Assembly: GCF_010500245.1 (NCBI RefSeq)
Contig: NZ_JAAGOX010000043.1
Coordinates: forward strand, 62,001-126,000
Reading direction: 5' to 3'
DNA length: 64,000 bases
DNA from: Ruegeria sp. PrR005
GTDB taxonomy: Bacteria; Pseudomonadota; Alphaproteobacteria; Rhodobacterales; Rhodobacteraceae
A program made the translations under genes and the position numbers. The notes below the pieces were generated by a model. The model saw only the letters and a list, made by a program, of their open reading frames with translations. It searched no databases and had not been told where the DNA came from. Of this stretch, positions 1 to 64,000 are shown piece by piece (positions within the stretch are counted from its first letter, which is position 1; each line of letters begins with the position of its first letter).

Positions 1-1
1 T

Positions 2-661
2 CCGCCCACAGCCACCGAAATGGAAACGGTGATGCAGAACTGGGCACTGGAAGAGGCAATGGTGCGCGAAGCCAGACTGCTGGGTCTTGATCAGGACGAC
101 AGCGTCATCCGCAACCGGTTACGGCAGAAAATGCTGTTCCTGGCAGAGGCACCGGCCGCAACGGCCACCCCGGAAGACCAGGTCCTGCTGGCGTTTTACG
201 AGGAAAACGCCGCGCGCTTCACCAGGCCCGCCCGGCTTTCGTTCCAGCAGGTGCTGTTGCCGCCGGATGCCGGAAAGGGTGACACTCAGGCAATGCTGGC
301 AGCGCTTGAGGCAGGCGCGCCACCGTCCCAGATCGGCCAGACAAGCTTGCTGCCCCAGACCATCGAGGCGCTTGATGTTTTGGGCGTGGACAGGGTTTTC
401 GGGGCCGGCACGGGCGATGCGATTTCCAGACTGCCCGTCGGCGCATGGAGTGGCCCTGTTCAAAGCGGCTACGGGTACCACCTGGTCCGGCTCGCCGCTT
501 TGACACCGCCAGCCCTGCCGCCCCTCGACGATGTGCGCGACCGGGTGCTGAGCGAATGGCGCACTGTACAAATGCGCGAGGTGCAGGAGCGATTCTCCGA
601 AGCGGTACTGGATCGCTATACGATCGAGCTGCCGCAGGTGCAGGAGGTTCTTGGCCAATGA
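2..661 (+). CDS. Parvulin-type peptidyl-prolyl cis-trans isomerase (5' end outside window)
   Basis: The frame is open from the window edge, so the N-terminus is missing; 219 residues are visible. The second half has a PpiC/rotamase layout: an FQQVLLP strand, the segment VFGAGTGDAISRLPVGAWSGPV and the terminal GYGYHLVRL strand typical of parvulins. Family members catalyse prolyl isomerisation and are usually periplasmic or membrane-anchored folding factors (SurA/PpiD type). Because the start is not in view, I cannot say whether it has a signal peptide or membrane anchor. The stop overlaps the start of the HupE-like gene (ATGA), so the two are probably co-translated. Confidence 0.8.
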   Translation, partial: PPTATEMETVMQNWALEEAMVREARLLGLDQDDSVIRNRLRQKMLFLAEAPAATATPEDQVLLAFYEENAARFTRPARLSFQQVLLPPDAGKGDTQAMLAALEAGAPPSQIGQTSLLPQTIEALDVLGVDRVFGAGTGDAISRLPVGAWSGPVQSGYGYHLVRLAALTPPALPPLDDVRDRVLSEWRTVQMREVQERFSEAVLDRYTIELPQVQEVLGQ

Positions 662-1656
662 GGGTGCTTATCGGCCTTGTCCTTGCCCTTTTTTCGACCC
701 TGACCCCGGCGCCTGTCGCTGCCCATGCGCTCGACCCCGGATATCTGGAACTGTCCTATCTGGATCAGGATCGCTGGCGCATCTTCTGGCGCGCGCCGGA
801 TGTGGGCGGGCGACCGATGAAACTTGCGGTGGTGCTCCCTGAGGCTTGTGAAACCAACGGGTTCGCGCCGCCCGCCTTTGATGGGCGCGCCTGGGTCACC
901 AGCGGTCTTGCAAGCTGCCCCGGAGGCCTGGCGGGCGGCACCCTGCGCATAGATGGCTTGGAGGAAACCCGGACCGATGTCCTGGTCCGCTACGAGTTGT
1001 CACCAAACCGCCCGCAGACCCAACGGCTGACCCCAGGCACGCCCGAATTCATCGTTCCGGCCGACCCGGGAAACCTCGAGGTTCTGACCAGCTATGTCTC
1101 ACTGGGTGTGTCGCATATCCTCGAAGGGGTCGATCACCTGCTTTTCGTTCTGGCGCTGCTTCTGCTGGTGCGCGACACCCGGCGCCTGTTTTGGACCGTC
1201 ACCGCCTTCACGCTGGCGCACAGTATCACGCTGGCGGCAGCATCGCTGGGGTGGGTCGCGGTGCCCTCTGTCCCGGTCGAAGTCGTAATCGCACTTTCGA
1301 TCGTGTTTCTCGCCTATGAACTGGCGCTGCCCCCGGACCGGCGGGATCCCCTGACGGAACGCTACCCGGCGATTGTCTCCTTCGGCTTTGGCCTTATCCA
1401 TGGCCTGGGCTTTGCCGGTGCCCTGCGCGAAATCGGCCTGCCGCAGAATGATATCCCGCTGGCGCTGTTTTCCTTCAATATCGGTGTCGAGATGGGCCAG
1501 CTTCTGTTTATCGGCGCGGTACTGGCGCTCGGCTGGGCCCTGAAACGGCTGCTTCCTGCGCTGGTGGCGGGCGCACCCGCCTTGCACCGGCTGACCAGCT
1601 ACGGGATCGGCAGCATCGCGGCCTTCTGGGTGATCGAGCGGCTGAGCGGGTTCTAG
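658..1656 (+). CDS. HupE/UreJ-family membrane protein
   Basis: A 332-residue protein starting at the ATG that overlaps the previous stop. It begins with a signal peptide (MRVLIGLVLALFSTLTPAPVAAHA), then a soluble extracytoplasmic domain to about residue 140. The membrane domain follows, with the HupE/UreJ signature: SHILEGVDHLLFVLALLL, then HSITLAAASLGW, then GFGLIHGLGFA, rich in His and Asp that could bind metal. HupE and UreJ are thought to move nickel, but this long signal-peptide subfamily is common in genomes without a nearby hydrogenase. No urease or hydrogenase gene is next to it, so substrate and function are open. Confidence 0.8.
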   Translation: MRVLIGLVLALFSTLTPAPVAAHALDPGYLELSYLDQDRWRIFWRAPDVGGRPMKLAVVLPEACETNGFAPPAFDGRAWVTSGLASCPGGLAGGTLRIDGLEETRTDVLVRYELSPNRPQTQRLTPGTPEFIVPADPGNLEVLTSYVSLGVSHILEGVDHLLFVLALLLLVRDTRRLFWTVTAFTLAHSITLAAASLGWVAVPSVPVEVVIALSIVFLAYELALPPDRRDPLTERYPAIVSFGFGLIHGLGFAGALREIGLPQNDIPLALFSFNIGVEMGQLLFIGAVLALGWALKRLLPALVAGAPALHRLTSYGIGSIAAFWVIERLSGF

Positions 1657-1680
1657 GCAGGCACCTGCTCAGCCCTTCGC

Positions 1681-4600
1681 TCAGGCGGCCTCTGGCTTGG
1701 CGGCGAGGATTCCGGCCCGCAAGGTCTCGCGCTTCTGCGCAACCGCCTTTGCGTGGCGTTCGCGAACATGTCCGTAACCCCGGATATGTTCCGGCAGGTC
1801 CAGCAACTCGGCGATCAGCCCCGGTTTTCCGGCCGAGACATGGGCGATGGCAAAGTCGATATCGGCCTCGTACTCGGCGAGCAACCGGCGGGCCAGACGC
1901 GCCTCGTCGGAATTGCGGAACGGGTCGAGGAGCGTTCCACGCAGGAACCGCAGCCGGTTCATCAGGCCAAAGGCCCGCATCGCCATCTTGCCCCTGATCG
2001 CGCCCTTGACCGGCTTACCGGTCTTGGGATCGGTCCCGCCAAAGGGCCAGGCGCCGAAATAGAATGTCAGCTCCATGTCACCCTCGAAACTCTCGCCCAG
2101 CGCCTTGCGGAAGGACGGCTTGCTGTAAAGCCGGGCGACCTCCCACTCGTCCTTGACCGCCAGCAGCTTGTAGTACCCCCGCGCCACCGCACCCACCGCA
2201 CCGGCCTCCAGCCCGGCGGCGCGAACCCGAGCCACCATGTCGGCATAGCGTTTGGCCAGCGCGGCATCGCGATAGGCGGTCAGTTCCGCCACGCGCAAAT
2301 CAACCGTCTCCTCCGGCGTCGGTTGGCGGCGTTCGGCCAAATCGACAGGGGCATCGTCGCCCGCCAACCGCCGGGCGGCACCCGGATCGGCCAGCGCCAG
2401 CCGTCCCAGATCAAAGGCTTGCTTGTTGCGCGAAACCGCCACGCCGTTCAGCTCGATCGCGCGGTGAATTGCCTCGATCGACAGCGGGATACCGCCCTGC
2501 TGCCAGGCCGCGCCCATCAGGACCATATTGGCAAAGACCCGGTCGCCCATGACCCGTTCGGCCAGATGCTGAGCCTCCAATACCAGCGCATCGGTCCCCA
2601 ACAGCCCGGTCAGGCGGGCGGCCTGTTCCGCACCGTTCAATTGCCAGTCGGGGTTCCTTGAGAACTCCGAGGTCGGCACCACGGTCGTATCGCTGACCGC
2701 CACCGACTTGCCCGGCGTCAGTTTCGACAGCGCCTCGTCGCCCGCCGCCACCACCAGATCGCAGCCAATGAGCGCATCCGCCTCGCCTGCCGCGATACGC
2801 GTCGCGCGCATCTGCTCGGGGCTGAGCGCGATCTTGATGTGGCTGTGGACCGCGCCGTATTTCTGCGCCAGCCCGGTGATGTCGAGGTTCGAGGAATAGA
2901 AACCGTCGGCATGGGCCGCAACCGCCAGCGTCTGGCCCACGGTCACAACCCCGGCGCCCCCGATACCCGAAACAAGAATCGACCACGACCCGTCGATGGC
3001 ACGTGGACGCGGCGCCGGCAGGTGGCTCACGTCGATCTCGACCTCGGCCGCCTGCACCTTGCGCGGGGTCGCGCCGGTGACGGTCACGAAAGAGGGGCAG
3101 AACCCCTCGACGCAGGAGAAATCCTTGTTGCAGGACGACTGGTTGATCATCCGCTTTCGCCCAAACTCGGTTTCCAGCGGCTCGATCGCCATGCAGGCCG
3201 AGACGGTGGAACAGTCGCCGCAGCCTTCGCAGACCTCAGGATTGATGAACACCCGCTTGTCCGGGTCGACCCATTTGCCGCGCTTGCGCAGGCGCCGCCG
3301 CTCGGTGGCGCAGGGCTGGTCATAGATGATGACGGTGACGCCGGGCAGCTTGCGCATCTCACCCTGCACCACCGCCAGTTCGGTGCGCGGATGCAGGGTG
3401 ACCCCCTCGCCCAGCGCCTTGCCCTCGTATTTCTCGGGCTCGTCCGACACCAGCGCGACCCGCCCCACGCCCTCGGCCTTAAGCTGGCGCACCATCTGTT
3501 CCGGGCTGACCTCGCCATCATGTGGCTGCCCGCCGGTCATCGACACAAACCCGTTATGCAGCAGCTTGTAGGTCATCGTGGCCTTGGCCGCGACCGCCGC
3601 GCGAATGGCCATCAGACCAGAATGAAAATAGGTCCCGTCGCCCATGTTGGCGAACACATGCGTCTCGTCGGTGAACGGGTATTGCCCCAGCCACATCGCA
3701 CCCTCGCCGCCCATATGGCTGACCGAGTTGGTTTTGGCCGGGTCCCGCATCATCGCCATCGTATGGCACCCGATCCCGGCCAGCGCCCGGCTGCCGTCGA
3801 TCACCTGGGTCGAGCGACCGTGCGGGCAGCCCGCACAGAATGACGGCGCCCGGATCACCCCGCCCGCCAGCGCCGGTGGCCGGTTGGGATGGTTCGGCAT
3901 CGACAGGCCGCAGTCGGGGTCGGTTTCCTGCGCCACCCGCACCAGAATGCGGGTGACCATGTTCGGATCGATCTCGCCAAACCCCGGGAAGGCCGTATCG
4001 CCCGCCTGCGGGTCATAGGCCCGGCCCGAGAATGTCTTGCCCACGATCCGGGGCGCGCGCGCCGTTCCATAAAGGCTGGCGCGGATCTGATCCTCCAGCA
4101 TTCCGCGTTTTTCCTCGACCACGACGATTGCGTCGAGCCCTTCGGCGAATTCCCTGATCACCGTATCGTCGAGCGGCCAGATCATGCCGACCTTCAACAG
4201 CCGCACCGGCATCCCGCCCAGTTTCCCGTCGCGATAGCCAAGCCCCGACAGCGCCTGGTTCAGGTCCTGCCAGGCCTTGCCAGCCGCGACCACGCCGATC
4301 CGCGCATCGGACGCGCCGCTGATCCGGTTCAGCCCGTTCACCCGGGCGTAATCCAGCGCCTTGCGCAGCTTGACGTCCCACAGCACCCGCTCCTGCTCCA
4401 GTATCGGCACAAAGGGTTTGATGGAGGTGTCCGGGCCGCCGTCCTCGGGCAGCACGATGGCCGGGCTGTCCGGCGCCACATAGACCGAGCCGCCGCCCTC
4501 GACCACATCGGTCACCAGCTTCATGCCGACGATGGTCGACGAAAACCGGCTCATCGCGATCCCGTGCAACCCCATGTCGAGCACGTCCTGCGCATTCGCA

Positions 4601-5136
4601 GGCGCCAGAAGCGGCACGCCCAGCGAGGCGAAGTTCATGTCGGAATAGCACGCAACGGTCGAGGATTTGGCCCCGTGGTCATCGCCCACCAGCATCAGCG
4701 AGCCGCCCTTGGGATTGGTCCCCGACAGGTTCGCATGCCGCAGCGGATCCATCGACCGGTCCATGCCCGGCGCCTTGCCGTACCAGATCGAGAACACCCC
4801 ATCCACACGCGCGCCGGGGAACAGGCCCACCATCTGCGACCCCCAGGTCGCGGTGGCGGCCAGATCCTCGTTCACCCCCGGCTGGAAATGGATGTTATGC
4901 GCCTTCAGCTCTTTCTCGGCCTGCCACAGCGCAATGTCATAGGTGCCCATGGGCGAGCCGCGATAGCCCGAGATATAGCCGCCGGTATTCAGCCCCGCCG
5001 CCGCATCGCGCCGGTGCTGCTGGATCGGCAGCCGCACCAGCGCCTGCATCCCGGTCATATAGACCCAGCCCTCGTCCTGGTGCAGCCGGTCGCGCAGGGT
5101 CATGCCAAGGCGTTTGGGGGGCGTCTGGTCGGTCAT
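1681..5136 (-). CDS. Indolepyruvate ferredoxin oxidoreductase, fused alpha-beta type
   Basis: A 1151-residue fusion of the thiamine-diphosphate subunit (IorA-like) and the gamma/beta subunit (IorB-like). It oxidatively decarboxylates arylpyruvates from aromatic amino-acid transamination to aryl-acetyl-CoA, reducing ferredoxin. Visible in order: the pyruvate-oxidoreductase N-terminal domain; CAGCPHG near residue 434; the ThDP motif GDGTYFHSG near 499; a cysteine-rich iron-sulfur segment (CEGCGDC and following Cys) from about 634 to 690; and the gamma domain starting GIGGAGVVTVG near 727. AAGGGAGA lies 6 bases before the ATG. It converges on the HupE-like gene with only 24 bases between stops. 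The long reading frame opposite is a shadow. Confidence 0.93.
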   Translation of the reverse strand: MTDQTPPKRLGMTLRDRLHQDEGWVYMTGMQALVRLPIQQHRRDAAAGLNTGGYISGYRGSPMGTYDIALWQAEKELKAHNIHFQPGVNEDLAATATWGSQMVGLFPGARVDGVFSIWYGKAPGMDRSMDPLRHANLSGTNPKGGSLMLVGDDHGAKSSTVACYSDMNFASLGVPLLAPANAQDVLDMGLHGIAMSRFSSTIVGMKLVTDVVEGGGSVYVAPDSPAIVLPEDGGPDTSIKPFVPILEQERVLWDVKLRKALDYARVNGLNRISGASDARIGVVAAGKAWQDLNQALSGLGYRDGKLGGMPVRLLKVGMIWPLDDTVIREFAEGLDAIVVVEEKRGMLEDQIRASLYGTARAPRIVGKTFSGRAYDPQAGDTAFPGFGEIDPNMVTRILVRVAQETDPDCGLSMPNHPNRPPALAGGVIRAPSFCAGCPHGRSTQVIDGSRALAGIGCHTMAMMRDPAKTNSVSHMGGEGAMWLGQYPFTDETHVFANMGDGTYFHSGLMAIRAAVAAKATMTYKLLHNGFVSMTGGQPHDGEVSPEQMVRQLKAEGVGRVALVSDEPEKYEGKALGEGVTLHPRTELAVVQGEMRKLPGVTVIIYDQPCATERRRLRKRGKWVDPDKRVFINPEVCEGCGDCSTVSACMAIEPLETEFGRKRMINQSSCNKDFSCVEGFCPSFVTVTGATPRKVQAAEVEIDVSHLPAPRPRAIDGSWSILVSGIGGAGVVTVGQTLAVAAHADGFYSSNLDITGLAQKYGAVHSHIKIALSPEQMRATRIAAGEADALIGCDLVVAAGDEALSKLTPGKSVAVSDTTVVPTSEFSRNPDWQLNGAEQAARLTGLLGTDALVLEAQHLAERVMGDRVFANMVLMGAAWQQGGIPLSIEAIHRAIELNGVAVSRNKQAFDLGRLALADPGAARRLAGDDAPVDLAERRQPTPEETVDLRVAELTAYRDAALAKRYADMVARVRAAGLEAGAVGAVARGYYKLLAVKDEWEVARLYSKPSFRKALGESFEGDMELTFYFGAWPFGGTDPKTGKPVKGAIRGKMAMRAFGLMNRLRFLRGTLLDPFRNSDEARLARRLLAEYEADIDFAIAHVSAGKPGLIAELLDLPEHIRGYGHVRERHAKAVAQKRETLRAGILAAKPEAA

Positions 5137-5322
5137 GCGGCATCTCCCTTTGTGCCCCGGTGGACCTCTGCCATGACCGCACGGCGGTACGGGGTTGCGA
5201 TCATCGTCATGTCCTCCCTCTCCGAAATCGACTGTAAGGATTTTCGGCGCCTGGCCAATCCTTTCAACAGCGCCGGAGCAGGCAGGAAGCCCTTTGCCGC
5301 CACGTAACCTGCGGCGCGCCCG

Positions 5323-5967
5323 TCACCAGTCGACGTCAAAGGCGCGCACCACCGCGCGAACCTGTTCTTCGCTCAAGGCGCGCGGGTTCATCCCCCGGGT
5401 CAGCAGGGCCAGCCTGGCGGTCTCCTCCAGCTCCTCGATGGCATAGGCCGCCGCCCACAGATCCTTGCCCGCCACCACCGGCCCATGGTTGGCCAGCAGC
5501 ACCGCCGAGCGTTTGCCCGCCAGCCCACGCACCGCCGCGCCCATGCCTGCGTCACCGGGCAGAAAGAACGGCAACAGCTGCACCTTGCCCAGTCGCATCA
5601 GCGCATAGGGTGTCAGCGTCGGCAGCACATTGTCGGGATCAACCTCGGGCAGCATCGACAGCGCGACAGAATGGGTCGAGTGCAGATGCACCACCCCGCC
5701 CGTCCCGGCCCGCGTGTCATAAAACGCCGAATGCAGCGGGATTTCCTTGGTCGGCGCATCGCCGCCCAGATGGCGGAAATCCCCGGACAACAGGCTGATA
5801 CGGGCCGGATCGAGAAAGCCCATCGAACTGCCCGTGGGTGTCACCAGCAGGCGCCCGTCGGACAATCGAACCGAGATATTGCCCGAGGCACCGCAGGTCA
5901 GCCCGCGGTCGAACATCGACTTGGCGATGCGGCAGATATCCTCGCGGGCGCGCGCCTCTTCGCTCAT
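5323..5967 (-). CDS. otnC: Class II aldolase/adducin family protein, probable 3-oxo-tetronate 4-phosphate decarboxylase
   Basis: 214 residues of the class II aldolase fold. The metal site is visible as HLHSTHS (two metal-binding His) plus a distal His in LANHGPV, with the substrate-phosphate loop CGASGNIS near the N-terminus. Length and sequence fit OtnC, which decarboxylates 3-oxo-4-phosphotetronates to dihydroxyacetone phosphate and CO2. The 4-base overlap with an OtnK-type kinase gene strongly supports this over L-fuculose-1-phosphate aldolase. It is the last gene of the coupled operon that starts near 8265. Substrate stereochemistry cannot be read from the sequence. Confidence 0.85.
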   Translation of the reverse strand: MSEEARAREDICRIAKSMFDRGLTCGASGNISVRLSDGRLLVTPTGSSMGFLDPARISLLSGDFRHLGGDAPTKEIPLHSAFYDTRAGTGGVVHLHSTHSVALSMLPEVDPDNVLPTLTPYALMRLGKVQLLPFFLPGDAGMGAAVRGLAGKRSAVLLANHGPVVAGKDLWAAAYAIEELEETARLALLTRGMNPRALSEEQVRAVVRAFDVDW

Positions 5968-7193
5968 CCCCGGCCCTCCATCAGCGCCAGCGCGGTTTCA
6001 AAGAAATCTTCGTCCCCGAAATTCCCCGATTTCAGCGCCAAGGCGACATTTCGCCCCTCGATCCGCACCACCGGCACGCCCGGCGCGATCCGGGGGCCGA
6101 TGTTCAGAACCCCGGCCTTCAGCCCCGAAACGACCGCGCCCGAGGTCTCGCCGCCCGCCACCACAATCCGGCTGTACCCGCGTTCCACCAGCGCGGCGGC
6201 CAGTTGCGAAAACAGCCCCTCGATGGCATGTGCTGCAACCTCGCGCCCATATGTCTCCTGCGCGGCCTGCACAACCTGCGGGTCGGCCGAGGAATAGACC
6301 AGTGGGCCCCCCTCTTGCGCCACAACCCAATCGGCCAGCAGCGCCGCCGTGACCGCCCCGGAAACCACCGCCTCGGCGGTCACCTCAAATGCCGGATGTG
6401 CGGCGGCGTATCTTGCCACCTGCGCCCGCGTCGCTCGCGAACAGGAACCCGACAAGACAACCCCCGGCCCCGTCACCACCTGCCAGCCCGGCTGCGCCGG
6501 TGTCGCGCCATGATTGGCGGGCAGGCCCAGCGCAATCCCCGAACCGCCGCAGATCAACACCTGCCCCCGCGCCGCCTGACCGATGGCAAAGAGATCCGCA
6601 TCGCGGATCGCATCGACGATCACCATCGCGCGCGCCTCGGGCAGGGCCGCGACAATCGCCTCACTACCCTGCGCCACCACCTGCGCCGGAACGTGCGCGA
6701 CAGGCCAGGTGGTCTGCACCGCCAGAACCCGGCGCAGATCGGCGTCTGTCATCGGGGTCAGCGGATGATCCTGCATCCCGCTTTCGTTCAACAGCCGGTC
6801 GCCGACAAACAGATGCCCCTGATAGACCGAGCGCCCATTTTCAGGAAAGGCGGGGCAAACCAGCACATGCCGCGCCCCCAGTCGCTCGGCCAGCGCCTCC
6901 AGCACCGGGCCGATATTGCCCTCGGGCGTGCTGTCGAAGGTCGAACACACCTTGGAAACGATCTGCTGACATCCTTGCGCCAACAGCCAGTCGCAGGCGG
7001 CAAGACTGTCGCGGACAGCCTCCTCCACCGGGGCCGTGCGCGATTTCAAAGCCACCACGCCCGCATCCAGCGACCCCTCCGCCGGACCATCGGGCACACC
7101 GATGAACTGCGCCACGCGAAACCCGGCCTCGGCCAGTGTCAGGGCAATGTCGGACGCGCCGGTAAAGTCATCCGCGATGACGCCGATCTTCAT
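5964..7193 (-). CDS. otnK: Four-carbon acid sugar kinase family protein (3-oxo-tetronate kinase)
   Basis: 409 residues of the former DUF1537 family. The N-terminus IGVIADDFTGASDIAL is the family hallmark. The C-terminal nucleotide-binding domain shows VVAGGETSGAVV and a late GPRIAPGVP segment. OtnK-type enzymes phosphorylate 3-oxo-tetronates at C4 with ATP, feeding OtnC; relatives act on threonate, erythronate or isoapionate derivatives. Start and stop overlap both neighbours by 4 bases, so lactonase-like, kinase and decarboxylase are made as one unit. The usual partners LtnD, DenD and OtnI are absent from the locus. Confidence 0.9.
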   Translation of the reverse strand: MKIGVIADDFTGASDIALTLAEAGFRVAQFIGVPDGPAEGSLDAGVVALKSRTAPVEEAVRDSLAACDWLLAQGCQQIVSKVCSTFDSTPEGNIGPVLEALAERLGARHVLVCPAFPENGRSVYQGHLFVGDRLLNESGMQDHPLTPMTDADLRRVLAVQTTWPVAHVPAQVVAQGSEAIVAALPEARAMVIVDAIRDADLFAIGQAARGQVLICGGSGIALGLPANHGATPAQPGWQVVTGPGVVLSGSCSRATRAQVARYAAAHPAFEVTAEAVVSGAVTAALLADWVVAQEGGPLVYSSADPQVVQAAQETYGREVAAHAIEGLFSQLAAALVERGYSRIVVAGGETSGAVVSGLKAGVLNIGPRIAPGVPVVRIEGRNVALALKSGNFGDEDFFETALALMEGRG

Positions 7194-7987
7194 ATGCTGA
7201 TCTCCCGATCCGGTCCCTTGTCCAGTCTGGTGATATGCGCTGCCACCCCGGATGGAAACACCTTGCGCACCAGTGGGTCATGCCCCGGCACGATCAACTC
7301 CCGGCGCGAGGCCAGTTTTTCCAGCCGGGTGAATCCCTCCAGCATGTCCTCCATGTCGACCACGATGGGAAAGGGTTTTCTCAGCCAGAGGTTCTCGTAG
7401 AAATGCGCCGCGTCCGAGGCCAGCACCAGCCATCCGGCGGTGGTGCGCACCCGCACCGCCTGCAACCCGCGCGAATGGCCGCCGATGCAATGCACCGTTA
7501 CACCATCGGCGATCTCGGCATCGCCCTCGTGAAAACTCAGCTTGCCGCGATAGAGCCGCGTCACCGCCTCGCACACGTGACCGGCGGTAAAGGGCATGCG
7601 CAGCGTGTCGTGGCACATGCAGGGTCCGGTGGCATAGGCCATCTCGGCCGCTTGCAGATGCAGATGCGCATTGGGAAACAGCGCCAACCCGCCCGCATGG
7701 TCGTAATGCAGATGGGTCACGATGACCTCGTCCACCTCGTCGGGGCGGACCCCCAGCGGCGCCAGCGCCGCGCGGGGGTCGATCCTGATCGGTCGGCCCC
7801 GGTCGCGCGCCTCGCCATCGTCATAGCCGGTATCGACCAGGATCACCCGGTCGCCGCGCCGCAGCAGCCACATGTAATAGTCCATCGCATGCGGCGCATC
7901 GTGATTGTCGTCAAAGATGAAGCTGTCCGCGCGGGTCCGGTTGTCGCGATCGGCGTATTTCACCGCATGCACTTCCCAATCGCTCAT
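7190..7987 (-). CDS. Metallo-beta-lactamase-fold lactonase-like hydrolase
   Basis: 265 residues with the dinuclear-metal motif HLHYDHAG (about residues 88-95), a further metal His in GGHSRG, an Asp in ASDAAH and a late His in VPGHDP. This is the arrangement of the N-acyl-homoserine-lactonase (AiiA/AttM) branch of the fold. Automated annotation would call it an AHL lactonase. Embedded and translationally coupled in an operon for four-carbon sugar acids, it more likely opens a sugar-acid lactone. That assignment is inference from context; activity on acyl-homoserine lactones cannot be excluded. Confidence 0.82.
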   Translation of the reverse strand: MSDWEVHAVKYADRDNRTRADSFIFDDNHDAPHAMDYYMWLLRRGDRVILVDTGYDDGEARDRGRPIRIDPRAALAPLGVRPDEVDEVIVTHLHYDHAGGLALFPNAHLHLQAAEMAYATGPCMCHDTLRMPFTAGHVCEAVTRLYRGKLSFHEGDAEIADGVTVHCIGGHSRGLQAVRVRTTAGWLVLASDAAHFYENLWLRKPFPIVVDMEDMLEGFTRLEKLASRRELIVPGHDPLVRKVFPSGVAAHITRLDKGPDREISI

Positions 7988-8265
7988 CGGATCACCTCCT
8001 CGTAGAACCGCACCGTCTTTTCGGCCACCATGCCCGCGACGGCGGCATCGAAGGCCATGTAATGCGCGCTGACCAGATGCGCGTCAAAGGCGCGCCGGTC
8101 GTCATAGATTTCATAGAGGAATATCTCGCCGCCGTCGCGGCAGATGTCGAATTGGCGACACCCCGGCTCCAGTGTCCGCGACGCGCGCGCATTCTCGATC
8201 ATCAGGGGCAGAAAGGCAGCCATCCTCTCGAGATGAATCCTGAAGGTTACAGTGACAGCGAACAT
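7984..8265 (-). CDS. ABM-fold protein (putative quinol monooxygenase/LsrG-like)
   Basis: 93 residues from the ATG at 8265, which has GGAGG 4 bases upstream; a longer in-frame start exists but lacks a site. The small ferredoxin-like ABM fold is recognisable from MFAVTVTFRI, the central EPGCRQFDI strand, FLYEIYDDRRAFDAH and the conserved AHYMAF. Members include cofactor-free monooxygenases and the sugar-phosphate isomerase LsrG. Genes of this type are frequent in sugar-catabolic operons, so an isomerase or mutarotase-like role is plausible here. It is the first gene of the minus-strand operon and overlaps the lactonase-like gene by 4 bases. Confidence 0.8.
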   Translation of the reverse strand: MFAVTVTFRIHLERMAAFLPLMIENARASRTLEPGCRQFDICRDGGEIFLYEIYDDRRAFDAHLVSAHYMAFDAAVAGMVAEKTVRFYEEVIR

Positions 8266-8337
8266 CCCGCCTCCCCGCTCCGGCCTGGCAAAGCTTTTGT
8301 CTTGTCGATTGACGGTAGACATACCGCGTTTCTTTTC

Positions 8338-8355
8338 GTATGCGTTAACGTATAC
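8338..8355. promoter_or_regulatory. Near-perfect palindrome in the divergent promoter region, probable GntR operator
   Basis: GTATGCGTTAACGTATAC is an 18-bp inverted repeat centred on GTTAAC with one mismatched pair. It lies between the divergent operons, 72 bases before the ABM-fold start and 68 bases before the dehydrogenase start. It is A+T-rich compared with its surroundings. The third gene of the plus-strand operon encodes an FCD-type GntR regulator, and such regulators commonly bind short palindromes in the divergent promoter they control. Binding is inferred. Confidence 0.6.
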
Positions 8356-8423
8356 ATTGTCAACATTTCAGAAAACCACCCGCGCCCCTGTCGCGGACGC
8401 CGTCAGAAAGGGACCGAACCCAG

Positions 8424-9515
8424 ATGCGAAACTCCTATCAGATCGCGGTCTTTCCGGGCGACGGTATCGGCCCTGAGATCACCGCCCCAACCGTGGAGAT
8501 CCTGCAATCGCTTGCCGATACCGCCCCCGACTACGCGCTCAACTTTGCCGAGGCGCCCGCCGGGGCAGGCCATTATCGCGACACCGGCACCGCCCTGCCC
8601 GCTTCATCGCTGGCGCTGGCCCGCGCCTCGGATGCGATCTTGCTGTCGGCGATGGGCCTGCCCGACGTGCGCTATCCCGACGGCACCGAGATCACTCCGC
8701 AGATCGACCTCAGGATGGAGCTGTCGCTCTTTGCCGGGGTGCGGCCGGTGACGCTGCGCCCGGGCCAGCCCGGGCCGCTGACCCTGCCGCCGGGCAAGAC
8801 CATCGACTTTGTCCTGATCCGGGAAAGCACCGAGGGGCTGTTCTTTACCAAGGGCCGGGGCGAGGTCACCGACACCGAGGCCCGCGAAACCCTGCGCATC
8901 ACCCGCGACACCTCCGAAAAACTGTTCCGCTTTGCTTTTGACCTGGCCGCCCGGCGCAAGGCATCGGGGCGCGGCAAGGGGCGGGTCACCTGCGTCGACA
9001 AGGCCAACGTGTTCCGCGCCTTCGCCTTCTTCCGCAAGATCTTTGACGAGGAGGCCGCACGCCACCCGGACATGACGGCAGATCACGCCTATGTCGACGC
9101 GATGGCGCTGTGGATGGTGCAGAGGCCCTGGGATTTCGACGTTCTGGTCACAGAGAACATGTTCGGCGACATCCTGTCCGACCTTGGCGCCGGGTTGATG
9201 GGGGGCCTGGGCATGGCACCCTCGGCCGATATCGGGCTGGAGCATGCGGTGTTCCAGCCCTGCCATGGCACCGCGCCCGACATTGCGGGCCAGGGTCTTG
9301 CCAACCCGTTTGCCATGCTGCTGTCGGCGGCGATGATGCTCGACTGGCTGGGCGACAAACACGACAATGACGGACTGCGCCGCGATGGCAATCGCCTGCG
9401 TCAGGCGGTCGAACAGGTGATCGCCGAGGGGGCTGCCCTGACCCGCGACTTGCGCGGCACCGCCGGAACGCGGGCTGCGGCGGATGCGGTCGCCCGAGCT
9501 TTGTCTCTGCCATGA
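8424..9515 (+). CDS. Isocitrate/isopropylmalate dehydrogenase family protein (tartrate dehydrogenase-like)
   Basis: 363 residues of the beta-decarboxylating dehydrogenase family. Visible: FPGDGIGPEI at the N-terminus, the substrate loop LIRESTEGLFF, the conserved Lys-Asn segment CVDKANVFRAF, the metal-binding ENMFGDILSDLGAG and the NAD-binding region QPCHGTAPDIAGQGLANP. Classic members oxidise malate-like 2-hydroxyacids with NAD, often with decarboxylation. The ESTEG loop differs from true LeuB, and the neighbours are not leucine genes. In this setting it probably oxidises a four-carbon sugar acid, the step normally done by LtnD or DenD. It overlaps the next gene by 4 bases (ATGA). Confidence 0.85.
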   Translation: MRNSYQIAVFPGDGIGPEITAPTVEILQSLADTAPDYALNFAEAPAGAGHYRDTGTALPASSLALARASDAILLSAMGLPDVRYPDGTEITPQIDLRMELSLFAGVRPVTLRPGQPGPLTLPPGKTIDFVLIRESTEGLFFTKGRGEVTDTEARETLRITRDTSEKLFRFAFDLAARRKASGRGKGRVTCVDKANVFRAFAFFRKIFDEEAARHPDMTADHAYVDAMALWMVQRPWDFDVLVTENMFGDILSDLGAGLMGGLGMAPSADIGLEHAVFQPCHGTAPDIAGQGLANPFAMLLSAAMMLDWLGDKHDNDGLRRDGNRLRQAVEQVIAEGAALTRDLRGTAGTRAAADAVARALSLP

Positions 9516-10534
9516 CCCGGCTGCGCGTCGCCTGTGCCGGTGCCGGATATTTCAGCCAGTACCATCTTGGCAGCTGGTCGCGGATGGACAATGTCGACCT
9601 CGTCGGCACCTGCGACCGCGATATCGCGCGCGCCCGGGCCACCGGCCTGCCCGCCTTTGATGACCTCGCCCGGATGCTGACCGAAACGCAACCGGATCTG
9701 CTCGACATCATCCTGCCGCCCGAGGCTCAGGCCGAAGCGATCCGCACCGCGCTGGCGCACGGGGTCAAGACGATGATCTGCCAGAAACCCTTTTGCCGCG
9801 ATCTGGCCGAGGCGCGACAAATCACGGCCGAGGCCGAAGCCGCCGACGCCCTGCTCGTGGTGCATGAAAACTTCCGGTTCCAGCCCTGGTACCGCGCCGC
9901 TAAACGGGCGCTCGACGATGGGCTGATCGGCCCGGTGCAGCAGGTCACGTTTCGCCTGCGTCCCGGCGACGGACAGGGGCCCGATGCCTATCTGGACCGG
10001 CAACCCTATTTCCAGACGATGAAGCGCTTCCTGATCCATGAAACCGCCGTGCATTGGATCGACACGTTCCGCTACCTGCTTGGCGAGCCAACAGCCGTCT
10101 ACGCCGACCTGCGCCGCGTCAACCCGGTGATCGCGGGCGAGGATGCAGGCCTGATCTTCTTCGACCATCCCGACGGCGTGCGGGCGCTCTTTGACGGAAA
10201 CCGCTGCCTGGATCATGCCGCCGACAACCTGCGTCGCACCATGGGAGAGGCGCTGACCGAAGGCGCGGGCGGCAGCCTGTCCCTGCGCGGCGACGGTTCC
10301 CTCTGGCATCGCCGCTTCGGCGCGCGGGACCTCACCTGTATCCTGCCCCCCGACAACTGGACCGGGTTCGGCGGCGACTGTGTGCACGCCTTGCAAACCC
10401 ATGTCGTATCCAGCCTTCTGGCCCAAACCCCGCCGGAAAACCGCGCCCGCGACTATCTGCGCGTGCTCGAAATCGAAGCCGCGATTTACACCTCGGCCGA
10501 AACCGGCCGCAAGATCACGTTGGAGACCCCGTGA
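9512..10534 (+). CDS. Gfo/Idh/MocA family oxidoreductase
   Basis: 340 residues. The Rossmann motif is GAGYFSQYH at the N-terminus, the conserved catalytic-lysine motif is QKPF near residue 90, and HETAVHWIDTFRYLLG in the middle carries the His/Asp typical of the family. Family members oxidise or reduce sugars and inositols with NAD(P). A first step that turns a sugar into a lactone would supply the divergent lactonase-like enzyme. It overlaps both neighbours by 4 bases, so it belongs firmly to this pathway. The exact substrate is unknown. Confidence 0.87.
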   Translation: MTRLRVACAGAGYFSQYHLGSWSRMDNVDLVGTCDRDIARARATGLPAFDDLARMLTETQPDLLDIILPPEAQAEAIRTALAHGVKTMICQKPFCRDLAEARQITAEAEAADALLVVHENFRFQPWYRAAKRALDDGLIGPVQQVTFRLRPGDGQGPDAYLDRQPYFQTMKRFLIHETAVHWIDTFRYLLGEPTAVYADLRRVNPVIAGEDAGLIFFDHPDGVRALFDGNRCLDHAADNLRRTMGEALTEGAGGSLSLRGDGSLWHRRFGARDLTCILPPDNWTGFGGDCVHALQTHVVSSLLAQTPPENRARDYLRVLEIEAAIYTSAETGRKITLETP

Positions 10535-11208
10535 AACAGCCCGACGCCAAACCTCTGTCCAACACCCAGCGCGCCGTGCAGGACTTGCGCCGGATGATCT
10601 TCGACGGCACCCTTGCCGCAGGGTCCGACCATCTGGAAACCGAACTGGCCGACCGGCTGGGCATGTCGCGCACCCCGGTGCGCGAAGCCGCCCTGTTGCT
10701 CGAAGGCCAGGGCCTGCTGGAACTGCGCCCGCGCAAGGGGGTGCGCATCCTGCCCGTCTCCCCCGCCGACATGCGCGAGATCTATGACATCCTCACCGAG
10801 CTTGAAAGCCTCGCCGCACGGCGCGCCGCCGAGCGGCGGCCCGACGACGCGGAACTGGCCGGGTTGGCAAAGGCGATCTCGGATATGGACGCGGCGCTCG
10901 ACAGGAACGAACTCGACGCCTGGGCCGAGGCGGACGACCGGTTTCACCTGGAACTGGTCCGTCTCGGGGGCAACACCCGCCTCAGCGCGATGGTCATGCT
11001 GATGACCGACCAGGTGCGCCGGGCGCGTGCGGTCACCCTGTTCATGCGGCCCAAACCGGTGCAATCGAACGCCGATCACCGCCGCGTCTACGAGGCCATC
11101 CGCGCCGGCCACCCCTATCTGGCGGGTGACATCCACCACCAGCACCGCCGGGCCGCCGGCGACATGATGGTCGCGCTGCTCGAACGCCATCGTCTGAACC
11201 ACATCTGA
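10531..11208 (+). CDS. GntR-family transcriptional regulator, FCD type
   Basis: 225 residues. An N-terminal winged helix carries the classic LADRLGMSRTPVREAALLLEGQGLLELRPRKGV block (about residues 36-68). The all-helical FCD effector domain follows, with the metal-binding Asp and His pattern beginning EADDRFHLELVRLGGN. FCD regulators usually sense carboxylic acids, fitting a sugar-acid pathway. It is the last gene of the plus-strand operon and is the obvious candidate to bind the palindrome at 8338-8355, with the pathway substrate as inducer. Confidence 0.92.
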   Translation: MKQPDAKPLSNTQRAVQDLRRMIFDGTLAAGSDHLETELADRLGMSRTPVREAALLLEGQGLLELRPRKGVRILPVSPADMREIYDILTELESLAARRAAERRPDDAELAGLAKAISDMDAALDRNELDAWAEADDRFHLELVRLGGNTRLSAMVMLMTDQVRRARAVTLFMRPKPVQSNADHRRVYEAIRAGHPYLAGDIHHQHRRAAGDMMVALLERHRLNHI

Positions 11209-11210
11209 CC

Positions 11211-11230
11211 GGCACCGGCGCCCCGGTGCC
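11211..11230. terminator. Hairpin between convergent genes
   Basis: GGCACCGG and CCGGTGCC form an 8-bp perfect stem around CGCC, two bases after the GntR stop and 16 bases before the stop of the convergent kinase gene. There is no clear T-tract on either side, so it may stop transcription poorly or only with Rho. Confidence 0.45.
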
Positions 11231-11245
11231 ACCGGGCCTCTCGCG

Positions 11246-13834
11246 TCAGAGCCGCAGCAACGGGCGGCTTTCCGACCACGCGCCCTCTAGCCGCGCCTTG
11301 CCCACACGGATCGCTGCGGCATCCGATGCCTTCGCCGCATCCTCCATCTCGGCCAGCAGCGTCTGCATCTCGACCAGCCCGAACGCCCCCGCGCTGCCCG
11401 CTGCCTTGTGTATGCTGTCCGCCAGCGCGGGCCATCCGCCACCAGCCCGCAAATCGTCCTCGATACCTGCGAGAAGATCGTCGAACTCGCAGGTGAGACG
11501 CTGCAACAGCTGTCCGGTCCCGTCGTCCCCCAGTACCTCGCGCATTTCTGAGATCCGGGTCCGAACCAGCTCGGATCCGTGCGTCTCCGCCACATCCGCC
11601 GCACCGTTTGCCCGCCTTGCACGCGCCTTTGGCACATGTTCCAGCAAAAGGCGGCGCAAGTCCTTCAGAACCAGCGGCTTGCCGAGAAATCCGTTCATGC
11701 CCTCGGCAAGAAAGCTCTGCCTGTCACCGGGCAGAACATTGGCCGAAAACGCAACGATCACGGAATCGCGCGAGGCGCCGGTACCCCTGCGGATCAACCG
11801 GGTTGCCTCCAACCCGTCCATGACCGGCATGCTGATATCCATCAGGATGAGATCGAAACGCCGGTCGGCCGCCTGTTCGACAGCCGCCTGCCCGTTCACC
11901 GCGGCCGCCACCCGGTGCCCCTGCTTTCTAAGCATGGTACTCACGACCTGCAAATTGATCTCGTTGTCCTCGACAACCAGGATATCGAGCGTCGCCGAGT
12001 CCGAGACCCTGTTGTCCTCGCCCCCGTGCGCATCCGGCGCCGCGGCAATTTTCACCGGGATGTGAAAATGAAAGACGCTGCCCTCACCCAGCATGCTTTC
12101 GACAGCGATCTCGCCACCGAGGTTGCGCGCCAACCGTCTGGCAATCCCCAGCCCCAGGCCGGTCCCCCCCGCCGACCGCCTGAACGAGGCATCCGTTGTC
12201 CGGAAATCATCAAAGATCAGGTCAAATTGCTCTTCGGGAATACCCATGCCCGTGTCGACCACCCGGAACTCCAGCCCCGGTTGTGCCTGCGTCCCGTTCG
12301 ATGGCAGCGGGCTCTGCTCCACCTCGATTGCGATATGGCCGTTTTCGGTGAACTTGATCGCGTTGCCCAGCAGGTTCAACAGGATCTGTTGCAGATGTCG
12401 CCGGTCAGTGATCACCCAGGGCCTGCGCTCGCCGACCCAATGCCATTCCAGGCTGTTGCCGCGGGCGGCGGCGCTCCCGAACTGGCTTTCGACGCATTCC
12501 TGCAAGACCTCGTTGATATTAACCGTGCTCAGCACAACCGCCATCTTGCCCGCCTCGAGACTGGCGATGTCCAGCACGGCATTGACATGCCCCATCAGCA
12601 GCTTTCCCGATATCTCCATACTGCGGACAAACGCGGACTGCTCTTCGGACAGTTCCGTCTCTTCCAGAAGCGAGAGATTTCCAAGGATCCCGTTCAGCGG
12701 CGTGCGGATTTCGTGGCTCATCACCGTCAGGAACTCGGCTTTCACCTTTTCACCGGTCAGGGCCCGGTCGCGCGCCTCGACAAGTTCCTGTTCGTCCGCG
12801 ACCTGGCGCGAGATGTCCCGGATAAACCCGACGATGATCTCTTCGGTCCCGTCAAAGGCCGATTGCAGGGTCAATTCCGCCGGAAACACAGTGCCGTCCT
12901 TGCGCGTGGCGGAATACTGCTCCAGCCTGGGCCCGGCGGTCACAATCTGTTTCTTGCCGGCACTGCGTCGGTCTCTCTGGTGCAGCAGATCCCGCATGTT
13001 CAGCGGAATGACGTTCTCTGACACCGGCCGTCCGATCACATCGCCGGCGCGGAACCCGAACATCCGCTCTGCCACCGCGTTGAACTCGGTCACTTTCCAC
13101 GAAATGTCGAGCACCACGACAGCATCCTGCGACGTGGCCAGAACGGTCTTGATCCGTTCGCTGACCTGCTGGATCTGAATCCCCCGCTTGTGCGTCTTTC
13201 GATTGACGATCAGCAGATATGTACTGACCGTGACCAGCGCCACCGACAGCCCCGCAACCAATGCCATCAAACGCGTAATCGTGGTGACCAGCGCTTCTCT
13301 GCGCATGTCCGACTGCCGGGCAAGCAACGCAAGACCCTGAACCGAAATCTCGCGCACCTGAGGGCGCAGCTCGTCGATTTCCGCCATCAGGCCCGGAAGC
13401 GCCTCTATCAGACGATCATCCGGGCCGTCGATCACCGGCAGATTCGCGGTCAGCACAGACTGGATCCGGCGCAGAGGGACGGCGAATTCGGGTTGGGAAT
13501 TGAGCGTCGCGAACAGCCTGCCGTCTTTCAGCATGTCGCTGCGGCTGAAGAAGATGTCAAAACCCTTGCGGATCTCCTCCACCTCGGCGGCGGTCAGGTC
13601 GCGCCCCTGAACTGCCAGGGCGTTCTTCAGCGCAATCACCAGATGTACGTGATCGACCTCGGTCTGCGACAGCGTCCATTGAACATTGTCGGACATGGCG
13701 GATTTCAGGCTTTCGACATCCCGCAAAGCTTGCCTGGTCAGCAACGCCACCAGCAGGACCAGTACCGCCAGTCCACCGCCGACAATCACACCCAGAACGG
13801 TGCTGCCACGCTCTCGTTTGCGCTGGAACATCAT
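11246..13834 (-). CDS. Hybrid sensor histidine kinase (PAS, HisKA, HATPase, REC, Hpt)
   Basis: 862 residues. Two membrane helices (about 13-35 and 190-212) bracket a mostly helical periplasmic domain. A PAS domain follows at about 225-345, then HisKA with SHEIRTPLNG near 373 and an HATPase domain with the N-box NAIKFTENG and DTGMGIP. The receiver domain has MDISMPVMDG near 663. The C-terminal Hpt has its phospho-His in DSIHKAAGSAGAFG near 807. It can therefore run a full phosphorelay. The exported protein and the NarL-type regulator encoded just upstream on the same strand are its likely input and output. Confidence 0.92.
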   Translation of the reverse strand: MMFQRKRERGSTVLGVIVGGGLAVLVLLVALLTRQALRDVESLKSAMSDNVQWTLSQTEVDHVHLVIALKNALAVQGRDLTAAEVEEIRKGFDIFFSRSDMLKDGRLFATLNSQPEFAVPLRRIQSVLTANLPVIDGPDDRLIEALPGLMAEIDELRPQVREISVQGLALLARQSDMRREALVTTITRLMALVAGLSVALVTVSTYLLIVNRKTHKRGIQIQQVSERIKTVLATSQDAVVVLDISWKVTEFNAVAERMFGFRAGDVIGRPVSENVIPLNMRDLLHQRDRRSAGKKQIVTAGPRLEQYSATRKDGTVFPAELTLQSAFDGTEEIIVGFIRDISRQVADEQELVEARDRALTGEKVKAEFLTVMSHEIRTPLNGILGNLSLLEETELSEEQSAFVRSMEISGKLLMGHVNAVLDIASLEAGKMAVVLSTVNINEVLQECVESQFGSAAARGNSLEWHWVGERRPWVITDRRHLQQILLNLLGNAIKFTENGHIAIEVEQSPLPSNGTQAQPGLEFRVVDTGMGIPEEQFDLIFDDFRTTDASFRRSAGGTGLGLGIARRLARNLGGEIAVESMLGEGSVFHFHIPVKIAAAPDAHGGEDNRVSDSATLDILVVEDNEINLQVVSTMLRKQGHRVAAAVNGQAAVEQAADRRFDLILMDISMPVMDGLEATRLIRRGTGASRDSVIVAFSANVLPGDRQSFLAEGMNGFLGKPLVLKDLRRLLLEHVPKARARRANGAADVAETHGSELVRTRISEMREVLGDDGTGQLLQRLTCEFDDLLAGIEDDLRAGGGWPALADSIHKAAGSAGAFGLVEMQTLLAEMEDAAKASDAAAIRVGKARLEGAWSESRPLLRL

Positions 13835-13913
13835 TCTTTCGGTTTACGAGGTCCTGTACAAACGCGCAATCTGTCTCCCCGTATCGGGTCTCTGAGCGGC
13901 CCCGGAAACAGGC

Positions 13914-14423
13914 CTATTCGGTGATTTCCATCCGGTCCAGCTGCCAGATGCTGCGGGTATAGATCGTTTCCGTCCTGAAACGATCGGAGGAATCGTATGG
14001 ATAGACGATCCACAACGGCCCCTTGTCCCGGCGCGACATGGGTTGCCCGTCCATCTCATAAGCCACCACCGGCGCGTCCGGTTCGACCGAAGCGACGGGG
14101 ATGTGAACGATGTAATCGTTCAGCGCCTGGGCCCGGACCGTCCCCGAAGTCACGCCAACACGTTCGAGGATATCCGCCAAAGGCACCCCGGTGAACCGCA
14201 TGACGCCATCTGTCCACAGGGTCGTTGTCTCAAAGGAAACCTGCCGCATGTCTCGCAGCATCGCCATGTCGAACTGGGCGTCTTCCCCCGAATTCGTCTG
14301 CCCGATATTGCCCGATATCACCAGCACCACGTCCTGAGATGGAACCGGAAGCTCTCCACCCGAGACCGAACCAGCCCCAAACAGGGCAAGCGCAAGCCAC
14401 AGGATCCCCTTCGCGCGTTTCAA
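13914..14423 (-). CDS. Exported molybdopterin-oxidoreductase-fold protein without the metal cysteine
   Basis: 169 residues from a TTG at 14423 that has GGGGGAG 6 bases before it; a longer frame from TTG 14447 would spoil the signal peptide. A signal peptide (MKRAKGILWLALALFGAGSVS) is followed by a domain resembling the sulfite-oxidase/YedY molybdopterin-binding fold: LVISGNIGQTN, VRFTGVPLADIL-like block, NDYIVHIPV, PLWIVYPYD. The protein contains no cysteine, so the Cys that coordinates molybdenum in enzymes is missing. Placed between the regulator and kinase genes, it is best read as a periplasmic ligand- or redox-sensing partner, not an enzyme. That role is inference. Confidence 0.7.
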   Translation of the reverse strand: MKRAKGILWLALALFGAGSVSGGELPVPSQDVVLVISGNIGQTNSGEDAQFDMAMLRDMRQVSFETTTLWTDGVMRFTGVPLADILERVGVTSGTVRAQALNDYIVHIPVASVEPDAPVVAYEMDGQPMSRRDKGPLWIVYPYDSSDRFRTETIYTRSIWQLDRMEITE

Positions 14424-14607
14424 GCTTTTCTCCCCCTCGTCACCCAAACATGTCTGGAAAATTATGGATATATCCTGATTTTCCGAAAGCAGCCCTTTCA
14501 GGTATTTGTCCTATCCCAAAGAATAGGTCCAAGTGTCCGCCGCAGCCGCGCCCGGACCGGTGGAATGTCCGGTTTACCGGCAAGGATCACGCGCCCGTCC
14601 CGGCCCG

Positions 14608-15219
14608 TCAGAACAACCCTGCATCTTTTGCGATCAGGGCCGCCTGTGTCCGGTTCTTGGCGTTCAGCTTGCGGCACAGAGTTTTCACATGCAGCTTGAT
14701 CGTGACCTCCTGAAGATCAAGCTCCCGGGCGATTTCCTTGTTGGCCAGCCCCAGACACAGCCGTTCCAGAACCTCCAGTTCGCGACTGCTGAGACCTGCC
14801 GCGAGCGGATGATTCCGCTCGACATCGGCCGAATTCAGGAAATCGACCGGAACGTAAGTCTCTCCCGCTACGATGAAACGGACGGCATTGACCAGCGATT
14901 TCGCCCCCATCGTCTTGGGTAGAAAGCCCGCCGCACCAGCGGCCAGCGCATCCTGCGCGACCGATTTGCTGGCGGTGCCGGACATGATCGCAACCGGGCG
15001 CCCGTCCCCGGCCTCCATCGCCTTTTTCATTCCTTCCAGGCCATTCATCCCGGGCATGGCATAGTCCAGCAGAACCACGTCGAACAATGTTTTGCGGGCC
15101 GCTTCACAGGCCGAGGACAAGTCCGGCACAGTCGTGACGGCAATGTCCTTCTCGCTTTCCAGGTATGCCTTCAAAGCGTCCCGAACCAGATCGTGATCGT
15201 CTGCCAGCAGAACCTTCAT
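14608..15219 (-). CDS. NarL/FixJ-type response regulator
   Basis: 203 residues from the ATG at 15219, where homology to receiver domains begins (MKVLLADDHDLVRDAL). The frame is open further upstream but adds no recognisable sequence. The receiver has the acidic pair ADDHD, the phospho-Asp in VLLDYAMPGMNG near residue 51 and a conserved Lys in GFLPKTMG. The C-terminal LuxR-type helix-turn-helix shows SSRELEVLERLCLGLANKEIARELDL. It is upstream of, and on the same strand as, the exported protein and the hybrid kinase, and is the probable output of that phosphorelay. Confidence 0.9.
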   Translation of the reverse strand: MKVLLADDHDLVRDALKAYLESEKDIAVTTVPDLSSACEAARKTLFDVVLLDYAMPGMNGLEGMKKAMEAGDGRPVAIMSGTASKSVAQDALAAGAAGFLPKTMGAKSLVNAVRFIVAGETYVPVDFLNSADVERNHPLAAGLSSRELEVLERLCLGLANKEIARELDLQEVTIKLHVKTLCRKLNAKNRTQAALIAKDAGLF

Positions 15220-15319
15220 TTCTGTGCCCCGAACCTGCCGTGGTTGCCAAACTGTCCCGGTATCATCGGGCAACAAGGCTTCCTTCGCAATCACTTAGTG
15301 CCAGATCCGGAAACTTGGA

Positions 15320-15344
15320 GGGGGTGCCATCAATGGACGCCCCC
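15320..15344 (-). terminator. Hairpin after the TauD-like gene
   Basis: GGGGG and CCCCC arms enclose a second CCAT/ATGG stem around a two-base turn, about 53 bases downstream of the TauD-like stop. The minus-strand flank (TCCAAGTTTCC) is only weakly T-rich. It probably separates the biosynthetic operon from the regulator gene downstream. Confidence 0.45.
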
Positions 15345-15396
15345 CGGCCAAACGGTTCGACACCAGGGATTGCCGACGCGGCTCGGGGCCGATGAC

Positions 15397-16254
15397 CTAG
15401 ACCCGTCCCATCCCGATGAACAACTGGCGGTCCTGATCCTTGATCGCGCGCCTGCCGTGCATCACGCGGGTATTGTCGAGGATCGCGACGTCCCCGTCCT
15501 GCCAGTTGATCTCGGTGGTGCAGGTCTCGGCCAGCGCCCGCATTTCCTCGATCTCTTCCGCCGTCACGACCGACCCATCGGCAAAGCGATAGACCGGCGC
15601 CTCGTAATTGTGCGACGGCCCCAGAACGGCGTTGGCAAACCCGGCCCCGCCGGAAAAGGCCGAGGGCCGCACCGGGTTCAGCGTGATGTGATAGGTCAGC
15701 GACCCGTCTTCATGCAGTTCGAAATCCTGGTTCGGGATTGCCGCCTTGAATTGCAGGATATGCTCCTCAGTCACCTCTTCGGGGCCGGAAATCGCCGGGT
15801 GCTCATTGGCCAGGTAGCGTTTCCACAATTCCTCGGGCAGACGGCGCGACACGGTCATCGGCTGGCTCCAGCGCGCCCGCTGGGCCTCGTTCATGGCATC
15901 CAGAACCTTGCGGCCATCACAGACCGTGGTCTGCGATCCTTCGAACGCCGCGCGGGCAGAGTAAAAGGCGACCAGATCGGGGCAGACAGGCGTGTTGCCG
16001 TTCTCGATATGCAACCCGATCGGCCCGGTTCCGGCATCGACCTTCTGCGTGTTCTTCTCCGAGAAGGCGCGCGCCGGGTCAAAAGTGATCGTGCGGCAGA
16101 ACTGCGCGGTCAGCGCGCTGAAAACGCTCATGTCCACCTCGAACCCGCGCAACAGCGCCCAGCCGTCGCGTTCCAGATGGCTGCGCACCGCATCCATTTC
16201 CGCCGCGCCAATGGCGGCCCGCGGCATCTCTGCCCGAACGATATTATACGTCAT
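15397..16254 (-). CDS. TauD/TfdA-family Fe(II)/2-oxoglutarate-dependent oxygenase
   Basis: 285 residues from the ATG at 16254, preceded by AAGGA at 7 bases. The facial triad is visible as HIE (in GLHIENGNTPVCPD) and a distal His in DNTRVMHGRRAI, with the following Arg positioned for 2-oxoglutarate. The wider sequence (GWALLRGF near the N-terminus, WQDGDVAILDNTR near the end) resembles the clavaminate-synthase/TauD branch that acts on small organic acids and amino-acid-like products. It ends the thermostable-hemolysin/ligase/SDR operon, so it probably tailors that product by hydroxylation or desaturation. The substrate is unknown. Confidence 0.85.
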   Translation of the reverse strand: MTYNIVRAEMPRAAIGAAEMDAVRSHLERDGWALLRGFEVDMSVFSALTAQFCRTITFDPARAFSEKNTQKVDAGTGPIGLHIENGNTPVCPDLVAFYSARAAFEGSQTTVCDGRKVLDAMNEAQRARWSQPMTVSRRLPEELWKRYLANEHPAISGPEEVTEEHILQFKAAIPNQDFELHEDGSLTYHITLNPVRPSAFSGGAGFANAVLGPSHNYEAPVYRFADGSVVTAEEIEEMRALAETCTTEINWQDGDVAILDNTRVMHGRRAIKDQDRQLFIGMGRV

Positions 16255-16286
16255 GCTCTTATCCTTGTTGATCCGATTGCCCGGGC

Positions 16287-17078
16287 TCACGCTCGGCGCA
16301 GTGTTTCGATGGCTTGAAGGGTGTTTTCGGCGCGTGCCTGCGCCCCCACGGACCGGTCGACCAGCGACGGGAACAGGCGCTGCACCTTGACAAAGAACCG
16401 CTCCTTGCCCCGTGGAAAGCTTTCGCGCCGCCCGGCCTGGATCGCTTCCCAGGCCTCGGTCGCGACACGCTCGGCGCTGTCGAGCACCATGTCGAGCGGC
16501 TCGATCAACGCCCCGAATTCCGCCTCGGCGGCCGTCCGGGTGGCGCGCGGCGCCACATAGGTCACGCCCACGCCAGTTCCCGACAATTCCCGCCGGATCG
16601 CGTCGGAAAACCCGCGCAGACCGAATTTCGTCGCCGAATAGGCAGCGAAATAGGGATAGGCGATATCCCCGAACACCGAACCGATATTGACGATCCGCCC
16701 CCGCGCCACCCGCAACGCTGGCAGCATCTCGCGGGTCAGCGCCATCGGCGCCAGCAGATTGGTCCGCACCATCCGCTCCAGCGCATCGTCATCCAGATCG
16801 CCCACCGGGCCGACCGTCAGGCAACCCGCATTGTTGATCAGCACGTCCAGACGGCCGCCCACGGCCTCGGCGATGCGCCGCCTGTCCTCGGGCCGCGTCA
16901 CATCCGCGGTCAGAATGGCAACCTTGTCCGAACCGGCCATCTGTGCCGTTTCCTCCAGAGACGACCAGGTGCGCCCGACAATCAACGGCGCATAGCCCAG
17001 GCGCACGGCCTCGATGGTCAGGTCCCGCCCGATGCCGGACCCGGCGCCAGTGATAAGGACAGATTTGGGGTCGGTCAT
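16287..17078 (-). CDS. Short-chain dehydrogenase/reductase
   Basis: 263 residues of a classical SDR: the nucleotide loop TGAGSGIG, NNAG at the end of strand four, catalytic Ser in IVNIGSVFGD and the YSATK Tyr/Lys pair. The C-terminal part is longer than in FabG-type enzymes (PRGKERFFVKVQRLFPSLVD). It overlaps the ligase gene by 4 bases and is followed 33 bases later by the TauD-like oxygenase. In this operon it likely reduces or oxidises a carbonyl or alcohol on the ligase product. Confidence 0.9.
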   Translation of the reverse strand: MTDPKSVLITGAGSGIGRDLTIEAVRLGYAPLIVGRTWSSLEETAQMAGSDKVAILTADVTRPEDRRRIAEAVGGRLDVLINNAGCLTVGPVGDLDDDALERMVRTNLLAPMALTREMLPALRVARGRIVNIGSVFGDIAYPYFAAYSATKFGLRGFSDAIRRELSGTGVGVTYVAPRATRTAAEAEFGALIEPLDMVLDSAERVATEAWEAIQAGRRESFPRGKERFFVKVQRLFPSLVDRSVGAQARAENTLQAIETLRRA

Positions 17079-18514
17079 GAGGCAAGGCTTTCGATTGTAG
17101 GGAACAGGGGAACCGCCGCGCGCTCATTGACCAGCGCTGCCACGGTCTTGCGGTTCGGGGTTCCGGCCGGGAACAGCAGCCCCGGCTCGGACGGCGAAGT
17201 CACGATCATCCCGACAGGCCGCGCATAGGCGGGCAGATCGGACACAAGGCGCGCAATCTCGTCCGGAGTGACCAGCGCAACCGCTGCCACGACCAGCACC
17301 AACGCCCCGTCTGCCCGCAGGCCCAGACCAGAACTCAGCACCCGCGGATCGGCGTTCACCCGCTGCTCGATCCATTCGGGCGAGATATTGCGCCCGTTCG
17401 GCGTGACCAAAAGCGCATCCTTTCGACCCTCCACGATCAGGCGGCCCTGTTCGATCCGGCCCAGATCGCCCGTGCGCCAGCGCGCAGGCGCGGGATCGCC
17501 GTTCAGATAGCCCGTCATCACCGTTGGCCCGGCGACCGTGATCTCGCCCGCCTCGATCCGTACATCGAGACCGGACAGGATCTCGCCCGCGCTGCCGATC
17601 ACATTGGCGCCGGGCCGGTTCATCGCCACCACCGCGCAACATTCCGACAGCCCGTATCCTTCGTGCACCGGGATGCCCAGGCGCCAGGCCGCTTCCAGCA
17701 GGGCCGACGCGCTGGCCGCCCCCCCGACAGCGACAAAGCGCAGGTTGGCGGGGGCGTGCAAACCGCGTTGGCCCAGATCGGCAACCCACCGCCCCAGAAT
17801 ACCGGGGGCCAACAGGCTTGTTGTCGGCCGCACCCGCGCGAAGGCCTCGGTCAGGGGCGCGATATCCGCCTGAAACAGGGTCCGGGTGGCAGCAAAGTCG
17901 AACCGGGTTTCGGCCCCGGCGAGGACCGGCAGGTAGATACCGCAGATCTGTTCCAGAAGCTGCGCCAGCGGCAGCACCGACAGGTGCAGGTCCGCCTCGG
18001 TCGCCCCTACCAGCGGCATCAGCGCCGCCAGCGAGGCCGCCATCTGCGACGCGCCGATCACCACGCCCTTGGGCCGCCCCGACGACCCCGAGGTATAGAT
18101 CACCCGGTCCCCGCCGGGCTGGTAACGCGGCAACTCCAGCCTCTCGCCCCCTTCGGCTGCCGATGAAATCACCCGCAGCCCTGGCGCATCGGCAAATGCC
18201 TCTGGCCGATCCGTGATCACCGCCTCCACCCGCGCATCGGCCAGCACATGGCCCAACTGCTCGGCCACAAAGAAGAACGGCAGCGGCACCTGTCGACGCC
18301 CGGTCAGCGCCAGCGCAAGATCGGCCACCACATAGTCGCACCCGCCCGCAAGACCGATGGCGATACGGCGCGGCGCCCCCTCCAAACGCCGCGCCATATC
18401 CGCGACCCGGCCCGCAAGCTGTGCCCATGTCAGGGCCGCGCCGTCGCCGGAAAACGCCAGCGCATCGGGCCGCGTCCGGGCATGGTGCCGCAAAGTGTCA
18501 AAGACGCCCTTCAT
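17075..18514 (-). CDS. AMP-forming acyl/aryl-acid ligase (ANL superfamily)
   Basis: 479 residues, short for an acyl-CoA synthetase (usually 500-560). The adenylation motifs are present: YTSGSSGRPKGVV (A3), YGLSECCAVVAMN (A5), RTGDLGRI (A7), VEGRKDALLVTPNGRNISP (A8) and a terminal NRKT that provides the catalytic Lys. It activates a carboxylic acid as acyl-AMP and then makes a thioester or amide. There is no carrier-protein gene next to it. It overlaps both neighbours by 4 bases, with the hemolysin-family gene upstream and the SDR downstream. Confidence 0.88.
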   Translation of the reverse strand: MKGVFDTLRHHARTRPDALAFSGDGAALTWAQLAGRVADMARRLEGAPRRIAIGLAGGCDYVVADLALALTGRRQVPLPFFFVAEQLGHVLADARVEAVITDRPEAFADAPGLRVISSAAEGGERLELPRYQPGGDRVIYTSGSSGRPKGVVIGASQMAASLAALMPLVGATEADLHLSVLPLAQLLEQICGIYLPVLAGAETRFDFAATRTLFQADIAPLTEAFARVRPTTSLLAPGILGRWVADLGQRGLHAPANLRFVAVGGAASASALLEAAWRLGIPVHEGYGLSECCAVVAMNRPGANVIGSAGEILSGLDVRIEAGEITVAGPTVMTGYLNGDPAPARWRTGDLGRIEQGRLIVEGRKDALLVTPNGRNISPEWIEQRVNADPRVLSSGLGLRADGALVLVVAAVALVTPDEIARLVSDLPAYARPVGMIVTSPSEPGLLFPAGTPNRKTVAALVNERAAVPLFPTIESLAS

Positions 18515-19098
18515 GCCATCGCCTCCCGCAATCCGGCAGGCTTGCGGCCCGGCACCAGGTCGGCGCGCCGACCCTCCCCCTCGACAAAGGCGCAGACCCA
18601 GGGATCGGCCTCGTAATACCGGCCCCAGGCATCCGGCGCCGCCACCTTGTCCACCGTTGCGGCGCAGAGCGCGCTATACCCCAGCCCGGCCCGAGTCAGC
18701 AGCCGGCGCAGGGGATGGGTTGCGGTAAAGACACCGCAGACGATGCCGCGCGCCCGGCCCCAGCCGATCATCCAGTCCAAGAGCGGCAGTACCGGAAAGG
18801 GCGAGATCGAGGCCAGCGAGGTGACCTCCATGATCTGCCCGGCCCCGATGTCGAGACCGGTTGCCTCGGCCAGCGCCGCCGGAAAGCCGCTCTCCAGATA
18901 GCAGTCGGAAAAGAACCCGTCCTGCGCTGTGCGTATCCCGGCCGCGCACAGGACCTGGCCATCGGCGCCAAAGGCCGCCGCCAGCAGCGGGGCGAACTGC
19001 GTCACCTCGGCGCCGTAACAGCGGCGATAAACCTCGGCGATATGCCTCTCGGCTTGGGACCGCTGCGGATCGTCCGCCGGAAGAAACTCGAATCGCAT
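18511..19098 (-). CDS. Thermostable hemolysin (delta-VPH) family protein, GNAT-like fold
   Basis: 195 residues. It matches the T_hemolysin family in layout: N-terminal HIAEVYRRCYGAEVTQFAPLL, a central QIMEVTSLASISPFPVLPLL block, the strand VCGVFTATHPLRRLLTRAGL and the terminal WGRYYEADPWVCA. The name comes from a Vibrio protein; the family is small and mostly uncharacterised. I believe it is related to GNAT acyltransferases and autoinducer synthases, which would make it an acyltransferase rather than a toxin. It is the first gene of a coupled operon with an AMP-forming ligase and tailoring enzymes. A response-regulator-like direct repeat lies 46-64 bases upstream of its start. Confidence 0.8.
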   Translation of the reverse strand: MRFEFLPADDPQRSQAERHIAEVYRRCYGAEVTQFAPLLAAAFGADGQVLCAAGIRTAQDGFFSDCYLESGFPAALAEATGLDIGAGQIMEVTSLASISPFPVLPLLDWMIGWGRARGIVCGVFTATHPLRRLLTRAGLGYSALCAATVDKVAAPDAWGRYYEADPWVCAFVEGEGRRADLVPGRKPAGLREAMA

Positions 19099-19143
19099 GG
19101 GCTGCCTCGCGTTGTTTGCTTGCCCATGGAGATGCCCGCCCCG

Positions 19144-19162
19144 GCTTACAGTTCGCTTACAG
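19144..19162 (-). promoter_or_regulatory. 11-bp-period direct repeat, probable response-regulator operator
   Basis: GCTTACAG TTC GCTTACAG on the plus strand: two identical octamers spaced 11 bp start to start, the geometry of OmpR/PmrA-type sites (PmrA box CTTAA-N5-CTTAA). It sits between the kinase stop and the hemolysin-family start, where a promoter for the biosynthetic operon is expected. A matching site precedes the operon encoding the response regulator (21896-21913). Confidence 0.65.
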
Positions 19163-19200
19163 CCGGGCGAAATCTCGACACCCGGCGCGATCCCGGCCCG

Positions 19201-20562
19201 TCACCTGAACGCGATCGAGAACACGCTGCCGCCACCGGGCCGGTCCTCGACCTGTACATCGGCCCCATGCGCCGCCGCCACCGCACGCACGATGGCCAGC
19301 CCGATACCCGACCCATCGCCCGACGGGCGCCGCCCACGGTGAAACGGTTCAAAGATCGCATCGCGATCCTCGGCCGCAACCCCTGGCCCCCGGTCCTGCA
19401 CCCGCAGGACGGGCGGGTTGTCCCGCACGTCGATCTCCACCTCGCTGCCCGCTGGCGCATGCGCCAGCGCGTTGCGCACCAGATTGTCCAGCGCAATTGC
19501 CAGCAAGCCCTCGTGCCCGGCGACCGTCGCGGTGTCGGCGCCCGTCACTGCCAGCATCTTGCCCGCCTTCAGCGCCGCCATCGCACGTGCCCCGGACACT
19601 TGGCGCGCAAGCTTGCACAATTCGACCTTGGAAAACGCCTCCGGCATCAGCGCATCCGCCCGCGCCAGATCGACAAGCTGTTCAAAGATCGCTTCCAGCC
19701 GGGTGACATCCGGTTTCAGGCTCTCCCGCAGCGCCGCATCGTGAATCGTGTCGACACTGGAATGCAGCACCGCCAGCGGCGTCCGCACCTCGTGGGCCAC
19801 GTTCGCCGCAAAGGCACGTTGCGCCTTGTAGCCCTGTTGCAGCCGCGCAAAGGCGGTGTTCACCGCCTGTGCCAGCGGCACCAGCTCGGCGGGAAGATCA
19901 TCCGCGCTCAACCTTCCGTCCGGCGCATCCGGCCCGATCTCCAGCGCCTCGCGGCGCACCTTGTCGAGCGAGGAGAGCGACAGGCGCACCGCACCGACCG
20001 CCGCCGCGAACACGATGAGCGAGCCCAGCAGGATCCACTGGGTCTGTTCCTGCACCTCGTGCCACATGGTATCCAGCACCGGCCGGTCCGTCGACGGCAG
20101 ATAGGCCGAGGCCAGTACGCAATATCGCTCCGCCTTGATCAACCCGCAAAGCGCCACGCCCCGGCGCGCATTGGGAACCGCGATCTCGGCCGCCTGCCCA
20201 AGGGCGAGCTGCGCGATCTGCGCGCGCAGCGTCGCCATGTCCTCGCCGCCGACTACCGCATGTCCTGCGGGCCCGAAGATCGTATAGCGATAGGCCCCCT
20301 CGACCCCGCGAAACCGCAGCGCCTGCGGATCAAAACCGAGGCCCGGCAGGTCCGGGTCGATCTGGACCAGGATTTCCTTTGCTTCGCCGTACAGTGCCTC
20401 TTCCTGGTTTTCCTCCAGATGCTCGAAGAATTCAAAGATCAGCACTGTCACCGACATCAGGATGGTCAACAGCAGCGCTGCCAGGATATTGACCGTCAGC
20501 TTGCGTTGCAGCGATCCCGCCGCCCCGACCGGCGCCTTCAGGATCGCCAGCACGTGCCTCAT
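19201..20562 (-). CDS. QseC-like sensor histidine kinase
   Basis: 453 residues. An N-terminal membrane helix (about 24-44) and a second (about 175-197) flank a periplasmic domain of about 130 residues that carries two cysteines (VALCGLIKAERYCVLAS), possibly disulfide-linked. The catalytic part has HisKA with NVAHEVRTPLAVL near 257, the N-box LDNLVRNALAHAP, DRGPGV and GSGIGLAIVRAV. Its start overlaps the stop of the OmpR-type regulator gene by 4 bases, so the two form a cognate pair. The signal is unknown. Confidence 0.92.
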   Translation of the reverse strand: MRHVLAILKAPVGAAGSLQRKLTVNILAALLLTILMSVTVLIFEFFEHLEENQEEALYGEAKEILVQIDPDLPGLGFDPQALRFRGVEGAYRYTIFGPAGHAVVGGEDMATLRAQIAQLALGQAAEIAVPNARRGVALCGLIKAERYCVLASAYLPSTDRPVLDTMWHEVQEQTQWILLGSLIVFAAAVGAVRLSLSSLDKVRREALEIGPDAPDGRLSADDLPAELVPLAQAVNTAFARLQQGYKAQRAFAANVAHEVRTPLAVLHSSVDTIHDAALRESLKPDVTRLEAIFEQLVDLARADALMPEAFSKVELCKLARQVSGARAMAALKAGKMLAVTGADTATVAGHEGLLAIALDNLVRNALAHAPAGSEVEIDVRDNPPVLRVQDRGPGVAAEDRDAIFEPFHRGRRPSGDGSGIGLAIVRAVAAAHGADVQVEDRPGGGSVFSIAFR

Positions 20563-21236
20563 TGGCCGTCATCTTCCATCAGATAGCCGATACCGCGCAG
20601 GGTGTGGATGGTGCTCGAAGCCCCGATATCCGCCAGTTTCTTGCGCAGACGGTGGATCGCTACCTCGATCGCATTGGGGGTCGGCGGCTCGTCGAAGCCG
20701 TAAAGCGCGTTATCGATCACATCCCTGGACAGGATGCGCCCCTTGCGCCGCATGAACAGCTCCAGCAAGGCCAGTTCGCGGCGCGAGAATTTCGCTGGCT
20801 GCCCCGCCACCAGAACCGACCGGTCTGCACTGTCGAACCGGATATTGCCGACCACAAGCTGCACGCCCAGCGCCCCACCCGGCCGCCGCAACACGGCACG
20901 GATGCGCGCCATCAGCTCGCTCACATCGAAGGGCTTGACGATATAGTCGTCCGATCCCGCGTCCAGCCCGGTGATCCTTTCATCCAGCGTGTCCCGCGCG
21001 GTGCAGATGATCACTGGCGTATCGGCATTTACCCGCTTGAGACTGTCCAGCACCTCCAGCCCATCCATGTCCGGCAGTCCCAGATCCAGGATGATCGCGT
21101 CATAGAGATAGCTTTGCGCCGAATGCACCGCGTCGGCCCCGGTCGACACCGCATCGACCACAAAGTCATGCGCCTGAAGACTGGCACAGGTGTTCCGCGC
21201 CAGCCTGTCATTGTCTTCCACATAAAGAAGCCGCAT
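20559..21236 (-). CDS. OmpR/QseB-type response regulator
   Basis: 225 residues. The receiver begins MRLLYVEDNDRLARN, with phospho-Asp in IILDLGLPDMDG near 51 and Lys in DDYIVKPFDVSEL. The C-terminal winged helix includes FSRRELALLELFMRRKGRILSRDVI and the terminal VAIHRLRKKLADIG with the hairpin IHTLRGIGYLM. It is cotranscribed with its kinase, and 9 bases separate it from the DUF6134-like gene upstream. Two CTTAC-N5-CTTAC repeats in the neighbourhood are its best candidate binding sites, predicting autoregulation and control of the biosynthetic operon. Confidence 0.93.
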   Translation of the reverse strand: MRLLYVEDNDRLARNTCASLQAHDFVVDAVSTGADAVHSAQSYLYDAIILDLGLPDMDGLEVLDSLKRVNADTPVIICTARDTLDERITGLDAGSDDYIVKPFDVSELMARIRAVLRRPGGALGVQLVVGNIRFDSADRSVLVAGQPAKFSRRELALLELFMRRKGRILSRDVIDNALYGFDEPPTPNAIEVAIHRLRKKLADIGASSTIHTLRGIGYLMEDDGQ

Positions 21237-21245
21237 GGCCCCGCC

Positions 21246-21842
21246 TTATTTGCGAACGTAAGTCACAGTCGAGCCATCATCTGCCTTGAACGAAACATGC
21301 GCAAGATTGCCCGCGTCGTCATACCAGACATCGCGCTCCAGATCGCCCGAGATGCGGAAATGATGCGCGTTGACCTCGCCCTTGCCCGAGGGCACCGCCT
21401 GCATGCCCAGATCCGTCACCCGCACCGACATCACCTTGCCGTCGATGGTGTTGAGCAGCTTGCGGCTGTGGACGATGTCATCGTTCCACAGGCTGGCGGG
21501 CAACAGGCCCTGTCCCGGCTGGCTCAACTGGTGCGGCGTGCCGTTGTCATTGGTGTCCGAGGCGATCGCGGTCATCTTGCCGCCCGCCCAGGTCTCGGTG
21601 CTCTGCTGTTCAAAGACATAGGCGTTGAGCTGGATCAGCGGCACCTTGACCGCGATCCTGGTCGCCACCTGCACGGAATAATGCGCGGGCGAACCGGAGA
21701 AGACATAGCTATGATCGCCGATGTCCTTGCCTTTGCGAATGACATCGAACCGCAGCTTGCCCTGATCGGGCAGCGAAGACGCCAACGCAGGCGCGGCGGC
21801 GGCGAAAAGAGCCAGAAGGGCGAGAGGTATGAGAGCGCGCAC
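21246..21842 (-). CDS. Exported DUF6134/DUF3108-like protein
   Basis: 198 residues with a clear signal peptide (MRALIPLALLALFAAAAPALA). The mature part is beta-rich, beginning KLRFDVIRKGKDIGDHSYVF, with WAGGKMTAIASDTNDNG in the middle and VWYDDAGNLAHVSFKADDG near the end. These repeated strand-turn elements resemble periplasmic barrel-like families such as DUF3108. Function is unknown. It is the first gene of the operon with the two-component system, so it may belong to the signal-sensing or export side of the biosynthetic locus. Confidence 0.7.
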   Translation of the reverse strand: MRALIPLALLALFAAAAPALASSLPDQGKLRFDVIRKGKDIGDHSYVFSGSPAHYSVQVATRIAVKVPLIQLNAYVFEQQSTETWAGGKMTAIASDTNDNGTPHQLSQPGQGLLPASLWNDDIVHSRKLLNTIDGKVMSVRVTDLGMQAVPSGKGEVNAHHFRISGDLERDVWYDDAGNLAHVSFKADDGSTVTYVRK

Positions 21843-21895
21843 GAGAGTTTCCTTTGCGGTTGAGGAGTTCCGGATGCCCCCAGATGCACAAATCC

Positions 21896-21913
21896 GCTTA
21901 CGCCAACCTTACA
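21896..21913 (-). promoter_or_regulatory. Second 11-bp-period CTTAC direct repeat
   Basis: CTTACG-N5-CTTACA on the plus strand (CTTAC at 21897-21901 and 21908-21912), 54-71 bases upstream of the DUF6134-like start. Spacing and sequence match the repeat at 19144-19162. The position suits autoregulation by the response regulator in the same operon. Confidence 0.6.
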
Positions 21914-21947
21914 AGACCGGACCCCGGCGCATTGGCAGGCACCTTTG

Positions 21948-23633
21948 TCAGGAATGTTCCTCTGCCGCAGTCGCCGCCAGCGCCCGGTTATAGGCCTTGA
22001 GCGCGTCCACGTGATAGAGCGCCCCGACCGGGGTTTCACCGCCATCCTCGTCCCGGATCACCACGGGAATGCATCGCATCTCGTCCCGGTCGAACCAGGG
22101 CATCGCCGCCTCCAGCGTCGCGCCTGCCAGGATCGACACACCATCGGCCATCAGCGCCTCGCATTCCTCGCGCGAGATACAGCGCGCATCGCCCAGCGGC
22201 CGCATCACCGCACCTGCCCGCAGCAACGCCAGCAGATAGGCCTGCGGACCGGCGGCCAGATGCACATCGCGCCGCTCCAGTTGCGTCAGAAAGAACGACC
22301 GGTCCACAAGGCGCGAGGCCAGCGCCGTCGACATGCTGACCGCAACCATCACCGCCAGCCCGATCTGCCAGTCCCCGGTCAGTTCGAACACGATGAGCGT
22401 GGTCGAGATCGGCGCCCCCAGCACCGCGGCCGCCACCGCCCCCATGCCCGCAAAGGCATAGAGAACGTGCGTGCCAGACACATCCGGCAGCAGGCTGGTG
22501 GCGATCAGGCCAAAGGCCAGCCCGGTCAGCGCCCCGATCATCAGCGAGGGCGAGAACACGCCGCCGCCCATCCGCCCGCCCATGGTGATCGCCAGCGCCG
22601 CCGTCTTCATCACTGCAAACAGGATTGCCGTGCCCAGCGCCAGCTCGCCGCTCAGCGCCAGGATCGTGGTCTCGTAGCCCACACCGATGATATGCGGGAA
22701 CCAGATCGCCATCAGCCCCAGCAGCGCGCCCGACACGGCCGGGCGCAGCCAGCGGGGAAACCGCAGCCGGTTCTGCACCAGGGTGCCGAAACTGTCGGCA
22801 AAAAAGATCGCCCGCATCAGCGCCAGCGAAACCAGGCCACAAATCAGCCCCAACAACAGAAAGGCGGGCAGTTCCACATAGAATTGCAGCGAGCCCGGCG
22901 TCTCCAGCACGAACTCGGTCACATCGCCCCGTTCCAGCCGGTTGACCACCGTCCCCGCCACTGCCGCGATGGTGATCGGGGCAAGGGCGTGCACCGCGAA
23001 ATGGCGCAACACCACTTCCAGCGCAAACAGCGCCCCCGCGATCGGCGCGTTGAAACTGGCCGACACCGCCGCCGCCACCGCGCAGCCCAACAGGTCGCGC
23101 CCGGTGATCCCGTCGGCGTCGATCCTGCGGCAGACCCAGGTCGAGATCACCCCCGCCATATGCACCACCGGCCCCTCGCGACCGGACGACCCGCCGGAAC
23201 TAAGCGTGATCAGCGAGGCGATCATCGACCCGATCCCGGCGCGCACCTCGACCCGGCCATCGCTCAGCGCGGCGCCCTCGATCACATCCGCGACCGAGCG
23301 AACCCGCCCATCGGGCGTTGTCCAGTGCAACACCACACCCACCACAAGCCCGCCAACGGTCGGGATCAGCAGGATCCAGGACCAGTGCAGATGCTCGGCA
23401 AAACTGTGCAGGAAATGCACATCCTCGGTGCCGTAAAGCGCCGCCTGCAACCCGTTGATCCCCTTGCGAAAGGCAACCGCCGCCGCCCCGGCGGCAACAC
23501 CGATGGCCAGGGCGATGAACCAGAACTGCACCTGGCTCGGGCCACGATGGCGCAGCACTTTCCAGGCATCGGCGAGTTCCGCCTTTGCCTGCATCATCTG
23601 CTGCACCAGAACGGTACGGATGGACTGGATCAT
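21948..23633 (-). CDS. ClC-family chloride channel/antiporter with C-terminal CBS pair
   Basis: 561 residues: about ten membrane helices followed by two CBS domains (from about residue 430; CISREECEALMADGVSILAGATL and the terminal repeat). The gating glutamate motif is intact (SSGREGPVVHMAG), and the second anion loop is GGRMGGGVFSPSLMIGA. The first selectivity loop, normally GSGIPEV or GVPEV, reads SVADVIEGAAL, so its conserved Gly-Pro is missing. ClC proteins exchange chloride for protons or conduct chloride across the inner membrane; CBS domains usually bind adenine nucleotides. Confidence 0.9.
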   Translation of the reverse strand: MIQSIRTVLVQQMMQAKAELADAWKVLRHRGPSQVQFWFIALAIGVAAGAAAVAFRKGINGLQAALYGTEDVHFLHSFAEHLHWSWILLIPTVGGLVVGVVLHWTTPDGRVRSVADVIEGAALSDGRVEVRAGIGSMIASLITLSSGGSSGREGPVVHMAGVISTWVCRRIDADGITGRDLLGCAVAAAVSASFNAPIAGALFALEVVLRHFAVHALAPITIAAVAGTVVNRLERGDVTEFVLETPGSLQFYVELPAFLLLGLICGLVSLALMRAIFFADSFGTLVQNRLRFPRWLRPAVSGALLGLMAIWFPHIIGVGYETTILALSGELALGTAILFAVMKTAALAITMGGRMGGGVFSPSLMIGALTGLAFGLIATSLLPDVSGTHVLYAFAGMGAVAAAVLGAPISTTLIVFELTGDWQIGLAVMVAVSMSTALASRLVDRSFFLTQLERRDVHLAAGPQAYLLALLRAGAVMRPLGDARCISREECEALMADGVSILAGATLEAAMPWFDRDEMRCIPVVIRDEDGGETPVGALYHVDALKAYNRALAATAAEEHS

Positions 23634-23737
23634 TCTGCGCCCGGGATGCCTTTTCCCCTTAGTAGGACAGCCAGCCCCGTCAGGAAAGACGCTTTGCCCC
23701 TCGGCTCACCTGCAAGTGCCCAGGTGTTGCGCCCGGG

Positions 23738-25387
23738 TCAGGAGGTCAGCAGCGCCCGGGCCGCGGCCCGGGCCGCCTCGGTGATCGTGTCTCCGGCCAC
23801 CATGCGGGCGATCTCGTCAACGCGGTCCTCGGCGTCCAGCGGCACCACCGTCGACAGGGTGGCGCCTTCGGCGACGTCCTTTTGCACCCGCCAATGATGC
23901 CCGCCACGTGCGGCCACCTGGGGCGAATGGGTCACCACCAGAACCTGCCCGCCCTCGGCCAGCGCCGCCAGCCGCCGCCCGACCGCATCTGCCGTCGCGC
24001 CGCCGACACCCCTGTCGATCTCGTCGAATATCATGGTCACGCCCCGGTCATCGCCATGCAGGCAGACCTTAAGCGCCAGCAGGAACCGGCTCAGCTCGCC
24101 GCCCGAGGCAATGCGGTTGAGCGGCCCCGCAGGCGCACCGGGGTTGGTCGCCACCTCGAAGGTCACCGTGTCCCGCCCCTCCGGGCCCGGCTCTGTCGGT
24201 TCCATCCGGGTCTGGAACACCGCGCGCTCCATCTTCAGCGGCGCCAGTTCCGCCATCACCGCCGCATCCAGCTCCCGGCCCGCGACCAGCCGCGCCTGCG
24301 ACAGCACCCCGGCAGAGGTGTCATACTCCGCCTCGGCCTGCGCCAGCGCCTTCTGCAAATCCGCCAGGTCGGCATCACCCGCATCCAGCGCCGCCAGCTT
24401 GCCACGGAGCGTATCGGCATAACCCGCCAATTCGTCTGGCAACACCTCGTGCTTGCGCGCCAGCGCCCGGATGGCAAACAGCCGCTCCTCGGCCTGTTCC
24501 AGCTCGACAGGGTTGAAATCGAGCGCCTCAAGGCAATCCTCGACCCCCGATTGCGCCTCTCCCAGTTCGATCATCGCGCGCGCCAGCGCCGCGACCGGCG
24601 CTTCCAACCTGCCGCCCGCCTTGTCGCTCACCCCTTCGAGCCAGCGCAGGGCATCGCCCATCGCCCCCTCGGCCCCCTCGGCCCCCAGCAGTTGGAAAGC
24701 GCGGGCCACGTCGTCGCGAATGCGCTCGGCTCCCTGCATCATCCGGCGCTGCGCATCCAGTGCCGCCTCTTCGCCCGGCTGCGGCTCCAGCTTGTCCAGC
24801 TCTGCCACCGCGTGGCGCAGGAAGTCTTCCTCGGCCCGCACCGCCGCCAGCTCGGCCTCTACCGTCTCGACCCGGCGCCGCGCCTGCGACCGCGCGGTCC
24901 AGGCCCGGCGCACCGCCTCCGTCAGCTCGGAATGACCGGCATAGGCATCCAGCATCGCGCGATGACCGCGCGGGTTCAGAAGCCCGCGATCGTCGTGCTG
25001 GCCATGCAGTTCCACCAGCGTCTCGGACAGCGCCCGCAGCACCTCGCCCGAACAGCGCCGATCGTTGACCCAGGCAGTCTTGCGGCCATCCGCCGTGTTC
25101 ACCCGCCGCAGGATCAGCTCGTCGCCACCCGGCAACCCGGCCTCGGCCAGGATCTCATGCGCCGGATGGCCGTCCGACAGATGGAACTCCGCCGTCACCT
25201 CGCCCTGCGCCGCGCCCTGCCGCACCAGTTCCGCGCGACCGCGCCAGCCCAGCACGAACCCCAGACTGTCCAGCAGGATCGACTTGCCCGCCCCGGTTTC
25301 GCCGGTCAGCACGTTCAGACCCGGCTGGAACTCAAGCTCCAGCCGGTCGATGATAAGCATGTCCCTGATTTCAAGCGCCCGAAGCAT
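23738..25387 (-). CDS. recN: DNA repair protein RecN
   Basis: 549 residues from the ATG at 25387 (MLRALEIRDMLIIDRLELEF), where family similarity begins; 12 more in-frame codons upstream look non-coding. Walker A is GETGAGKS at residues 29-36, coiled-coil arms fill the middle, and the C-terminal ATPase half has ASGGELSRFLLALK and MIFDEIDRGVGG. RecN is an SMC-like cohesin that acts in recombinational repair of double-strand breaks. It follows bamD by 40 bases on the same strand. No GTTC-N7-GTTC LexA box is visible directly upstream. Confidence 0.95.
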   Translation of the reverse strand: MLRALEIRDMLIIDRLELEFQPGLNVLTGETGAGKSILLDSLGFVLGWRGRAELVRQGAAQGEVTAEFHLSDGHPAHEILAEAGLPGGDELILRRVNTADGRKTAWVNDRRCSGEVLRALSETLVELHGQHDDRGLLNPRGHRAMLDAYAGHSELTEAVRRAWTARSQARRRVETVEAELAAVRAEEDFLRHAVAELDKLEPQPGEEAALDAQRRMMQGAERIRDDVARAFQLLGAEGAEGAMGDALRWLEGVSDKAGGRLEAPVAALARAMIELGEAQSGVEDCLEALDFNPVELEQAEERLFAIRALARKHEVLPDELAGYADTLRGKLAALDAGDADLADLQKALAQAEAEYDTSAGVLSQARLVAGRELDAAVMAELAPLKMERAVFQTRMEPTEPGPEGRDTVTFEVATNPGAPAGPLNRIASGGELSRFLLALKVCLHGDDRGVTMIFDEIDRGVGGATADAVGRRLAALAEGGQVLVVTHSPQVAARGGHHWRVQKDVAEGATLSTVVPLDAEDRVDEIARMVAGDTITEAARAAARALLTS

Positions 25388-25427
25388 CGGCAGCCTCGCA
25401 AGGCGGGCCGGACGGCCCGCCATTCCC

Positions 25428-26282
25428 TTACAACCACTGCCCTTTGATCGACTGGCGATAGATCTGGCTCAGCCAGTTATTGCCAGGATCGCGCATCTTC
25501 AGGCCCCGCGCCGTCAACAGCTTGTAGCTGGCCTCGTACCATTCCGAGGACTGATAGTTGTAGCCCAGGATGGCGCCCGCGGTCTGCGCCTCGTTCACCA
25601 GCCCCAGCGACAGATAGGCCTCGACCAGACGGTGCAGCGCCTCGGCGGTATGGGTGGTGGTCTGGAAATCCTCGACCACGACGCGGAACCGGTTGATCGC
25701 GGCGGTATAATGCTGACGGCGCAGGTAATACCGGCCGATCTCCATCTCTTTCGCCGCAAGGTGATCAAAGGCCAGGTCGAATTTCAGAATCGCCGAAGTC
25801 GCGTATTCGCTGTCCGGATAGACCTCGATCACCGTCCGCAACGCTTGCAGCGCCTGGAAGGTCAGGCCCTGATCGCGGCCCACTTCGTCGATCTGGTCAT
25901 AATAACTCAGCGCCAGCAGGTACTGCGCATAGGCCGCATCCTCGTCCGCCGGGTAAAAGTCGATATAGCGCTGCGCGGCGGCCCGGCTTTCGGGATAATC
26001 CTTGCCCGCATGGAACGAGAACGCCTGCATGATCAGCGCCCGCTTGGCCCAGTTGGAATAGGGATAAAGCCGCTCGACCTCAGAGAAGTAAAAGGCGGCG
26101 TCGTCGGTGCGCTTCTGCGACAGCTCGTATTCACCACGCTCGAAAATCTGTTCCGGCGTATAGGTTTCAAGGTTCTGGGTCCGATCCGCCGCAGGGCGGA
26201 ATCCGCCTCCGCTACATGCCGCCAGAACCGTCGCCAGAAGTAACGCGCCGAATATCCTGGCCCCTGCCCTGATGCCCATCAT
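25428..26282 (-). CDS. bamD: Outer-membrane assembly lipoprotein BamD
   Basis: 284 residues with a lipoprotein signal peptide and lipobox LAAC (near residue 22). TPR-like helices follow, containing the BamD hallmarks FFSEVERLYPYSNWAKRALIMQAF and AAQRYIDFYPADEDAAYAQYLLALSYY. BamD is the essential lipoprotein of the BAM complex that inserts beta-barrel proteins into the outer membrane. The order lpxC, bamD, recN on one strand after ftsZ is the usual alphaproteobacterial arrangement. Confidence 0.95.
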   Translation of the reverse strand: MMGIRAGARIFGALLLATVLAACSGGGFRPAADRTQNLETYTPEQIFERGEYELSQKRTDDAAFYFSEVERLYPYSNWAKRALIMQAFSFHAGKDYPESRAAAQRYIDFYPADEDAAYAQYLLALSYYDQIDEVGRDQGLTFQALQALRTVIEVYPDSEYATSAILKFDLAFDHLAAKEMEIGRYYLRRQHYTAAINRFRVVVEDFQTTTHTAEALHRLVEAYLSLGLVNEAQTAGAILGYNYQSSEWYEASYKLLTARGLKMRDPGNNWLSQIYRQSIKGQWL

Positions 26283-26377
26283 GCCGCTTGTCCTTGTCGT
26301 CTTGCGAGCGGAGTGTGTCCCCCGGTTGCGCCTCGGTCTAGCACATTAATTTCCGCTGCAAAACGCCCTAAACGCAT

Positions 26378-26399
26378 CGCCCGGCCTGTTGGCCGGGCG
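26378..26399 (-). terminator. Hairpin after lpxC
   Basis: A perfect 9-bp G+C stem (CGCCCGGCC, loop TGTT, GGCCGGGCG), 42 bases downstream of the lpxC stop. The minus-strand flank ATGCGTTTAGGGCGTTTTGC is moderately T-rich. It probably separates lpxC from bamD transcription. Confidence 0.6.
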
Positions 26400-26441
26400 T
26401 TCGCGAATTTCGTTCGTACCATGCCCCGCATGGACAAGAAC

Positions 26442-27362
26442 TCAGGCAACCTGGGGAATTTCAGCCCAAACCAGCCCCTGGCCCGGCAACAGCGCCGCCT
26501 GTTCCGGGGTGCACAGGATCGGGCGCACCGCGCCCGGCTCCTCGAACAGCGTCCGCAGCAAGGTGTTGGTCAGCGAATGCCCCGCCTTTTCACCCACATA
26601 ACGGCCCAGAATCGGACCACCGGCCATATAGAGGTCTCCCAGCGCGTCCAGCATCTTGTGGCGCACCGCCTCGTCGGCATGGCGCAACCCGCCCGGCGTC
26701 AGTACCTCGGCGCCATCGACCACCACCGCGTTGTCCAGCGTGCCGCCCAGGGCCAGCCCGTTGGCCCGCATCGCCTCGACATCGGCCCGGCGGCAGAAGG
26801 TGCGGCTGTCGCTCAGCTCGCGGGCGAAACTGCCGTTGCGCATGTCCATCCGGCGGGTCTGGCGACCGATCGCCGCATCGGCAAAGTCGATGGTGAATTC
26901 GATCTCCAACCGGTCCGACGGCATCAGGGTCGCCCGGGCGCCATCCTTCTCGACCGTCACCGTCTTGAGCACCTGATAGGCCAGCACCGGCGCCGCTTGC
27001 CGCCGCACACCGCGCGCCATGATGCCGCGCACGAACTCCACGGCCGATCCGTCCATGATCGGCACTTCGGGCCCGTCGATCTCGATCAGCGCGTTGTGGA
27101 CGCCACATCCCGCCAGCGCCGCCATGATATGCTCGACCGTCGAAACCGAAACACCGGCCTCGTTGACCAGACGGGTGCAGAGCGGCGTGCGCTCCACCAG
27201 ATCATAGATCGCAGGGATCATGGAGTCGCCGATCTCGATGTCCGTCCGCTTGAACCAGATTCCATGGCCGGCGGCGGCAGGGCGAAGGGTCAGTCTCGCG
27301 GGGGCTCCGCTGTGCAGACCATTCCCCTGAAAGGTCACCGAGGTTTTCAGCGTATGTTGCAA
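26442..27362 (-). CDS. lpxC: UDP-3-O-acyl-N-acetylglucosamine deacetylase LpxC
   Basis: 306 residues. The start is a TTG at 27362, with GAGG 6 bases upstream; it gives MQHTLKTSVTFQGNGLHSG, the normal N-terminus. The zinc-binding His is in STVEHIMAALAG, and the catalytic motifs SRTFCRRADVEAMR, HKMLDALGDLYMAG and the late AGHSLTN segment are present. LpxC carries out the committed step of lipid A synthesis. The rare TTG start may keep expression low, which fits an enzyme whose level is normally tightly limited. It lies 212 bases downstream of ftsZ, with a terminator between. Confidence 0.96.
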   Translation of the reverse strand: MQHTLKTSVTFQGNGLHSGAPARLTLRPAAAGHGIWFKRTDIEIGDSMIPAIYDLVERTPLCTRLVNEAGVSVSTVEHIMAALAGCGVHNALIEIDGPEVPIMDGSAVEFVRGIMARGVRRQAAPVLAYQVLKTVTVEKDGARATLMPSDRLEIEFTIDFADAAIGRQTRRMDMRNGSFARELSDSRTFCRRADVEAMRANGLALGGTLDNAVVVDGAEVLTPGGLRHADEAVRHKMLDALGDLYMAGGPILGRYVGEKAGHSLTNTLLRTLFEEPGAVRPILCTPEQAALLPGQGLVWAEIPQVA

Positions 27363-27521
27363 GATAGGCCTCTGCCAGCTGTTTACAGCCTCTGTGAGCT
27401 GTGTTGCATCTCAGGTAAGCGACCACCCCCAAAGGCTCAACTCAATCTTTGTAACCGATTGAAACAAGTCTGTAACAGATCGGCAAAACTCCGCCCGTTA
27501 CCTTGCAATCCACTGTTTTAC

Positions 27522-27550
27522 AACAGAAAAGGGCCGCCCAGAGGCGACCC
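27522..27550 (-). terminator. Intrinsic terminator after ftsZ
   Basis: On the minus strand GGGTCGCC, loop TCTG, GGCGGCCC (one G-T pair) is followed directly by TTTTCTGTT, starting 24 bases after the ftsZ stop. This is a standard Rho-independent terminator closing the dcw operon, so lpxC needs its own promoter or read-through. Confidence 0.85.
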
Positions 27551-27574
27551 TATCCTGAAGTATTGTGACCGCTA

Positions 27575-29194
27575 TCAGTTGGCTTGACGGCGCAGGAAGG
27601 CGGGAATTTCGATGCGCTCCTGGTCCGGGTCGCTCTCTGCCCGCGCGGGTGCCGTAGCGTCAGTCTGGCGCATCATCGGCTGCTGCCGCGCCGGTGCGGC
27701 GGCGCGTTCGGGCGGTACGTCGGCGGCATGTCCGGTCATCCGGTCAATCAGCCGGTTGAAGCCGAACCGCGGCTTTTCGGCTGTCCCATGCGGTGCCGGG
27801 CGCTGGCCTTGTTGCGGCGCCTGCGGCGCCTTTTGGGCGGCGGCCTGAAGACGGCGCAGCGCCTCGGGCGAGGGCGTGCCGGGCGCCGGGGCGCGCGGTG
27901 CGACAAAGGTTTCGGCCGGCAGTTCCTCTTCCTCGTAGGCGCGCGGCGCAAACTCGGGCACCTGCGGCTGATAGGCCGGCGGCGGCAGACCGTCGTCATC
28001 CAGCAGCTCCGGCTCATCGGCCTCAAAGATATCCTCGCCCAGATCATGGGCGGCGACCTGCTCGACTTCCATTCCGGCAAACAGCGTCGGTTCCTCCGCC
28101 GCTTCGGCAACCGGGGCCAGCGCCGGCTGTTCCAGGGTCAGCGGCGCCGGTCTCTCTTCGGCGGCGACCTTCTGCTTGAGCGGCGCGTTCATCGACCGGC
28201 GCGGTACCGGCATGTCGGCATTCACGTCGACCGCGTCGATCCCGGTGGCAACCACCGAAACCCGCATCGCCCCTTCCATCGAGGTGTCGAGCGTCGAGCC
28301 GACGATGATGTTTGCGTCCGGGTCGACTTTCTCGCGGATGATATTGGCCGCCTCGTCCAGTTCGAACAGGGTCAGGTCATGACCGCCGGTGATGTTGATC
28401 AGCACGCCCTTGGCGCCGTTCAGGCTGATTTCGTCCAGCAGCGGGTTGGCGATGGCCTTTTCGGCCGCCTGCACCGCGCGGTCTTCGCCCTCGGCCTCGC
28501 CGGTGCCCATCATCGCCTTGCCCATCTCGTCCATCACCGCGCGTACGTCGGCAAAGTCGAGGTTGATCAGGCCGGGCCGCACCATCAGGTCGGTCACGCC
28601 CTTGACGCCCTGGTACAGCACGTCGTCGGCCATCGAGAACGCCTCGGTAAAGGTGGTCTTTTCGTTGGCCAGGCGGAACAGGTTCTGGTTCGGAATGATG
28701 ATCAGCGTATCGACCACCTTTTGCAGCGCGTCGACACCGTCCTCGGCCTGGCGCATCCGCTTGGCGCCTTCGAACTGGAACGGCTTGGTCACCACGCCGA
28801 CGGTCAGCACACCCAGCTCCCGCGCGGCTTGCGCGATGATCGGGGCCGCCCCCGTGCCGGTGCCACCGCCCATGCCGGCGGTGATGAAACACATATGCGC
28901 GCCCGCCAGATGATCGACGATCTGTTCGATGCTCTCCTCGGCGGCAGCAGCCCCGACCGAGGCCCGTGCGCCCGCGCCCAGCCCTTCGGTGACCTTGACA
29001 CCCAACTGGATCCGCAACGGCGCCTGGCTTTGCTGCAACGCCTGCGCGTCGGTGTTGGCGACGACAAAATCGACGCCCTCCAGCTGTTTCTCGATCATGT
29101 TGTTGACAGCGTTGCCACCAGCGCCCCCGACCCCGAAAACGGTGATCCGCGGCTTCAAGTCGTCCTGTCCGGGCATCGAAAGGTTCAATGTCAT
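27575..29194 (-). CDS. ftsZ: Cell division protein FtsZ
   Basis: 539 residues, long as in many alphaproteobacteria. The tubulin-like GTPase has [13 protein letters not shown] near the start, the GTP signature [10 protein letters not shown] near residue 110 and the T7 loop [11 protein letters not shown]. From about 320 a long, low-complexity Pro/Glu/Ala linker runs to the conserved C-terminal peptide [12 protein letters not shown], which binds FtsA and other partners. FtsZ polymerises into the division ring. It is the last gene of the dcw operon, downstream of ftsA, with a 381-base upstream region carrying its own probable controls. Confidence 0.97.
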
Positions 29195-29575
29195 GCTCTG
29201 TCCGCCTGTTCTACACCCCGCCTTTGCGGGATTTTTTTTACCTATCCACAGGCAATCCTACCGTTCTCGACCGGCTTCGTCACCTGCAAAACGTAAAATC
29301 AATACAAAATATGGAAAGATTCTTCGCTCGGACGCGGTATTTCGCCGATCGTCACAGATATTGCGGAAAACTGTCGGACAGACACAACAAAGCCGATCCC
29401 CGCACGCCGTCCGACGGCGGGAATCACAAGTTTGATAGTTCCGAGGGACCTGCTCGCCCCATATGGCGCCACGTGCCGGGCGCTTGTATTCAATCTATCA
29501 CGGCCCGGATCGTTTGTCACCGGCAAGTGGGGCCGTTTTCCCGCACAAATCGCAGCAAAAGCCCCCGAAGACACC
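29195..29575 (-). promoter_or_regulatory. ftsZ upstream region with GANTC and DnaA-like sites
   Basis: A 381-base non-coding, A+T-richer interval between ftsA and ftsZ. It contains two GANTC sites (GATTC 29318-29322, GAATC 29421-29425), the methylation target of CcrM and the usual recognition context for GcrA, and a one-mismatch DnaA box (CTATCCACA, 29242-29250). In Caulobacter ftsZ is controlled by such cell-cycle factors. No TTAA-N7-TTAA CtrA site was seen. An ftsZ promoter is very likely here, but no single -35/-10 pair stands out. Confidence 0.5.
29217..29239 (+). terminator. Plus-strand intrinsic terminator just upstream of ftsZ, antisense
   Basis: CCCGC, loop CTTT, GCGGG, then A and eight T residues read on the plus strand, with the T-tract ending 45 bases from the ftsZ start codon. 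No plus-strand gene ends here, so it would stop an antisense transcript coming out of ftsZ. On the minus strand the hairpin lies in the ftsZ leader after an A-run and would not terminate. Confidence 0.7.
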
Positions 29576-30913
29576 TTACCAGTTGTCGCGGAACCACTTC
29601 ACCGCCCGCCGCAGCGAGCGGGCCGGATAGCGATCCACCGGCACTTCAAAATCCCACCACTCATCCTGCGGATGGGCGGCAAACAGGCTCAGCCCCACCA
29701 CCGAGGAGAACCCCGGCCCGGTCGCCGATTGCGGCAGCCCGTGAACCCGCAGCGGCCGGCCAAGGCGCACCCGCTGCCCCAGGATCCGGCTCGCCAGCCC
29801 GTCCAGCCCCATGATCTGGCTGCCGCCCCCGGTCAGGACGATCTGCTGGCTGGGCAGATGGTCGAACCCGGCCGCATCCAGCCGCACCCGCACCTCTTCC
29901 AGGATCTCCTCGACCCGGGGCCGCATGATGCCGATCAGTTCCGCCCGGCTGACCGAACGGCGGTCATGCTCCCAATCGCCGGTATCGCCACCGATGTCGA
30001 TCATCTCGCGGTCGTCCGCACCAGTGGCATGCACCCCGCCGGAAAAGGTCTTGATCCGCTCGGCAGCCGCCATCGGCACGCCCAGCCCCATGGAAATGTC
30101 GCCGGTCACATGATCGCCACCCATGCGCACACAATCGGCATAGATCATGTGTTTCTTGAGGAAGATCGACACGCTGGTGGTGCCGCCGCCCATGTCGATA
30201 CAGGCCGAGCCCAGCTCCTGCTCGTCCTCGACCAGCGCCGAAACCCCCGACACATAGGCCGAGTTGGCAACCCCTGCCAGTTCCAGGTCACAACGCTTGA
30301 TGCAATGGGCCAGATTGCGGATCGCGGTGGAATCCACCGTCAGCATATGCATGTCCACCGACAGGGTCTGACCCAGCTGTCCCCGCGGATCGATCAGGCC
30401 CGACCTGTTGTCGAGCGAGAAATTCACCGGCTGCGCATGCAGCACCTCGCGCCCGGCGCCATATTCCGGCACCTCGCACGCGTTCAGCACCCGGCCGATC
30501 TCGGCCTCGGTCACCACCTGGGTTTCCAGCTCGACCTTGGCATCCAGCCCGTACGAGCGCGGGTTCGCCCCCGAGAAACAGGCGATCACGTGATCGACCC
30601 GGATATCGGCCATCTTCTGCGCCGCCTGAAGCGCGGTACGGATGGCACGCTCGGTCTCCTGCATGGCGGTGATCTCGCCAAACTGCACCCCGCGCGACCG
30701 GGTGGTCGCGGCGCCGATCACCCGGAACCCGGTCTGCCCCGCCATCGAGCCCACCGAGGCGTCGTCACTGAGCCGTCCGGTTCCATCAAACCGCAGGACA
30801 AGACAGGAAATCTTTGAACTTCCGACATCCAGAATGGCCACCACGCCCCGCTGAATGGCCTGCTGGCGCATCTGACGCATCGCACGCTGCGACTGATAAA
30901 GATCCGTCATCAT
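29576..30913 (-). CDS. ftsA: Cell division protein FtsA
   Basis: 445 residues from ATG 30913 (an immediately following ATG is equally possible); the ftsQ stop lies 5 bases before it. Actin-fold ATPase: VVAILDVGSSKISCLV (phosphate 1), IDMGGGTTSVSIF (phosphate 2), VLTGGGSQIMGLDGLA (adenosine site), and a C-terminal helix VKWFRDNW suited to membrane attachment. FtsA tethers FtsZ to the membrane. The N-terminus has a 25-residue basic, Gln-rich extension (QSQRAMRQMRQQAIQR) before the fold. Confidence 0.96.
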   Translation of the reverse strand: MMTDLYQSQRAMRQMRQQAIQRGVVAILDVGSSKISCLVLRFDGTGRLSDDASVGSMAGQTGFRVIGAATTRSRGVQFGEITAMQETERAIRTALQAAQKMADIRVDHVIACFSGANPRSYGLDAKVELETQVVTEAEIGRVLNACEVPEYGAGREVLHAQPVNFSLDNRSGLIDPRGQLGQTLSVDMHMLTVDSTAIRNLAHCIKRCDLELAGVANSAYVSGVSALVEDEQELGSACIDMGGGTTSVSIFLKKHMIYADCVRMGGDHVTGDISMGLGVPMAAAERIKTFSGGVHATGADDREMIDIGGDTGDWEHDRRSVSRAELIGIMRPRVEEILEEVRVRLDAAGFDHLPSQQIVLTGGGSQIMGLDGLASRILGQRVRLGRPLRVHGLPQSATGPGFSSVVGLSLFAAHPQDEWWDFEVPVDRYPARSLRRAVKWFRDNW

Positions 30914-30918
30914 CTGTC

Positions 30919-31923
30919 TTACTGCCCGTTTCCGCTCGTACTTCTCACCCGCCACCACTCGGTGGCGGCCGCCTCTGTCATCTTGATCGTGGGCCGCGCG
31001 CCCAGCCGCATGTCGATATCCGCCACGCCGCGTTCCAGCAGGTCCTGCACTTCGTTCACCGCCAGCACCCGCTCCAGCGCCTGAACCGGCCGTTCCACAG
31101 GCAGCAGGATCCGTTGTCCGCGATCCAGCACAACATCCCAGCGGCGCTCGCCGATCCGCACCAGGCCCCGCATCCGCTCGCCCAGCGGCCGCGCCGCCCG
31201 GATCAGCCGCAGCGCCTCGTCCACATGCTTGTCCGCGCCTTCGCCAGCAATCAGCGGCAGGTCTGGCCGCTCGGCCCGGCTGGCCAGGTCGTCCACATGG
31301 GCGCCGGTCTCGTCCAGCATTTCCAGCCCTCCGCGTGTCCGCCAGGTCACGGCGGGCTGGCGCTCGACCACATCCACCTGCAACACGCCGCCGGGCCGGA
31401 TCCGGACCGTAGCGCTCTTGACCGGGTCCAGCCCGGTGATCACCTGCCGGATCTGCTCCACATCCAGATCGAACGAGCTGACAGGAAAGTCGAGCGGCAC
31501 CACCTCGCGGATATCCTCGGCCAGGTTGGTCCCCGCCCCGTCGATCGCCATCAGCTTGACCATGAACTCAGGCCGCTCCTGAATCGAGGCGCGCACGTCA
31601 GCGACAAAGGCGTTCAGCGCATCGCGGCGTTTTTCGCTGGCCAGAAAGCCGCTGCCCAGGGCGAACACCAGGCAGAACGGCACCCCGATCCGCATGCCCA
31701 GCCGGATCCCTGGCGTCAGCATCCAGCGTTGCATCCGGTAGCTCAGCCGCGACGGCGCCGGGTCGGATTTCTTCGGGCTCTGCTTCAGCCGCGACAACCC
31801 CTCCAGCCGAATCCCGGTTCCCGTGGGCGGCACCCCGCCCGCCGCCTCGAACGCGGCATCCTGCCCCGCGGGCAGCTGCGGCCGGAACCGCACCGGCAAA
31901 AGGACACGCTTCAGCGATTGCAC
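30919..31923 (-). CDS. ftsQ: Cell division protein FtsQ
   Basis: 334 residues from a GTG at 31923, with GGAGG 7 bases upstream inside the end of ddl. The first ATG further up would lie deeper in ddl and has no site. A cytoplasmic N-terminal region of about 70 residues precedes one membrane helix ([17 protein letters not shown]), then the POTRA-like domain and the FtsQ beta domain with [18 protein letters not shown]. It links the divisome to septal peptidoglycan synthesis. It overlaps ddl and nearly abuts ftsA. Confidence 0.93.
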
Positions 31924-32831
31924 GAGGCGTCCTCCACCAGCCAGGCGCAAAGCTGGCCGAATGTCATGCCCAGCGCCGCCGCCTGTTCCGGCGCCAGCGA
32001 GGTGGGCGTCATGCCCGGCTGCGTGTTGGTCTCAAGCAGGTAGAGCCCCTCGGCGCCGCGCGCCTCGTCCCAGCGGAAATCGGTCCGGCTGACCCCCCGG
32101 CACCCCAGCGCCCGATGCGCCCTCAGCGCATAGTCAAGGCAGAGGTCGAAAATCTCCTGCGGAATTTCCGCGGGCACCACATGGCGCGAACCGCCGGGCG
32201 CGTATTTGGCGTGATAGTCATACCAGCCATCGGTGATGATATCGGTCACTGTCAGCGCCCGGTCGCCCATCACCGTGGTCGTCATCTCGCGCCCCGGCAC
32301 ATATTGCTCGACCATCACCTGCGCCGGCATCTCCTGCGACAGTTGCGGCGGCCGGTTGGCGCTTTCCTGCACGATATAGATCCCGACCGAGGATCCCTCG
32401 TTATTCGGCTTCACCACATAGGGCGGCGCCATCACATGCGCGGCCTCGACGGCCTCCCGTTCCGCGATGATGCTCTCGACCACCGGCAGGCCAGCGGCGC
32501 GGTACACGTCCTTGGTCCGCTGCTTGTCCATCGCCAGCGACGACGCCAGCACACCGGAATGCGTATAGGGAATGCGCAGCCATTCCAGCAGCCCCTGAAC
32601 GCAGCCATCCTCGCCCCAGCGGCCATGCAATGCGTTGAACACGACGTCGGGCGCGACCGCGCGCAACCGGTCGCACAGGTCCGGTCCCGCATCCAGTTCG
32701 ACCACCTCGAACCCTTCTCCCCGCAGCGCAGTGGCGCATTCACGCCCGCTGACAAGCGAAACCTCGCGCTCGGCCGAAGGTCCGCCCATCAATACCGCCA
32801 CCTTGGGGTGTGTCCCGCTCGACTTACCCAA
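31911..32831 (-). CDS. ddl: D-alanine-D-alanine ligase
   Basis: 306 residues, usual for DdlB. N-terminal [16 protein letters not shown], the ATP-grasp elements [15 protein letters not shown] and [11 protein letters not shown], and the metal/nucleotide end [17 protein letters not shown] are all present. It joins two D-Ala for the peptidoglycan stem peptide. The C-terminus overlaps the ftsQ start. murB is 105 bases upstream. Confidence 0.96.
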
Positions 32832-32936
32832 CTCAGTGCCTCAGTGTTTTCCGGGTCTTATTGTGTGACCCGTTGCTGTCCTGATCCCCGGAATCCGCCC
32901 CTGTACTTGCCTGAAAGGGTTAACGGTTTCGGGGTT

Positions 32937-33863
32937 TTAGTCTTGTAACGGATCACCGACCCGCATGATTTCCCACTCTAGCGTTATGCCGCTGTTGTCG
33001 TAAACCTTTTTTCGCACCTCTTCGCCCAGACCTTCCAGATCTGCGGCGGTGGCGCCACCGGCGTTGATCATGAAGTTCGAGTGTTTCTCGCTCATCTGCG
33101 CCCCGCCCCTGCGCGCGCCGCGCATCCCGGCGTCATCGATCACCTTCCACGCCTTCAGCTCATGCGTGTCATCCGACCGCCCGGTCGAGGAAAACCCGGC
33201 CGGATTGCGAAAGGTCGATCCGGCGCTGCGCTCCTTGGTCGGTTGGGTTTCGTCGCGCTTTTGCAACTGCGCCTCCATCCGCGCATGCAGCTCCTCGGGG
33301 TCGCCCTCGGGCCCGTGCAGCACCGCCGAGACCAGCACCACGCCCTCGGGCAGGTCCGACTGGCGATAGCGGAAATTCAGATCCCCGGCGCCCAGTTCCG
33401 CAAGCTCGCCATCGCGCATCACCACGGTCGCGCTGCGGAACACATCCGCCACATAGCTGCCATAGCAGCCCGCGTTCATCCGCACCGCCCCGCCGATCGA
33501 TCCGGGAATGGTCCGCAGAAACGTCAGGTCAATGCCCGCATCCGCCGCCTTCTTCGCCACATGCGCATCCAGCGCCGCCGCCCCGGCGGTGACCGTGTCG
33601 CCCGCCACCTCAATCATGTTAAACCCGCGCCCCAGCCGGATCACCACGGCCCGAATGCCCCCATCCCGCACGATCAGGTTGGACCCGACCCCGATCGGGA
33701 ACACCGCCACATCCGGCGGAAGCAGCCGCAGAAAGGTTTGCAGGTCCGCCACATCGGCCGGCTGAAACAGCCAGTCCGCCGGTCCGCCCACGCGTAGCCA
33801 GGTCAGCTCCGACAGCGCCCGGTTCGGGGTCAGCCTGCCCCTGATGTTGCTGGTGTCGATCAT
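32937..33863 (-). CDS. murB: UDP-N-acetylenolpyruvoylglucosamine reductase
   Basis: 308 residues from the ATG at 33863 ([17 protein letters not shown]). FAD-binding [14 protein letters not shown], the central [10 protein letters not shown]-type segment ([18 protein letters not shown]), the catalytic Ser in [12 protein letters not shown] and the terminal [15 protein letters not shown] mark a type II MurB. It reduces the enolpyruvyl group to make UDP-MurNAc. The frame is open much further upstream, but that part overlaps a small membrane-protein gene and has no MurB similarity. Confidence 0.95.
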
Positions 33864-33931
33864 CTCTGCCCGCCCGTCTTGTTCGCACCGGGCATGTAAC
33901 CCGGATCGCCCTCCGCGAACAACGGCAAAGC

Positions 33932-34210
33932 TCAGCGCCGCGCCCTGAGCCAGCCCAGCGCCCCGCCGACCAGAACACCGACCACCACAGGCCCCAGCCC
34001 CAGAACCGTCAGCGCCGCGGTTGCGATCCCGGCCCAGGGATCGTCCATCGCCTCGGCGTAAAGCAGCAACAGCGCCAGCGCGGCGCTCGACATCAGGCCC
34101 AGCGTCAACACCCGCCGCATCCGCCCGGTCCGGCCCAGCCAATGGCCCAACCAGGCCGCGCCGCCAAAGATCGTCAGCGGCACGATATAGAGCAGCAGAT
34201 TGTCACCCAC
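33932..34210 (-). CDS. Small membrane protein of unknown function
   Basis: 92 residues, three hydrophobic helices (about 7-22, 34-52, 60-84) and an Arg-rich C-terminus (GWLRARR). I do not recognise a family. Its start overlaps the stop of the next small membrane-protein gene by 8 bases, and murB follows 68 bases later. The run of coupled genes between murC and murB suggests an envelope-related role, which is inference from position only. Confidence 0.65.
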
Positions 34211-34469
34211 GCCTGCGCCTCCAGCAGCCGAAACCCGCGCCGCCCAGCAGCCCCAGCGCCAACGGCAGGCAGAACAGGACGCCCACGATACCGGGGCCCA
34301 TGCCCTCCCAGCCGAAAAGCTGCGAATGGAACAGCAGCAACCAGGCCATCACCACCGCCGCCAGCGCGGCCAGCACCGCCCAGATCGCTGCCCCGATCCG
34401 CGCCAGCAGAACGCCCGCCGCAAGGCCCAGCGCCAGCAAACCGACCGGTATCAGAAACTCCGGCTCCAC
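34203..34469 (-). CDS. Small membrane protein of unknown function
   Basis: 88 residues with three hydrophobic stretches (about 6-25, 28-48, 57-80) and a basic tail CWRRRRG. The predicted product is almost entirely membrane-embedded. No family recognised. It starts 3 bases after the stop of the second DUF2484 gene and overlaps the gene after it, so it is part of the same transcript as murG-murC-murB. Confidence 0.65.
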   Translation of the reverse strand: MEPEFLIPVGLLALGLAAGVLLARIGAAIWAVLAALAAVVMAWLLLFHSQLFGWEGMGPGIVGVLFCLPLALGLLGGAGFGCWRRRRG

Positions 34470-34472
34470 CGC

Positions 34473-34718
34473 TCAGGGCCTTGGGCGCCGCAGCCAGCGG
34501 CCCAGATAGATCACCGGCCAGCGCAGCACCGACATGCCGCCCGCCAGCACAATCAGCCCGATCCACGGCCCGTTCTCATAGGTGACATAGCCCAGGATCG
34601 GAATGCCCAGCGCGATCAGCATATAGGCATTGCGCCAATGATGGTCGCGGCTGGGCAGCATCGCGATGACATTCGCGGCCACCGCCCAGACACAGGCCAG
34701 GATCAGCGACAGGCTCAT
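34473..34718 (-). CDS. DUF2484 family membrane protein (copy 2)
   Basis: 81 residues. N-terminal helix SLILACVWAVAANVIAMLPSRDHHWRNAY followed by a second hydrophobic pair ending WPVIYLGRWLRRPRP. The ANVIAMLPSRDHHWR block and overall plan resemble the preceding gene, so this is a tandem duplicate. DUF2484 is known mainly from Rhodobacteraceae and has no assigned function. Start and stop overlap by 4 bases with copy 1. Confidence 0.75.
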   Translation of the reverse strand: MSLSLILACVWAVAANVIAMLPSRDHHWRNAYMLIALGIPILGYVTYENGPWIGLIVLAGGMSVLRWPVIYLGRWLRRPRP

Positions 34719-34969
34719 TCCGCCGCTTCCTGGCTTCTGCCCGTGGCCTTGCGCCAGAGGTACCGCAACGGGTTGCGGAACATCGACACAAAAGCCCCCA
34801 GCGCCAGCAGCCCCGGCAGCACCCCGTGCTCATACCCGATCAGAACGATCAGCACCGGTGCCAGGATCAAGAGCGCAACTCCCGGCACATATTGCCGCCG
34901 CAGCGGCAGCATCGCGACCACGGTCGAAGCGAGCACCCAGAACGCGCCCAGAATGATTGACCAGCTCAT
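34715..34969 (-). CDS. DUF2484 family membrane protein (copy 1)
   Basis: 84 residues with the same architecture as copy 2: SIILGAFWVLASTVVAMLPLRRQYVPG, two middle helices (VALLILAPVLIVLIGYEHGVLPGLLALGAFVSMF-type stretch) and NPLRYLWRKATG at the end. Its start overlaps the stop of the amino-acid permease gene by 4 bases. Two such proteins made together may form a heteromeric membrane complex; this is speculation. Confidence 0.75.
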   Translation of the reverse strand: MSWSIILGAFWVLASTVVAMLPLRRQYVPGVALLILAPVLIVLIGYEHGVLPGLLALGAFVSMFRNPLRYLWRKATGRSQEAAE

Positions 34970-36156
34970 GTCATCCCTTTCAAAGCAACCGCCAGCGCCG
35001 CCAGCGACAGCACCAACCCCACCACCGGAACCGCCATCGGCACCCGGAACCGGGCCTCGGGCTCGCGTCTTTTCTGGACGATCAACGCCGCGTTGACCAG
35101 CGCAAACACCGCCAAGAGGATCGACGAGGTGGTCCCCGCCAGGGTCTCAAGCTGCACGTAGAGCGCGCAAAGGATCACCGCCGCCCCGACCAGCACCGTC
35201 GCCAGCACCGGTGTGCCAAAGCGCGGATGCGCATGGTGGAACCGGCCCAGCGCCGGGTACCGCCCACCAAGCCCGTAAAGAACCCGCGCCGCCATGACGA
35301 TCTGCGCCAGGATCCCGTTCAGCGCGGCAAAGACCGCGATGGCCGACAGAAACGCCGCATCGCCGCCCCGCGCGGTCTGCCAGACCAGCGCCAGCGGGCT
35401 GCGCGACCCGCCCAGCTGATCCAGCGGCACCGCCCGCACCGCCGCCAGCGCCACCAGACCGTAAAGCAGCGAGGTGATCACCAACGAGATCAGGATCGCC
35501 CGAGGCAGGGTGCGCTCGGGGTCCTCGACCTCTTCGGCCATGTTGACGATATCCTCGAAGCCGATAAAGGCGAAGAACGCCAGGATGCCGCCCAGCCCGA
35601 TGCCGCTCCAGACCGGCGCCACCGGCATCACCCAGTCGGGCGAGGCCTCGGCTCCCAGCCCGGCCCAGATCACCAGCATCAGCCCGCCAAGTTCTATCGC
35701 GGTGAACACGGCGGCCAGCGCCAGGCTCTCCAGCACGCCTGCCACTGCCACCAGCATCAGCGCCACGCCCAGGCCCACCATCGCCCAGACCGGATCGATC
35801 GCGACGATCCCGGTCAGGTACCCGACCCCGCCGCGCAACACCGCCCCCGCCGATATCGTCCCCGCCGAGACCACCGCCAGCCCCACCAGCAGGGCCAGCG
35901 CCCGGCTGTTCAGCCCGGTCCCGACATAGGCCGCCTCGCCCGCCGCCTCGGGCAGCCGGGTCGAGAATTCGGCATAGCTCAGCGCCGTCGGCGCCGCGAT
36001 CAGCCCGGCCACGACAAAGGCCAGCGGCGCCCAGATCCCGGCATCCGCCGCCACCGCGCCCACCAGCACATAGATCCCGGCCCCCACCATCACGCCGACG
36101 CCATAGGCGGTCAGCAATCCCAGACCGATGCGGCGTTTCAGCGGGGGTTCCGTCAT
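34966..36156 (-). CDS. APC-family amino acid permease
   Basis: 396 residues and about 12 membrane helices. The first helix carries the substrate motif GVGVMVGAGIYVLVG, and helix 6 has FFAFIGFEDIVNMAEEVEDPERTLPRAI, a strong APC signature (FxGFE/D). It is shorter than typical CAT-type carriers. It imports or exchanges an amino acid or amine of unknown identity. It lies in the middle of the cell-wall operon, 4 bases after murC, unlike in most bacteria. Confidence 0.88.
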   Translation of the reverse strand: MTEPPLKRRIGLGLLTAYGVGVMVGAGIYVLVGAVAADAGIWAPLAFVVAGLIAAPTALSYAEFSTRLPEAAGEAAYVGTGLNSRALALLVGLAVVSAGTISAGAVLRGGVGYLTGIVAIDPVWAMVGLGVALMLVAVAGVLESLALAAVFTAIELGGLMLVIWAGLGAEASPDWVMPVAPVWSGIGLGGILAFFAFIGFEDIVNMAEEVEDPERTLPRAILISLVITSLLYGLVALAAVRAVPLDQLGGSRSPLALVWQTARGGDAAFLSAIAVFAALNGILAQIVMAARVLYGLGGRYPALGRFHHAHPRFGTPVLATVLVGAAVILCALYVQLETLAGTTSSILLAVFALVNAALIVQKRREPEARFRVPMAVPVVGLVLSLAALAVALKGMT

Positions 36157-36160
36157 CTCG

Positions 36161-37558
36161 CTATCCTTTCAAGCGCTCCGGCAGGTTATTGGCCCATGCG
36201 CTGATTGTACCAGCCCCCAGGCAAACCACCATGTCGCCCGAGCGCGCATGTTCGCGTACCAGCCGCTCCAGGTCATCCTCGCTCAGGAGCGCGCTGGCAT
36301 GCTTGTGGCCCCGACGGATCAGCCCGGCGACCAGCGCGTCGCGGTCGGCGCCCTCGATCGGGTCCTCGCCCGCGGCATAGACCTCGGCAATCGCCACCAC
36401 GTCGGCGGCGTCGAAACAGGCGCAGAACTCCTGAAACAGGTTATGCAGCCGCGTATAGCGATGCGGCTGATGCACCGCGATCACCCGGCCCGAACTGGCC
36501 TGCCGCGCCGCCTTCAGCACGGCTGCGATCTCGACCGGGTGATGGCCGTAATCGTCGATGATGGTCACGCCGCCGACCTCGCCCACCTTGGTGAACCGGC
36601 GCCCGACGCCGCCAAAGGCCGCCAGCGCCGTGCGGATATCCTCGGCGCTCATCCCCAGATGACGGGCCACCGCCACTGCGCTCAGCGCGTTCGACACGTT
36701 GTGATCGCCCGGCATCGGCAGGGTACAGCCCTCGATCACCGCGCCCTCGTAGCGCAGCGCCACATCGAAATGCGCCACCCCGCCCTGGTAGCGCAGGTTC
36801 ACCGCGCGCACGTCGGCCTCTTCGTTGAACCCATAGGTGCGCACCCGCCGGTCGGTCACCCGGCCCACCAGCGCCCGCACCTCGGCATGATCGGTGCAGC
36901 ACACCGCCAGCCCATAGAACGGGATATGTGACACGAAATCGAAAAACCCCTGCCGCAACGCCTCGATAGAGCCCCAGTGCTCCATATGTTCGGGGTCGAT
37001 ATTGGTCACGATGGCAATGGTCACCGGCAGCCGGTTGAACGAGCCGTCGCTTTCGTCGGCCTCGACCACCATCCATTCGCCCTGCCCCAGCCGCGCGTTC
37101 GAACCATAGGCATGGATGATGCCACCATTGACCACGGTCGGATCGAACCCGCCCGCCACCATCAGTTCGGCCATCATCGTCGTCGTCGTGGTCTTGCCAT
37201 GTGTTCCGGCAATGGCGACGTTGGATTTCAGCCGCATCAGCTCGGCCAGCATCTCGGCCCGCCTGACCACCGGCAGACCGCATTTGCGCGCCTCGTCCAG
37301 CTCGGGGTTGCCCGGCTTGATCGCCGATGACACCACCACAACCTCCGCCTGCCCCAGGTTTTCGGCGCGCTGGCCGACAAAGATCTGCGCCCCCAGCTCG
37401 GCCAGACGATCGGTGATCTTCGACGCCTTCAGATCCGAACCCTGCACCTGGTACCCCAGCCGCAGCAGCACTTCGGCAATGCCCGACATGCCGATACCGC
37501 CGATGCCCACGAAATGGATCGGGCCGGTCTCGGGCGGCAGTTTGGTCGCTGCGCTCAT
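36161..37558 (-). CDS. murC: UDP-N-acetylmuramate-L-alanine ligase
   Basis: 465 residues. Two ATGs are adjacent; AAGGAG lies 5 bases before the second (37558), which is the better placed. [17 protein letters not shown] (UDP-binding), the P-loop GTHGKTTTT, the middle [10 protein letters not shown] and C-terminal [14 protein letters not shown] identify MurC. It adds L-Ala to UDP-MurNAc. The start overlaps the murG stop. Confidence 0.97.
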
Positions 37559-38652
37559 CATGTCTCCTTCCCGGTCAGCTCTTCGACCAGCCGCACCAAT
37601 CGTTCGGTCGCGTCCGGCGCGCCCACCGACAGGGCCGCATTCGCCATCTGCAAGGCGGCATCCGGGTTCGACAGCACCGCCGTGATCTGTTCGGCCAGCG
37701 CCGCAGGCGTCAGCGCGCTTTCGGGGATCAGGATCGCGGCATTGGCGCCCGCCAGCCCGCGCGCATTGGCGGTCTGGTGATCGCCCGCCGCCGCCGCATA
37801 GGGGATCAGGATCGACGGCCGCCCGATCACGCTGATATCGGCCACGCTCGACGCGCCCGCTCGGCTGATCACCAGCTGCGCCTCGGACATGCGCCGGGGA
37901 ATATCCTTGAAGAAAGGCTGCACATCGGCGTCGATCCCATGGGCGGCATAGAACTCGGTCACCCGCTGACCGTCCTCGTCCCGCGCCTGATGCGATACCC
38001 GGATATGCTGACGCAGCTCGTCGGGCAGCGCCGCGATGGCCTCGGGCACCACATCGCTCAGAATGCGCGCGCCCTGACTGCCGCCCATCACCAGAACCGA
38101 CATCGGATAGGGACCGGGCGCGATATAGGCCGCACCGGCGCGCTCCAGCACCGCGCCCCGCACCGGGTTGCCCACATGGATCCCCTTGGCGCCCTCGGGC
38201 AGATCCGTCGGCCAGACACCGCAGGCCACCTGCGCCACCCGTTTGGCAAAGATCTGGTTCACCCGACCCAGCACGCCGTTCTGTTCATGGATCATCCGGG
38301 GCACGCCCAGCAGCGTCGCCGCCGCCAGCGCCGGGATCGACGGATAACCGCCAAAGCCCACCACCACGTCGGGCCGGTCGCGCCGCATCTGCATCGCCAT
38401 CGACAGCACGCCCCCGGCAATCCGGGGCGCGACCATCGCCTTGGCCAGCAGACCGCCCCGCGCAAATGTCGCGCTCGACACCTGCACGATCTCGGTCGAA
38501 TGCGGAAACCCGCCGGTATAGCGCGCGCCGCGCTCGTCGGTCGACAGGCGCACCCGCCAGCCCTTGCGCAGCATCGTCTCGGCCAGCGCCTGCGCGGGGA
38601 ACATATGCCCCCCGGTTCCGCCCGCCGCGATCATCAGGTATTTCCGCGTCAT
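37558..38652 (-). CDS. murG: UDP-GlcNAc:lipid I N-acetylglucosaminyltransferase
   Basis: 364 residues from ATG 38652 ([19 protein letters not shown]). GGTGGH is the membrane-side lipid-binding loop, [12 protein letters not shown] follows, and the nucleotide site is [19 protein letters not shown] with late [11 protein letters not shown]. MurG makes lipid II at the inner membrane face. It begins 13 bases after ftsW and overlaps murC. Confidence 0.97.
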
Positions 38653-38665
38653 CTCAACCGCCTGT

Positions 38666-39829
38666 CTATCCGCGCCCGCGCAACAGATCGCCAAGCTCTC
38701 CTTGCGGGCGGGAGCGGGTGAAACACAGAAGCATGCCCACCGCAATACCGCCCGCGATCAGGGACGAGCCGCCATAGCTGACAAATGGCAACGTCATGCC
38801 CTTGGCCGGCAGCAAACGCACCGCCACCCCCATGTTGATCATCGCCTGCACGCCAAAGGTGCAGGCCAGCCCGGTTCCGGCCAGACGGATGAACATGTCC
38901 CGCTCGCGCATCAGCCGCAACAGCGAACGCACCACGATCGAGGCATAGAGCGCGATGATGATCAGCACCAGCACCAGCCCGTATTCCTCGGCCGCCACCG
39001 CGATGATGAAATCGGTATGCGCGTCCGGCAGCGACCACTTGACCTGCCCCTCGCCGACGCCGACGCCGAACAGCCCGCCCTCGCGGATCGCGTTGGTGGC
39101 ATAGCCCAACTGGGTCGTCGGATCGACATCGGGGTTCAGAAACCCGTCGATGCGGCGGGCGAAATGCTCGGAATTGGAATAGGCCACCATGCCGCCCAGA
39201 ACCACCACACCGGCCATCACCACCAGCAGCAGCATCGGCGCCCCGGCGACAAAATACATCACGCCCCAGCCGAACAGCACCAGACAGGCCTGGCCGAAAT
39301 CGGGCTGCATCACCAGCATCAGCACAATCGCCATGCACAGAGAAAAGGACCACAGCCGCCCCGGCGGACCGTTGATCTCCTGCGCGGCGGCAAACAGCCA
39401 GGCCGCCACCACCATGAACCCGGGCTTGAGGAACTCCGACGGCTGCACCGAGGCAAAACCCAGGCTGTACCACCGCACCGCGCCCTTGCCGAAATCGGTG
39501 CCAAAGACCGGCAGCAGCGCCAGTGAAACGAAAGCGCCCAGGAACCCCAGCACCGCCAGCCGCCGCACCAGCGTGGGCGACATCATCGAGGTGAGCAGCA
39601 TCGCCACAATGGCCAGCCCGCCAAAGAACGCCTGCCGCTGCACGTAATGGAACGGGTCGAACCCGTTGCGCGCGGCCAGCGGCGGCGAGGCCGCGAGCCC
39701 CAGCAGCAGCCCGATCCCGAACAGGATCAGCACACAGGACATCGACCATTTGTCGAGCGTCCGCCACCACTTGGGAAGAATCGGTTCGCCGCCCCGTTCC
39801 GGGACGGCCCCATACACCATGTCGGTCAT
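38666..39829 (-). CDS. ftsW: Cell division protein FtsW, SEDS peptidoglycan polymerase
   Basis: 387 residues from ATG 39829 ([16 protein letters not shown]); upstream frame sequence overlaps the next gene and is not coding. Ten membrane helices with the SEDS signatures [11 protein letters not shown], the catalytic-loop [15 protein letters not shown] and [16 protein letters not shown] near the end. FtsW polymerises septal glycan strands with the FtsI transpeptidase. It opens the ftsW-murG-murC segment; a 166-base gap upstream could hold a promoter. Confidence 0.96.
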
Positions 39830-39961
39830 GACACCACTGCCGTTTGCTGCCTCGTTCGCGCCCCTGTTCGGGGTCTTCGTGCCCGGTTCGCGCCGGATCT
39901 GGGGGCAGAGTACTGCAAAGGCGCCAATCGTGCCAGCCTCTTTGTCGGCAGGCGGCATATC

Positions 39962-39986
39962 TCCGCCCCGGGGCAACCGGGGCGGA
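39962..39986 (-). terminator. Strong G+C hairpin after the tautomerase gene
   Basis: TCCGCCCCGG and CCGGGGCGGA form a perfect 10-bp stem around five bases, 9 bases after the tautomerase stop. There is no T-tract. It likely isolates the detoxification operon from ftsW. Confidence 0.5.
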
Positions 39987-39995
39987 AACCGGGGG

Positions 39996-40202
39996 TCAGA
40001 CCGCCTTGCGGCGGCGGTACTCCTCGACCGGCAGCCCGGCGATCCCCCAATGCTCCATCTCCACCTCGTCGACGACGACAACCGTGGTCTCGGGGTTCTT
40101 GTCCAGCACCTGCTTGAGCAGGTCGGTGACACCGGCGATCAGCTCGGCCTTTTGCGCGGGCGTGGCCCCTTCGCGGGTGATCTTGATATTGACGTAAGGC
40201 AT
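39996..40202 (-). CDS. 4-oxalocrotonate tautomerase family protein
   Basis: 68 residues. After removal of Met the catalytic Pro-1 is exposed (PYVNIKITREGATPAQKAELI), the defining feature of the family. The C-terminus is VEMEHWGIAGLPVEEYRRRKAV. Members interconvert enol and keto acids or remove halogens from small acids. It lies 64 bases after the SnoaL-like gene on the same strand and probably belongs to the GST operon; its own SD (GGAGG) lies 7 bases upstream. Confidence 0.85.
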   Translation of the reverse strand: MPYVNIKITREGATPAQKAELIAGVTDLLKQVLDKNPETTVVVVDEVEMEHWGIAGLPVEEYRRRKAV

Positions 40203-40229
40203 GAAAACCCTCCTCTAGGTTCTAAGGAA

Positions 40230-40249
40230 CGGCGCGCCGGGACGCGCCG
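40230..40249. terminator. Short G+C hairpin inside the GST operon
   Basis: CGGCGCG, loop CCGGGA, CGCGCCG: a 7-bp perfect stem between the SnoaL-like stop and the tautomerase start, with no T-tract. It could be an intercistronic mRNA-stability element rather than a terminator. Confidence 0.35.
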
Positions 40250-40266
40250 CCCGCCTGTTCAGAGCA

Positions 40267-40656
40267 CTATGTCAGCGGCTCGGCATGAAACACCTTGGCC
40301 AGGATCTGCCAGCGCCCGCCTTGCCGCACAAAGGTCAGGAAATCGGTGAAATAGCTGTCGCCGATGGCACAGTTCACCACCGCCCGCGCCGTATCCGGCC
40401 CGGCAAAGTCGATCGACTGGATACGATCCCGCCGCGCCTCGCCCTTGCTGGCAGGCGACACCCGCTGATCGACCACCCCGAAATAGGTCTCCATGTCGCG
40501 ATAGAGCCAGTCTCCGCCGCTGGCACAGGCATAGATCGCCTGCGGGTGGAACACCTGCCGCAGCCGGGCGCTGTCGGCATGGTGCAGCCCGTCGAAATAG
40601 GTCCCAATCACCGCCTGAACGGCGGCAAAGGGCGCCTCTCCGGTCGTCATGCTCAT
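40267..40656 (-). CDS. SnoaL/NTF2-like protein of the putative lumazine-binding family
   Basis: 129 residues of an NTF2-like cone fold: AVQAVIGTYFDGLHHADSARLRQVFHPQAIYA, YRDMETYFGVVDQR and the terminal TFVRQGGRWQILAKVFH. This layout matches the Lumazine_bd_2 branch. Such domains bind or act on small hydrophobic ligands; no catalytic residues can be assigned. It overlaps the GST gene by 4 bases, so the two are co-produced. Confidence 0.8.
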   Translation of the reverse strand: MSMTTGEAPFAAVQAVIGTYFDGLHHADSARLRQVFHPQAIYACASGGDWLYRDMETYFGVVDQRVSPASKGEARRDRIQSIDFAGPDTARAVVNCAIGDSYFTDFLTFVRQGGRWQILAKVFHAEPLT

Positions 40657-41267
40657 CCCAACAGCCCCTCGGCCTGCATCGCGGCACGGGCCGCGGGGCG
40701 CTCGGCCACCCGGGCCACCAGCGCCTTGAGGTTGGGCACGCCGTCCAGCGACAGGCCCAGGAAATTGGCCCAGTTGGTGACCACGAACAGATAGGAATCG
40801 GCCACGCTGAACTGCGCCCCGTTCAGATAGGCGCGGCCATCGCCCAGCATCGCCTCGACCAGCTGCATCCGGCCATTGACCCGCTCGACCGCCGCGTCGC
40901 GCGCCTCGCCCTCCAGCGGCTTGCCCGAGAAGAACGGCCCAAACGCCTTGTGCAGCTCGGACGCGATGAAGTTCAGCTGCTCCTGCACCCGCGTGCGCCC
41001 CAGCCCACCGGCCGCCGGAACCAGCCCGGCGTCCGGGTTGCGCTCGGCGATCAGTTGCAGGATGGCCGCGCCCTCGGTCACCGTCTCGCCCCCGTCCAGC
41101 GTCAGCACGGGCACATATCCCTTGGGGTTGATCGCCCGGAAATCGCCGCCCGATGCGGTCTTGCCCTCAGCCGTATCCACCTGTTCCAGCTCGAATTTCT
41201 CGCCCGCCTCGATCAGGGCGATATGGCTGGCCAGCGAACATGCGCCCGGTTTGTAGTAGAGTTTCAT
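40653..41267 (-). CDS. gstA: Glutathione S-transferase, beta class
   Basis: 204 residues. KLYYKPGACSLASHIALIE carries the beta-class catalytic Cys and Ser, YVPVLTLDGGETVTEGAAILQLI gives the cis-Pro and the Glu-Gly of the glutathione site, and the helical domain ends VADSYLFVVTNWANF. It conjugates or reduces electrophiles with glutathione. It is divergent from an HxlR regulator gene with repeated GTTAC motifs between them. Confidence 0.92.
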   Translation of the reverse strand: MKLYYKPGACSLASHIALIEAGEKFELEQVDTAEGKTASGGDFRAINPKGYVPVLTLDGGETVTEGAAILQLIAERNPDAGLVPAAGGLGRTRVQEQLNFIASELHKAFGPFFSGKPLEGEARDAAVERVNGRMQLVEAMLGDGRAYLNGAQFSVADSYLFVVTNWANFLGLSLDGVPNLKALVARVAERPAARAAMQAEGLLG

Positions 41268-41317
41268 CTGTCATTCTCCTGTTTCGGAAAGCTCCGTGGG
41301 CAACAGGTAAGAATGCA

Positions 41318-41384
41318 GTTACCAAAGTAAACTTGATTTCTACTTGTAACTGAATTATCGGGTTACCCCATGGTTACCAGGTAA
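41318..41384. promoter_or_regulatory. GTTAC-type inverted repeats between GST and HxlR genes
   Basis: Several related half-sites in an A+T-rich 123-base divergent region: GTTACCAAAGTA (41318-41329) with its inverted partner TACTTGTAAC (41341-41350), GGTTACC (41361-41367) and TTACCAGGTAA (41374-41384). HxlR/MarR-like regulators bind such inverted repeats next to their own genes, so this is the likely operator region for both directions. Confidence 0.6.
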
Positions 41385-41390
41385 ACTCCC

Positions 41391-41747
41391 ATGGCGCTCA
41401 AGATCACCCGCAACAAGGCCGCCCCGCTGCCCGAAACCTGCCCGCTCAGCGAATGCATGGCCATTCTCGGCGGCGCCTGGACGCCCAATGTCATCTGGTA
41501 TCTCAGCGGCGGCGCGCGCCGCTTCAACGAGCTCAAGACCGACATTCCCGGCATCTCGGCCAAGATGCTGACCACCCGCCTGCGCGAGCTCGAAGACAAG
41601 GGCGTGATCCTGCGCGAGGTGCGGCCCACCTCGCCGCCCTCGGTCGAATACTCCCTCACCGACCTCGGCCAGGACCTGGTTCCCGCGATCGAGGCGATCG
41701 TCGCCGTGGGCCACCGGCTCAAGAAGCGGGACGGCGCAACCGCCTGA
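41391..41747 (+). CDS. HxlR-family transcriptional regulator
   Basis: 118 residues of winged helix with the HxlR signature: CPLSECMAILGGAWTPNVIWYL, GGARRFNELKTDIPGISAKMLTTRLRELEDKGVI and VEYSLTDLGQDL. Two cysteines near the N-terminus (residues 19 and 24, CPLSEC) could act as an electrophile or redox switch, as in YodB and HypR. It is divergent from the GST operon, its probable target. Confidence 0.9.
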   Translation: MALKITRNKAAPLPETCPLSECMAILGGAWTPNVIWYLSGGARRFNELKTDIPGISAKMLTTRLRELEDKGVILREVRPTSPPSVEYSLTDLGQDLVPAIEAIVAVGHRLKKRDGATA

Positions 41748-41846
41748 GACACCAGCCTTTTGCGGCGCATCGCGTCGCGAACGGAACAGACGCGCCCTTG
41801 CCCCGCCGCCACCATCGCCCGGAAAATCGGGCAGAGGGCGCGGCGC

Positions 41847-42731
41847 ATGAGCTATTCGACAGGTGTCATTCTGGTGGCGACCGCCGCCGTGCTCTGGTCG
41901 CTCATGGGCCTCGCCATCCGCGAGATCCACGAGGCCGGCACCTGGGCGATCCTGTTCTGGCGCTCGGCGGCGATGGTGCCCGCGCTTCTGGCCTTTTTCG
42001 CTTGGCGCAGGCGCAAGCCCATCCTGCCCGCCCTGCGCGCCACCGGCCGGGCCGGGCTGATGGCGGGCCTCGGCCTTGTGGTCGCCTTTGCGGGCGCGAT
42101 CTTTGCCATCCAGTCCACCACCGTGGCAAATGCCGTGTTCCTCTTCGCGGCCTCCCCTTTTCTCGCCGCCGCGCTCAGCTGGGTGGTGCTGCGCGAAAGC
42201 GTGCGGCGCGCCACCTGGGCCGCCATCGCCATCGCCCTGGTCGGTCTGGTGGTGATGGTGCGCGAAGGGCTGGCGCTGGGGGCGCTGGCGGGCAATCTGG
42301 CGGCGCTTGCCTCGGCCATGGGGTTTGCGCTTTTCACCCTGTCGCTGCGCTGGGGGCGGCTGGGCGACATGATGCCCGCCGTCGCCATCGGCGGCATGCT
42401 GTCGATGGTCGTGGCGCTGGGAATGCTCGGGTTCACCGGCCAGCCGCTCCTGGTGCCCTCGCGCGACATCGCCATTGCCATGGCGATGGGCGCGGGCCTG
42501 CTGGCCGTGGGCATGGCGCTCTACACGCTCGGCAGCCAGGTTGTGCCCGCCGCCGAACTGACGCTGATCACCATGATCGAATCCATGCTGGCGCCGGTCT
42601 GGGTCTGGCTGGTCCTTGGCGAAGAGGCCAGCGCAGGCACCCTCTGGGGCGGCGCGATCATCCTCGCCGCCGTGGCGCTCAACGCAGTCAGCGGCATGCG
42701 GCGCAAACCGGTGATGCCGCCGATGGCCTGA
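41847..42731 (+). CDS. EamA/DMT-superfamily transporter
   Basis: 294 residues from the ATG at 41847; the frame is open upstream but polar and unlike the family. Ten hydrophobic helices in two EamA repeats (first repeat starts VILVATAAVLWSLMGLAIREI, second GNLAALASAMGFALFTLSLRW). Conserved late segment ELTLITMIESMLAPVWVWLVLGE is typical. Such carriers export amino acids or metabolites; the substrate is unknown. It follows the HxlR gene by 99 bases on the same strand. Confidence 0.87.
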   Translation: MSYSTGVILVATAAVLWSLMGLAIREIHEAGTWAILFWRSAAMVPALLAFFAWRRRKPILPALRATGRAGLMAGLGLVVAFAGAIFAIQSTTVANAVFLFAASPFLAAALSWVVLRESVRRATWAAIAIALVGLVVMVREGLALGALAGNLAALASAMGFALFTLSLRWGRLGDMMPAVAIGGMLSMVVALGMLGFTGQPLLVPSRDIAIAMAMGAGLLAVGMALYTLGSQVVPAAELTLITMIESMLAPVWVWLVLGEEASAGTLWGGAIILAAVALNAVSGMRRKPVMPPMA

Positions 42732-42786
42732 CCCCCCATTCAGCTGCCCCCTTGCCAAATCGCGCGCGGTACGGCACCCCCGACGG

Positions 42787-43971
42787 ATGCAATTGAACAC
42801 GATCATCCTGGGCGCCGGTGCCGCCGGCATGATGTGCGCGGCCCATGCGGGACCGGGCACGCTGGTGCTCGACCACGCCCGCGCGCCGGGAGAAAAGATC
42901 CGCATCTCGGGCGGTGGCCGCTGCAACTTCACCAATATGTACGCAGGCCCCGAGAACTTCCTGTCGCAAAACCCGCATTTCTGCAAATCGGCGCTGGCCC
43001 GCTACACCCAATGGGATTTCATCGACCTGGTGAACCGCCACGGCATCGCCTGGCATGAAAAGACGCTGGGCCAGCTCTTCTGCGACGGTTCGGCGAAACA
43101 GATCGTCGCCATGCTGCTCTCGGAGATGGAGCACGCGGGCGCGACCCTCTGGCTGAACACCAGTCTCAGGGAGTTGTCCCATGCCGACGGGCGGTTCGCG
43201 CTGACGGTCGAACGCGAGGGCCGGACGGAACGCCTCACCGCCCGTAATCTCGTGCTGGCCACCGGCGGCAAGTCGATCCCCAAAATGGGCGCCACCGGGT
43301 TGGCCTATGACATTGCCCGGCAGTTCGACCTGACAGTGATTGAGACCCGCGCGGGCCTTGTCCCCTTCACCTTCCCCGAGGGGCGGTTTGCCCCGCTCGC
43401 AGGTCTCTCGTTGCCCGCCCGCCTGTCGAACGCACGCGCCGCGTTTGACGAGGCGCTGCTCTTCACCCATCGCGGCCTCAGTGGCCCGGCGGTGCTGCAA
43501 CTCTCCTCTTACTGGCGCGAGGGCGAGGAGATCCGGGTTGATCTCGCCCCCGACCGCGACCTTTACACCGCGCTGCGAGACCAGCGGCAGACCTCGGGCC
43601 GCCGCGACCTGAGCACCGAATTGGCCCGCCTCCTGCCCGCAAGGTTGGTCGAGGCGCTGGCGCCGCACCTGGGCCTGTCAGGCCGACTCGCCGACCAGTC
43701 CGACAGCGCGCTCCGCGCGCTCTCCGAGGCGCTGCACGACTGGCGCCTGACCCCCTCGGGCACCGAGGGCTATCGCACGGCCGAGGTCACGCTCGGCGGC
43801 ATCGACACGGACACGCTCGACGCCCGCACCATGGCGGCAAAATCCCTCCCCGGCCTCTACACCATCGGCGAGGCGGTGGATGTCACCGGATGGCTCGGCG
43901 GCTACAATTTCCAATGGGCCTGGTCCTCGGGCCACGCCGCCGGCACCGCGATCGCCAAAGAGCAACGCTGA
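42787..43971 (+). CDS. HI0933/YhiN-family FAD-dependent oxidoreductase
   Basis: 394 residues. Dinucleotide-binding ILGAGAAGMMCA at the N-terminus, the family block EKIRISGGGRCNFTN, LATGGKSIPKMGATGLAYDIA in the middle and LYTIGEAVDVTGWLGGYNFQWAWSSG at the C-terminus. These soluble flavoproteins are very widespread, but their reaction is undefined. It is 55 bases after the transporter gene and converges on murD across a repeat-rich 133-base gap. Confidence 0.9.
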   Translation: MQLNTIILGAGAAGMMCAAHAGPGTLVLDHARAPGEKIRISGGGRCNFTNMYAGPENFLSQNPHFCKSALARYTQWDFIDLVNRHGIAWHEKTLGQLFCDGSAKQIVAMLLSEMEHAGATLWLNTSLRELSHADGRFALTVEREGRTERLTARNLVLATGGKSIPKMGATGLAYDIARQFDLTVIETRAGLVPFTFPEGRFAPLAGLSLPARLSNARAAFDEALLFTHRGLSGPAVLQLSSYWREGEEIRVDLAPDRDLYTALRDQRQTSGRRDLSTELARLLPARLVEALAPHLGLSGRLADQSDSALRALSEALHDWRLTPSGTEGYRTAEVTLGGIDTDTLDARTMAAKSLPGLYTIGEAVDVTGWLGGYNFQWAWSSGHAAGTAIAKEQR

Positions 43972-44004
43972 CCGCAAGCGCAGATGCGAGGCGCTGCCTC
44001 GCGC

Positions 44005-44074
44005 TCCGGAGTATTTGCGGCGAAATGAAGGAGCAGGCCTGCGCTCATTCCTCTTGCCCCAAATATCCCGGGGG
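44005..44074. repeat. REP-like inverted sequence pair
   Basis: CTCCGGAGTATTTGCGGC with trailing GAAATGAAG (44005-44030) recurs in degenerate inverted form (CCCGGGATATTTGGGGC and following, 44047-44073 read on the minus strand). This resembles the interspersed intergenic repeat often found after genes in Rhodobacteraceae. It lies between convergent genes. Confidence 0.5.
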
Positions 44075-44075
44075 A

Positions 44076-44105
44076 GTCACCGCAGGTGACGGGGGCAGCG
44101 CCCCC
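44076..44105. terminator. Two adjacent hairpins between convergent genes
   Basis: GTCACC GCA GGTGAC (44076-44090) followed directly by GGGGGC AGC GCCCCC (44091-44105), the latter touching the murD stop codon. The 15-base second hairpin recurs exactly near the end of uvrD on the other strand (59809-59823), suggesting a repeated terminator cassette. Confidence 0.6.
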
Positions 44106-45505
44106 TACCCCCCCAGCCGCCCCCGCACCTCGGCCATGAAATCCTCGCCGCGCCGCTCGAAATTGTCGTATTGGTCGAAACTCGCCGCCGCAGGCGCCAG
44201 CAGCACCGTATCACCCGGCTCCGCCTCTTCCATCGCCCGCTCGACCGCCTGCGCCATGGTGGTGCAGACCTCGGCCTCGACCTCCAGCTGCAAAGCAAAC
44301 TGCGCCGCCTCACGCCCGATCACATAGGCCTTCAGCACCTCGCCCAGCCCATCGTTCAGCGCCGCGATGCCGCCCTCTTTCTGCAAGCCGCCACAGATCC
44401 AGCGGATCCGCTTGAACGCGCCCAGCGCCTTGAGCGCCGCGTCCACATTGGTGGCCTTGCTGTCGTTGACATAGGTGACCCCGCCCGCCTCGGCCACGAT
44501 CTGGCTGCGATGCGGCAGGCCCGGATAGCTGCGCATCCCCGCCTCGATCGCCTTGGGACTCAGCCCCAGCGCCCGGCAGGCGGCATAAGCCGCACAGGCG
44601 TTCTGGTGGTTGTGCGCCCCCGGCAGCCCGCGAATGTCGCGCAGGTCGATCGCCCCCGCCTGCCGCCCCTTGCGGTACTCGCTCAGATACCCCTTGCGCG
44701 CAAACACCTGCCAGCCCGGCCCGGTCAGCTTGCGGCTCACCGACACCCGGATCACCCGGTCATCGCCCGGCCCCTCGGACATCTGCCCGGCCAGGTACAG
44801 CCCTTCGGTCTCGTCCACCCCGATCACCGCCCGATCCGGCCCGCCTTCGGCAAAGAGCCGCCGTTTGGCCGCGAAATAGCCGCCCATGCCGGCATGCCGG
44901 TCCAGGTGGTCGGGCGAGAGATTGGTGAACACCGCCACATCCGGGGTCAGCGCCCGGGCCAGATCGGTCTGATAGCTCGACAGTTCCAGCACCACGACCG
45001 AGCTCTCCTCGCCCGGCTCGATATCCAGCACCCCGCGCCCGATATTGCCCGCCAGTTGCGAGGGCCGCCCCGCCTCGCTCAGGATGTGGTGGATCAGCGC
45101 CGAGGTGGTCGACTTGCCGTTCGACCCGGTCACCGCCACCACCCGCGGCAGCGTGTCGAACCCGTCCCACTCGGGGCCCGCGAAGGACCGGAAGAAGAGG
45201 CCGATATCGTTATCCACCGGCACCCCGGCCTCCAGCGCGGCGGCAATCACCGGGTTCGGCGTGGGGTAAAGATGCGGAATGCCCGGCGACACGATCAGGC
45301 AGGCGACGTCGTCCCAGACGCCTGCCTTGCGCAGATCGCGCAGGCCAAACCCCTCGCCCTCGGCCGTCTCGCGCGCAGCGGGACTGTCATCCCAGCACAG
45401 CGCCTCGGCGCCCCCCGCGCGCAAGGCCCGCGCCGTGGCCAGCCCCGACCGGCCCAAGCCCAATACCGCCACCTTCGCGCCCGCAAATCCTCTGACCGGG
45501 ATCAT
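44105..45505 (-). CDS. murD: UDP-N-acetylmuramoylalanine-D-glutamate ligase
   Basis: 466 residues. [17 protein letters not shown] binds the UDP moiety, the P-loop is [23 protein letters not shown] is the central Mur-ligase signature and [16 protein letters not shown] the C-terminal one. It adds D-Glu to UDP-MurNAc-L-Ala. In most relatives it directly follows mraY; here about 5.1 kb separates them. The first codons and the promoter region recur as a diverged copy at 48967-49058. Confidence 0.97.
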
Positions 45506-45573
45506 GCCTGCTCTCCCTCAAATCCATCCGCCGCCACCCTGTACCCAGGCCTTGCCGATTTGCAAGCGGGGCC
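45481..45573. repeat. murD start and promoter region, copy 1 of a direct repeat
   Basis: Includes the first codons of murD (MIPVRG), its leader and a promoter-like pair on the minus strand. A second, diverged copy in the same orientation lies 3486 bp further on (48967-49058). Identity is highest at the codons, the -10/-35 hexamers and the flanking CCGCCACCCTGTA block. Confidence 0.8.
45538..45565 (-). promoter_or_regulatory. Probable murD promoter
   Basis: On the minus strand TTGCAA (45565-45560), 16-base spacer, TACAGG (45543-45538), 32 bases before the murD ATG. Both hexamers are unchanged in the duplicated copy, although the spacer has several substitutions, which suggests they matter or were under selection. 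Confidence 0.5.
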
Positions 45574-45762
45574 TGTCGGGGATCCGGAAAAGGAACCTGT
45601 TCCGGTCCGTGCGGTCGAGCCATGATCTCGACGCACACGGTCGTTTTCCAGTGCGGGACAGACCGGGCCGTGATATTGAACCCAGAATGATGGACCTGAT
45701 CGCATTTTCATTCGGCACAGGCACGCCCCCCGTCTCACCCGCTCCAGCAAAGGTCGTTCGTC

Positions 45763-46233
45763 ATGACTCGAGATCAGATGATCGCCCATATTCTCGCCGC
45801 CAATGCCGTTGCCAAAGGCGCCGCTGAACATGGCCATCACCCCTTCGGCGCGGTGCTCGTCGGTCCCGACGATACGATCCTCATGCGCCAGGGCAATATC
45901 GACACCGTCCACCATGCCGAAACCGAACTCGCCCGGCGTGCCGCGTCGGCCTATACGCCAGAGTTTCTCTGGACCTGCTCGCTGGTCACCACAGCCGAGC
46001 CCTGCGCCATGTGTGCCGGTACGCTCTATTGGGCCAATATCGGACGGCTGATCTACGGTTTTGAAGAGACCACGCTTCTTGCCCTTACCGGAGACCACGC
46101 CGAGAATCCGACCCTGAACATGCCCTCGCGGACCGTGCTCGCATCCGGGCAAAAGAAGATCGAGGTGCACGGGCCCTTCCCGGAAATCGAAGACGAGCTT
46201 GTCGCGCCGCATCGCAATTTCTGGCGGCAATAG
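45763..46233 (+). CDS. Nucleoside/guanine deaminase-like protein (cytidine-deaminase fold)
   Basis: 156 residues. Zinc site HAE (in VHHAETELARRAA) and PCAMC (in TAEPCAMCAGTLYWANI), preceded by HPFGAVLVG. HPFGAV and length fit the guanine-deaminase/TadA-like group rather than cytidine deaminase. The tail GPFPEIEDELVAPHRNFW is longer than in TadA, so tRNA editing is unlikely. It lies in the insertion between mraY and murD, divergent from murD. Confidence 0.87.
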   Translation: MTRDQMIAHILAANAVAKGAAEHGHHPFGAVLVGPDDTILMRQGNIDTVHHAETELARRAASAYTPEFLWTCSLVTTAEPCAMCAGTLYWANIGRLIYGFEETTLLALTGDHAENPTLNMPSRTVLASGQKKIEVHGPFPEIEDELVAPHRNFWRQ

Positions 46234-46282
46234 ACTGCCGGTATCTGCCCTCCGGCTGCTCCCCGTCTTTTCACGCCCGGTT

Positions 46283-46320
46283 GGCGGCGGTGTCGATACC
46301 CGGCCGGTTCTGCCGCCTTT
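46283..46320. terminator. Possible terminator between convergent genes
   Basis: GGCGGC and GCCGCC pair across an internal GGTGTCGATACC hairpin and are followed by TTT on the plus strand, 50 bases after the deaminase stop. Weak. Confidence 0.35.
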
Positions 46321-46361
46321 CCCGTTCGACCAGAGCGCCGCTCGGCGCAGGTGCGATCTCG

Positions 46362-47198
46362 TCAGACACCGCGCCCTTCGGCCCAATCCAGACGCGAGAT
46401 ACGAAAGACATCAAGGTCGCAGTCCCTGATGCCGCGCCCGAAAGCCTCAGAGACAATCCGGTCGATCTCGGTGTCATCGACATCGCCGCCATCTGGATGC
46501 TTATGGGCCGCGGCCAGCAAGTCGGTCAGAGTCCCGGTTTCGCCCGCCACACCTGCGCTCACCAACAGACCGGCCTTGAACGGCGCCTGAAACAACAGGG
46601 ACCGGAAATCCAGACAAGCGCCCTTGCCCAGCCTCCATATCTCGTAATCAAGAACATCCCGGCCCAGTTGCTGCTCTGGCAGGAAGTCAGCGAACCGCAT
46701 CTTTCCGGTCCGAGTCATGCCAAGCTTTCCGGCAACGGCAGAGGACCCCGGATTCAACACGCCGAAGATCACCGCATCAATATTGTCACAGATGTCGCCT
46801 TCAAAGGCCCAGTTGATCGTTGCCCGCGCAGCCTCGGTCGCCAACCCGCCTCCCCAATGGCTTCGCGCAAAGCCATAGAGGATCTCCGGCGTCGGCCCAT
46901 GGGATGTCGAAGTCAGGCCGCACCAGCCGATTATCGTGTCCGACGGCGAACCATCCGGCAGCTGTTCACGAAGCGCCCAAACGCCATAACCCTCTGTGTC
47001 CCAGTTCGAGTTGTGCCAGGCGATCCTTTGCTGCGCACATTCCAGGCATTGCTCCGGCGTCGTCGCCTTGGCCATGATGCTCCGCGTCACCTCGGGGTCA
47101 GACAGCACACACGCAAACGCGGGCGCGTCGGTTTGTGTGAAACGCGAGAACACAAGACGATCGGCCTGCGGCGCCAGATCAGATGGTTTTGACGACAT
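46362..47198 (-). CDS. GNAT acetyltransferase, RimJ/RimL-like with C-terminal extension
   Basis: 278 residues. The first 180 form a RimJ/RimL-type domain: LVFSRFTQTDAPAFACVLSDPEV, IIGWCGLTS, EILYGFARSHWGGGLATEAARA (acetyl-CoA loop) and NPGSSAVAGKLGM. A further 90-residue helical extension without recognised domain follows (FKAGLLVSAGVAGETGTLTDLLAAAHKH). It probably acetylates a small molecule or protein N-terminus; substrate unknown. Confidence 0.85.
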   Translation of the reverse strand: MSSKPSDLAPQADRLVFSRFTQTDAPAFACVLSDPEVTRSIMAKATTPEQCLECAQQRIAWHNSNWDTEGYGVWALREQLPDGSPSDTIIGWCGLTSTSHGPTPEILYGFARSHWGGGLATEAARATINWAFEGDICDNIDAVIFGVLNPGSSAVAGKLGMTRTGKMRFADFLPEQQLGRDVLDYEIWRLGKGACLDFRSLLFQAPFKAGLLVSAGVAGETGTLTDLLAAAHKHPDGGDVDDTEIDRIVSEAFGRGIRDCDLDVFRISRLDWAEGRGV

Positions 47199-47360
47199 TC
47201 GGGGATGCTACTCTACACCATGCTATCTGACGAGATGTTATGTTTGGTCGTCCCTGATCATAAAGCTGCCGCACGTCTCGCATCGCTTTTCACATGCGAA
47301 CCCAGGCGTGTGTATCGCAACGAAGTGGAAATCAGGACAGGACCGGACTAGTGTCGGACC

Positions 47361-47846
47361 ATGCACATGTTTCGAAATGCCCGCCCGTGTGATGCAGATC
47401 GCTGCTTTGAGATCGAGACTTCAGCCTACGAAGGGGACGAAGCGGCGACCCGCGAGAAAATCGCCAAAAGGATCGAAAGCTATCCGCAGGGGTTCCTCGT
47501 CATAGAGGCAGACGGAGAGCTGGTCGGGTTCATCAATTCCGGCTGTGCGCATGAGGTCGAAATGTCCGACGAAGAGTTCAAGGAGCTTGTTGGACACGAC
47601 CCCGAAGCGTCGAACGTCGTGATCATGTCCGTCGTCGTTGCCCCCGCGCACCAGGGCAAGGGTCTGTCAAAGGCGTTGATGGTCGAGTTTGTCGAGCGGA
47701 TGAAACGGATGGGCAAGACCACGATCCATCTCATGTGCAAGGAACATCATGTGCCGCTCTATGAGAAGTTCGGATACGGATACATCAGGCCGTCAGCCTC
47801 CGACCACGGCGGCATGGCCTGGCACGAGATGTCCATGGACCTGTGA
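47361..47846 (+). CDS. GNAT acetyltransferase, AANAT-like
   Basis: 161 residues. FRNARPCDADRCFEIETSAYEGDEAAT, LVGFINSGCAHE, then SVVVAPAHQGKGLSKALMVEFVERM with the acetyl-CoA P-loop QGKGLS, and HVPLYEKFGYGYIRPS. The SAYEGDEAAT and VAPAHQGKGL blocks resemble arylalkylamine N-acetyltransferases. It is divergent from the RimL-like gene, 162 bases apart. Substrate unknown. Confidence 0.87.
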   Translation: MHMFRNARPCDADRCFEIETSAYEGDEAATREKIAKRIESYPQGFLVIEADGELVGFINSGCAHEVEMSDEEFKELVGHDPEASNVVIMSVVVAPAHQGKGLSKALMVEFVERMKRMGKTTIHLMCKEHHVPLYEKFGYGYIRPSASDHGGMAWHEMSMDL

Positions 47847-47896
47847 TACCGGCTCGATCCGGGCGATGCGACGCCTGAAAAGCGCCCGCAGACAAC

Positions 47897-47921
47897 AGGA
47901 AAAGGCCGGCCGGCCTTTCTT
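47897..47921. terminator. Bidirectional intrinsic terminator
   Basis: AAAGGCC, loop GGCC, GGCCTTT, flanked by A-rich and T-rich sides (GGAAAAGG...CCTTTCTT), between the stops of the AANAT-like gene (+) and the DUF2189 gene (-). Works on either strand. Confidence 0.75.
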
Positions 47922-47998
47922 GGGCGATGCTCTGACTGATACCGGCTTTGCCCGCCCGCCGGACCGTCCCCCGACCGCCCAGGCGGACGACCGGACAA

Positions 47999-48838
47999 TC
48001 ACCCCTCCACCGGCGCCACCGCCCGCAGATAGAGATGCCATGTCGTGTGGCCAAGGATCGGCAGGGTAAACACCAGCCCCAGAAACGCCGGAACCAGCGA
48101 CACCGCCATCGTCACCGTGATGATCGCCGCCCACCCCAGCATCACCGCCGGGTTCTCCCGCACCACGCGTACAGAGGTGAGCATCGCGGTAATGAAATCC
48201 ACCTCCCGGTCCAGCAGCATGGGCATGGCAACAACCGTCACCGTGAACAGCACCGCCGACAGAAAGCCACCGACACAGGTCCCGATCGCAAGGAATATCC
48301 AGCCCTCGGGCGTGAAGAACACGGTGTTCAGAAACCCGTCCAGACTGGAAAACGACGCATCCTGAAGGACGATCACCAGAACCGTTCGGAACTGATAGAA
48401 CCACACCCAGAAGATGAACAGGGTGACAAAGGCCATCCATCCCATTTCGCGATTGCGCTGCGCGGTCATCACGCCAAGGATGTCCCTCCAGCCAAAAGCT
48501 TCCCCCCGCGCCAGCCGGCGCGACATCTCGTAAAGCCCTGCGGCGGCAAAAGGCGCCACCAGCGGAAAGCCGATGGCGGCGGGAATGACCATCCAGACCG
48601 CCCCAAGCCAGACCAGGCACCAGACGAACAGGATTCCGAACACCGCATAGAACAGGCCAAAGAACCCGCTCATCACAGGCCGCGCCAGAAAGTCGGCAAA
48701 CCCCGCCTTCAGCGAGGCGGCGATATCATCGGCCGTCAGCCTGTTGACCTCGGGCGGCGCCGGCTGCCGCGGCGCCGGTTCGTCCGGTGGTGCAAGGTCC
48801 GGCGTACCGGTTGTCATATCTCCCTCCTCCCAAACCAA
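47999..48838 (-). CDS. DUF2189 integral membrane protein
   Basis: 279 residues. A Pro-rich N-terminus precedes VNRLTADDIAASLKAGFADFLARPVMSGFFGLFYAVFG-type entry helix and then six membrane helices. GEAFGWRDILGVMTAQRNREMGWMAF and FITAMLTSVRVVRENPAVMLGWA are the family's conserved cytoplasmic loops. Function unknown. The duplicated murD promoter (49023-49050) points toward this gene from about 185 bases upstream and may drive it. Confidence 0.85.
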   Translation of the reverse strand: MVWEEGDMTTGTPDLAPPDEPAPRQPAPPEVNRLTADDIAASLKAGFADFLARPVMSGFFGLFYAVFGILFVWCLVWLGAVWMVIPAAIGFPLVAPFAAAGLYEMSRRLARGEAFGWRDILGVMTAQRNREMGWMAFVTLFIFWVWFYQFRTVLVIVLQDASFSSLDGFLNTVFFTPEGWIFLAIGTCVGGFLSAVLFTVTVVAMPMLLDREVDFITAMLTSVRVVRENPAVMLGWAAIITVTMAVSLVPAFLGLVFTLPILGHTTWHLYLRAVAPVEG

Positions 48839-48966
48839 GGCATCGCCCCGGCCCGCCCCTCACGCGACCCCGGGCTCGAAACACGCGTCCCTTTCCGCGC
48901 GAAAGTCTGCAACAGCTTGGGTCACCGAGCAAGGAAGGAGTATGGTGGCAAGCTCCACTGACCCAA

Positions 48967-49058
48967 CCGCAAGCCTCTGACCGGGATCATGCCTGCTCCC
49001 CCTCAAACCCATATGCCGCCACCCTGTACCGAGGCTCTGGCGGATTGCAAGCGGGGCT
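48967..49058. repeat. murD start and promoter region, copy 2 of the direct repeat
   Basis: Contains the start codon and first six murD codons (MIPVRG) and then runs into unrelated sequence, stopping after 22 codons. Several substitutions relative to copy 1 show that the duplication is not recent. It lies within the 539-base gene-free interval 48839-49377. Confidence 0.8.
49023..49050 (-). promoter_or_regulatory. Duplicated promoter, may drive the DUF2189 gene
   Basis: TTGCAA (49050-49045), 16-base spacer, TACAGG (49028-49023) on the minus strand, identical hexamers and spacing to the murD promoter copy. The next intact gene downstream is the DUF2189 gene. Confidence 0.45.
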
Positions 49059-49377
49059 AGCTACAGTACGGGGAGAGAGCCAAACCCGCGTTCCCGTACT
49101 TATTCACGAAACATGCGCTGCCTTACTTTGCCAAGAACCATGCACGGAACACAGCGAGGATGATTTCACTTGCGGCGGGCATCAGCCGATCGTTTCCGCA
49201 AGCGGAGAATGTCTGCATCGAGCCTGAGTGACCAAATACTGCGAAGTCACGAATGACGCCTTTGGAGTAACCCGCCGAGGCTTCCGATAGAAAGGTCTTG
49301 TGTGCGTTTTGTCGAAGTTCACAAACATTTATTCGCAAGGTTGAAATGTCATCGTTTTCGGTACAATAAAGCTGACG
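49059..49377. other. Gene-free, lower-GC upstream region of the AbiJ-like gene
   Basis: About 320 bases with no supported gene. Base composition shifts to lower GC from here through about 50560. The final stretch (TTTATTCGCAAGG...CAATAAAGCTGACG) is A+T-rich and probably holds the promoter of the next gene; no clear hexamers. Confidence 0.5.
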
Positions 49378-50208
49378 ATGAGCAGTCTTACGGACATCGA
49401 AAAACGATACTTGGAACGCTTGCTTGAGATGGGCAGCGGGTACGTGTTGGACTACTCGGACGTGAACTATGGCGCGTTTTTCAATAAACACGGCATTGAT
49501 ATTCATGGTCCGAAATACCAATTCTATGGCACCTCTAAGGCCAAGAAGATGCGTGCCTTCTGGGATCAGGAACCCGATCCGATCGTTGGCAAGGTCCTTT
49601 CTGAGATGCTGGATTCCTATGTCGCGAGTTGCGAGCTTGGTGGCACTGAAGTCGACAAACCGGTATTTGAAAAAGGGCGTGCTGCTGTTGATCGTCTTTT
49701 GAGCAAGTCAACAAAGCCAAAGAGTTCGCCTACCGAAAGCAGTTTCCTTGACACCGAGTTTTCGATCCCAAACATCCACAAGCTGCCTGTCGATGCGCCT
49801 GTTGTGCCGATCATCGAAAAACGGCTTACAGAAGCACGGGCAGCCTTGAAAGCTGGAGCATACCTGTCTGTAATATTCCTTTGCGGCAGCGTCTTAGAAG
49901 CTGTTTTACTAGGCGCTGCGCAAAAACACCCGGCTAAGTTCAATAATGCGAAGGCCAGTCCAACAGATAACACAGGTAGCGTGAAGAAGTTCTATGAATG
50001 GAACCTTGCGCAATTCATCGACGTAGCTTGTGAAATCGGGCTGCTCAAGCCCGATGTGAAAAAGTTTGGGCACGGTCTTCGTGATTTCCGCAACTACATT
50101 CACCCATATCAGCAACTCACCTCTGGTTTCACTCCAGACCAGCACACGGCCAAGGTATGCTTCCAAGTGTTAAAGGCAGCATTGGCAGACGTTGCGGGAG
50201 AACGCTGA
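49378..50208 (+). CDS. AbiJ-like candidate abortive-infection protein with HEPN-like C-terminus
   Basis: 276 residues, start at ATG 49378. The N-terminal 85 residues (LEMGSGYVLDYSDVNYGAFF, then KYQFYGTSKAKKMRAFW and IVGKVLSEML) match the small domain I associate with AbiJ-type defence proteins (AbiJ N-terminal domain). After a charged linker comes a helical C-terminal domain: LTEARAALKAGAYLSVIFLCGSVLEAVLLG and FGHGLRDFRNYIHPYQQ. RDFRNYIH fits the R-x4-6-H motif of HEPN ribonucleases. Codon use and GC are lower than in neighbours, indicating transfer. It stands alone in the insertion between mraY and murD. Defence function is inferred. Confidence 0.65.
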   Translation: MSSLTDIEKRYLERLLEMGSGYVLDYSDVNYGAFFNKHGIDIHGPKYQFYGTSKAKKMRAFWDQEPDPIVGKVLSEMLDSYVASCELGGTEVDKPVFEKGRAAVDRLLSKSTKPKSSPTESSFLDTEFSIPNIHKLPVDAPVVPIIEKRLTEARAALKAGAYLSVIFLCGSVLEAVLLGAAQKHPAKFNNAKASPTDNTGSVKKFYEWNLAQFIDVACEIGLLKPDVKKFGHGLRDFRNYIHPYQQLTSGFTPDQHTAKVCFQVLKAALADVAGER

Positions 50209-50615
50209 TGGGAGTAGTTCCTTCTCGGTATTTTTCCCTCTTTTCGGGCACCGCAGCCCTTGGGTATCAAGCGAGCAGTTTGTGGACAATGCAACTAGCT
50301 GCACATGGTGCATGAAGGCGGTGCAGGTTTCACTCTATTCGCTGCCGGCTTAAAAAAGCGGAGTTTGACCTGACAGATTCGAACAGCAGCAAAGTCCGCT
50401 TAACTGCCATCAAAACCACGTCCCTAACCAGTGGCCATGATCAACCTTCACACCATCGCCCATCAGCGTGGCGCCGAGGGTCGGCCGCCTCGGCAGTACG
50501 ACCTGAGAGAAGACCAAGGAAACCGAAAAACACCCCCTACCACCCCGTACAAAACGGTCAATCCCCCTCTCGGAGCGGGTACAAAACGGTCAATTCGGAG
50601 TACGAAAGGCCCGCC
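50209..50615. other. Gene-free interval downstream of the AbiJ-like gene
   Basis: 407 bases without a supported gene. It begins lower-GC and carries the two 16-base repeats listed separately. It also lies downstream of the mraY stop on the other strand; no obvious mraY terminator is seen. Confidence 0.5.
50547..50594. mobile_element. Paired 16-bp direct repeats, possible IS21-type end remnant
   Basis: GTACAAAACGGTCAAT occurs at 50547-50562 and 50579-50594, exactly 32 bp apart. IS21-family elements carry multiple short repeats with TTGACCGTTTTGTAC-like sequence near their ends, and this resembles one such end without a transposase. The family assignment is from memory of the pattern and unverified. 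Confidence 0.4.
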
Positions 50616-51698
50616 TCAGCGGACCTTGAGTGTGGCCAGCCCGATCATCGCCAGGATCAGCGAGATGATCCAGAAGCGGATCACGATGGTGGGTTCGGCC
50701 CAGCCCTTTTTCTCGTAATGGTGATGGATCGGGGCCATCAGGAAGACCCGCTTGCCGGTCCGTTTGAAATAGAGCACCTGGATGATAACACTTAGAGCTT
50801 CCACAACAAAAAGCCCGCCGACAATGGCCAGCACCAGCTCGTGCTTGGTGGCCACCGCAATCGCGCCCAGCGCGCCGCCCAGCGCCAGCGAGCCGGTATC
50901 GCCCATGAACACGGCCGCAGGCGGCGCGTTATACCACAAAAAGCCCAGCCCGGCGCCAAAGAGCGCGGCGGTGAAGATCAGGATCTCTCCGGTCCCCGGT
51001 ACATAATGTACATCGAGATATTCGGTGAAATCGACCCGCCCCACCGCATAGGCAATGACGCCCAGGGTCGAGGCCGCGATCATCGCCGGCATGATCGCCA
51101 GACCGTCCAGACCGTCGGTCAGATTGACCGCGTTGGCGGCGCCGACGATCACGCAGATCGAGAAGGGGACGTAGAAATAGCCGAGGTTTATCAAGGTGTT
51201 CTTGAAGACCGGCAGGGCCAGTTGGTTTTGCAGCGCCTCGGGGTGGTTGTAGCTCGCCCAGAGGGCGGCGATCACCGCGATGATGATGCCCAGCGCCAGC
51301 CGCATGCGGCCCGAGACACCCTTGGTGTTCTGTTTCGAGACCTTGGCGTAATCGTCGGCAAAGCCGATCAGCGCATAGGCCAGCGTGACGAAAAGTACCA
51401 TCCAGACAAACGGATTGTCCCAACGCGCCCAAAGGAGCGTCGAAGTCATCAAAGCCCCGACAATCAGCAACCCCCCCATAGTAGGCGTCCCCGCCTTCGA
51501 AAAATGCCCCTCGGGACCGTCATCGCGGATCGGCTGGCCCTTGCCCTGTTTGCGGCGCAGCACGTTGATCAGCGGACGTCCGAACAGAAAGCCGAAGATC
51601 AGCGCTGTCATAAAGGCGCCGCCCGCCCGGAAGGTGATATAGCGGAAGAGGTTCCAGACATCCCCCCCGTCCGACAAGGCCGTCAACCAATACAACAT
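50616..51698 (-). CDS. mraY: Phospho-N-acetylmuramoyl-pentapeptide transferase
   Basis: 360 residues, ten membrane helices. [21 protein letters not shown] (the Asp-Asp catalytic pair), [16 protein letters not shown] and [22 protein letters not shown] (the His-rich cytoplasmic loop) are all present. It makes lipid I from UDP-MurNAc-pentapeptide and undecaprenyl phosphate. It lies 12 bases downstream of murF; downstream the usual murD neighbour is replaced by the insertion. Confidence 0.97.
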
Positions 51699-51710
51699 GC
51701 GCCGCTGTCC

Positions 51711-53114
51711 CTAATCGTTTGCCGATTTTTTCGATCTGGCCCCATGGCCGATTTCACGCAGCGCGTCAACAAGCCGCGCCAATCCCATGCTGAGCGACCC
51801 TTTGATCAGCACGATATCGCCGACCGCAACCAGGTCCGGTACCTTGACCGCCATCTCGGCGCTGGTTTCGGACCACAGCCCGCGTTTGCCTTCGGGCAGC
51901 GCTGCGTGCAGGGCCTGCATCAGCGGGCCGATGCAATGCACGCGGTCGATCTGCGCCATCGCGGGATGCATCGACAATTCTGCATGCAATGCTTCAGCTT
52001 CGGGGCCCAACTCCTTCATATCGCCCAGAAAGGCGATGCGGCGCGAGCCGGAACCCAAGGCCAGGACGTCCAAAGCCGCCCCTGTCGATGTCGGGTTGGC
52101 GTTGTAGCTGTCGTCAAGCAGGGTGATCGCGCCACCCTCCAGCGCGATGCTCTCGCGTGCGCCGCGTCCCTTGTAGGGCGTCCAGCTTTCGAGACCTGTC
52201 AGCGCCTGCGCCCGATCCGCGCCCATTGCATCGCAACAGGCCAGCGCGCCCAGGGCGTTCATCGCAAAATGGGCGCCCGCCGATTGCAGGGTGAAGCGGA
52301 TGCCACCCTCGGGCGTTTTTGCCTCTGCTCGCGTCTCGGTTCCCGCAACTTCGGCTGCGTTCAGGCAATAGTCCCGGGCGGTACGGCCAAAGGTGACCTG
52401 ACGCGCGCCGACGCTGGTGGCGACCTGTCGCAGGATATCTGCCTCGGCAATATCGGCATTCAGCACCGCAGCGCCGCCGGGTTCCAACCCTTCCATAATG
52501 GCCGCCTTTTCGCGGGCTATACCGGCCACATCGTCAAAGGCCTCGAGATGTACCGCCGCGACGGTGGTGACCATCGCCACATGCGGGCGGGCTTGGCGGG
52601 CCAGCGGCGCGATCTCGCCGGGATGGTTCATGCCGATCTCGATCACCGCGTAATCGGTGTCGCGCGGCATCCGCGCCAGGGTCAGCGGCACGCCCCAATG
52701 GTTGTTGTAACTGGCGACGCTGGCATGGGTGCGGCCCTGCGCGCCCAGCATGGCGGCCAGCATCTCCTTGGTCGAGGTTTTGCCGACACTGCCGGTCACT
52801 GCCACCACCCGCGCCTGCGTACGGGCGCGCCCGGCGCGGCCCAGAGCCTCAAGCGCGGTCTGAACATCTTCGACCAGCAATAGTGGCGCATCCGGGGATA
52901 CCCCCTCGGGAATGCGCGAGACCAGCGCGGCGCCCGCGCCCTTTTCCAGCGCCTGTGCCACGAAGTCGTGCCCGTCGCGGGTGGCGGTCAGTGCAACGAA
53001 GAGATCGCCGGGCGCAATGGTGCGCGTATCGATCGAGATGCCGGTGACCTGCCAGTCGCAGGTGACGCGGCCCCCTGTGGCCTCGGCGGCCTCGGCTGCG
53101 GTCCAGAGCGTCAT
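51711..53114 (-). CDS. murF: UDP-MurNAc-tripeptide D-alanyl-D-alanine ligase
   Basis: 467 residues. P-loop VTGSVGKTSTKEML, EIGMNHPGEIA, the central NALGALACC region and LLDDSYNANPTSTGAALDVL, the MurF signature. It adds D-Ala-D-Ala to finish the stem pentapeptide. Its start overlaps the murE stop by 4 bases (ATGA). Confidence 0.97.
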   Translation of the reverse strand: MTLWTAAEAAEATGGRVTCDWQVTGISIDTRTIAPGDLFVALTATRDGHDFVAQALEKGAGAALVSRIPEGVSPDAPLLLVEDVQTALEALGRAGRARTQARVVAVTGSVGKTSTKEMLAAMLGAQGRTHASVASYNNHWGVPLTLARMPRDTDYAVIEIGMNHPGEIAPLARQARPHVAMVTTVAAVHLEAFDDVAGIAREKAAIMEGLEPGGAAVLNADIAEADILRQVATSVGARQVTFGRTARDYCLNAAEVAGTETRAEAKTPEGGIRFTLQSAGAHFAMNALGALACCDAMGADRAQALTGLESWTPYKGRGARESIALEGGAITLLDDSYNANPTSTGAALDVLALGSGSRRIAFLGDMKELGPEAEALHAELSMHPAMAQIDRVHCIGPLMQALHAALPEGKRGLWSETSAEMAVKVPDLVAVGDIVLIKGSLSMGLARLVDALREIGHGARSKKSAND

Positions 53115-54592
53115 GCCAGCCGTCCTTCCAGCGCGGCCACGGCGATGCTGGCCTGTTCCACATCGTCAAAGGGCAGCACCTGGTCGCCCACCACCTGCCC
53201 GGTCTCGTGCCCCTTGCCGCAGATCAGCAGAGCATCGCCCGGTTCCAGCGTATCGACACCGCGAAGAATTGCCTCGGCCCGATCGCCGACCTCGGTCGCA
53301 CCGGGCGCGCCCTGCATCACGGCGGCGCGGATCAGGGCGGGGTCCTCGCTGCGCGGATTGTCATCGGTGATGATGACGATATCGGCATTTTCCACCGCCG
53401 CCTTGCCCATCAGCGGACGCTTGTAGGGGTCACGGTCGCCACCGGCCCCGACAATGGCCACCAGCCGACCCATCACATGCGGGCGCAGCGCCTTGAGCGC
53501 AGTGGCCACAGCATCGGGGGTATGGGAGTAATCGACAAAGACCGCCGCACCATTGGCACGGGTCGCGGCCAGCTGCATCCGACCCCGGACCGTACCCAGA
53601 TGCGGCAGGGTTTCAAAGACGCGCTCGGGTGCATCGCCGCTGGCGATGACCAGCCCGCAGGCCAAAAGGATGTTTTCCGCCTGGAAACCACCGATCAGGT
53701 CAAGCCGCGCCTGATAGGGCTTGCCCCGCCAGGAAAACAGCAGGTCCTGACCGGTGGCGTCGAACCGCTGGTTGGTCAGGCTCAGGTCGCAGGGGCCACG
53801 CCCCACGGTCAGCACATCCTGACCGCGCGCGGCGGCAATGGCACGCATCTCGGCGCCCTTTGGGTCGTTCATGTTGATCACCGCCACACCGTCAGGTGGC
53901 AGCACCCGGCGGAACAGCCCCGCCTTGGCGGCGAAATAGGCCTCGAAGGTGGCGTGATAATCCAGATGGTCCTGGGTAAAATTGGTGAACCCGGCAGCCT
54001 TGAGCACCACGCCATCGAGCCGCCGCTGTTCCAACCCGTGGCTGGAGGCCTCCATCGCCGCATGGGTGACGCCGTTTGCCGCCGCCTCGGCCAAACAACG
54101 GTGGAGGGTAATCGGCTCGGGCGTAGTATGGGCCAGCGGCGCGGTCCAGGCGCCCTCTACCCCGGTGGTGCCAAGGTTGACGGCGTCATGGCCCAGCTCG
54201 GTCCAGATCTGGCGCACGAAGGTCGAGACCGACGTCTTTCCATTGGTGCCGGTGACCGCGACCATGGTGGCGGGCTGCGCCCCGAACCACAACGCCGCCG
54301 TCAGCGCCAGCGCCTGGCGCGGATCCTCGACCACCACCAGCGCGGCCTGCGAGGCGGCGAGTTCATCGGCGGCGATGCGGGCGCCCTCGGCATCGGTCAG
54401 CACGGCGCTCGCGCCCATGCGCAGCGCGTATTGTATGAATTCCCCGCCATGGATGCGGGTCCCGGGCAGAGCGGCGAAAAGATAGCCATCCTTGACCTGG
54501 CGGCTGTCCACCGCCAGCCCGGTAATCGCCGGATCCCGGCCGCCCCGCGCGGTCAGGGCCAGTTGACCGAGTGTCTTTGCCGTATCGCCCAT
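53111..54592 (-). CDS. murE: UDP-MurNAc-dipeptide:meso-diaminopimelate ligase
   Basis: 493 residues. P-loop VTGTNGKTSVSTFV, AMEASSHGLEQRRLDG, NFTQDHLDYH and the specificity motif DNPRSEDP, whose Asn-Pro-Arg selects meso-diaminopimelate over lysine. The peptidoglycan is therefore of the ordinary Gram-negative A1-gamma type. It begins 17 bases after the ftsI stop and overlaps murF. Confidence 0.97.
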   Translation of the reverse strand: MGDTAKTLGQLALTARGGRDPAITGLAVDSRQVKDGYLFAALPGTRIHGGEFIQYALRMGASAVLTDAEGARIAADELAASQAALVVVEDPRQALALTAALWFGAQPATMVAVTGTNGKTSVSTFVRQIWTELGHDAVNLGTTGVEGAWTAPLAHTTPEPITLHRCLAEAAANGVTHAAMEASSHGLEQRRLDGVVLKAAGFTNFTQDHLDYHATFEAYFAAKAGLFRRVLPPDGVAVINMNDPKGAEMRAIAAARGQDVLTVGRGPCDLSLTNQRFDATGQDLLFSWRGKPYQARLDLIGGFQAENILLACGLVIASGDAPERVFETLPHLGTVRGRMQLAATRANGAAVFVDYSHTPDAVATALKALRPHVMGRLVAIVGAGGDRDPYKRPLMGKAAVENADIVIITDDNPRSEDPALIRAAVMQGAPGATEVGDRAEAILRGVDTLEPGDALLICGKGHETGQVVGDQVLPFDDVEQASIAVAALEGRLA

Positions 54593-54609
54593 GGCGCACC
54601 TACCCCTGT

Positions 54610-56397
54610 TCAGTTCGAGGTGAGCGTATAGCCAGCCCCTTGGCCGGGCTCAAGCTGTGGCCTGAGACCCAGCAACGGTGCGACCCGGCCGATGAGTTCC
54701 GCGGCGACGGGCACCGCGGTCCAACCGGCGGTGCGGCGCTTTTCGCCATAGGCCACGATCCAGGGTTCATCCAGCGTGACCACCAGAACGTATTTCGGAT
54801 CGTTGGCCGGGAAGATGCTGGAAAAGGTCGCGATCACCTTGTCCTCGTAGTATCCGCCGCGCGGCTTGGGTTTGTCGGCGGTGCCGGTCTTGCCGCCGAC
54901 AGCGTATCCAGGCACCTCGCCAAAGCTGGCCGTGCCGCTGGTGACGACCTTGCGCAGCATCATGCGCGCCTGCTGCGCCGCGTTTTCCGACATCACGCGC
55001 GGGCCGTATTGCGGCCCTTTCTGCTTCAGGATCGTAGGGCTGACATATTGCCCGCCATTGGCAATCGCCGCATAGCCCCCAGCCAGGTGCATCGGGCTGG
55101 TCGACAGGCCATGGCCATAAGAGATGGTCACGGTACTGAGCTCGCCCCAATTCTTTGGTTTCAAAGGCTGCCCACCGGCAGCCTCTACGATTTCGAACGG
55201 GGTGGGATCGAACATGCCCAGGCTGCCAAGGAACTGCTGCTGGCGTTCAGACCCGATCTGAAGCGCCAGCCGCCCGGTGCCCCGGTTCGAACTGTGTACG
55301 ATCACGTCCGCGACGCTGATCTTGCCATAGTTCTTGTTGTTGAACTCGCCGATGGGGAACTTGCCGATCCGCATCGGTCCCGAGGTGTCGATTACGGTTT
55401 CGGAATTGACCAGCCCAAGGTCGACCGCCTGCGCCGCGGCAAATATCTTGAACACCGAACCCAACTCATAGACCCCCTGCACATAGCGGTTGAACAGAGG
55501 GCTGTCCGAGGGATCGAACCCGGTGGCGGGCGGACGCGGCCGGTCGTTGGGGTCGAACGAAGGCAGCGATGCCGCCGCAACCACTTCGCCCGTGTGAACG
55601 TTCATCAGGACCGCCGAGGCACCCTTGGCGTTCATGATCTTCATGCCACCGTAGAGGACCTGCTCCATCGCGGCCTGAACGGTCAGGTCCAGCGACAGTT
55701 GCAGCGGCTTGTCACCATTTGCCGGATCGCGCAGATAGCCGTCGAACTGCTTCTCCACGCCGGCAACACCGATCACTTCGGCGGCCTCGACCCCCTCGCG
55801 ACCGAACCCGGCCCCGCCCAGGATATGCGCGGCAAGCTGGCCATTGGGATAAAGCCGCATCTCGCGCGGGCCGAACAACAGGCCCGGATCGCCGATGTCA
55901 TGCACCGCCTGCTTCTGCTCGGGGCTGATGCGTTTCTTGATCCAGATGAATTTCCGCTTGCCTGTGAAATCGCGGATCAACCGCTCCTTGTCGAGATCGG
56001 GAAACACCCTTGCCAGGCCTTCGGCTGCGGCCACAGGATCGACCATCAGGGGCGGCTGGGCATAGAGCGAATGGGTCTCGAAATTCGTGGCCAGAAGCCG
56101 CCCTTCGCGGTCGATGATATCGGCGCGCTGGGTCGCGATTGCCGCCCCGGTCGCGCTGGCCATCGGTTCCTGCGCCTCGGACGAGGCCAGAATTCCCATG
56201 CGGGCGCCCACCACGGAAAACGCGCAGAAGAAGAAGACCCCCAGAACCAGAAGCCGGCCTTCGGCGCGGGCGCGGGCGCGGTCCTGCATCTCGTCATGCC
56301 TGCGGCGGATGTTCTCGCGCTCGATCAGGTCGGGGTTCTCCCCCTTGGCGCGGGCATCCAGAATACGGGCAAGCGGGCGGAGGGGCGTGCGGATCAT
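54610..56397 (-). CDS. ftsI: Septal peptidoglycan transpeptidase FtsI (PBP3)
   Basis: 595 residues from ATG 56397 ([12 protein letters not shown]), which overlaps the ftsL stop. A cytoplasmic tail of about 45 residues precedes one membrane helix (LLVLGVFFFCAFSVVGA). The pedestal domain and transpeptidase domain follow with SVFK (active Ser), SSN and KTGT boxes in the right order. It cross-links septal peptidoglycan with FtsW. The C-terminus ends GAGYTLTSN with no extra PASTA domain. Confidence 0.96.
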   Translation of the reverse strand: MIRTPLRPLARILDARAKGENPDLIERENIRRRHDEMQDRARARAEGRLLVLGVFFFCAFSVVGARMGILASSEAQEPMASATGAAIATQRADIIDREGRLLATNFETHSLYAQPPLMVDPVAAAEGLARVFPDLDKERLIRDFTGKRKFIWIKKRISPEQKQAVHDIGDPGLLFGPREMRLYPNGQLAAHILGGAGFGREGVEAAEVIGVAGVEKQFDGYLRDPANGDKPLQLSLDLTVQAAMEQVLYGGMKIMNAKGASAVLMNVHTGEVVAAASLPSFDPNDRPRPPATGFDPSDSPLFNRYVQGVYELGSVFKIFAAAQAVDLGLVNSETVIDTSGPMRIGKFPIGEFNNKNYGKISVADVIVHSSNRGTGRLALQIGSERQQQFLGSLGMFDPTPFEIVEAAGGQPLKPKNWGELSTVTISYGHGLSTSPMHLAGGYAAIANGGQYVSPTILKQKGPQYGPRVMSENAAQQARMMLRKVVTSGTASFGEVPGYAVGGKTGTADKPKPRGGYYEDKVIATFSSIFPANDPKYVLVVTLDEPWIVAYGEKRRTAGWTAVPVAAELIGRVAPLLGLRPQLEPGQGAGYTLTSN

Positions 56398-56762
56398 GGT
56401 TGTTGCTCCGGCGGCAGGGTTCCGAGATCGGAGAAGTTCGACACATCGACACCGTCGACAATCGGCAATTCGGGATCGACGGCAAACATGATATCGGCCA
56501 CCCGGCCGAACTGGTCCGGGCGCATCGGCAACAGGCCTAGGCTTTCGAAATTCAGATCCGCCAGTTCCCGCAGCCGGTCCGGGCGGTTGAGATAGGCCCA
56601 CTCTGCCCGCAGAACGCTCAGGCGCACCTGCGCCGCGCCAATCTCGCGCTGAAGCCGCTGGGTCTCGTTAAGCACTTCCTGCGTCCGGTAATTCTCTTGA
56701 TAAGCCCAGAGCGCCAATCCCAGAACCGCCAATGCGGTCAGCACATAGATCACGCTTTTCAC
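56394..56762 (-). CDS. ftsL: Cell division protein FtsL
   Basis: 122 residues. An N-terminal membrane helix ([21 protein letters not shown]) is followed by a coiled coil with the FtsL-like heptads [35 protein letters not shown]. In many alphaproteobacteria FtsL is a poorly conserved bitopic partner of FtsB and FtsQ; the position between rsmH and ftsI and the coiled coil make the call secure. Overlaps both neighbours by 4 bases. Confidence 0.92.
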
Positions 56763-57754
56763 CGCGTCGCCCCCTTGAGTTGCGGCATTCCAATGGCCCT
56801 TGCGTCGATTTCCCCGGCCGGGGTTTCGGTGCGCACCGCGACCCGCAACTTGGCCGAGCGCGACCTTGGGTTTTCCGACAGCTCTTGATCGTCGGGACCA
56901 ACCGCCTTGCGGGTCAGCAGCACGAACCGCGGGAGATCCTCGATTGTCTCGGGTGCATACCGGTTTGCGCGACCGGTGCGCCCGGCACGGTCCTGGAGGA
57001 ACCTCTTGACCATCCGGTCCTCGACCGAATGAAAGCTCACCACAGCCAGTTTACCGCCGGGCTTCAAGGCGCGTTCAGCAGCCATCAGGCCCTGGAACAG
57101 CTCTTCGTACTCGGCGTTCACGGCAATCCTGAGCGCCTGAAAGCTGCGGGTCGCCGGATGCGACTGGCCCGGTTTGGCGCGCGGCAGGCAGGATTCGACG
57201 ATCCCCGCCAGTTGCAATGTGGTTTCGATCGGAGCTTCGCTCCGGGCCCTGACGATTGCGCGTGCGATGCGGCGGCTGGCGCGTTCCTCGCCATAGTGAA
57301 ACAGGATGTCGGCCAGGTCGCTTTCTGCGGCGGAATTGACCAGATCGGCGGCACTTGGCCCGTCCTGGCTCATCCGCATGTCGAGCGGACCCTCTTTCAT
57401 GAACGAAAACCCGCGTTCCGCCTGATCGAGCTGCATCGAGGAGACGCCGAGATCCAGCACGATCCCATCCAGCTCCGAGGCGTATTCGTCCAGACGCGAA
57501 AACACGCCGGGCTGCATCACCAGGCGGTCACCATACTGGGCGGCCCAATCGGCGGCCATTGTGAAGGCCAGCGGGTCGCGGTCGACCGCGATGACCTTGT
57601 CGGCCCCGGCCGCGAGCAGGCCCCGCGTGTAACCGCCAGCACCAAAGGTACCGTCCAGCCAGACGCCGGACACCGGTGCCACCGCCGCCAGAAGGGGGCG
57701 CAGCAGAACCGGAATGTGGGGATCGTTGGAAGGGGGGGCAGCGGCAGCGGACAT
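56759..57754 (-). CDS. rsmH: 16S rRNA (cytosine1402-N4)-methyltransferase RsmH
   Basis: 331 residues from ATG 57754 ([18 protein letters not shown]). [14 protein letters not shown] is the S-adenosylmethionine loop. [35 protein letters not shown]-like block ([20 protein letters not shown]) and [17 protein letters not shown] are the family signatures. It methylates C1402 of 16S rRNA in the decoding centre. The stop overlaps the ftsL start; the start is 4 bases after the mraZ stop. Confidence 0.96.
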
Positions 57755-57758
57755 GACC

Positions 57759-58292
57759 TCAGGTGCCCCCGGCCCCGTCGAGAAACTGCATCGGATCGAA
57801 GTCGTCTGGCAACTCATCGAGCCATTCCTCGGCCGCCGCCAGCTCTTCGGCTTCGTAGGTCGCGGGATTCCAGATCTGGAACGTGTCACCCGCGGCGATA
57901 AAGAACGCCTCGTCGTTCAGCTCGATCTTCTGGCGCAGCTTGGCGGGCAGAACCAGGCGACCGGTTTCATCGACCGAGGTCGGAAAGGACTGACCGTGGA
58001 ACATGCGCTGGAGCATCTTGCGCTCCATCGAGCCGCGCGGCAGCGCGTCGATCTTAGCATCGACCTCGTCGATCGCCTCCATGGTATAGCACTCAAGGTA
58101 TTTGCGGCGATGGTCGCCATAGACAATGACCAGTTCGGGGTTGCCGCCGGATTGCCAGTTGGGGTCACCTGCCTCCAGGACACGACGAAACGAGGCGGGT
58201 ATCGACACCCTCCCCTTAGCATCCACCTTGTGGTGGCTTTCGCCTCTGAACCTGCGCGCCAAGCTGACTGTCCCTTTCGCTTGCGCCCCCAT
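57759..58292 (-). CDS. mraZ: Transcriptional regulator MraZ
   Basis: 177 residues from ATG 58292; a TTG at 58262 with AAAGGGA upstream would give the shorter (M)ARRFRGES start seen in some relatives. Two SpoVT/AbrB-like repeats are visible: [22 protein letters not shown] and [19 protein letters not shown]. MraZ binds TGGG-type repeats in the dcw promoter and regulates the cluster. Such repeats occur at 58686-58710. A terminator-like hairpin sits 27 bases before this ATG. Confidence 0.94.
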
Positions 58293-58648
58293 TGTCTTTC
58301 CGTCCCCCAGAATGAAAACGGCGGGTTGATCTGCTGCCACTGATCAACCCGCCGACTTTGCCCGCCTTGCGGGGTGTCCGACTGCGCGCGCCACCTGGGG
58401 GGATGTCTGCTCGCTCGCGCGCCGGATCTCTTGGTTCGATGAAAGCGAGATGCCTGTATGAAACCTTGTTTTTATTGGTTGGGGTCGTTTGGTGCCCCTG
58501 TCGCCTCGTCCTCATCGGATGAACAAGGGATGCCATGGGAATTCATGGAAATCAACAGCATTCTGCGGCCCTTTTCTGGAATCAACAACGGAGAGACACA
58601 CACAATATCATGTGAAAGGCAGGTTCTTCACCATAAGTTGGAAGTTAT
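58293..58648 (-). other. Long mraZ leader
   Basis: About 350 untranslated bases between the candidate promoter and mraZ, containing the hairpin above. No gene or known riboswitch was recognised. Confidence 0.45.
58319..58354 (-). terminator. Intrinsic-terminator-like hairpin in the mraZ leader
   Basis: A perfect 13-bp stem (CGGCGGGTTGATC and its complement) with a 10-base loop, followed on the minus strand by TTTTCATTCT, directly before the mraZ ribosome-binding region. It has all parts of a Rho-independent terminator, yet lies inside the probable leader of the first dcw gene, so it may attenuate or gate the whole operon. Confidence 0.7.
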
Positions 58649-58677
58649 TTTCTCTCACTAACCATATGTAGTGTCAA
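58649..58677 (-). promoter_or_regulatory. Candidate mraZ promoter
   Basis: Consensus -35 TTGACA (58677-58672) followed after 17 bases by a weak -10 (GAGAAA, 58654-58649), just downstream of the MraZ boxes. A start here gives a leader of about 350 bases. Confidence 0.45.
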
Positions 58678-58685
58678 AAATTCGT

Positions 58686-58710
58686 CCCCCCGATTTCCCA
58701 GAAATTCCCA
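58686..58710 (-). promoter_or_regulatory. MraZ operator (TGGGN boxes with 5-base spacers)
   Basis: Minus strand: TGGGA (58710-58706), ATTTC, TGGGA (58700-58696), AATCG, GGGGG (58690-58686). Two perfect TGGGN boxes and a third degenerate one, each 10 bp apart, match the known MraZ-binding pattern of repeated TGGGN with 5-nt spacing. It lies 8 bases before the TTGACA element. Confidence 0.75.
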
Positions 58711-58744
58711 GAAAATTTTCAATGGCTGTTCCACTTCAGCACAT

Positions 58745-58759
58745 GTTCACTAAATGTTC
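58745..58759. promoter_or_regulatory. LexA (SOS) box upstream of the dcw cluster
   Basis: GTTCACTAAATGTTC is an exact GTTC-N7-GTTC, the alphaproteobacterial LexA site. It lies 35 bases from the MraZ boxes and 68 bases upstream of the candidate -35. Confidence 0.6.
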
Positions 58760-59163
58760 CAGATTTTCTACTCCGAATCACCATTTTATACCTGAGGCTA
58801 TGGACCGAATTTGACGCGCCCCTCGCAGCGACCCACGATTTCCCATGGAATGACCCTACCCGCGTGACGCGCATGAAAGAGGCGCGACGTCCGCGACCGA
58901 ATCTTTGGAGTTCACCAGGGCGTTCCAACGGAGTGATCCCATACTCGCCATGGATCTCGTCATTGCCCGTCATTTTTTTGCGCCGCAAAATAAGTCACGT
59001 GGCGTAACTTTCGGGCGCCAAAGCTTTAACGTTCATTCCAGCATGGCCGACGCTCCATACCGGCACCGCAGAAACGTCAATGAAAAAAGGAAAATTACGC
59101 GATTCCATAGGGTTTCGTGGCAAGTATGCGTTTGCTGCATAGCAGCATTGATCCGAAAAACTA
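58760..59163. other. Gene-free divergent region between mraZ and the DUF1127 gene
   Basis: About 400 lower-GC bases without a supported gene; short open frames here lack ribosome sites and family resemblance. Contains GANTC sites at 58775-58779, 58899-58903 and 59101-59105, and the palindrome listed below. Confidence 0.5.
59133..59147. promoter_or_regulatory. TGCTGC-ATA-GCAGCA palindrome before the DUF1127 promoter
   Basis: Perfect inverted repeat with 3-base spacer, 17 bases upstream of the candidate -35. The core CTGC-N3-GCAG equals the site I recall for PhaR in Rhodobacter and Paracoccus. Which protein binds here is not known. Confidence 0.4.
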
Positions 59164-59191
59164 TTGTGCAGATGCAGCATTCGCCTATCTT
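59164..59191 (+). promoter_or_regulatory. Candidate promoter of the DUF1127-sRNA unit
   Basis: TTGTGC (59164-59169), 16-base spacer, TATCTT (59186-59191), about 57 bases before the ATG. In Rhodobacter sphaeroides the homologous unit uses RpoH-type sigma factors; this pair would fit a sigma-70 or RpoH promoter loosely. Confidence 0.45.
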
Positions 59192-59247
59192 CGTTCTCAA
59201 CAGGGCGCCACCACGAGGCGCTCAAGGAACAGATACGGAATACGACG

Positions 59248-59472
59248 ATGGCGATGGCAAGCGAACATACCGCAGTGAAGGTCGAACAAGGGTTCGGCAT
59301 TTCGGCGATGATCGAAGCAGCGATGGCGCGCTTCGCCCGGTACCGCGTGTACCGCGAGACGGTCAATGAGTTGTCGAAACTCTCCGGCCGTGAATTGGCG
59401 GATCTTGGCCTTCACCGGTCGATGATCAAACGCGTCGCTCTTCAGGCGGCGCAAGAATACACCGCGCGCTAA
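59248..59472 (+). CDS. DUF1127 small protein, CcaF1-like
   Basis: 74 residues from ATG 59248 (MAMASEHTAVKVEQGFGIS). The C-terminal half is the DUF1127 domain: YRETVNELSKLSGRELADLGLHRSMIKRVALQA, rich in Arg and Lys. DUF1127 proteins are small RNA-binding proteins; in Rhodobacter sphaeroides CcaF1 is encoded directly upstream of the CcsR1-4 sRNAs, is cotranscribed with them and influences their maturation. The six hairpins here start 19 bases after the stop, exactly that layout. Expression is expected under oxidative, heat or stationary-phase stress, by analogy. Confidence 0.85.
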   Translation: MAMASEHTAVKVEQGFGISAMIEAAMARFARYRVYRETVNELSKLSGRELADLGLHRSMIKRVALQAAQEYTAR

Positions 59473-59490
59473 GCGCAAGAGTTTTACGGA

Positions 59491-59521
59491 TCAGGCCTCT
59501 CTCCTCCTCCCTGGGGCCTGA
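59491..59521 (+). ncRNA. CcsR-like hairpin 1
   Basis: Stem TCAGGCC/GGCCTGA (7 bp), 17-base loop containing CTCTCCTCCTCCCT. Shortest stem of the array and nearest the DUF1127 stop. Confidence 0.8.
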
Positions 59522-59527
59522 AACAAG

Positions 59528-59561
59528 GCGGCGGCATCCTCCTCCTCCCTGATGCCGCCGC
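59528..59561 (+). ncRNA. CcsR-like hairpin 2
   Basis: Stem GCGGCGGCATC/GATGCCGCCGC (11 bp perfect), 12-base loop CTCCTCCTCCCT. Confidence 0.87.
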
Positions 59562-59592
59562 ATCAATACCGGCAAAGAAAGCCGGATGCCGA

Positions 59593-59625
59593 TACACCGG
59601 GCTCTCCTCCTCCCTGCCTGGTGTA
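59593..59625 (+). ncRNA. CcsR-like hairpin 3
   Basis: Stem TACACCGGGC/GCCTGGTGTA (10 bp, one G-U), 13-base loop TCTCCTCCTCCCT. A small CCGGC/GCCGG hairpin (59569-59585) separates it from hairpin 2. Confidence 0.87.
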
Positions 59626-59632
59626 GAAAGCG

Positions 59633-59667
59633 CGCGGCGGTGCTCTCCTCCTCCCTGCACCGCCGCG
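59633..59667 (+). ncRNA. CcsR-like hairpin 4
   Basis: Stem CGCGGCGGTGC/GCACCGCCGCG (11 bp perfect), loop TCTCCTCCTCCCT. Confidence 0.87.
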
Positions 59668-59701
59668 ACCCTCATACCGGGCGTCGATCCCGGGTTCGGA
59701 T

Positions 59702-59733
59702 ACATCGGGGCCTCCTCCTCCCTGCTCCGGTGT
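59702..59733 (+). ncRNA. CcsR-like hairpin 5
   Basis: Stem ACATCGGGGC/GCTCCGGTGT (10 bp with two G-U pairs), loop CTCCTCCTCCCT. The two G-U pairs are changes that keep pairing. A CCGGG/CCCGG mini-hairpin (59677-59693) lies before it. Confidence 0.87.
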
Positions 59734-59740
59734 TGCAAAG

Positions 59741-59789
59741 AACGGCGGTTCCCCTTCTCCTCCCTGGGAACCGCCGTTTTTGTTTTTTG
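59741..59789 (+). ncRNA. CcsR-like hairpin 6 with terminator
   Basis: Stem AACGGCGGTTCCC/GGGAACCGCCGTT (13 bp perfect), 12-base loop CTTCTCCTCCCT, followed by a T-tract (59777-59788). It serves both as sRNA and as Rho-independent terminator for the whole unit. Confidence 0.9.
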
Positions 59790-59808
59790 TCACAGGACAT
59801 GGAAAACT

Positions 59809-59846
59809 GGGGGCGCTGCCCCCCGACGGCGGTGGCTGCTCCGCCG
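59809..59846 (-). terminator. Two hairpins downstream of uvrD
   Basis: Minus strand: CGGCGG/CCGCCG (59846-59827) then GGGGGC AGC GCCCCC (59823-59809) followed by AGTTTTCC. The second hairpin is identical to one after murD (44091-44105). Terminates uvrD against the convergent sRNA unit. Confidence 0.65.
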
Positions 59847-59887
59847 AAGTGCTTTCAACCAGAAAGAAGCAGAAGGCGCGGTCGCGC

Positions 59888-62287
59888 TCAGAACGGCACG
59901 TCATCCTTTGCAGAGAGGAAGCGAGCCACGACCTTTTTCAGGCCGGCCTTGTCGAAATCGACTTCGACCTTGTCGCCTTCGATGCCGATTACCTTGCCAT
60001 AGCCGAATTTCTGGTGAAACACGCGTTCCCCCAGAACAAAACTGGCAACCGCGTCGAGATCGATGACCGTATGTCTGGTCTCACGCGGCTGCGACAGGCC
60101 ATATTGCCCTTGCCGTGCCTGTAACCGCTTCCATCCCGGAGAGTTATAGCCATCGGCCGCTGCGGCGCGGCTCTCGATGCCCTGAGATGAGGCTATGTTG
60201 CCTCCATAGAGGCCCGGTGGCGTCAGCACTTCGACATGATCCTCGGGCAGTTCGTCGATGAACCGCGAAGGCAACGCGTTCTGCCATTGGCCGAACACCC
60301 GCCGGTTGGCGGCAAAGGAGATGGTACAGACCTCTTCGGCGCGGGTGATGCCCACATAGGCCAGCCGCCGCTCCTCTTCGAGCCCCTTGAGGCCGCTTTC
60401 ATCCATCGAACGCTGCGAAGGGAACAGCCCGTCCTCCCATCCCGGCAGGAAGACGGCGGGAAACTCCAGCCCCTTGGCCGCGTGCAGCGTCATGATCGAG
60501 ACCTTGGCGCCATCGCTGTCCTTCTCATTGTCCATGACAAGGCTGACATGTTCCAGAAACCCTTGCAGGTTCTCGAAATTGTCGAGCTGGTTTACCAGTT
60601 CCTTGAGGTTTTCCAGCCGCCCCGGCGCCTCGGGCGTCTTGTCGTTCTGCCACATGGCGGTATAGCCGGATTCGTCCAGGATGATCTGCGCCAGCTCGAT
60701 ATGCGACACTTCGGGCGCAGCGAATTGCATCGGTGCGGCGCCGTCCTCAATCACCGAGTCGTCGTCGATCTCGATCCGGGGTCCGCGCGTCAGTGCGGCC
60801 CAGCGGGCCAGCCCGTCTGTCAACTCGCCCAGCGCCTTGCCACCCTTGCCCTTGATCAGGCCGTTCTCCACCGCGATCCGGGCGCCTTCGACCAGCGACA
60901 CCCCGTTTTCGCGCGCGACGGCACGAATGGCCTGTTGTGCCTTGTCGCCAAGGCCGCGTTTGGGGGTATTCACGATCCGCTCAAAGGCCAGATCGTCCTC
61001 GGGGCTGGTGACCAGCCGGAAATAGGCCATGGCATCGCGGATCTCCATCCGCTCATAAAAGCGCGGGCCGCCGATCACCTTGTAAGGCAGGCCGATGGTC
61101 AGGAACCGGTCCTCGAACGCGCGCATCTGATGCGCCGCGCGCACCAGAATCGCCATTTCATCTAGCGAGATCGGCCGCACGCCCCGCGTGCCGCCCTGCA
61201 TTGCCTCGATCTCTTCACCGATCCAGCGGGCCTCTTCCTCGCCATCCCAATGGCCGATCAGGCGGACCTTTTCGCCCTCTTGCGCATCGGTCCACAGCTC
61301 CTTGCCCAACCGCCCCTCGTTGCCACGAATGACGTTGGACGCCGCTGCTAGGATATGCGGGGTCGAGCGGTAATTCTGTTCCAGCCGCACCACATGAGCG
61401 CCGGGAAAATCCTTTTCGAACCGCAGGATATTGCCCACCTCGGCGCCGCGCCAGCCATAGATCGACTGATCGTCATCGCCGACACAGCAGATGTTGCGAT
61501 GCCCGCCCGCCAGCAGCCGCAGCCACAGATACTGGGCGATATTGGTATCCTGATACTCGTCCACCAGCACATAGCGGAACCAGCGCTGATATTGTGCCAG
61601 CACATCCGGATGGGTCTGGAAAATGGTCACCATATGCAGCAGCAGGTCGCCGAAATCGACCGCGTTCAACTCGCGCAGGCGGGTCTGGTACTGGGCATAC
61701 AGCTCGGGCCCGCGATGGTTATAGGCGCCGGCCTCGGCGGCGGGCAGCTTGTCGGGCGTCAGCGCCTTGTTCTTCCAGCCGTCGATGATGTTCGCCAACA
61801 GCCGCGCGGGCCAGCGTTTGTCGTCGATATTGGCGGCCTGCACCAGTTGCTTGAGCAGGCGCAGCTGGTCGTCGGTGTCGAGAATGGTGAAGTTCGATTT
61901 CAGATCGACCAGTTCCGCATGACGGCGCAGCAGCTTGACGCAGATCGAATGAAAGGTGCCCAGCCAGGGCATGCCCTCGGCGGGCTGGCCCAGCAGGCGG
62001 CCGACACGGTTCTTCATCTCGCGCGCGGCCTTGTTGGTGAAGGTCACGGCAAGGATCTCGTTGGGCCGGGCGCGGCCGGTCATCAGCAGATGCACGATGC
62101 GCGCGGTCAGCGCCTTGGTCTTGCCGGTGCCCGCGCCCGCCAGCATCAGGACAGGACCGTCCAGCCGCTCCACCGCCTCGCGCTGGGCCGGATTCAGGTC
62201 GTCAAGATAAGGGGTCGGCCGCGCCGCCATGGCCCGTGCCGACAATGATGCGCCTTCAAAGGCGTCCATTTCGTCGTAACTGCTCAT
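59888..62287 (-). CDS. uvrD: UvrD/PcrA-type DNA helicase II
   Basis: 799 residues of a superfamily 1A helicase. Walker A AGAGTGKTKALTARI (near residue 52), VTFTNKAAREMKNRV, DEYQDTNIAQ, GDDDQSIYGWRGAE, LEQNYRSTPHIL and VSIMTLHAAKGLEFPAVFLPG are the SF1 motifs. The C-terminus is a Tudor-like domain (FHQKFGYGKVIGIEGDKVEVDF) as in PcrA/UvrD. It works in nucleotide-excision and mismatch repair and removes proteins from DNA. An exact LexA box lies 42-56 bases upstream of the start. Confidence 0.95.
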   Translation of the reverse strand: MSSYDEMDAFEGASLSARAMAARPTPYLDDLNPAQREAVERLDGPVLMLAGAGTGKTKALTARIVHLLMTGRARPNEILAVTFTNKAAREMKNRVGRLLGQPAEGMPWLGTFHSICVKLLRRHAELVDLKSNFTILDTDDQLRLLKQLVQAANIDDKRWPARLLANIIDGWKNKALTPDKLPAAEAGAYNHRGPELYAQYQTRLRELNAVDFGDLLLHMVTIFQTHPDVLAQYQRWFRYVLVDEYQDTNIAQYLWLRLLAGGHRNICCVGDDDQSIYGWRGAEVGNILRFEKDFPGAHVVRLEQNYRSTPHILAAASNVIRGNEGRLGKELWTDAQEGEKVRLIGHWDGEEEARWIGEEIEAMQGGTRGVRPISLDEMAILVRAAHQMRAFEDRFLTIGLPYKVIGGPRFYERMEIRDAMAYFRLVTSPEDDLAFERIVNTPKRGLGDKAQQAIRAVARENGVSLVEGARIAVENGLIKGKGGKALGELTDGLARWAALTRGPRIEIDDDSVIEDGAAPMQFAAPEVSHIELAQIILDESGYTAMWQNDKTPEAPGRLENLKELVNQLDNFENLQGFLEHVSLVMDNEKDSDGAKVSIMTLHAAKGLEFPAVFLPGWEDGLFPSQRSMDESGLKGLEEERRLAYVGITRAEEVCTISFAANRRVFGQWQNALPSRFIDELPEDHVEVLTPPGLYGGNIASSQGIESRAAAADGYNSPGWKRLQARQGQYGLSQPRETRHTVIDLDAVASFVLGERVFHQKFGYGKVIGIEGDKVEVDFDKAGLKKVVARFLSAKDDVPF

Positions 62288-62328
62288 GGCACCAAACTAC
62301 TTCGGGCCCGCGCGAAATAAAAGAGGAC

Positions 62329-62343
62329 GTTCACGACTTGTTC
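62329..62343 (-). promoter_or_regulatory. LexA (SOS) box of uvrD
   Basis: GTTCACGACTTGTTC, an exact GTTC-N7-GTTC, 42-56 bases before the uvrD ATG and also within the divergent promoter region of the lactate-dehydrogenase-family gene. uvrD is a standard SOS gene, which supports the reading of the motif. Confidence 0.75.
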
Positions 62344-62457
62344 GCAAGTTCCCGAAAATTCCCGCAAACACAGTGCATTCGCTGCGTTGCAGAATTTTTT
62401 GTCAAGGATGCCCGGCAGGACTGGACAATTACGCAACGTCACAGGTTAATGCGCCGC

Positions 62458-63612
62458 ATGGATCTGCACAGCACTTATCCCGGCATCATGGATCTGAAGT
62501 GGCGCGCAAAGCGGCGCCTGCCCAAATTCGTTTGGGAGTATCTGGATAGCGGTACAGGAGTCGAGGCCACGAAGGCCCGCAATCGCGCGGCGCTGGATCA
62601 GGTCGGGTTCCTGCCATCAATCCTGCACGGTCCGCTTGAATACGATCTGGCAACCGAATTCTTGGGAACGCGATACAACCTTCCATTCGGGGTTGCTCCC
62701 GTTGGCATGTCCGGGCTGATCTGGCCGGACGCCGAGGGGCACCTGGCCCGCACGGCTGCGGCAGCCAATATTCCCTATTGCCTGTCCACGGTCGCCAGCC
62801 AAAGCCCCGAGGATCTTGCCCCGCATATCGGCCCGAAAGCCTGGTTCCAGCTATACCCGCCAAAAGACGAAGGTATTCGCAAGGACCTGCTGGATCGCGC
62901 GCGGGACGCGGGCTTTCAAACCTTGGTCCTGACCGTTGACGTTCCGGTCGCCTCGCGGCGCGAGCGGCAGATCCGGTCCGGTCTGACACAGCCCCCGAAA
63001 CTGACACCTCGCCTGCTGGCGCAGGTGGCACTGCGTCCCGCCTGGGCACTGGGCATGGCGTGGGCAGGAATGCCGCACATGCGAACTCTCGACAAGTACA
63101 CCCAAGGAATCGCCAACCTGCCGCCCACCGCCCATATCGGCTATATCCTGCGGACATCGCCGACAGCAGACTACGTGAAATGGCTGCGCGATCATTGGCA
63201 GGGTCCGTTCATCGTCAAGGGTGTGTCGCGGGCAGAAGACGCCGACAGGCTGGAGCGGCTGGGCGCCGATGCCATCTGGGTGTCGAATCACGCCGGGCGC
63301 CAGTTTGACGGCGCACCGGCGACGGTCGAAACCCTGCCCGAGATCCGCGACGCGACGCGCCTGCCGCTGGTCTTTGACAGTGGCGTCGAAGGCGGTCTCG
63401 ATATCTTGCGGGCATTGGCGCTTGGTGCCGATTTCGTCATGCTGGGGCGCGCGTTCCACTTTGGACTGGCCGCGCTTGGAGCGGCCGGACCTGAACATGT
63501 GATAGACGTCCTGCGCAAGGATATGGAAGCGAACATGGGGCAACTGGGCGCGCGTACGCTGCACGACCTGCCTCCGATCCGGGGGCTGCCGCCGCCCAGT
63601 ATCCAGATGTGA
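62458..63612 (+). CDS. lldD: FMN-dependent alpha-hydroxy-acid dehydrogenase (L-lactate dehydrogenase family)
   Basis: 384 residues from ATG 62458 (MDLHSTYPGIMDLKWRAKRRLP); an ATG three codons upstream is possible. The FMN barrel shows FVWEYLDSGTGVE, FGVAPVGMSGLIWPDAE, WFQLYPPKD, LTVDVPVASRRERQIRSG and the catalytic His/Arg motif VSNHAGRQFDG, ending DSGVEGGLDILRALALGADFVMLGR. It oxidises L-lactate or a similar 2-hydroxyacid. The position before a pyruvate carboxylase gene fits lactate use, but the exact substrate is not proven. Confidence 0.85.
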   Translation: MDLHSTYPGIMDLKWRAKRRLPKFVWEYLDSGTGVEATKARNRAALDQVGFLPSILHGPLEYDLATEFLGTRYNLPFGVAPVGMSGLIWPDAEGHLARTAAAANIPYCLSTVASQSPEDLAPHIGPKAWFQLYPPKDEGIRKDLLDRARDAGFQTLVLTVDVPVASRRERQIRSGLTQPPKLTPRLLAQVALRPAWALGMAWAGMPHMRTLDKYTQGIANLPPTAHIGYILRTSPTADYVKWLRDHWQGPFIVKGVSRAEDADRLERLGADAIWVSNHAGRQFDGAPATVETLPEIRDATRLPLVFDSGVEGGLDILRALALGADFVMLGRAFHFGLAALGAAGPEHVIDVLRKDMEANMGQLGARTLHDLPPIRGLPPPSIQM

Positions 63613-63739
63613 AAACAGAAAGCTCGAAAAGAGGCGGTTGCGAGCGGTAACATGCCGGTTCTACCCAGAACTACCAATTTTCATGCCGCTATTGTCCGCC
63701 TAAAACCCACGGCCAATTGACCAGACACCGGGACCCGCC

Positions 63740-64000
63740 ATGACCGAATTCAAGAAGATCCTCATCGCAAACCGGGGCGAAATCGCCATCCGGGTGATGC
63801 GCGCCGCCAACGAGATGGGCAAGAAGACGGTTGCCGTCTATGCCGAAGAGGACAAGCTGGGCCTGCACCGGTTCAAGGCCGACGAGGCCTATCGCATTGG
63901 CGAAGGCATGGGGCCGGTCGCGGCCTATCTCTCGATCCCCGAGATCATCCGGGTGGCCAAGGAATGTGGCGCCGACGCGATCCACCCGGGTTATGGCCTG
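63740..64000 (+). CDS. pyc: Pyruvate carboxylase, N-terminal part (3' end outside window)
   Basis: 87 residues visible from ATG 63740: [48 protein letters not shown] and a segment ending [12 protein letters not shown]. This is the biotin-carboxylase entry domain. The [16 protein letters not shown] and [14 protein letters not shown] blocks are typical of pyruvate carboxylase rather than acetyl- or propionyl-CoA carboxylase subunits. It makes oxaloacetate from pyruvate, the main anaplerotic route in this group. It begins 127 bases after the lactate-dehydrogenase-family gene. Confidence 0.88.

Follow-up and report, generated by a model that had tools for sequence, protein, structure and literature searches.

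In Rhodobacter sphaeroides, an RpoHI/RpoHII promoter drives a transcript that comprises ccaF1 and the small RNAs CcsR1–4, and RNase E helps to excise the latter (PMC10253847, PMC8625941). RNase E cleavage releases the four RNAs, and three of the 3′ ends that are enriched without PNPase overlap with RNase E-dependent ends (PMC7866481). The CcaF1 protein is itself RNA-binding and takes part in CcsR maturation (PMC10253847), and a transcript of the same organism, RS0680a, has been reported to have two stem-loops (PMC3927594). In S. meliloti, NfeR1 carries three redundant CCUCCUCCC loops, which silence ABC-transporter mRNAs and ntrB (PMC10746234).

We analysed a window of 64,000 nucleotides (by which we mean the whole stretch of DNA under study) from a genome of 5.07 Mb in 57 contigs. 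A short DUF1127 gene in this window lies between mraZ and a gene for a UvrD-type helicase, which are encoded on the minus strand, and an array of six hairpins stands directly downstream of it (Table 1). The encoded protein shares 93% identity with its counterpart in Ruegeria marina. A preliminary description of this DNA had taken the hairpins for a CcsR/cuckoo array and the gene before them for a DUF1127 gene like ccaF1; the loop motif, the stem pairing and the PF06568 match all bear this out. The locus genuinely belongs to the CcsR/cuckoo kind, and its size is the commonest among its near relatives.

Table 1. Features of the ccaF1-CcsR locus in the window (positions are those of the whole stretch)
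Feature	Position	Strand	Evidence
Candidate PhaR operator, CTGC-ATA-GCAG (CTGCATAGCAG)	59135..59145	.	Fits the R. sphaeroides PhaR site CTGCNNNGCAG exactly
RpoH-type promoter-like element, ATTG-N17-CCTATCTTCG	59163..59193	+	Conserved block in the window aligned with 15 relatives
Degenerate second dyad, GTGC-N4-GCAG, over the −35 region	59166..59177	.	Start 31 bp from the first dyad
ccaF1-type DUF1127 gene, 74 aa	59248..59472	+	PF06568, E 1.3e-14
CcsR unit 1 (hairpins 59491-59521 and 59528-59561)	59491..59561	+	Rfam CcsR1 at 59483-59566, 43.0 bits, E 1.8e-9
Inter-unit mini-hairpin CCGGC-N7-GCCGG, AU-rich CAAUA before it	59569..59585	+	Local stem predicted in 50/51 linkers (Ruegeria-type set, counted without a shuffle control)
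CcsR unit 2 (hairpins 59593-59625 and 59633-59667)	59593..59667	+	Rfam CcsR1 at 59591-59671, 25.6 bits, E 2.6e-4
Inter-unit mini-hairpin CCGGG-N7-CCCGG	59677..59693	+	Local stem predicted in 49/50 linkers (Ruegeria-type set, counted without a shuffle control)
CcsR unit 3 (hairpins 59702-59733 and 59738-59781)	59702..59781	+	Rfam CcsR1 at 59699-59782, 36.4 bits, E 1.6e-7

Six hairpins with a common loop

The stems of hairpins 1 to 6 comprise 9, 11, 10, 11, 10 and 16 bp, and the loops read (U)CUCCUCCUCCCU, or CUUCUCCUCCCU in the last hairpin, which is followed by a T-tract. CCUCCUCCC is present exactly in five of the six loops; the sixth has UUCUCCUCCC, one letter different. The 328-nt stretch of the array folds with a z-score of −8.1, none of 100 dinucleotide shuffles being equally stable. 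In a scan of the plus strand of the 64-kb window, CCUCC lay in the loop of 24 hairpins, and CUCCUCCC was found in the six of the array only. Six copies of the exact loop 13-mer are present in the 5.07-Mb genome, five of them within the array, and the reversed control has none. The six consecutive hairpins and the final T-tract, noted in the preliminary description, are confirmed. Its statement that the stems vary also stands, but the range given there, 7–13 bp, does not (9–16 bp by our measurement). It had further proposed that loop variants in hairpins 1 and 6 address separate targets, an idea that is not supported: the loop of hairpin 1 is the standard one, and L013 and L014, which are the nearest relatives, do not share the variant of hairpin 6.

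A solitary hairpin with this kind of loop, GCTGACA-CTCCTCCTCCC-TGTCAGC, was seen on another contig of the same genome (C10, loop at 33917-33929; L001:1496-1520, minus strand). It overlaps the stop codon of a gene that, as judged by eye, encodes a GMC oxidoreductase, and a terminator-like repeat follows. The hairpin was absent from the matches in four congeners, which may be paralogues.

For comparison with relatives, a named sample of 80 loci (L013-L092), mostly of Ruegeria, was fetched using the DUF1127 protein of the window as query; all 80 have hairpins behind the DUF1127 gene. No array was found behind the five other DUF1127 genes of the window's own genome, the core words within 700 nt numbering 1, 0, 2, 0 and 0. 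Around the locus, an inverted repeat enclosing the DUF1127 gene (59149-59169 / 59473-59493) was considered and rejected: by eye, it is not conserved in the more distant of 15 aligned relatives, and the inferred transcription start is downstream of its left arm. The mraZ leader of R. sphaeroides contains the sRNA UpsM (PMC5089854). The corresponding leader in the window (58341-58900, minus strand) gave no Rfam match at E values up to 5, and its terminator-like sites were no more numerous than in shuffles. At the array locus L111, a sub-threshold match to the suhB/MmgR RNA (31.9 of 41 bits) was noticed at 1272-1348 on the minus strand, which is the strand opposite the array, past the array end.

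Conservation of stem pairing and of the loop core

The preliminary description had named stems that change without keeping their pairing as one observation that would speak against it. We found that pairing is kept. When 317 loops at 51 loci were taken by exact sequence alone, not chosen by pairing, 93% of them had a stem of at least 5 bp; the proportion was 27% when the arms were swapped between genera and 38% when they were swapped within an array. In a set of 51 Ruegeria-type loci, 99.5–100% of the cells in hairpins 1, 2, 4 and the last one are paired. Two-sided changes were seen in 7/7, 10/10, 10/10 and 12/12 pairs of these hairpins, respectively, a count that is partly circular because pairing had served to find the stems.

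CCUCCUCCC is unchanged in 379 of the 443 parsed loops, the lengths of which range from 7 to 25 nt (most commonly 13, 12 and 10), those of at least 18 nt probably reflecting misplaced stems. That this core remains constant while the loop length varies fits base pairing. Computed duplex energies favour the loop as well, partly by construction.

The hairpins are arranged in two-hairpin units

The Rfam model CcsR1 (RF02791) covers 83 positions and two hairpins, and has a gathering cut-off of 65.3 bits. A scan of the 64-kb window at the gathering thresholds gave no match, CcsR1 and ar14 emerging only below their cut-offs. In a permissive scan, CcsR1 matched the window three times, at full length and each time in the register of a hairpin pair, with scores of 43.0, 36.4 and 25.6 bits, none of which reaches the cut-off. 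Because of these scores, we file the array under the wider CcsR/cuckoo kind and not under RF02791.

The spacing of the hairpins in relatives has the same period. In arrays with an even number of hairpins and all stems found, the core-to-core distance alternates between a median of 30 nt (odd to even, 154 cases) and a median of 55 nt (even to odd, 113 cases). Linkers have a median length of 6 nt inside pairs and of 32 nt between pairs. A GCGGC-like 5′ arm was present in 86/113 second hairpins of the pairs and in 9/154 first hairpins. At 20 loci of the family sample described below, compared by hand, the number of CcsR1 matches equalled half the hairpin count in 11 cases and was smaller in nine, never larger. 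Two observations count against the unit model: 16 of the 58 family arrays have odd hairpin numbers, and the three-hairpin ar14 model also matches the window, with 49.1 bits over unit 3 and the linker.

Since RS0680a has two stem-loops and CcsR1 fits hairpin pairs, the window array is to be counted as three units, against four in R. sphaeroides, where CcsR1–4 should amount to eight hairpins by analogy. The preliminary description, in calling the array an expanded six-copy version, had set hairpins against units; the expansion is a misreading. The last hairpin of unit 3, by its T-tract, looks like a Rho-independent terminator as well.

Array size among relatives

The hairpins being paired, units are the proper measure for comparing array sizes. 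Among the named loci, arrays of six hairpins are the most frequent (35/80, or 39/81 with the window included and a second parsing script), and 74 of these 81 loci have even hairpin counts. The sizes depend on the parsing script, the stopping rules of which differ, so that L079 is read as 6 or 2 hairpins and G027 as 2 or 10. We also compiled a family sample, which overlaps with the named one and consists of the best DUF1127 match in the 60 strongest of 93 matching genomes (100 searched), the own genome and one congener being excluded. With the window included, 58 of 61 family loci have arrays of 2–17 hairpins. Even counts (42) outnumber odd counts (16), with a one-sided p value of 4e-4 that assumes independence of the loci, which are not independent. 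Three of the 61 loci have no array; the genomes G092 and G107 carry the loop elsewhere, and therefore their DUF1127 match is probably a paralogue.

Across 149 family genomes, the exact loop 13-mer occurs in 96, and 33 have at least five copies on one strand, while the reversed 13-mer is mostly absent and reaches at most three per strand. The two loci L126 and L116 have seven CcsR units each. L126 contains one unit that scores above the CcsR1 cut-off, and so does L144. Several tandem units are nearly identical in L126 (genome G051) and in L116 (genome G088), and their sequences suggest a recent amplification of whole units. The array size thus varies widely across Rhodobacteraceae, raising the question of whether tandem duplication serves to adjust the sRNA dosage.

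Linkers between the units

The mini-hairpins that the preliminary description had pointed out in two of the linkers proved to be real, and they are conserved at nearly all of the Ruegeria-type loci (Table 1). More generally, between-pair linkers of at least 15 nt fold locally into a small stem, with −3 kcal/mol or better, in 84/91 cases, a figure obtained without a shuffle control. The mini-hairpins are placed precisely in the linkers between units, each preceded by a few AU-rich bases, which makes cleavage at these points the most natural expectation, and their conservation would suit a role in processing. From R. sphaeroides CcaF1, a role in maturation may be expected for the DUF1127 protein of the window.

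A promoter-like element and a PhaR-type operator

The promoter-like element upstream of the DUF1127 gene resembles what we take to be the alphaproteobacterial RpoH consensus, CTTG-N17-18-CYTATNTNNG. The pattern was found at 53 of the 81 named loci including the window, and at 21 of 58 family loci versus three on the opposite strand.

Phasin genes are classical targets of PhaR, and the dyad upstream of the array was compared with their promoters. Among 768 four-base dyads with spacers of 2–4, CTGC-N3-GCAG ranked top upstream of the arrays (36/58; the median dyad, 0), and TGCA-N2-TGCA was the second commonest (29/58). In the named set, 44/81 loci (window included) have CTGC-N3-GCAG, as against 3/84 background upstream regions. 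The site is present upstream of 40/40 fetched orthologues (L278-L317) of a phasin encoded on contig C54 of the own genome, where the next dyad occurs in nine; 31/40 of these regions contain two or more sites (30/40 with two sites 24–32 bp apart), and 9/40 contain one. The orthologues represent 40 of 54 matching genomes, taken near the top of the list with the own genome excluded and with G063, G030, G011 and G032 among the higher ones skipped, and the query was picked after its two promoter sites had been seen. With the loose Pfam phasin model PF09361, the dyad was found in only 1/20 upstream regions, which counts against the PhaR reading. The sequence CTGCNNNGCAG is quoted as the R. sphaeroides PhaR site (PMC12542648). 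PhaR control of the ccaF1-CcsR operon is, in our judgement, a supported prediction. Among the papers listed in literature searches, no title or abstract opening linked CcsR or CcaF1 to PhaR, which is weak evidence for novelty, the term ‘PhaR’ also matching ‘pharmaceutical’.

CTGC-N3-GCAG was additionally noticed upstream of two array-less DUF1127 genes of the same genome (C11:336517 and C32:132841; L170 and L171), and a second time in the window, at 62382, at the start of a frame scanned as an FMN-dependent dehydrogenase.

Candidate targets

The loop of the array is complementary to GGGAGGAG. The pattern GGGAGGAG-N4-11-ATG occurs 40 times in the own genome, a count that includes duplicates, the antisense strand of the array and short ORFs, versus twice for the control. 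Nine of the 30 scanned ORFs encode seven solute-binding and two DctQ proteins. In the genome G088, which belongs to another genus and has a 14-hairpin array, the pattern was found 42 times versus 4 for the control, and solute-binding proteins account for 10 of the 28 scanned ORFs (12 further places lay outside the scan). We also used GAAAGGAG, a Shine-Dalgarno sequence that presumably matches the 16S tail rather than the loop. It gave 24 matches, with solute-binding or DctQ proteins in 0/20 scanned ORFs (Fisher p 0.007 vs 9/30); this control is small and limited to a single genome, and two transport proteins of other kinds, an ABC ATPase and a BCCT carrier, are among its ORFs. These results show an enrichment of TRAP/ABC solute-binding or DctQ proteins among the genes with a loop-matching Shine-Dalgarno sequence. 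The match of the solute-binding genes might have other reasons. Further candidates in the own genome encode an acetyl-CoA synthetase, a PaaA/PaaC-family protein, an enoyl-CoA hydratase and an acyl-CoA ligase-like protein.

Proposed working of the locus and alternative explanations

We consider it likely that the locus is a stress operon with a 3′ UTR that holds three two-hairpin CcsR-type sRNAs blocking the translation of uptake genes, its transcription, processing and pairing being read from the sequence and from described systems. From the RpoH-type promoter, with the PhaR-type operator just upstream, transcription would begin some 45 nt ahead of the DUF1127 gene, and it would end at hairpin 6. 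RNase E, assisted by the DUF1127 protein, would then cut the long inter-unit linkers near the mini-hairpins, giving two-hairpin RNAs of about 80 nt. Since every hairpin has a nearly identical anti-Shine-Dalgarno loop, the six loops should be redundant. They would pair with mRNAs having GGGAGGAG as their Shine-Dalgarno sequence and thereby block ribosome binding, so that uptake and catabolic proteins would be lowered, the TRAP and ABC solute-binding proteins being prominent candidates. The number of units would set the dosage and not the choice of targets, and PhaR perhaps gates the block of the uptake genes.

The near-identical loops on variable stems, repeated in tandem 2–17 times per array, could instead form a protein sponge of the kind that CsrB is for CsrA, titrating a pyrimidine-binding protein, perhaps Hfq or the DUF1127 protein; the RNA-binding CcaF1 is indeed encoded on the same transcript as the CcsR RNAs (PMC10253847). 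We regard this as improbable, given that the loops are complementary to the Shine-Dalgarno sequence, that a length of 7–25 nt is more in keeping with pairing than with a protein site of fixed size, that the candidate targets form a functional class, and that pairing is the mode of action of NfeR1, which shares the loop motif (PMC10746234). It is even harder to believe that the hairpins serve mainly as stabilisers of the mRNA 3′ end and as a terminator for the DUF1127 gene, the loop being kept for handling by an RNase or by Hfq. The location of the array in the 3′ UTR and the terminator-like last hairpin are in line with such a role, which, however, needs neither a loop motif common to 379/443 hairpins nor units in a fixed register.

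A different doubt concerns the operator, which could be bound by another regulator than PhaR, for example one of the LysR type such as LsrB/VtlR; LsrB activates nfeR1 in S. meliloti (PMC10746234). The rarity of the dyad in the PF09361 search and the 22 of 58 array loci without an exact CTGC-N3-GCAG site both speak for this alternative. It has to contend with the regular occurrence of the site, in two or more copies in 31/40 cases, upstream of the orthologues of the C54 phasin, and with the published R. sphaeroides PhaR site, which is the identical sequence (PMC12542648). On balance, we think another regulator unlikely, though it deserves more weight than the sponge or the stabiliser.

Returning to PhaR as the regulator, we put forward tentatively, and with somewhat less than even confidence, a wider scheme for the family. 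The ccaF1-CcsR operon would belong to the PhaR regulon throughout the family and would be switched on by PHB granules that titrate PhaR, or by heat or oxidative stress via RpoH. Its loops would throttle TRAP/ABC uptake and acyl-CoA catabolism, and the array would be a dosage device evolving by two-hairpin units, from about one to eight of them. If true, this would couple carbon storage to carbon import. The surprising parts, new here, are the PhaR-type operator at the promoter and the solute-binding class of the targets. Together, the operator and the target set predict that the PHB status controls the CcsR RNAs and that the CcsR RNAs limit transporter synthesis.

Relation to known systems

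The R. sphaeroides ccaF1-CcsR1–4 locus (RF02791) presumably also lies near mraZ, as the window array does. In both loci, two-hairpin RNAs with CCUCCUCCC loops stand in tandem behind a DUF1127 gene, and the promoter of the RpoH type in R. sphaeroides may have its counterpart in the promoter-like element of the window. They differ in the number of units, three in the window versus four, and in the stems, which have diverged in the window so that its Rfam scores fall below the cut-off. The PhaR-type operator described here for the window is absent from the available part of the R. sphaeroides account.

NfeR1/alpha-r14 of S. meliloti (RF02344) resembles the window array in its redundant CCUCCUCCC anti-Shine-Dalgarno loops and in its targets, mostly transporter genes, which in the window are candidates. 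It differs in having three hairpins and its own sigma-70 promoter, with no DUF1127 gene mentioned in the part of the account at hand. The matches of the alpha-r14 model in the window, 49.1 and 43.3 bits, do not reach the cut-off of 58.8 bits. We suggest that the window array works like NfeR1/alpha-r14, without classing it as a member. The operator recalls MmgR of S. meliloti, a PHB-linked sRNA gene repressed by PhaR (AniA) (PMC12542648). MmgR is a different RNA, and the action of PhaR in the window is a prediction.

The cuckoo family and the CIN1 locus (Reinkensmeier and Giegerich 2015, quoted in PMC10253847) share with the window the loop motif, the variable stems and the short DUF1127 genes. 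For the related RNAs, hairpin numbers of two, three or four are given in PMC3927594, whereas the arrays of the window and its relatives are parsed as up to 17, mostly in steps of a pair.
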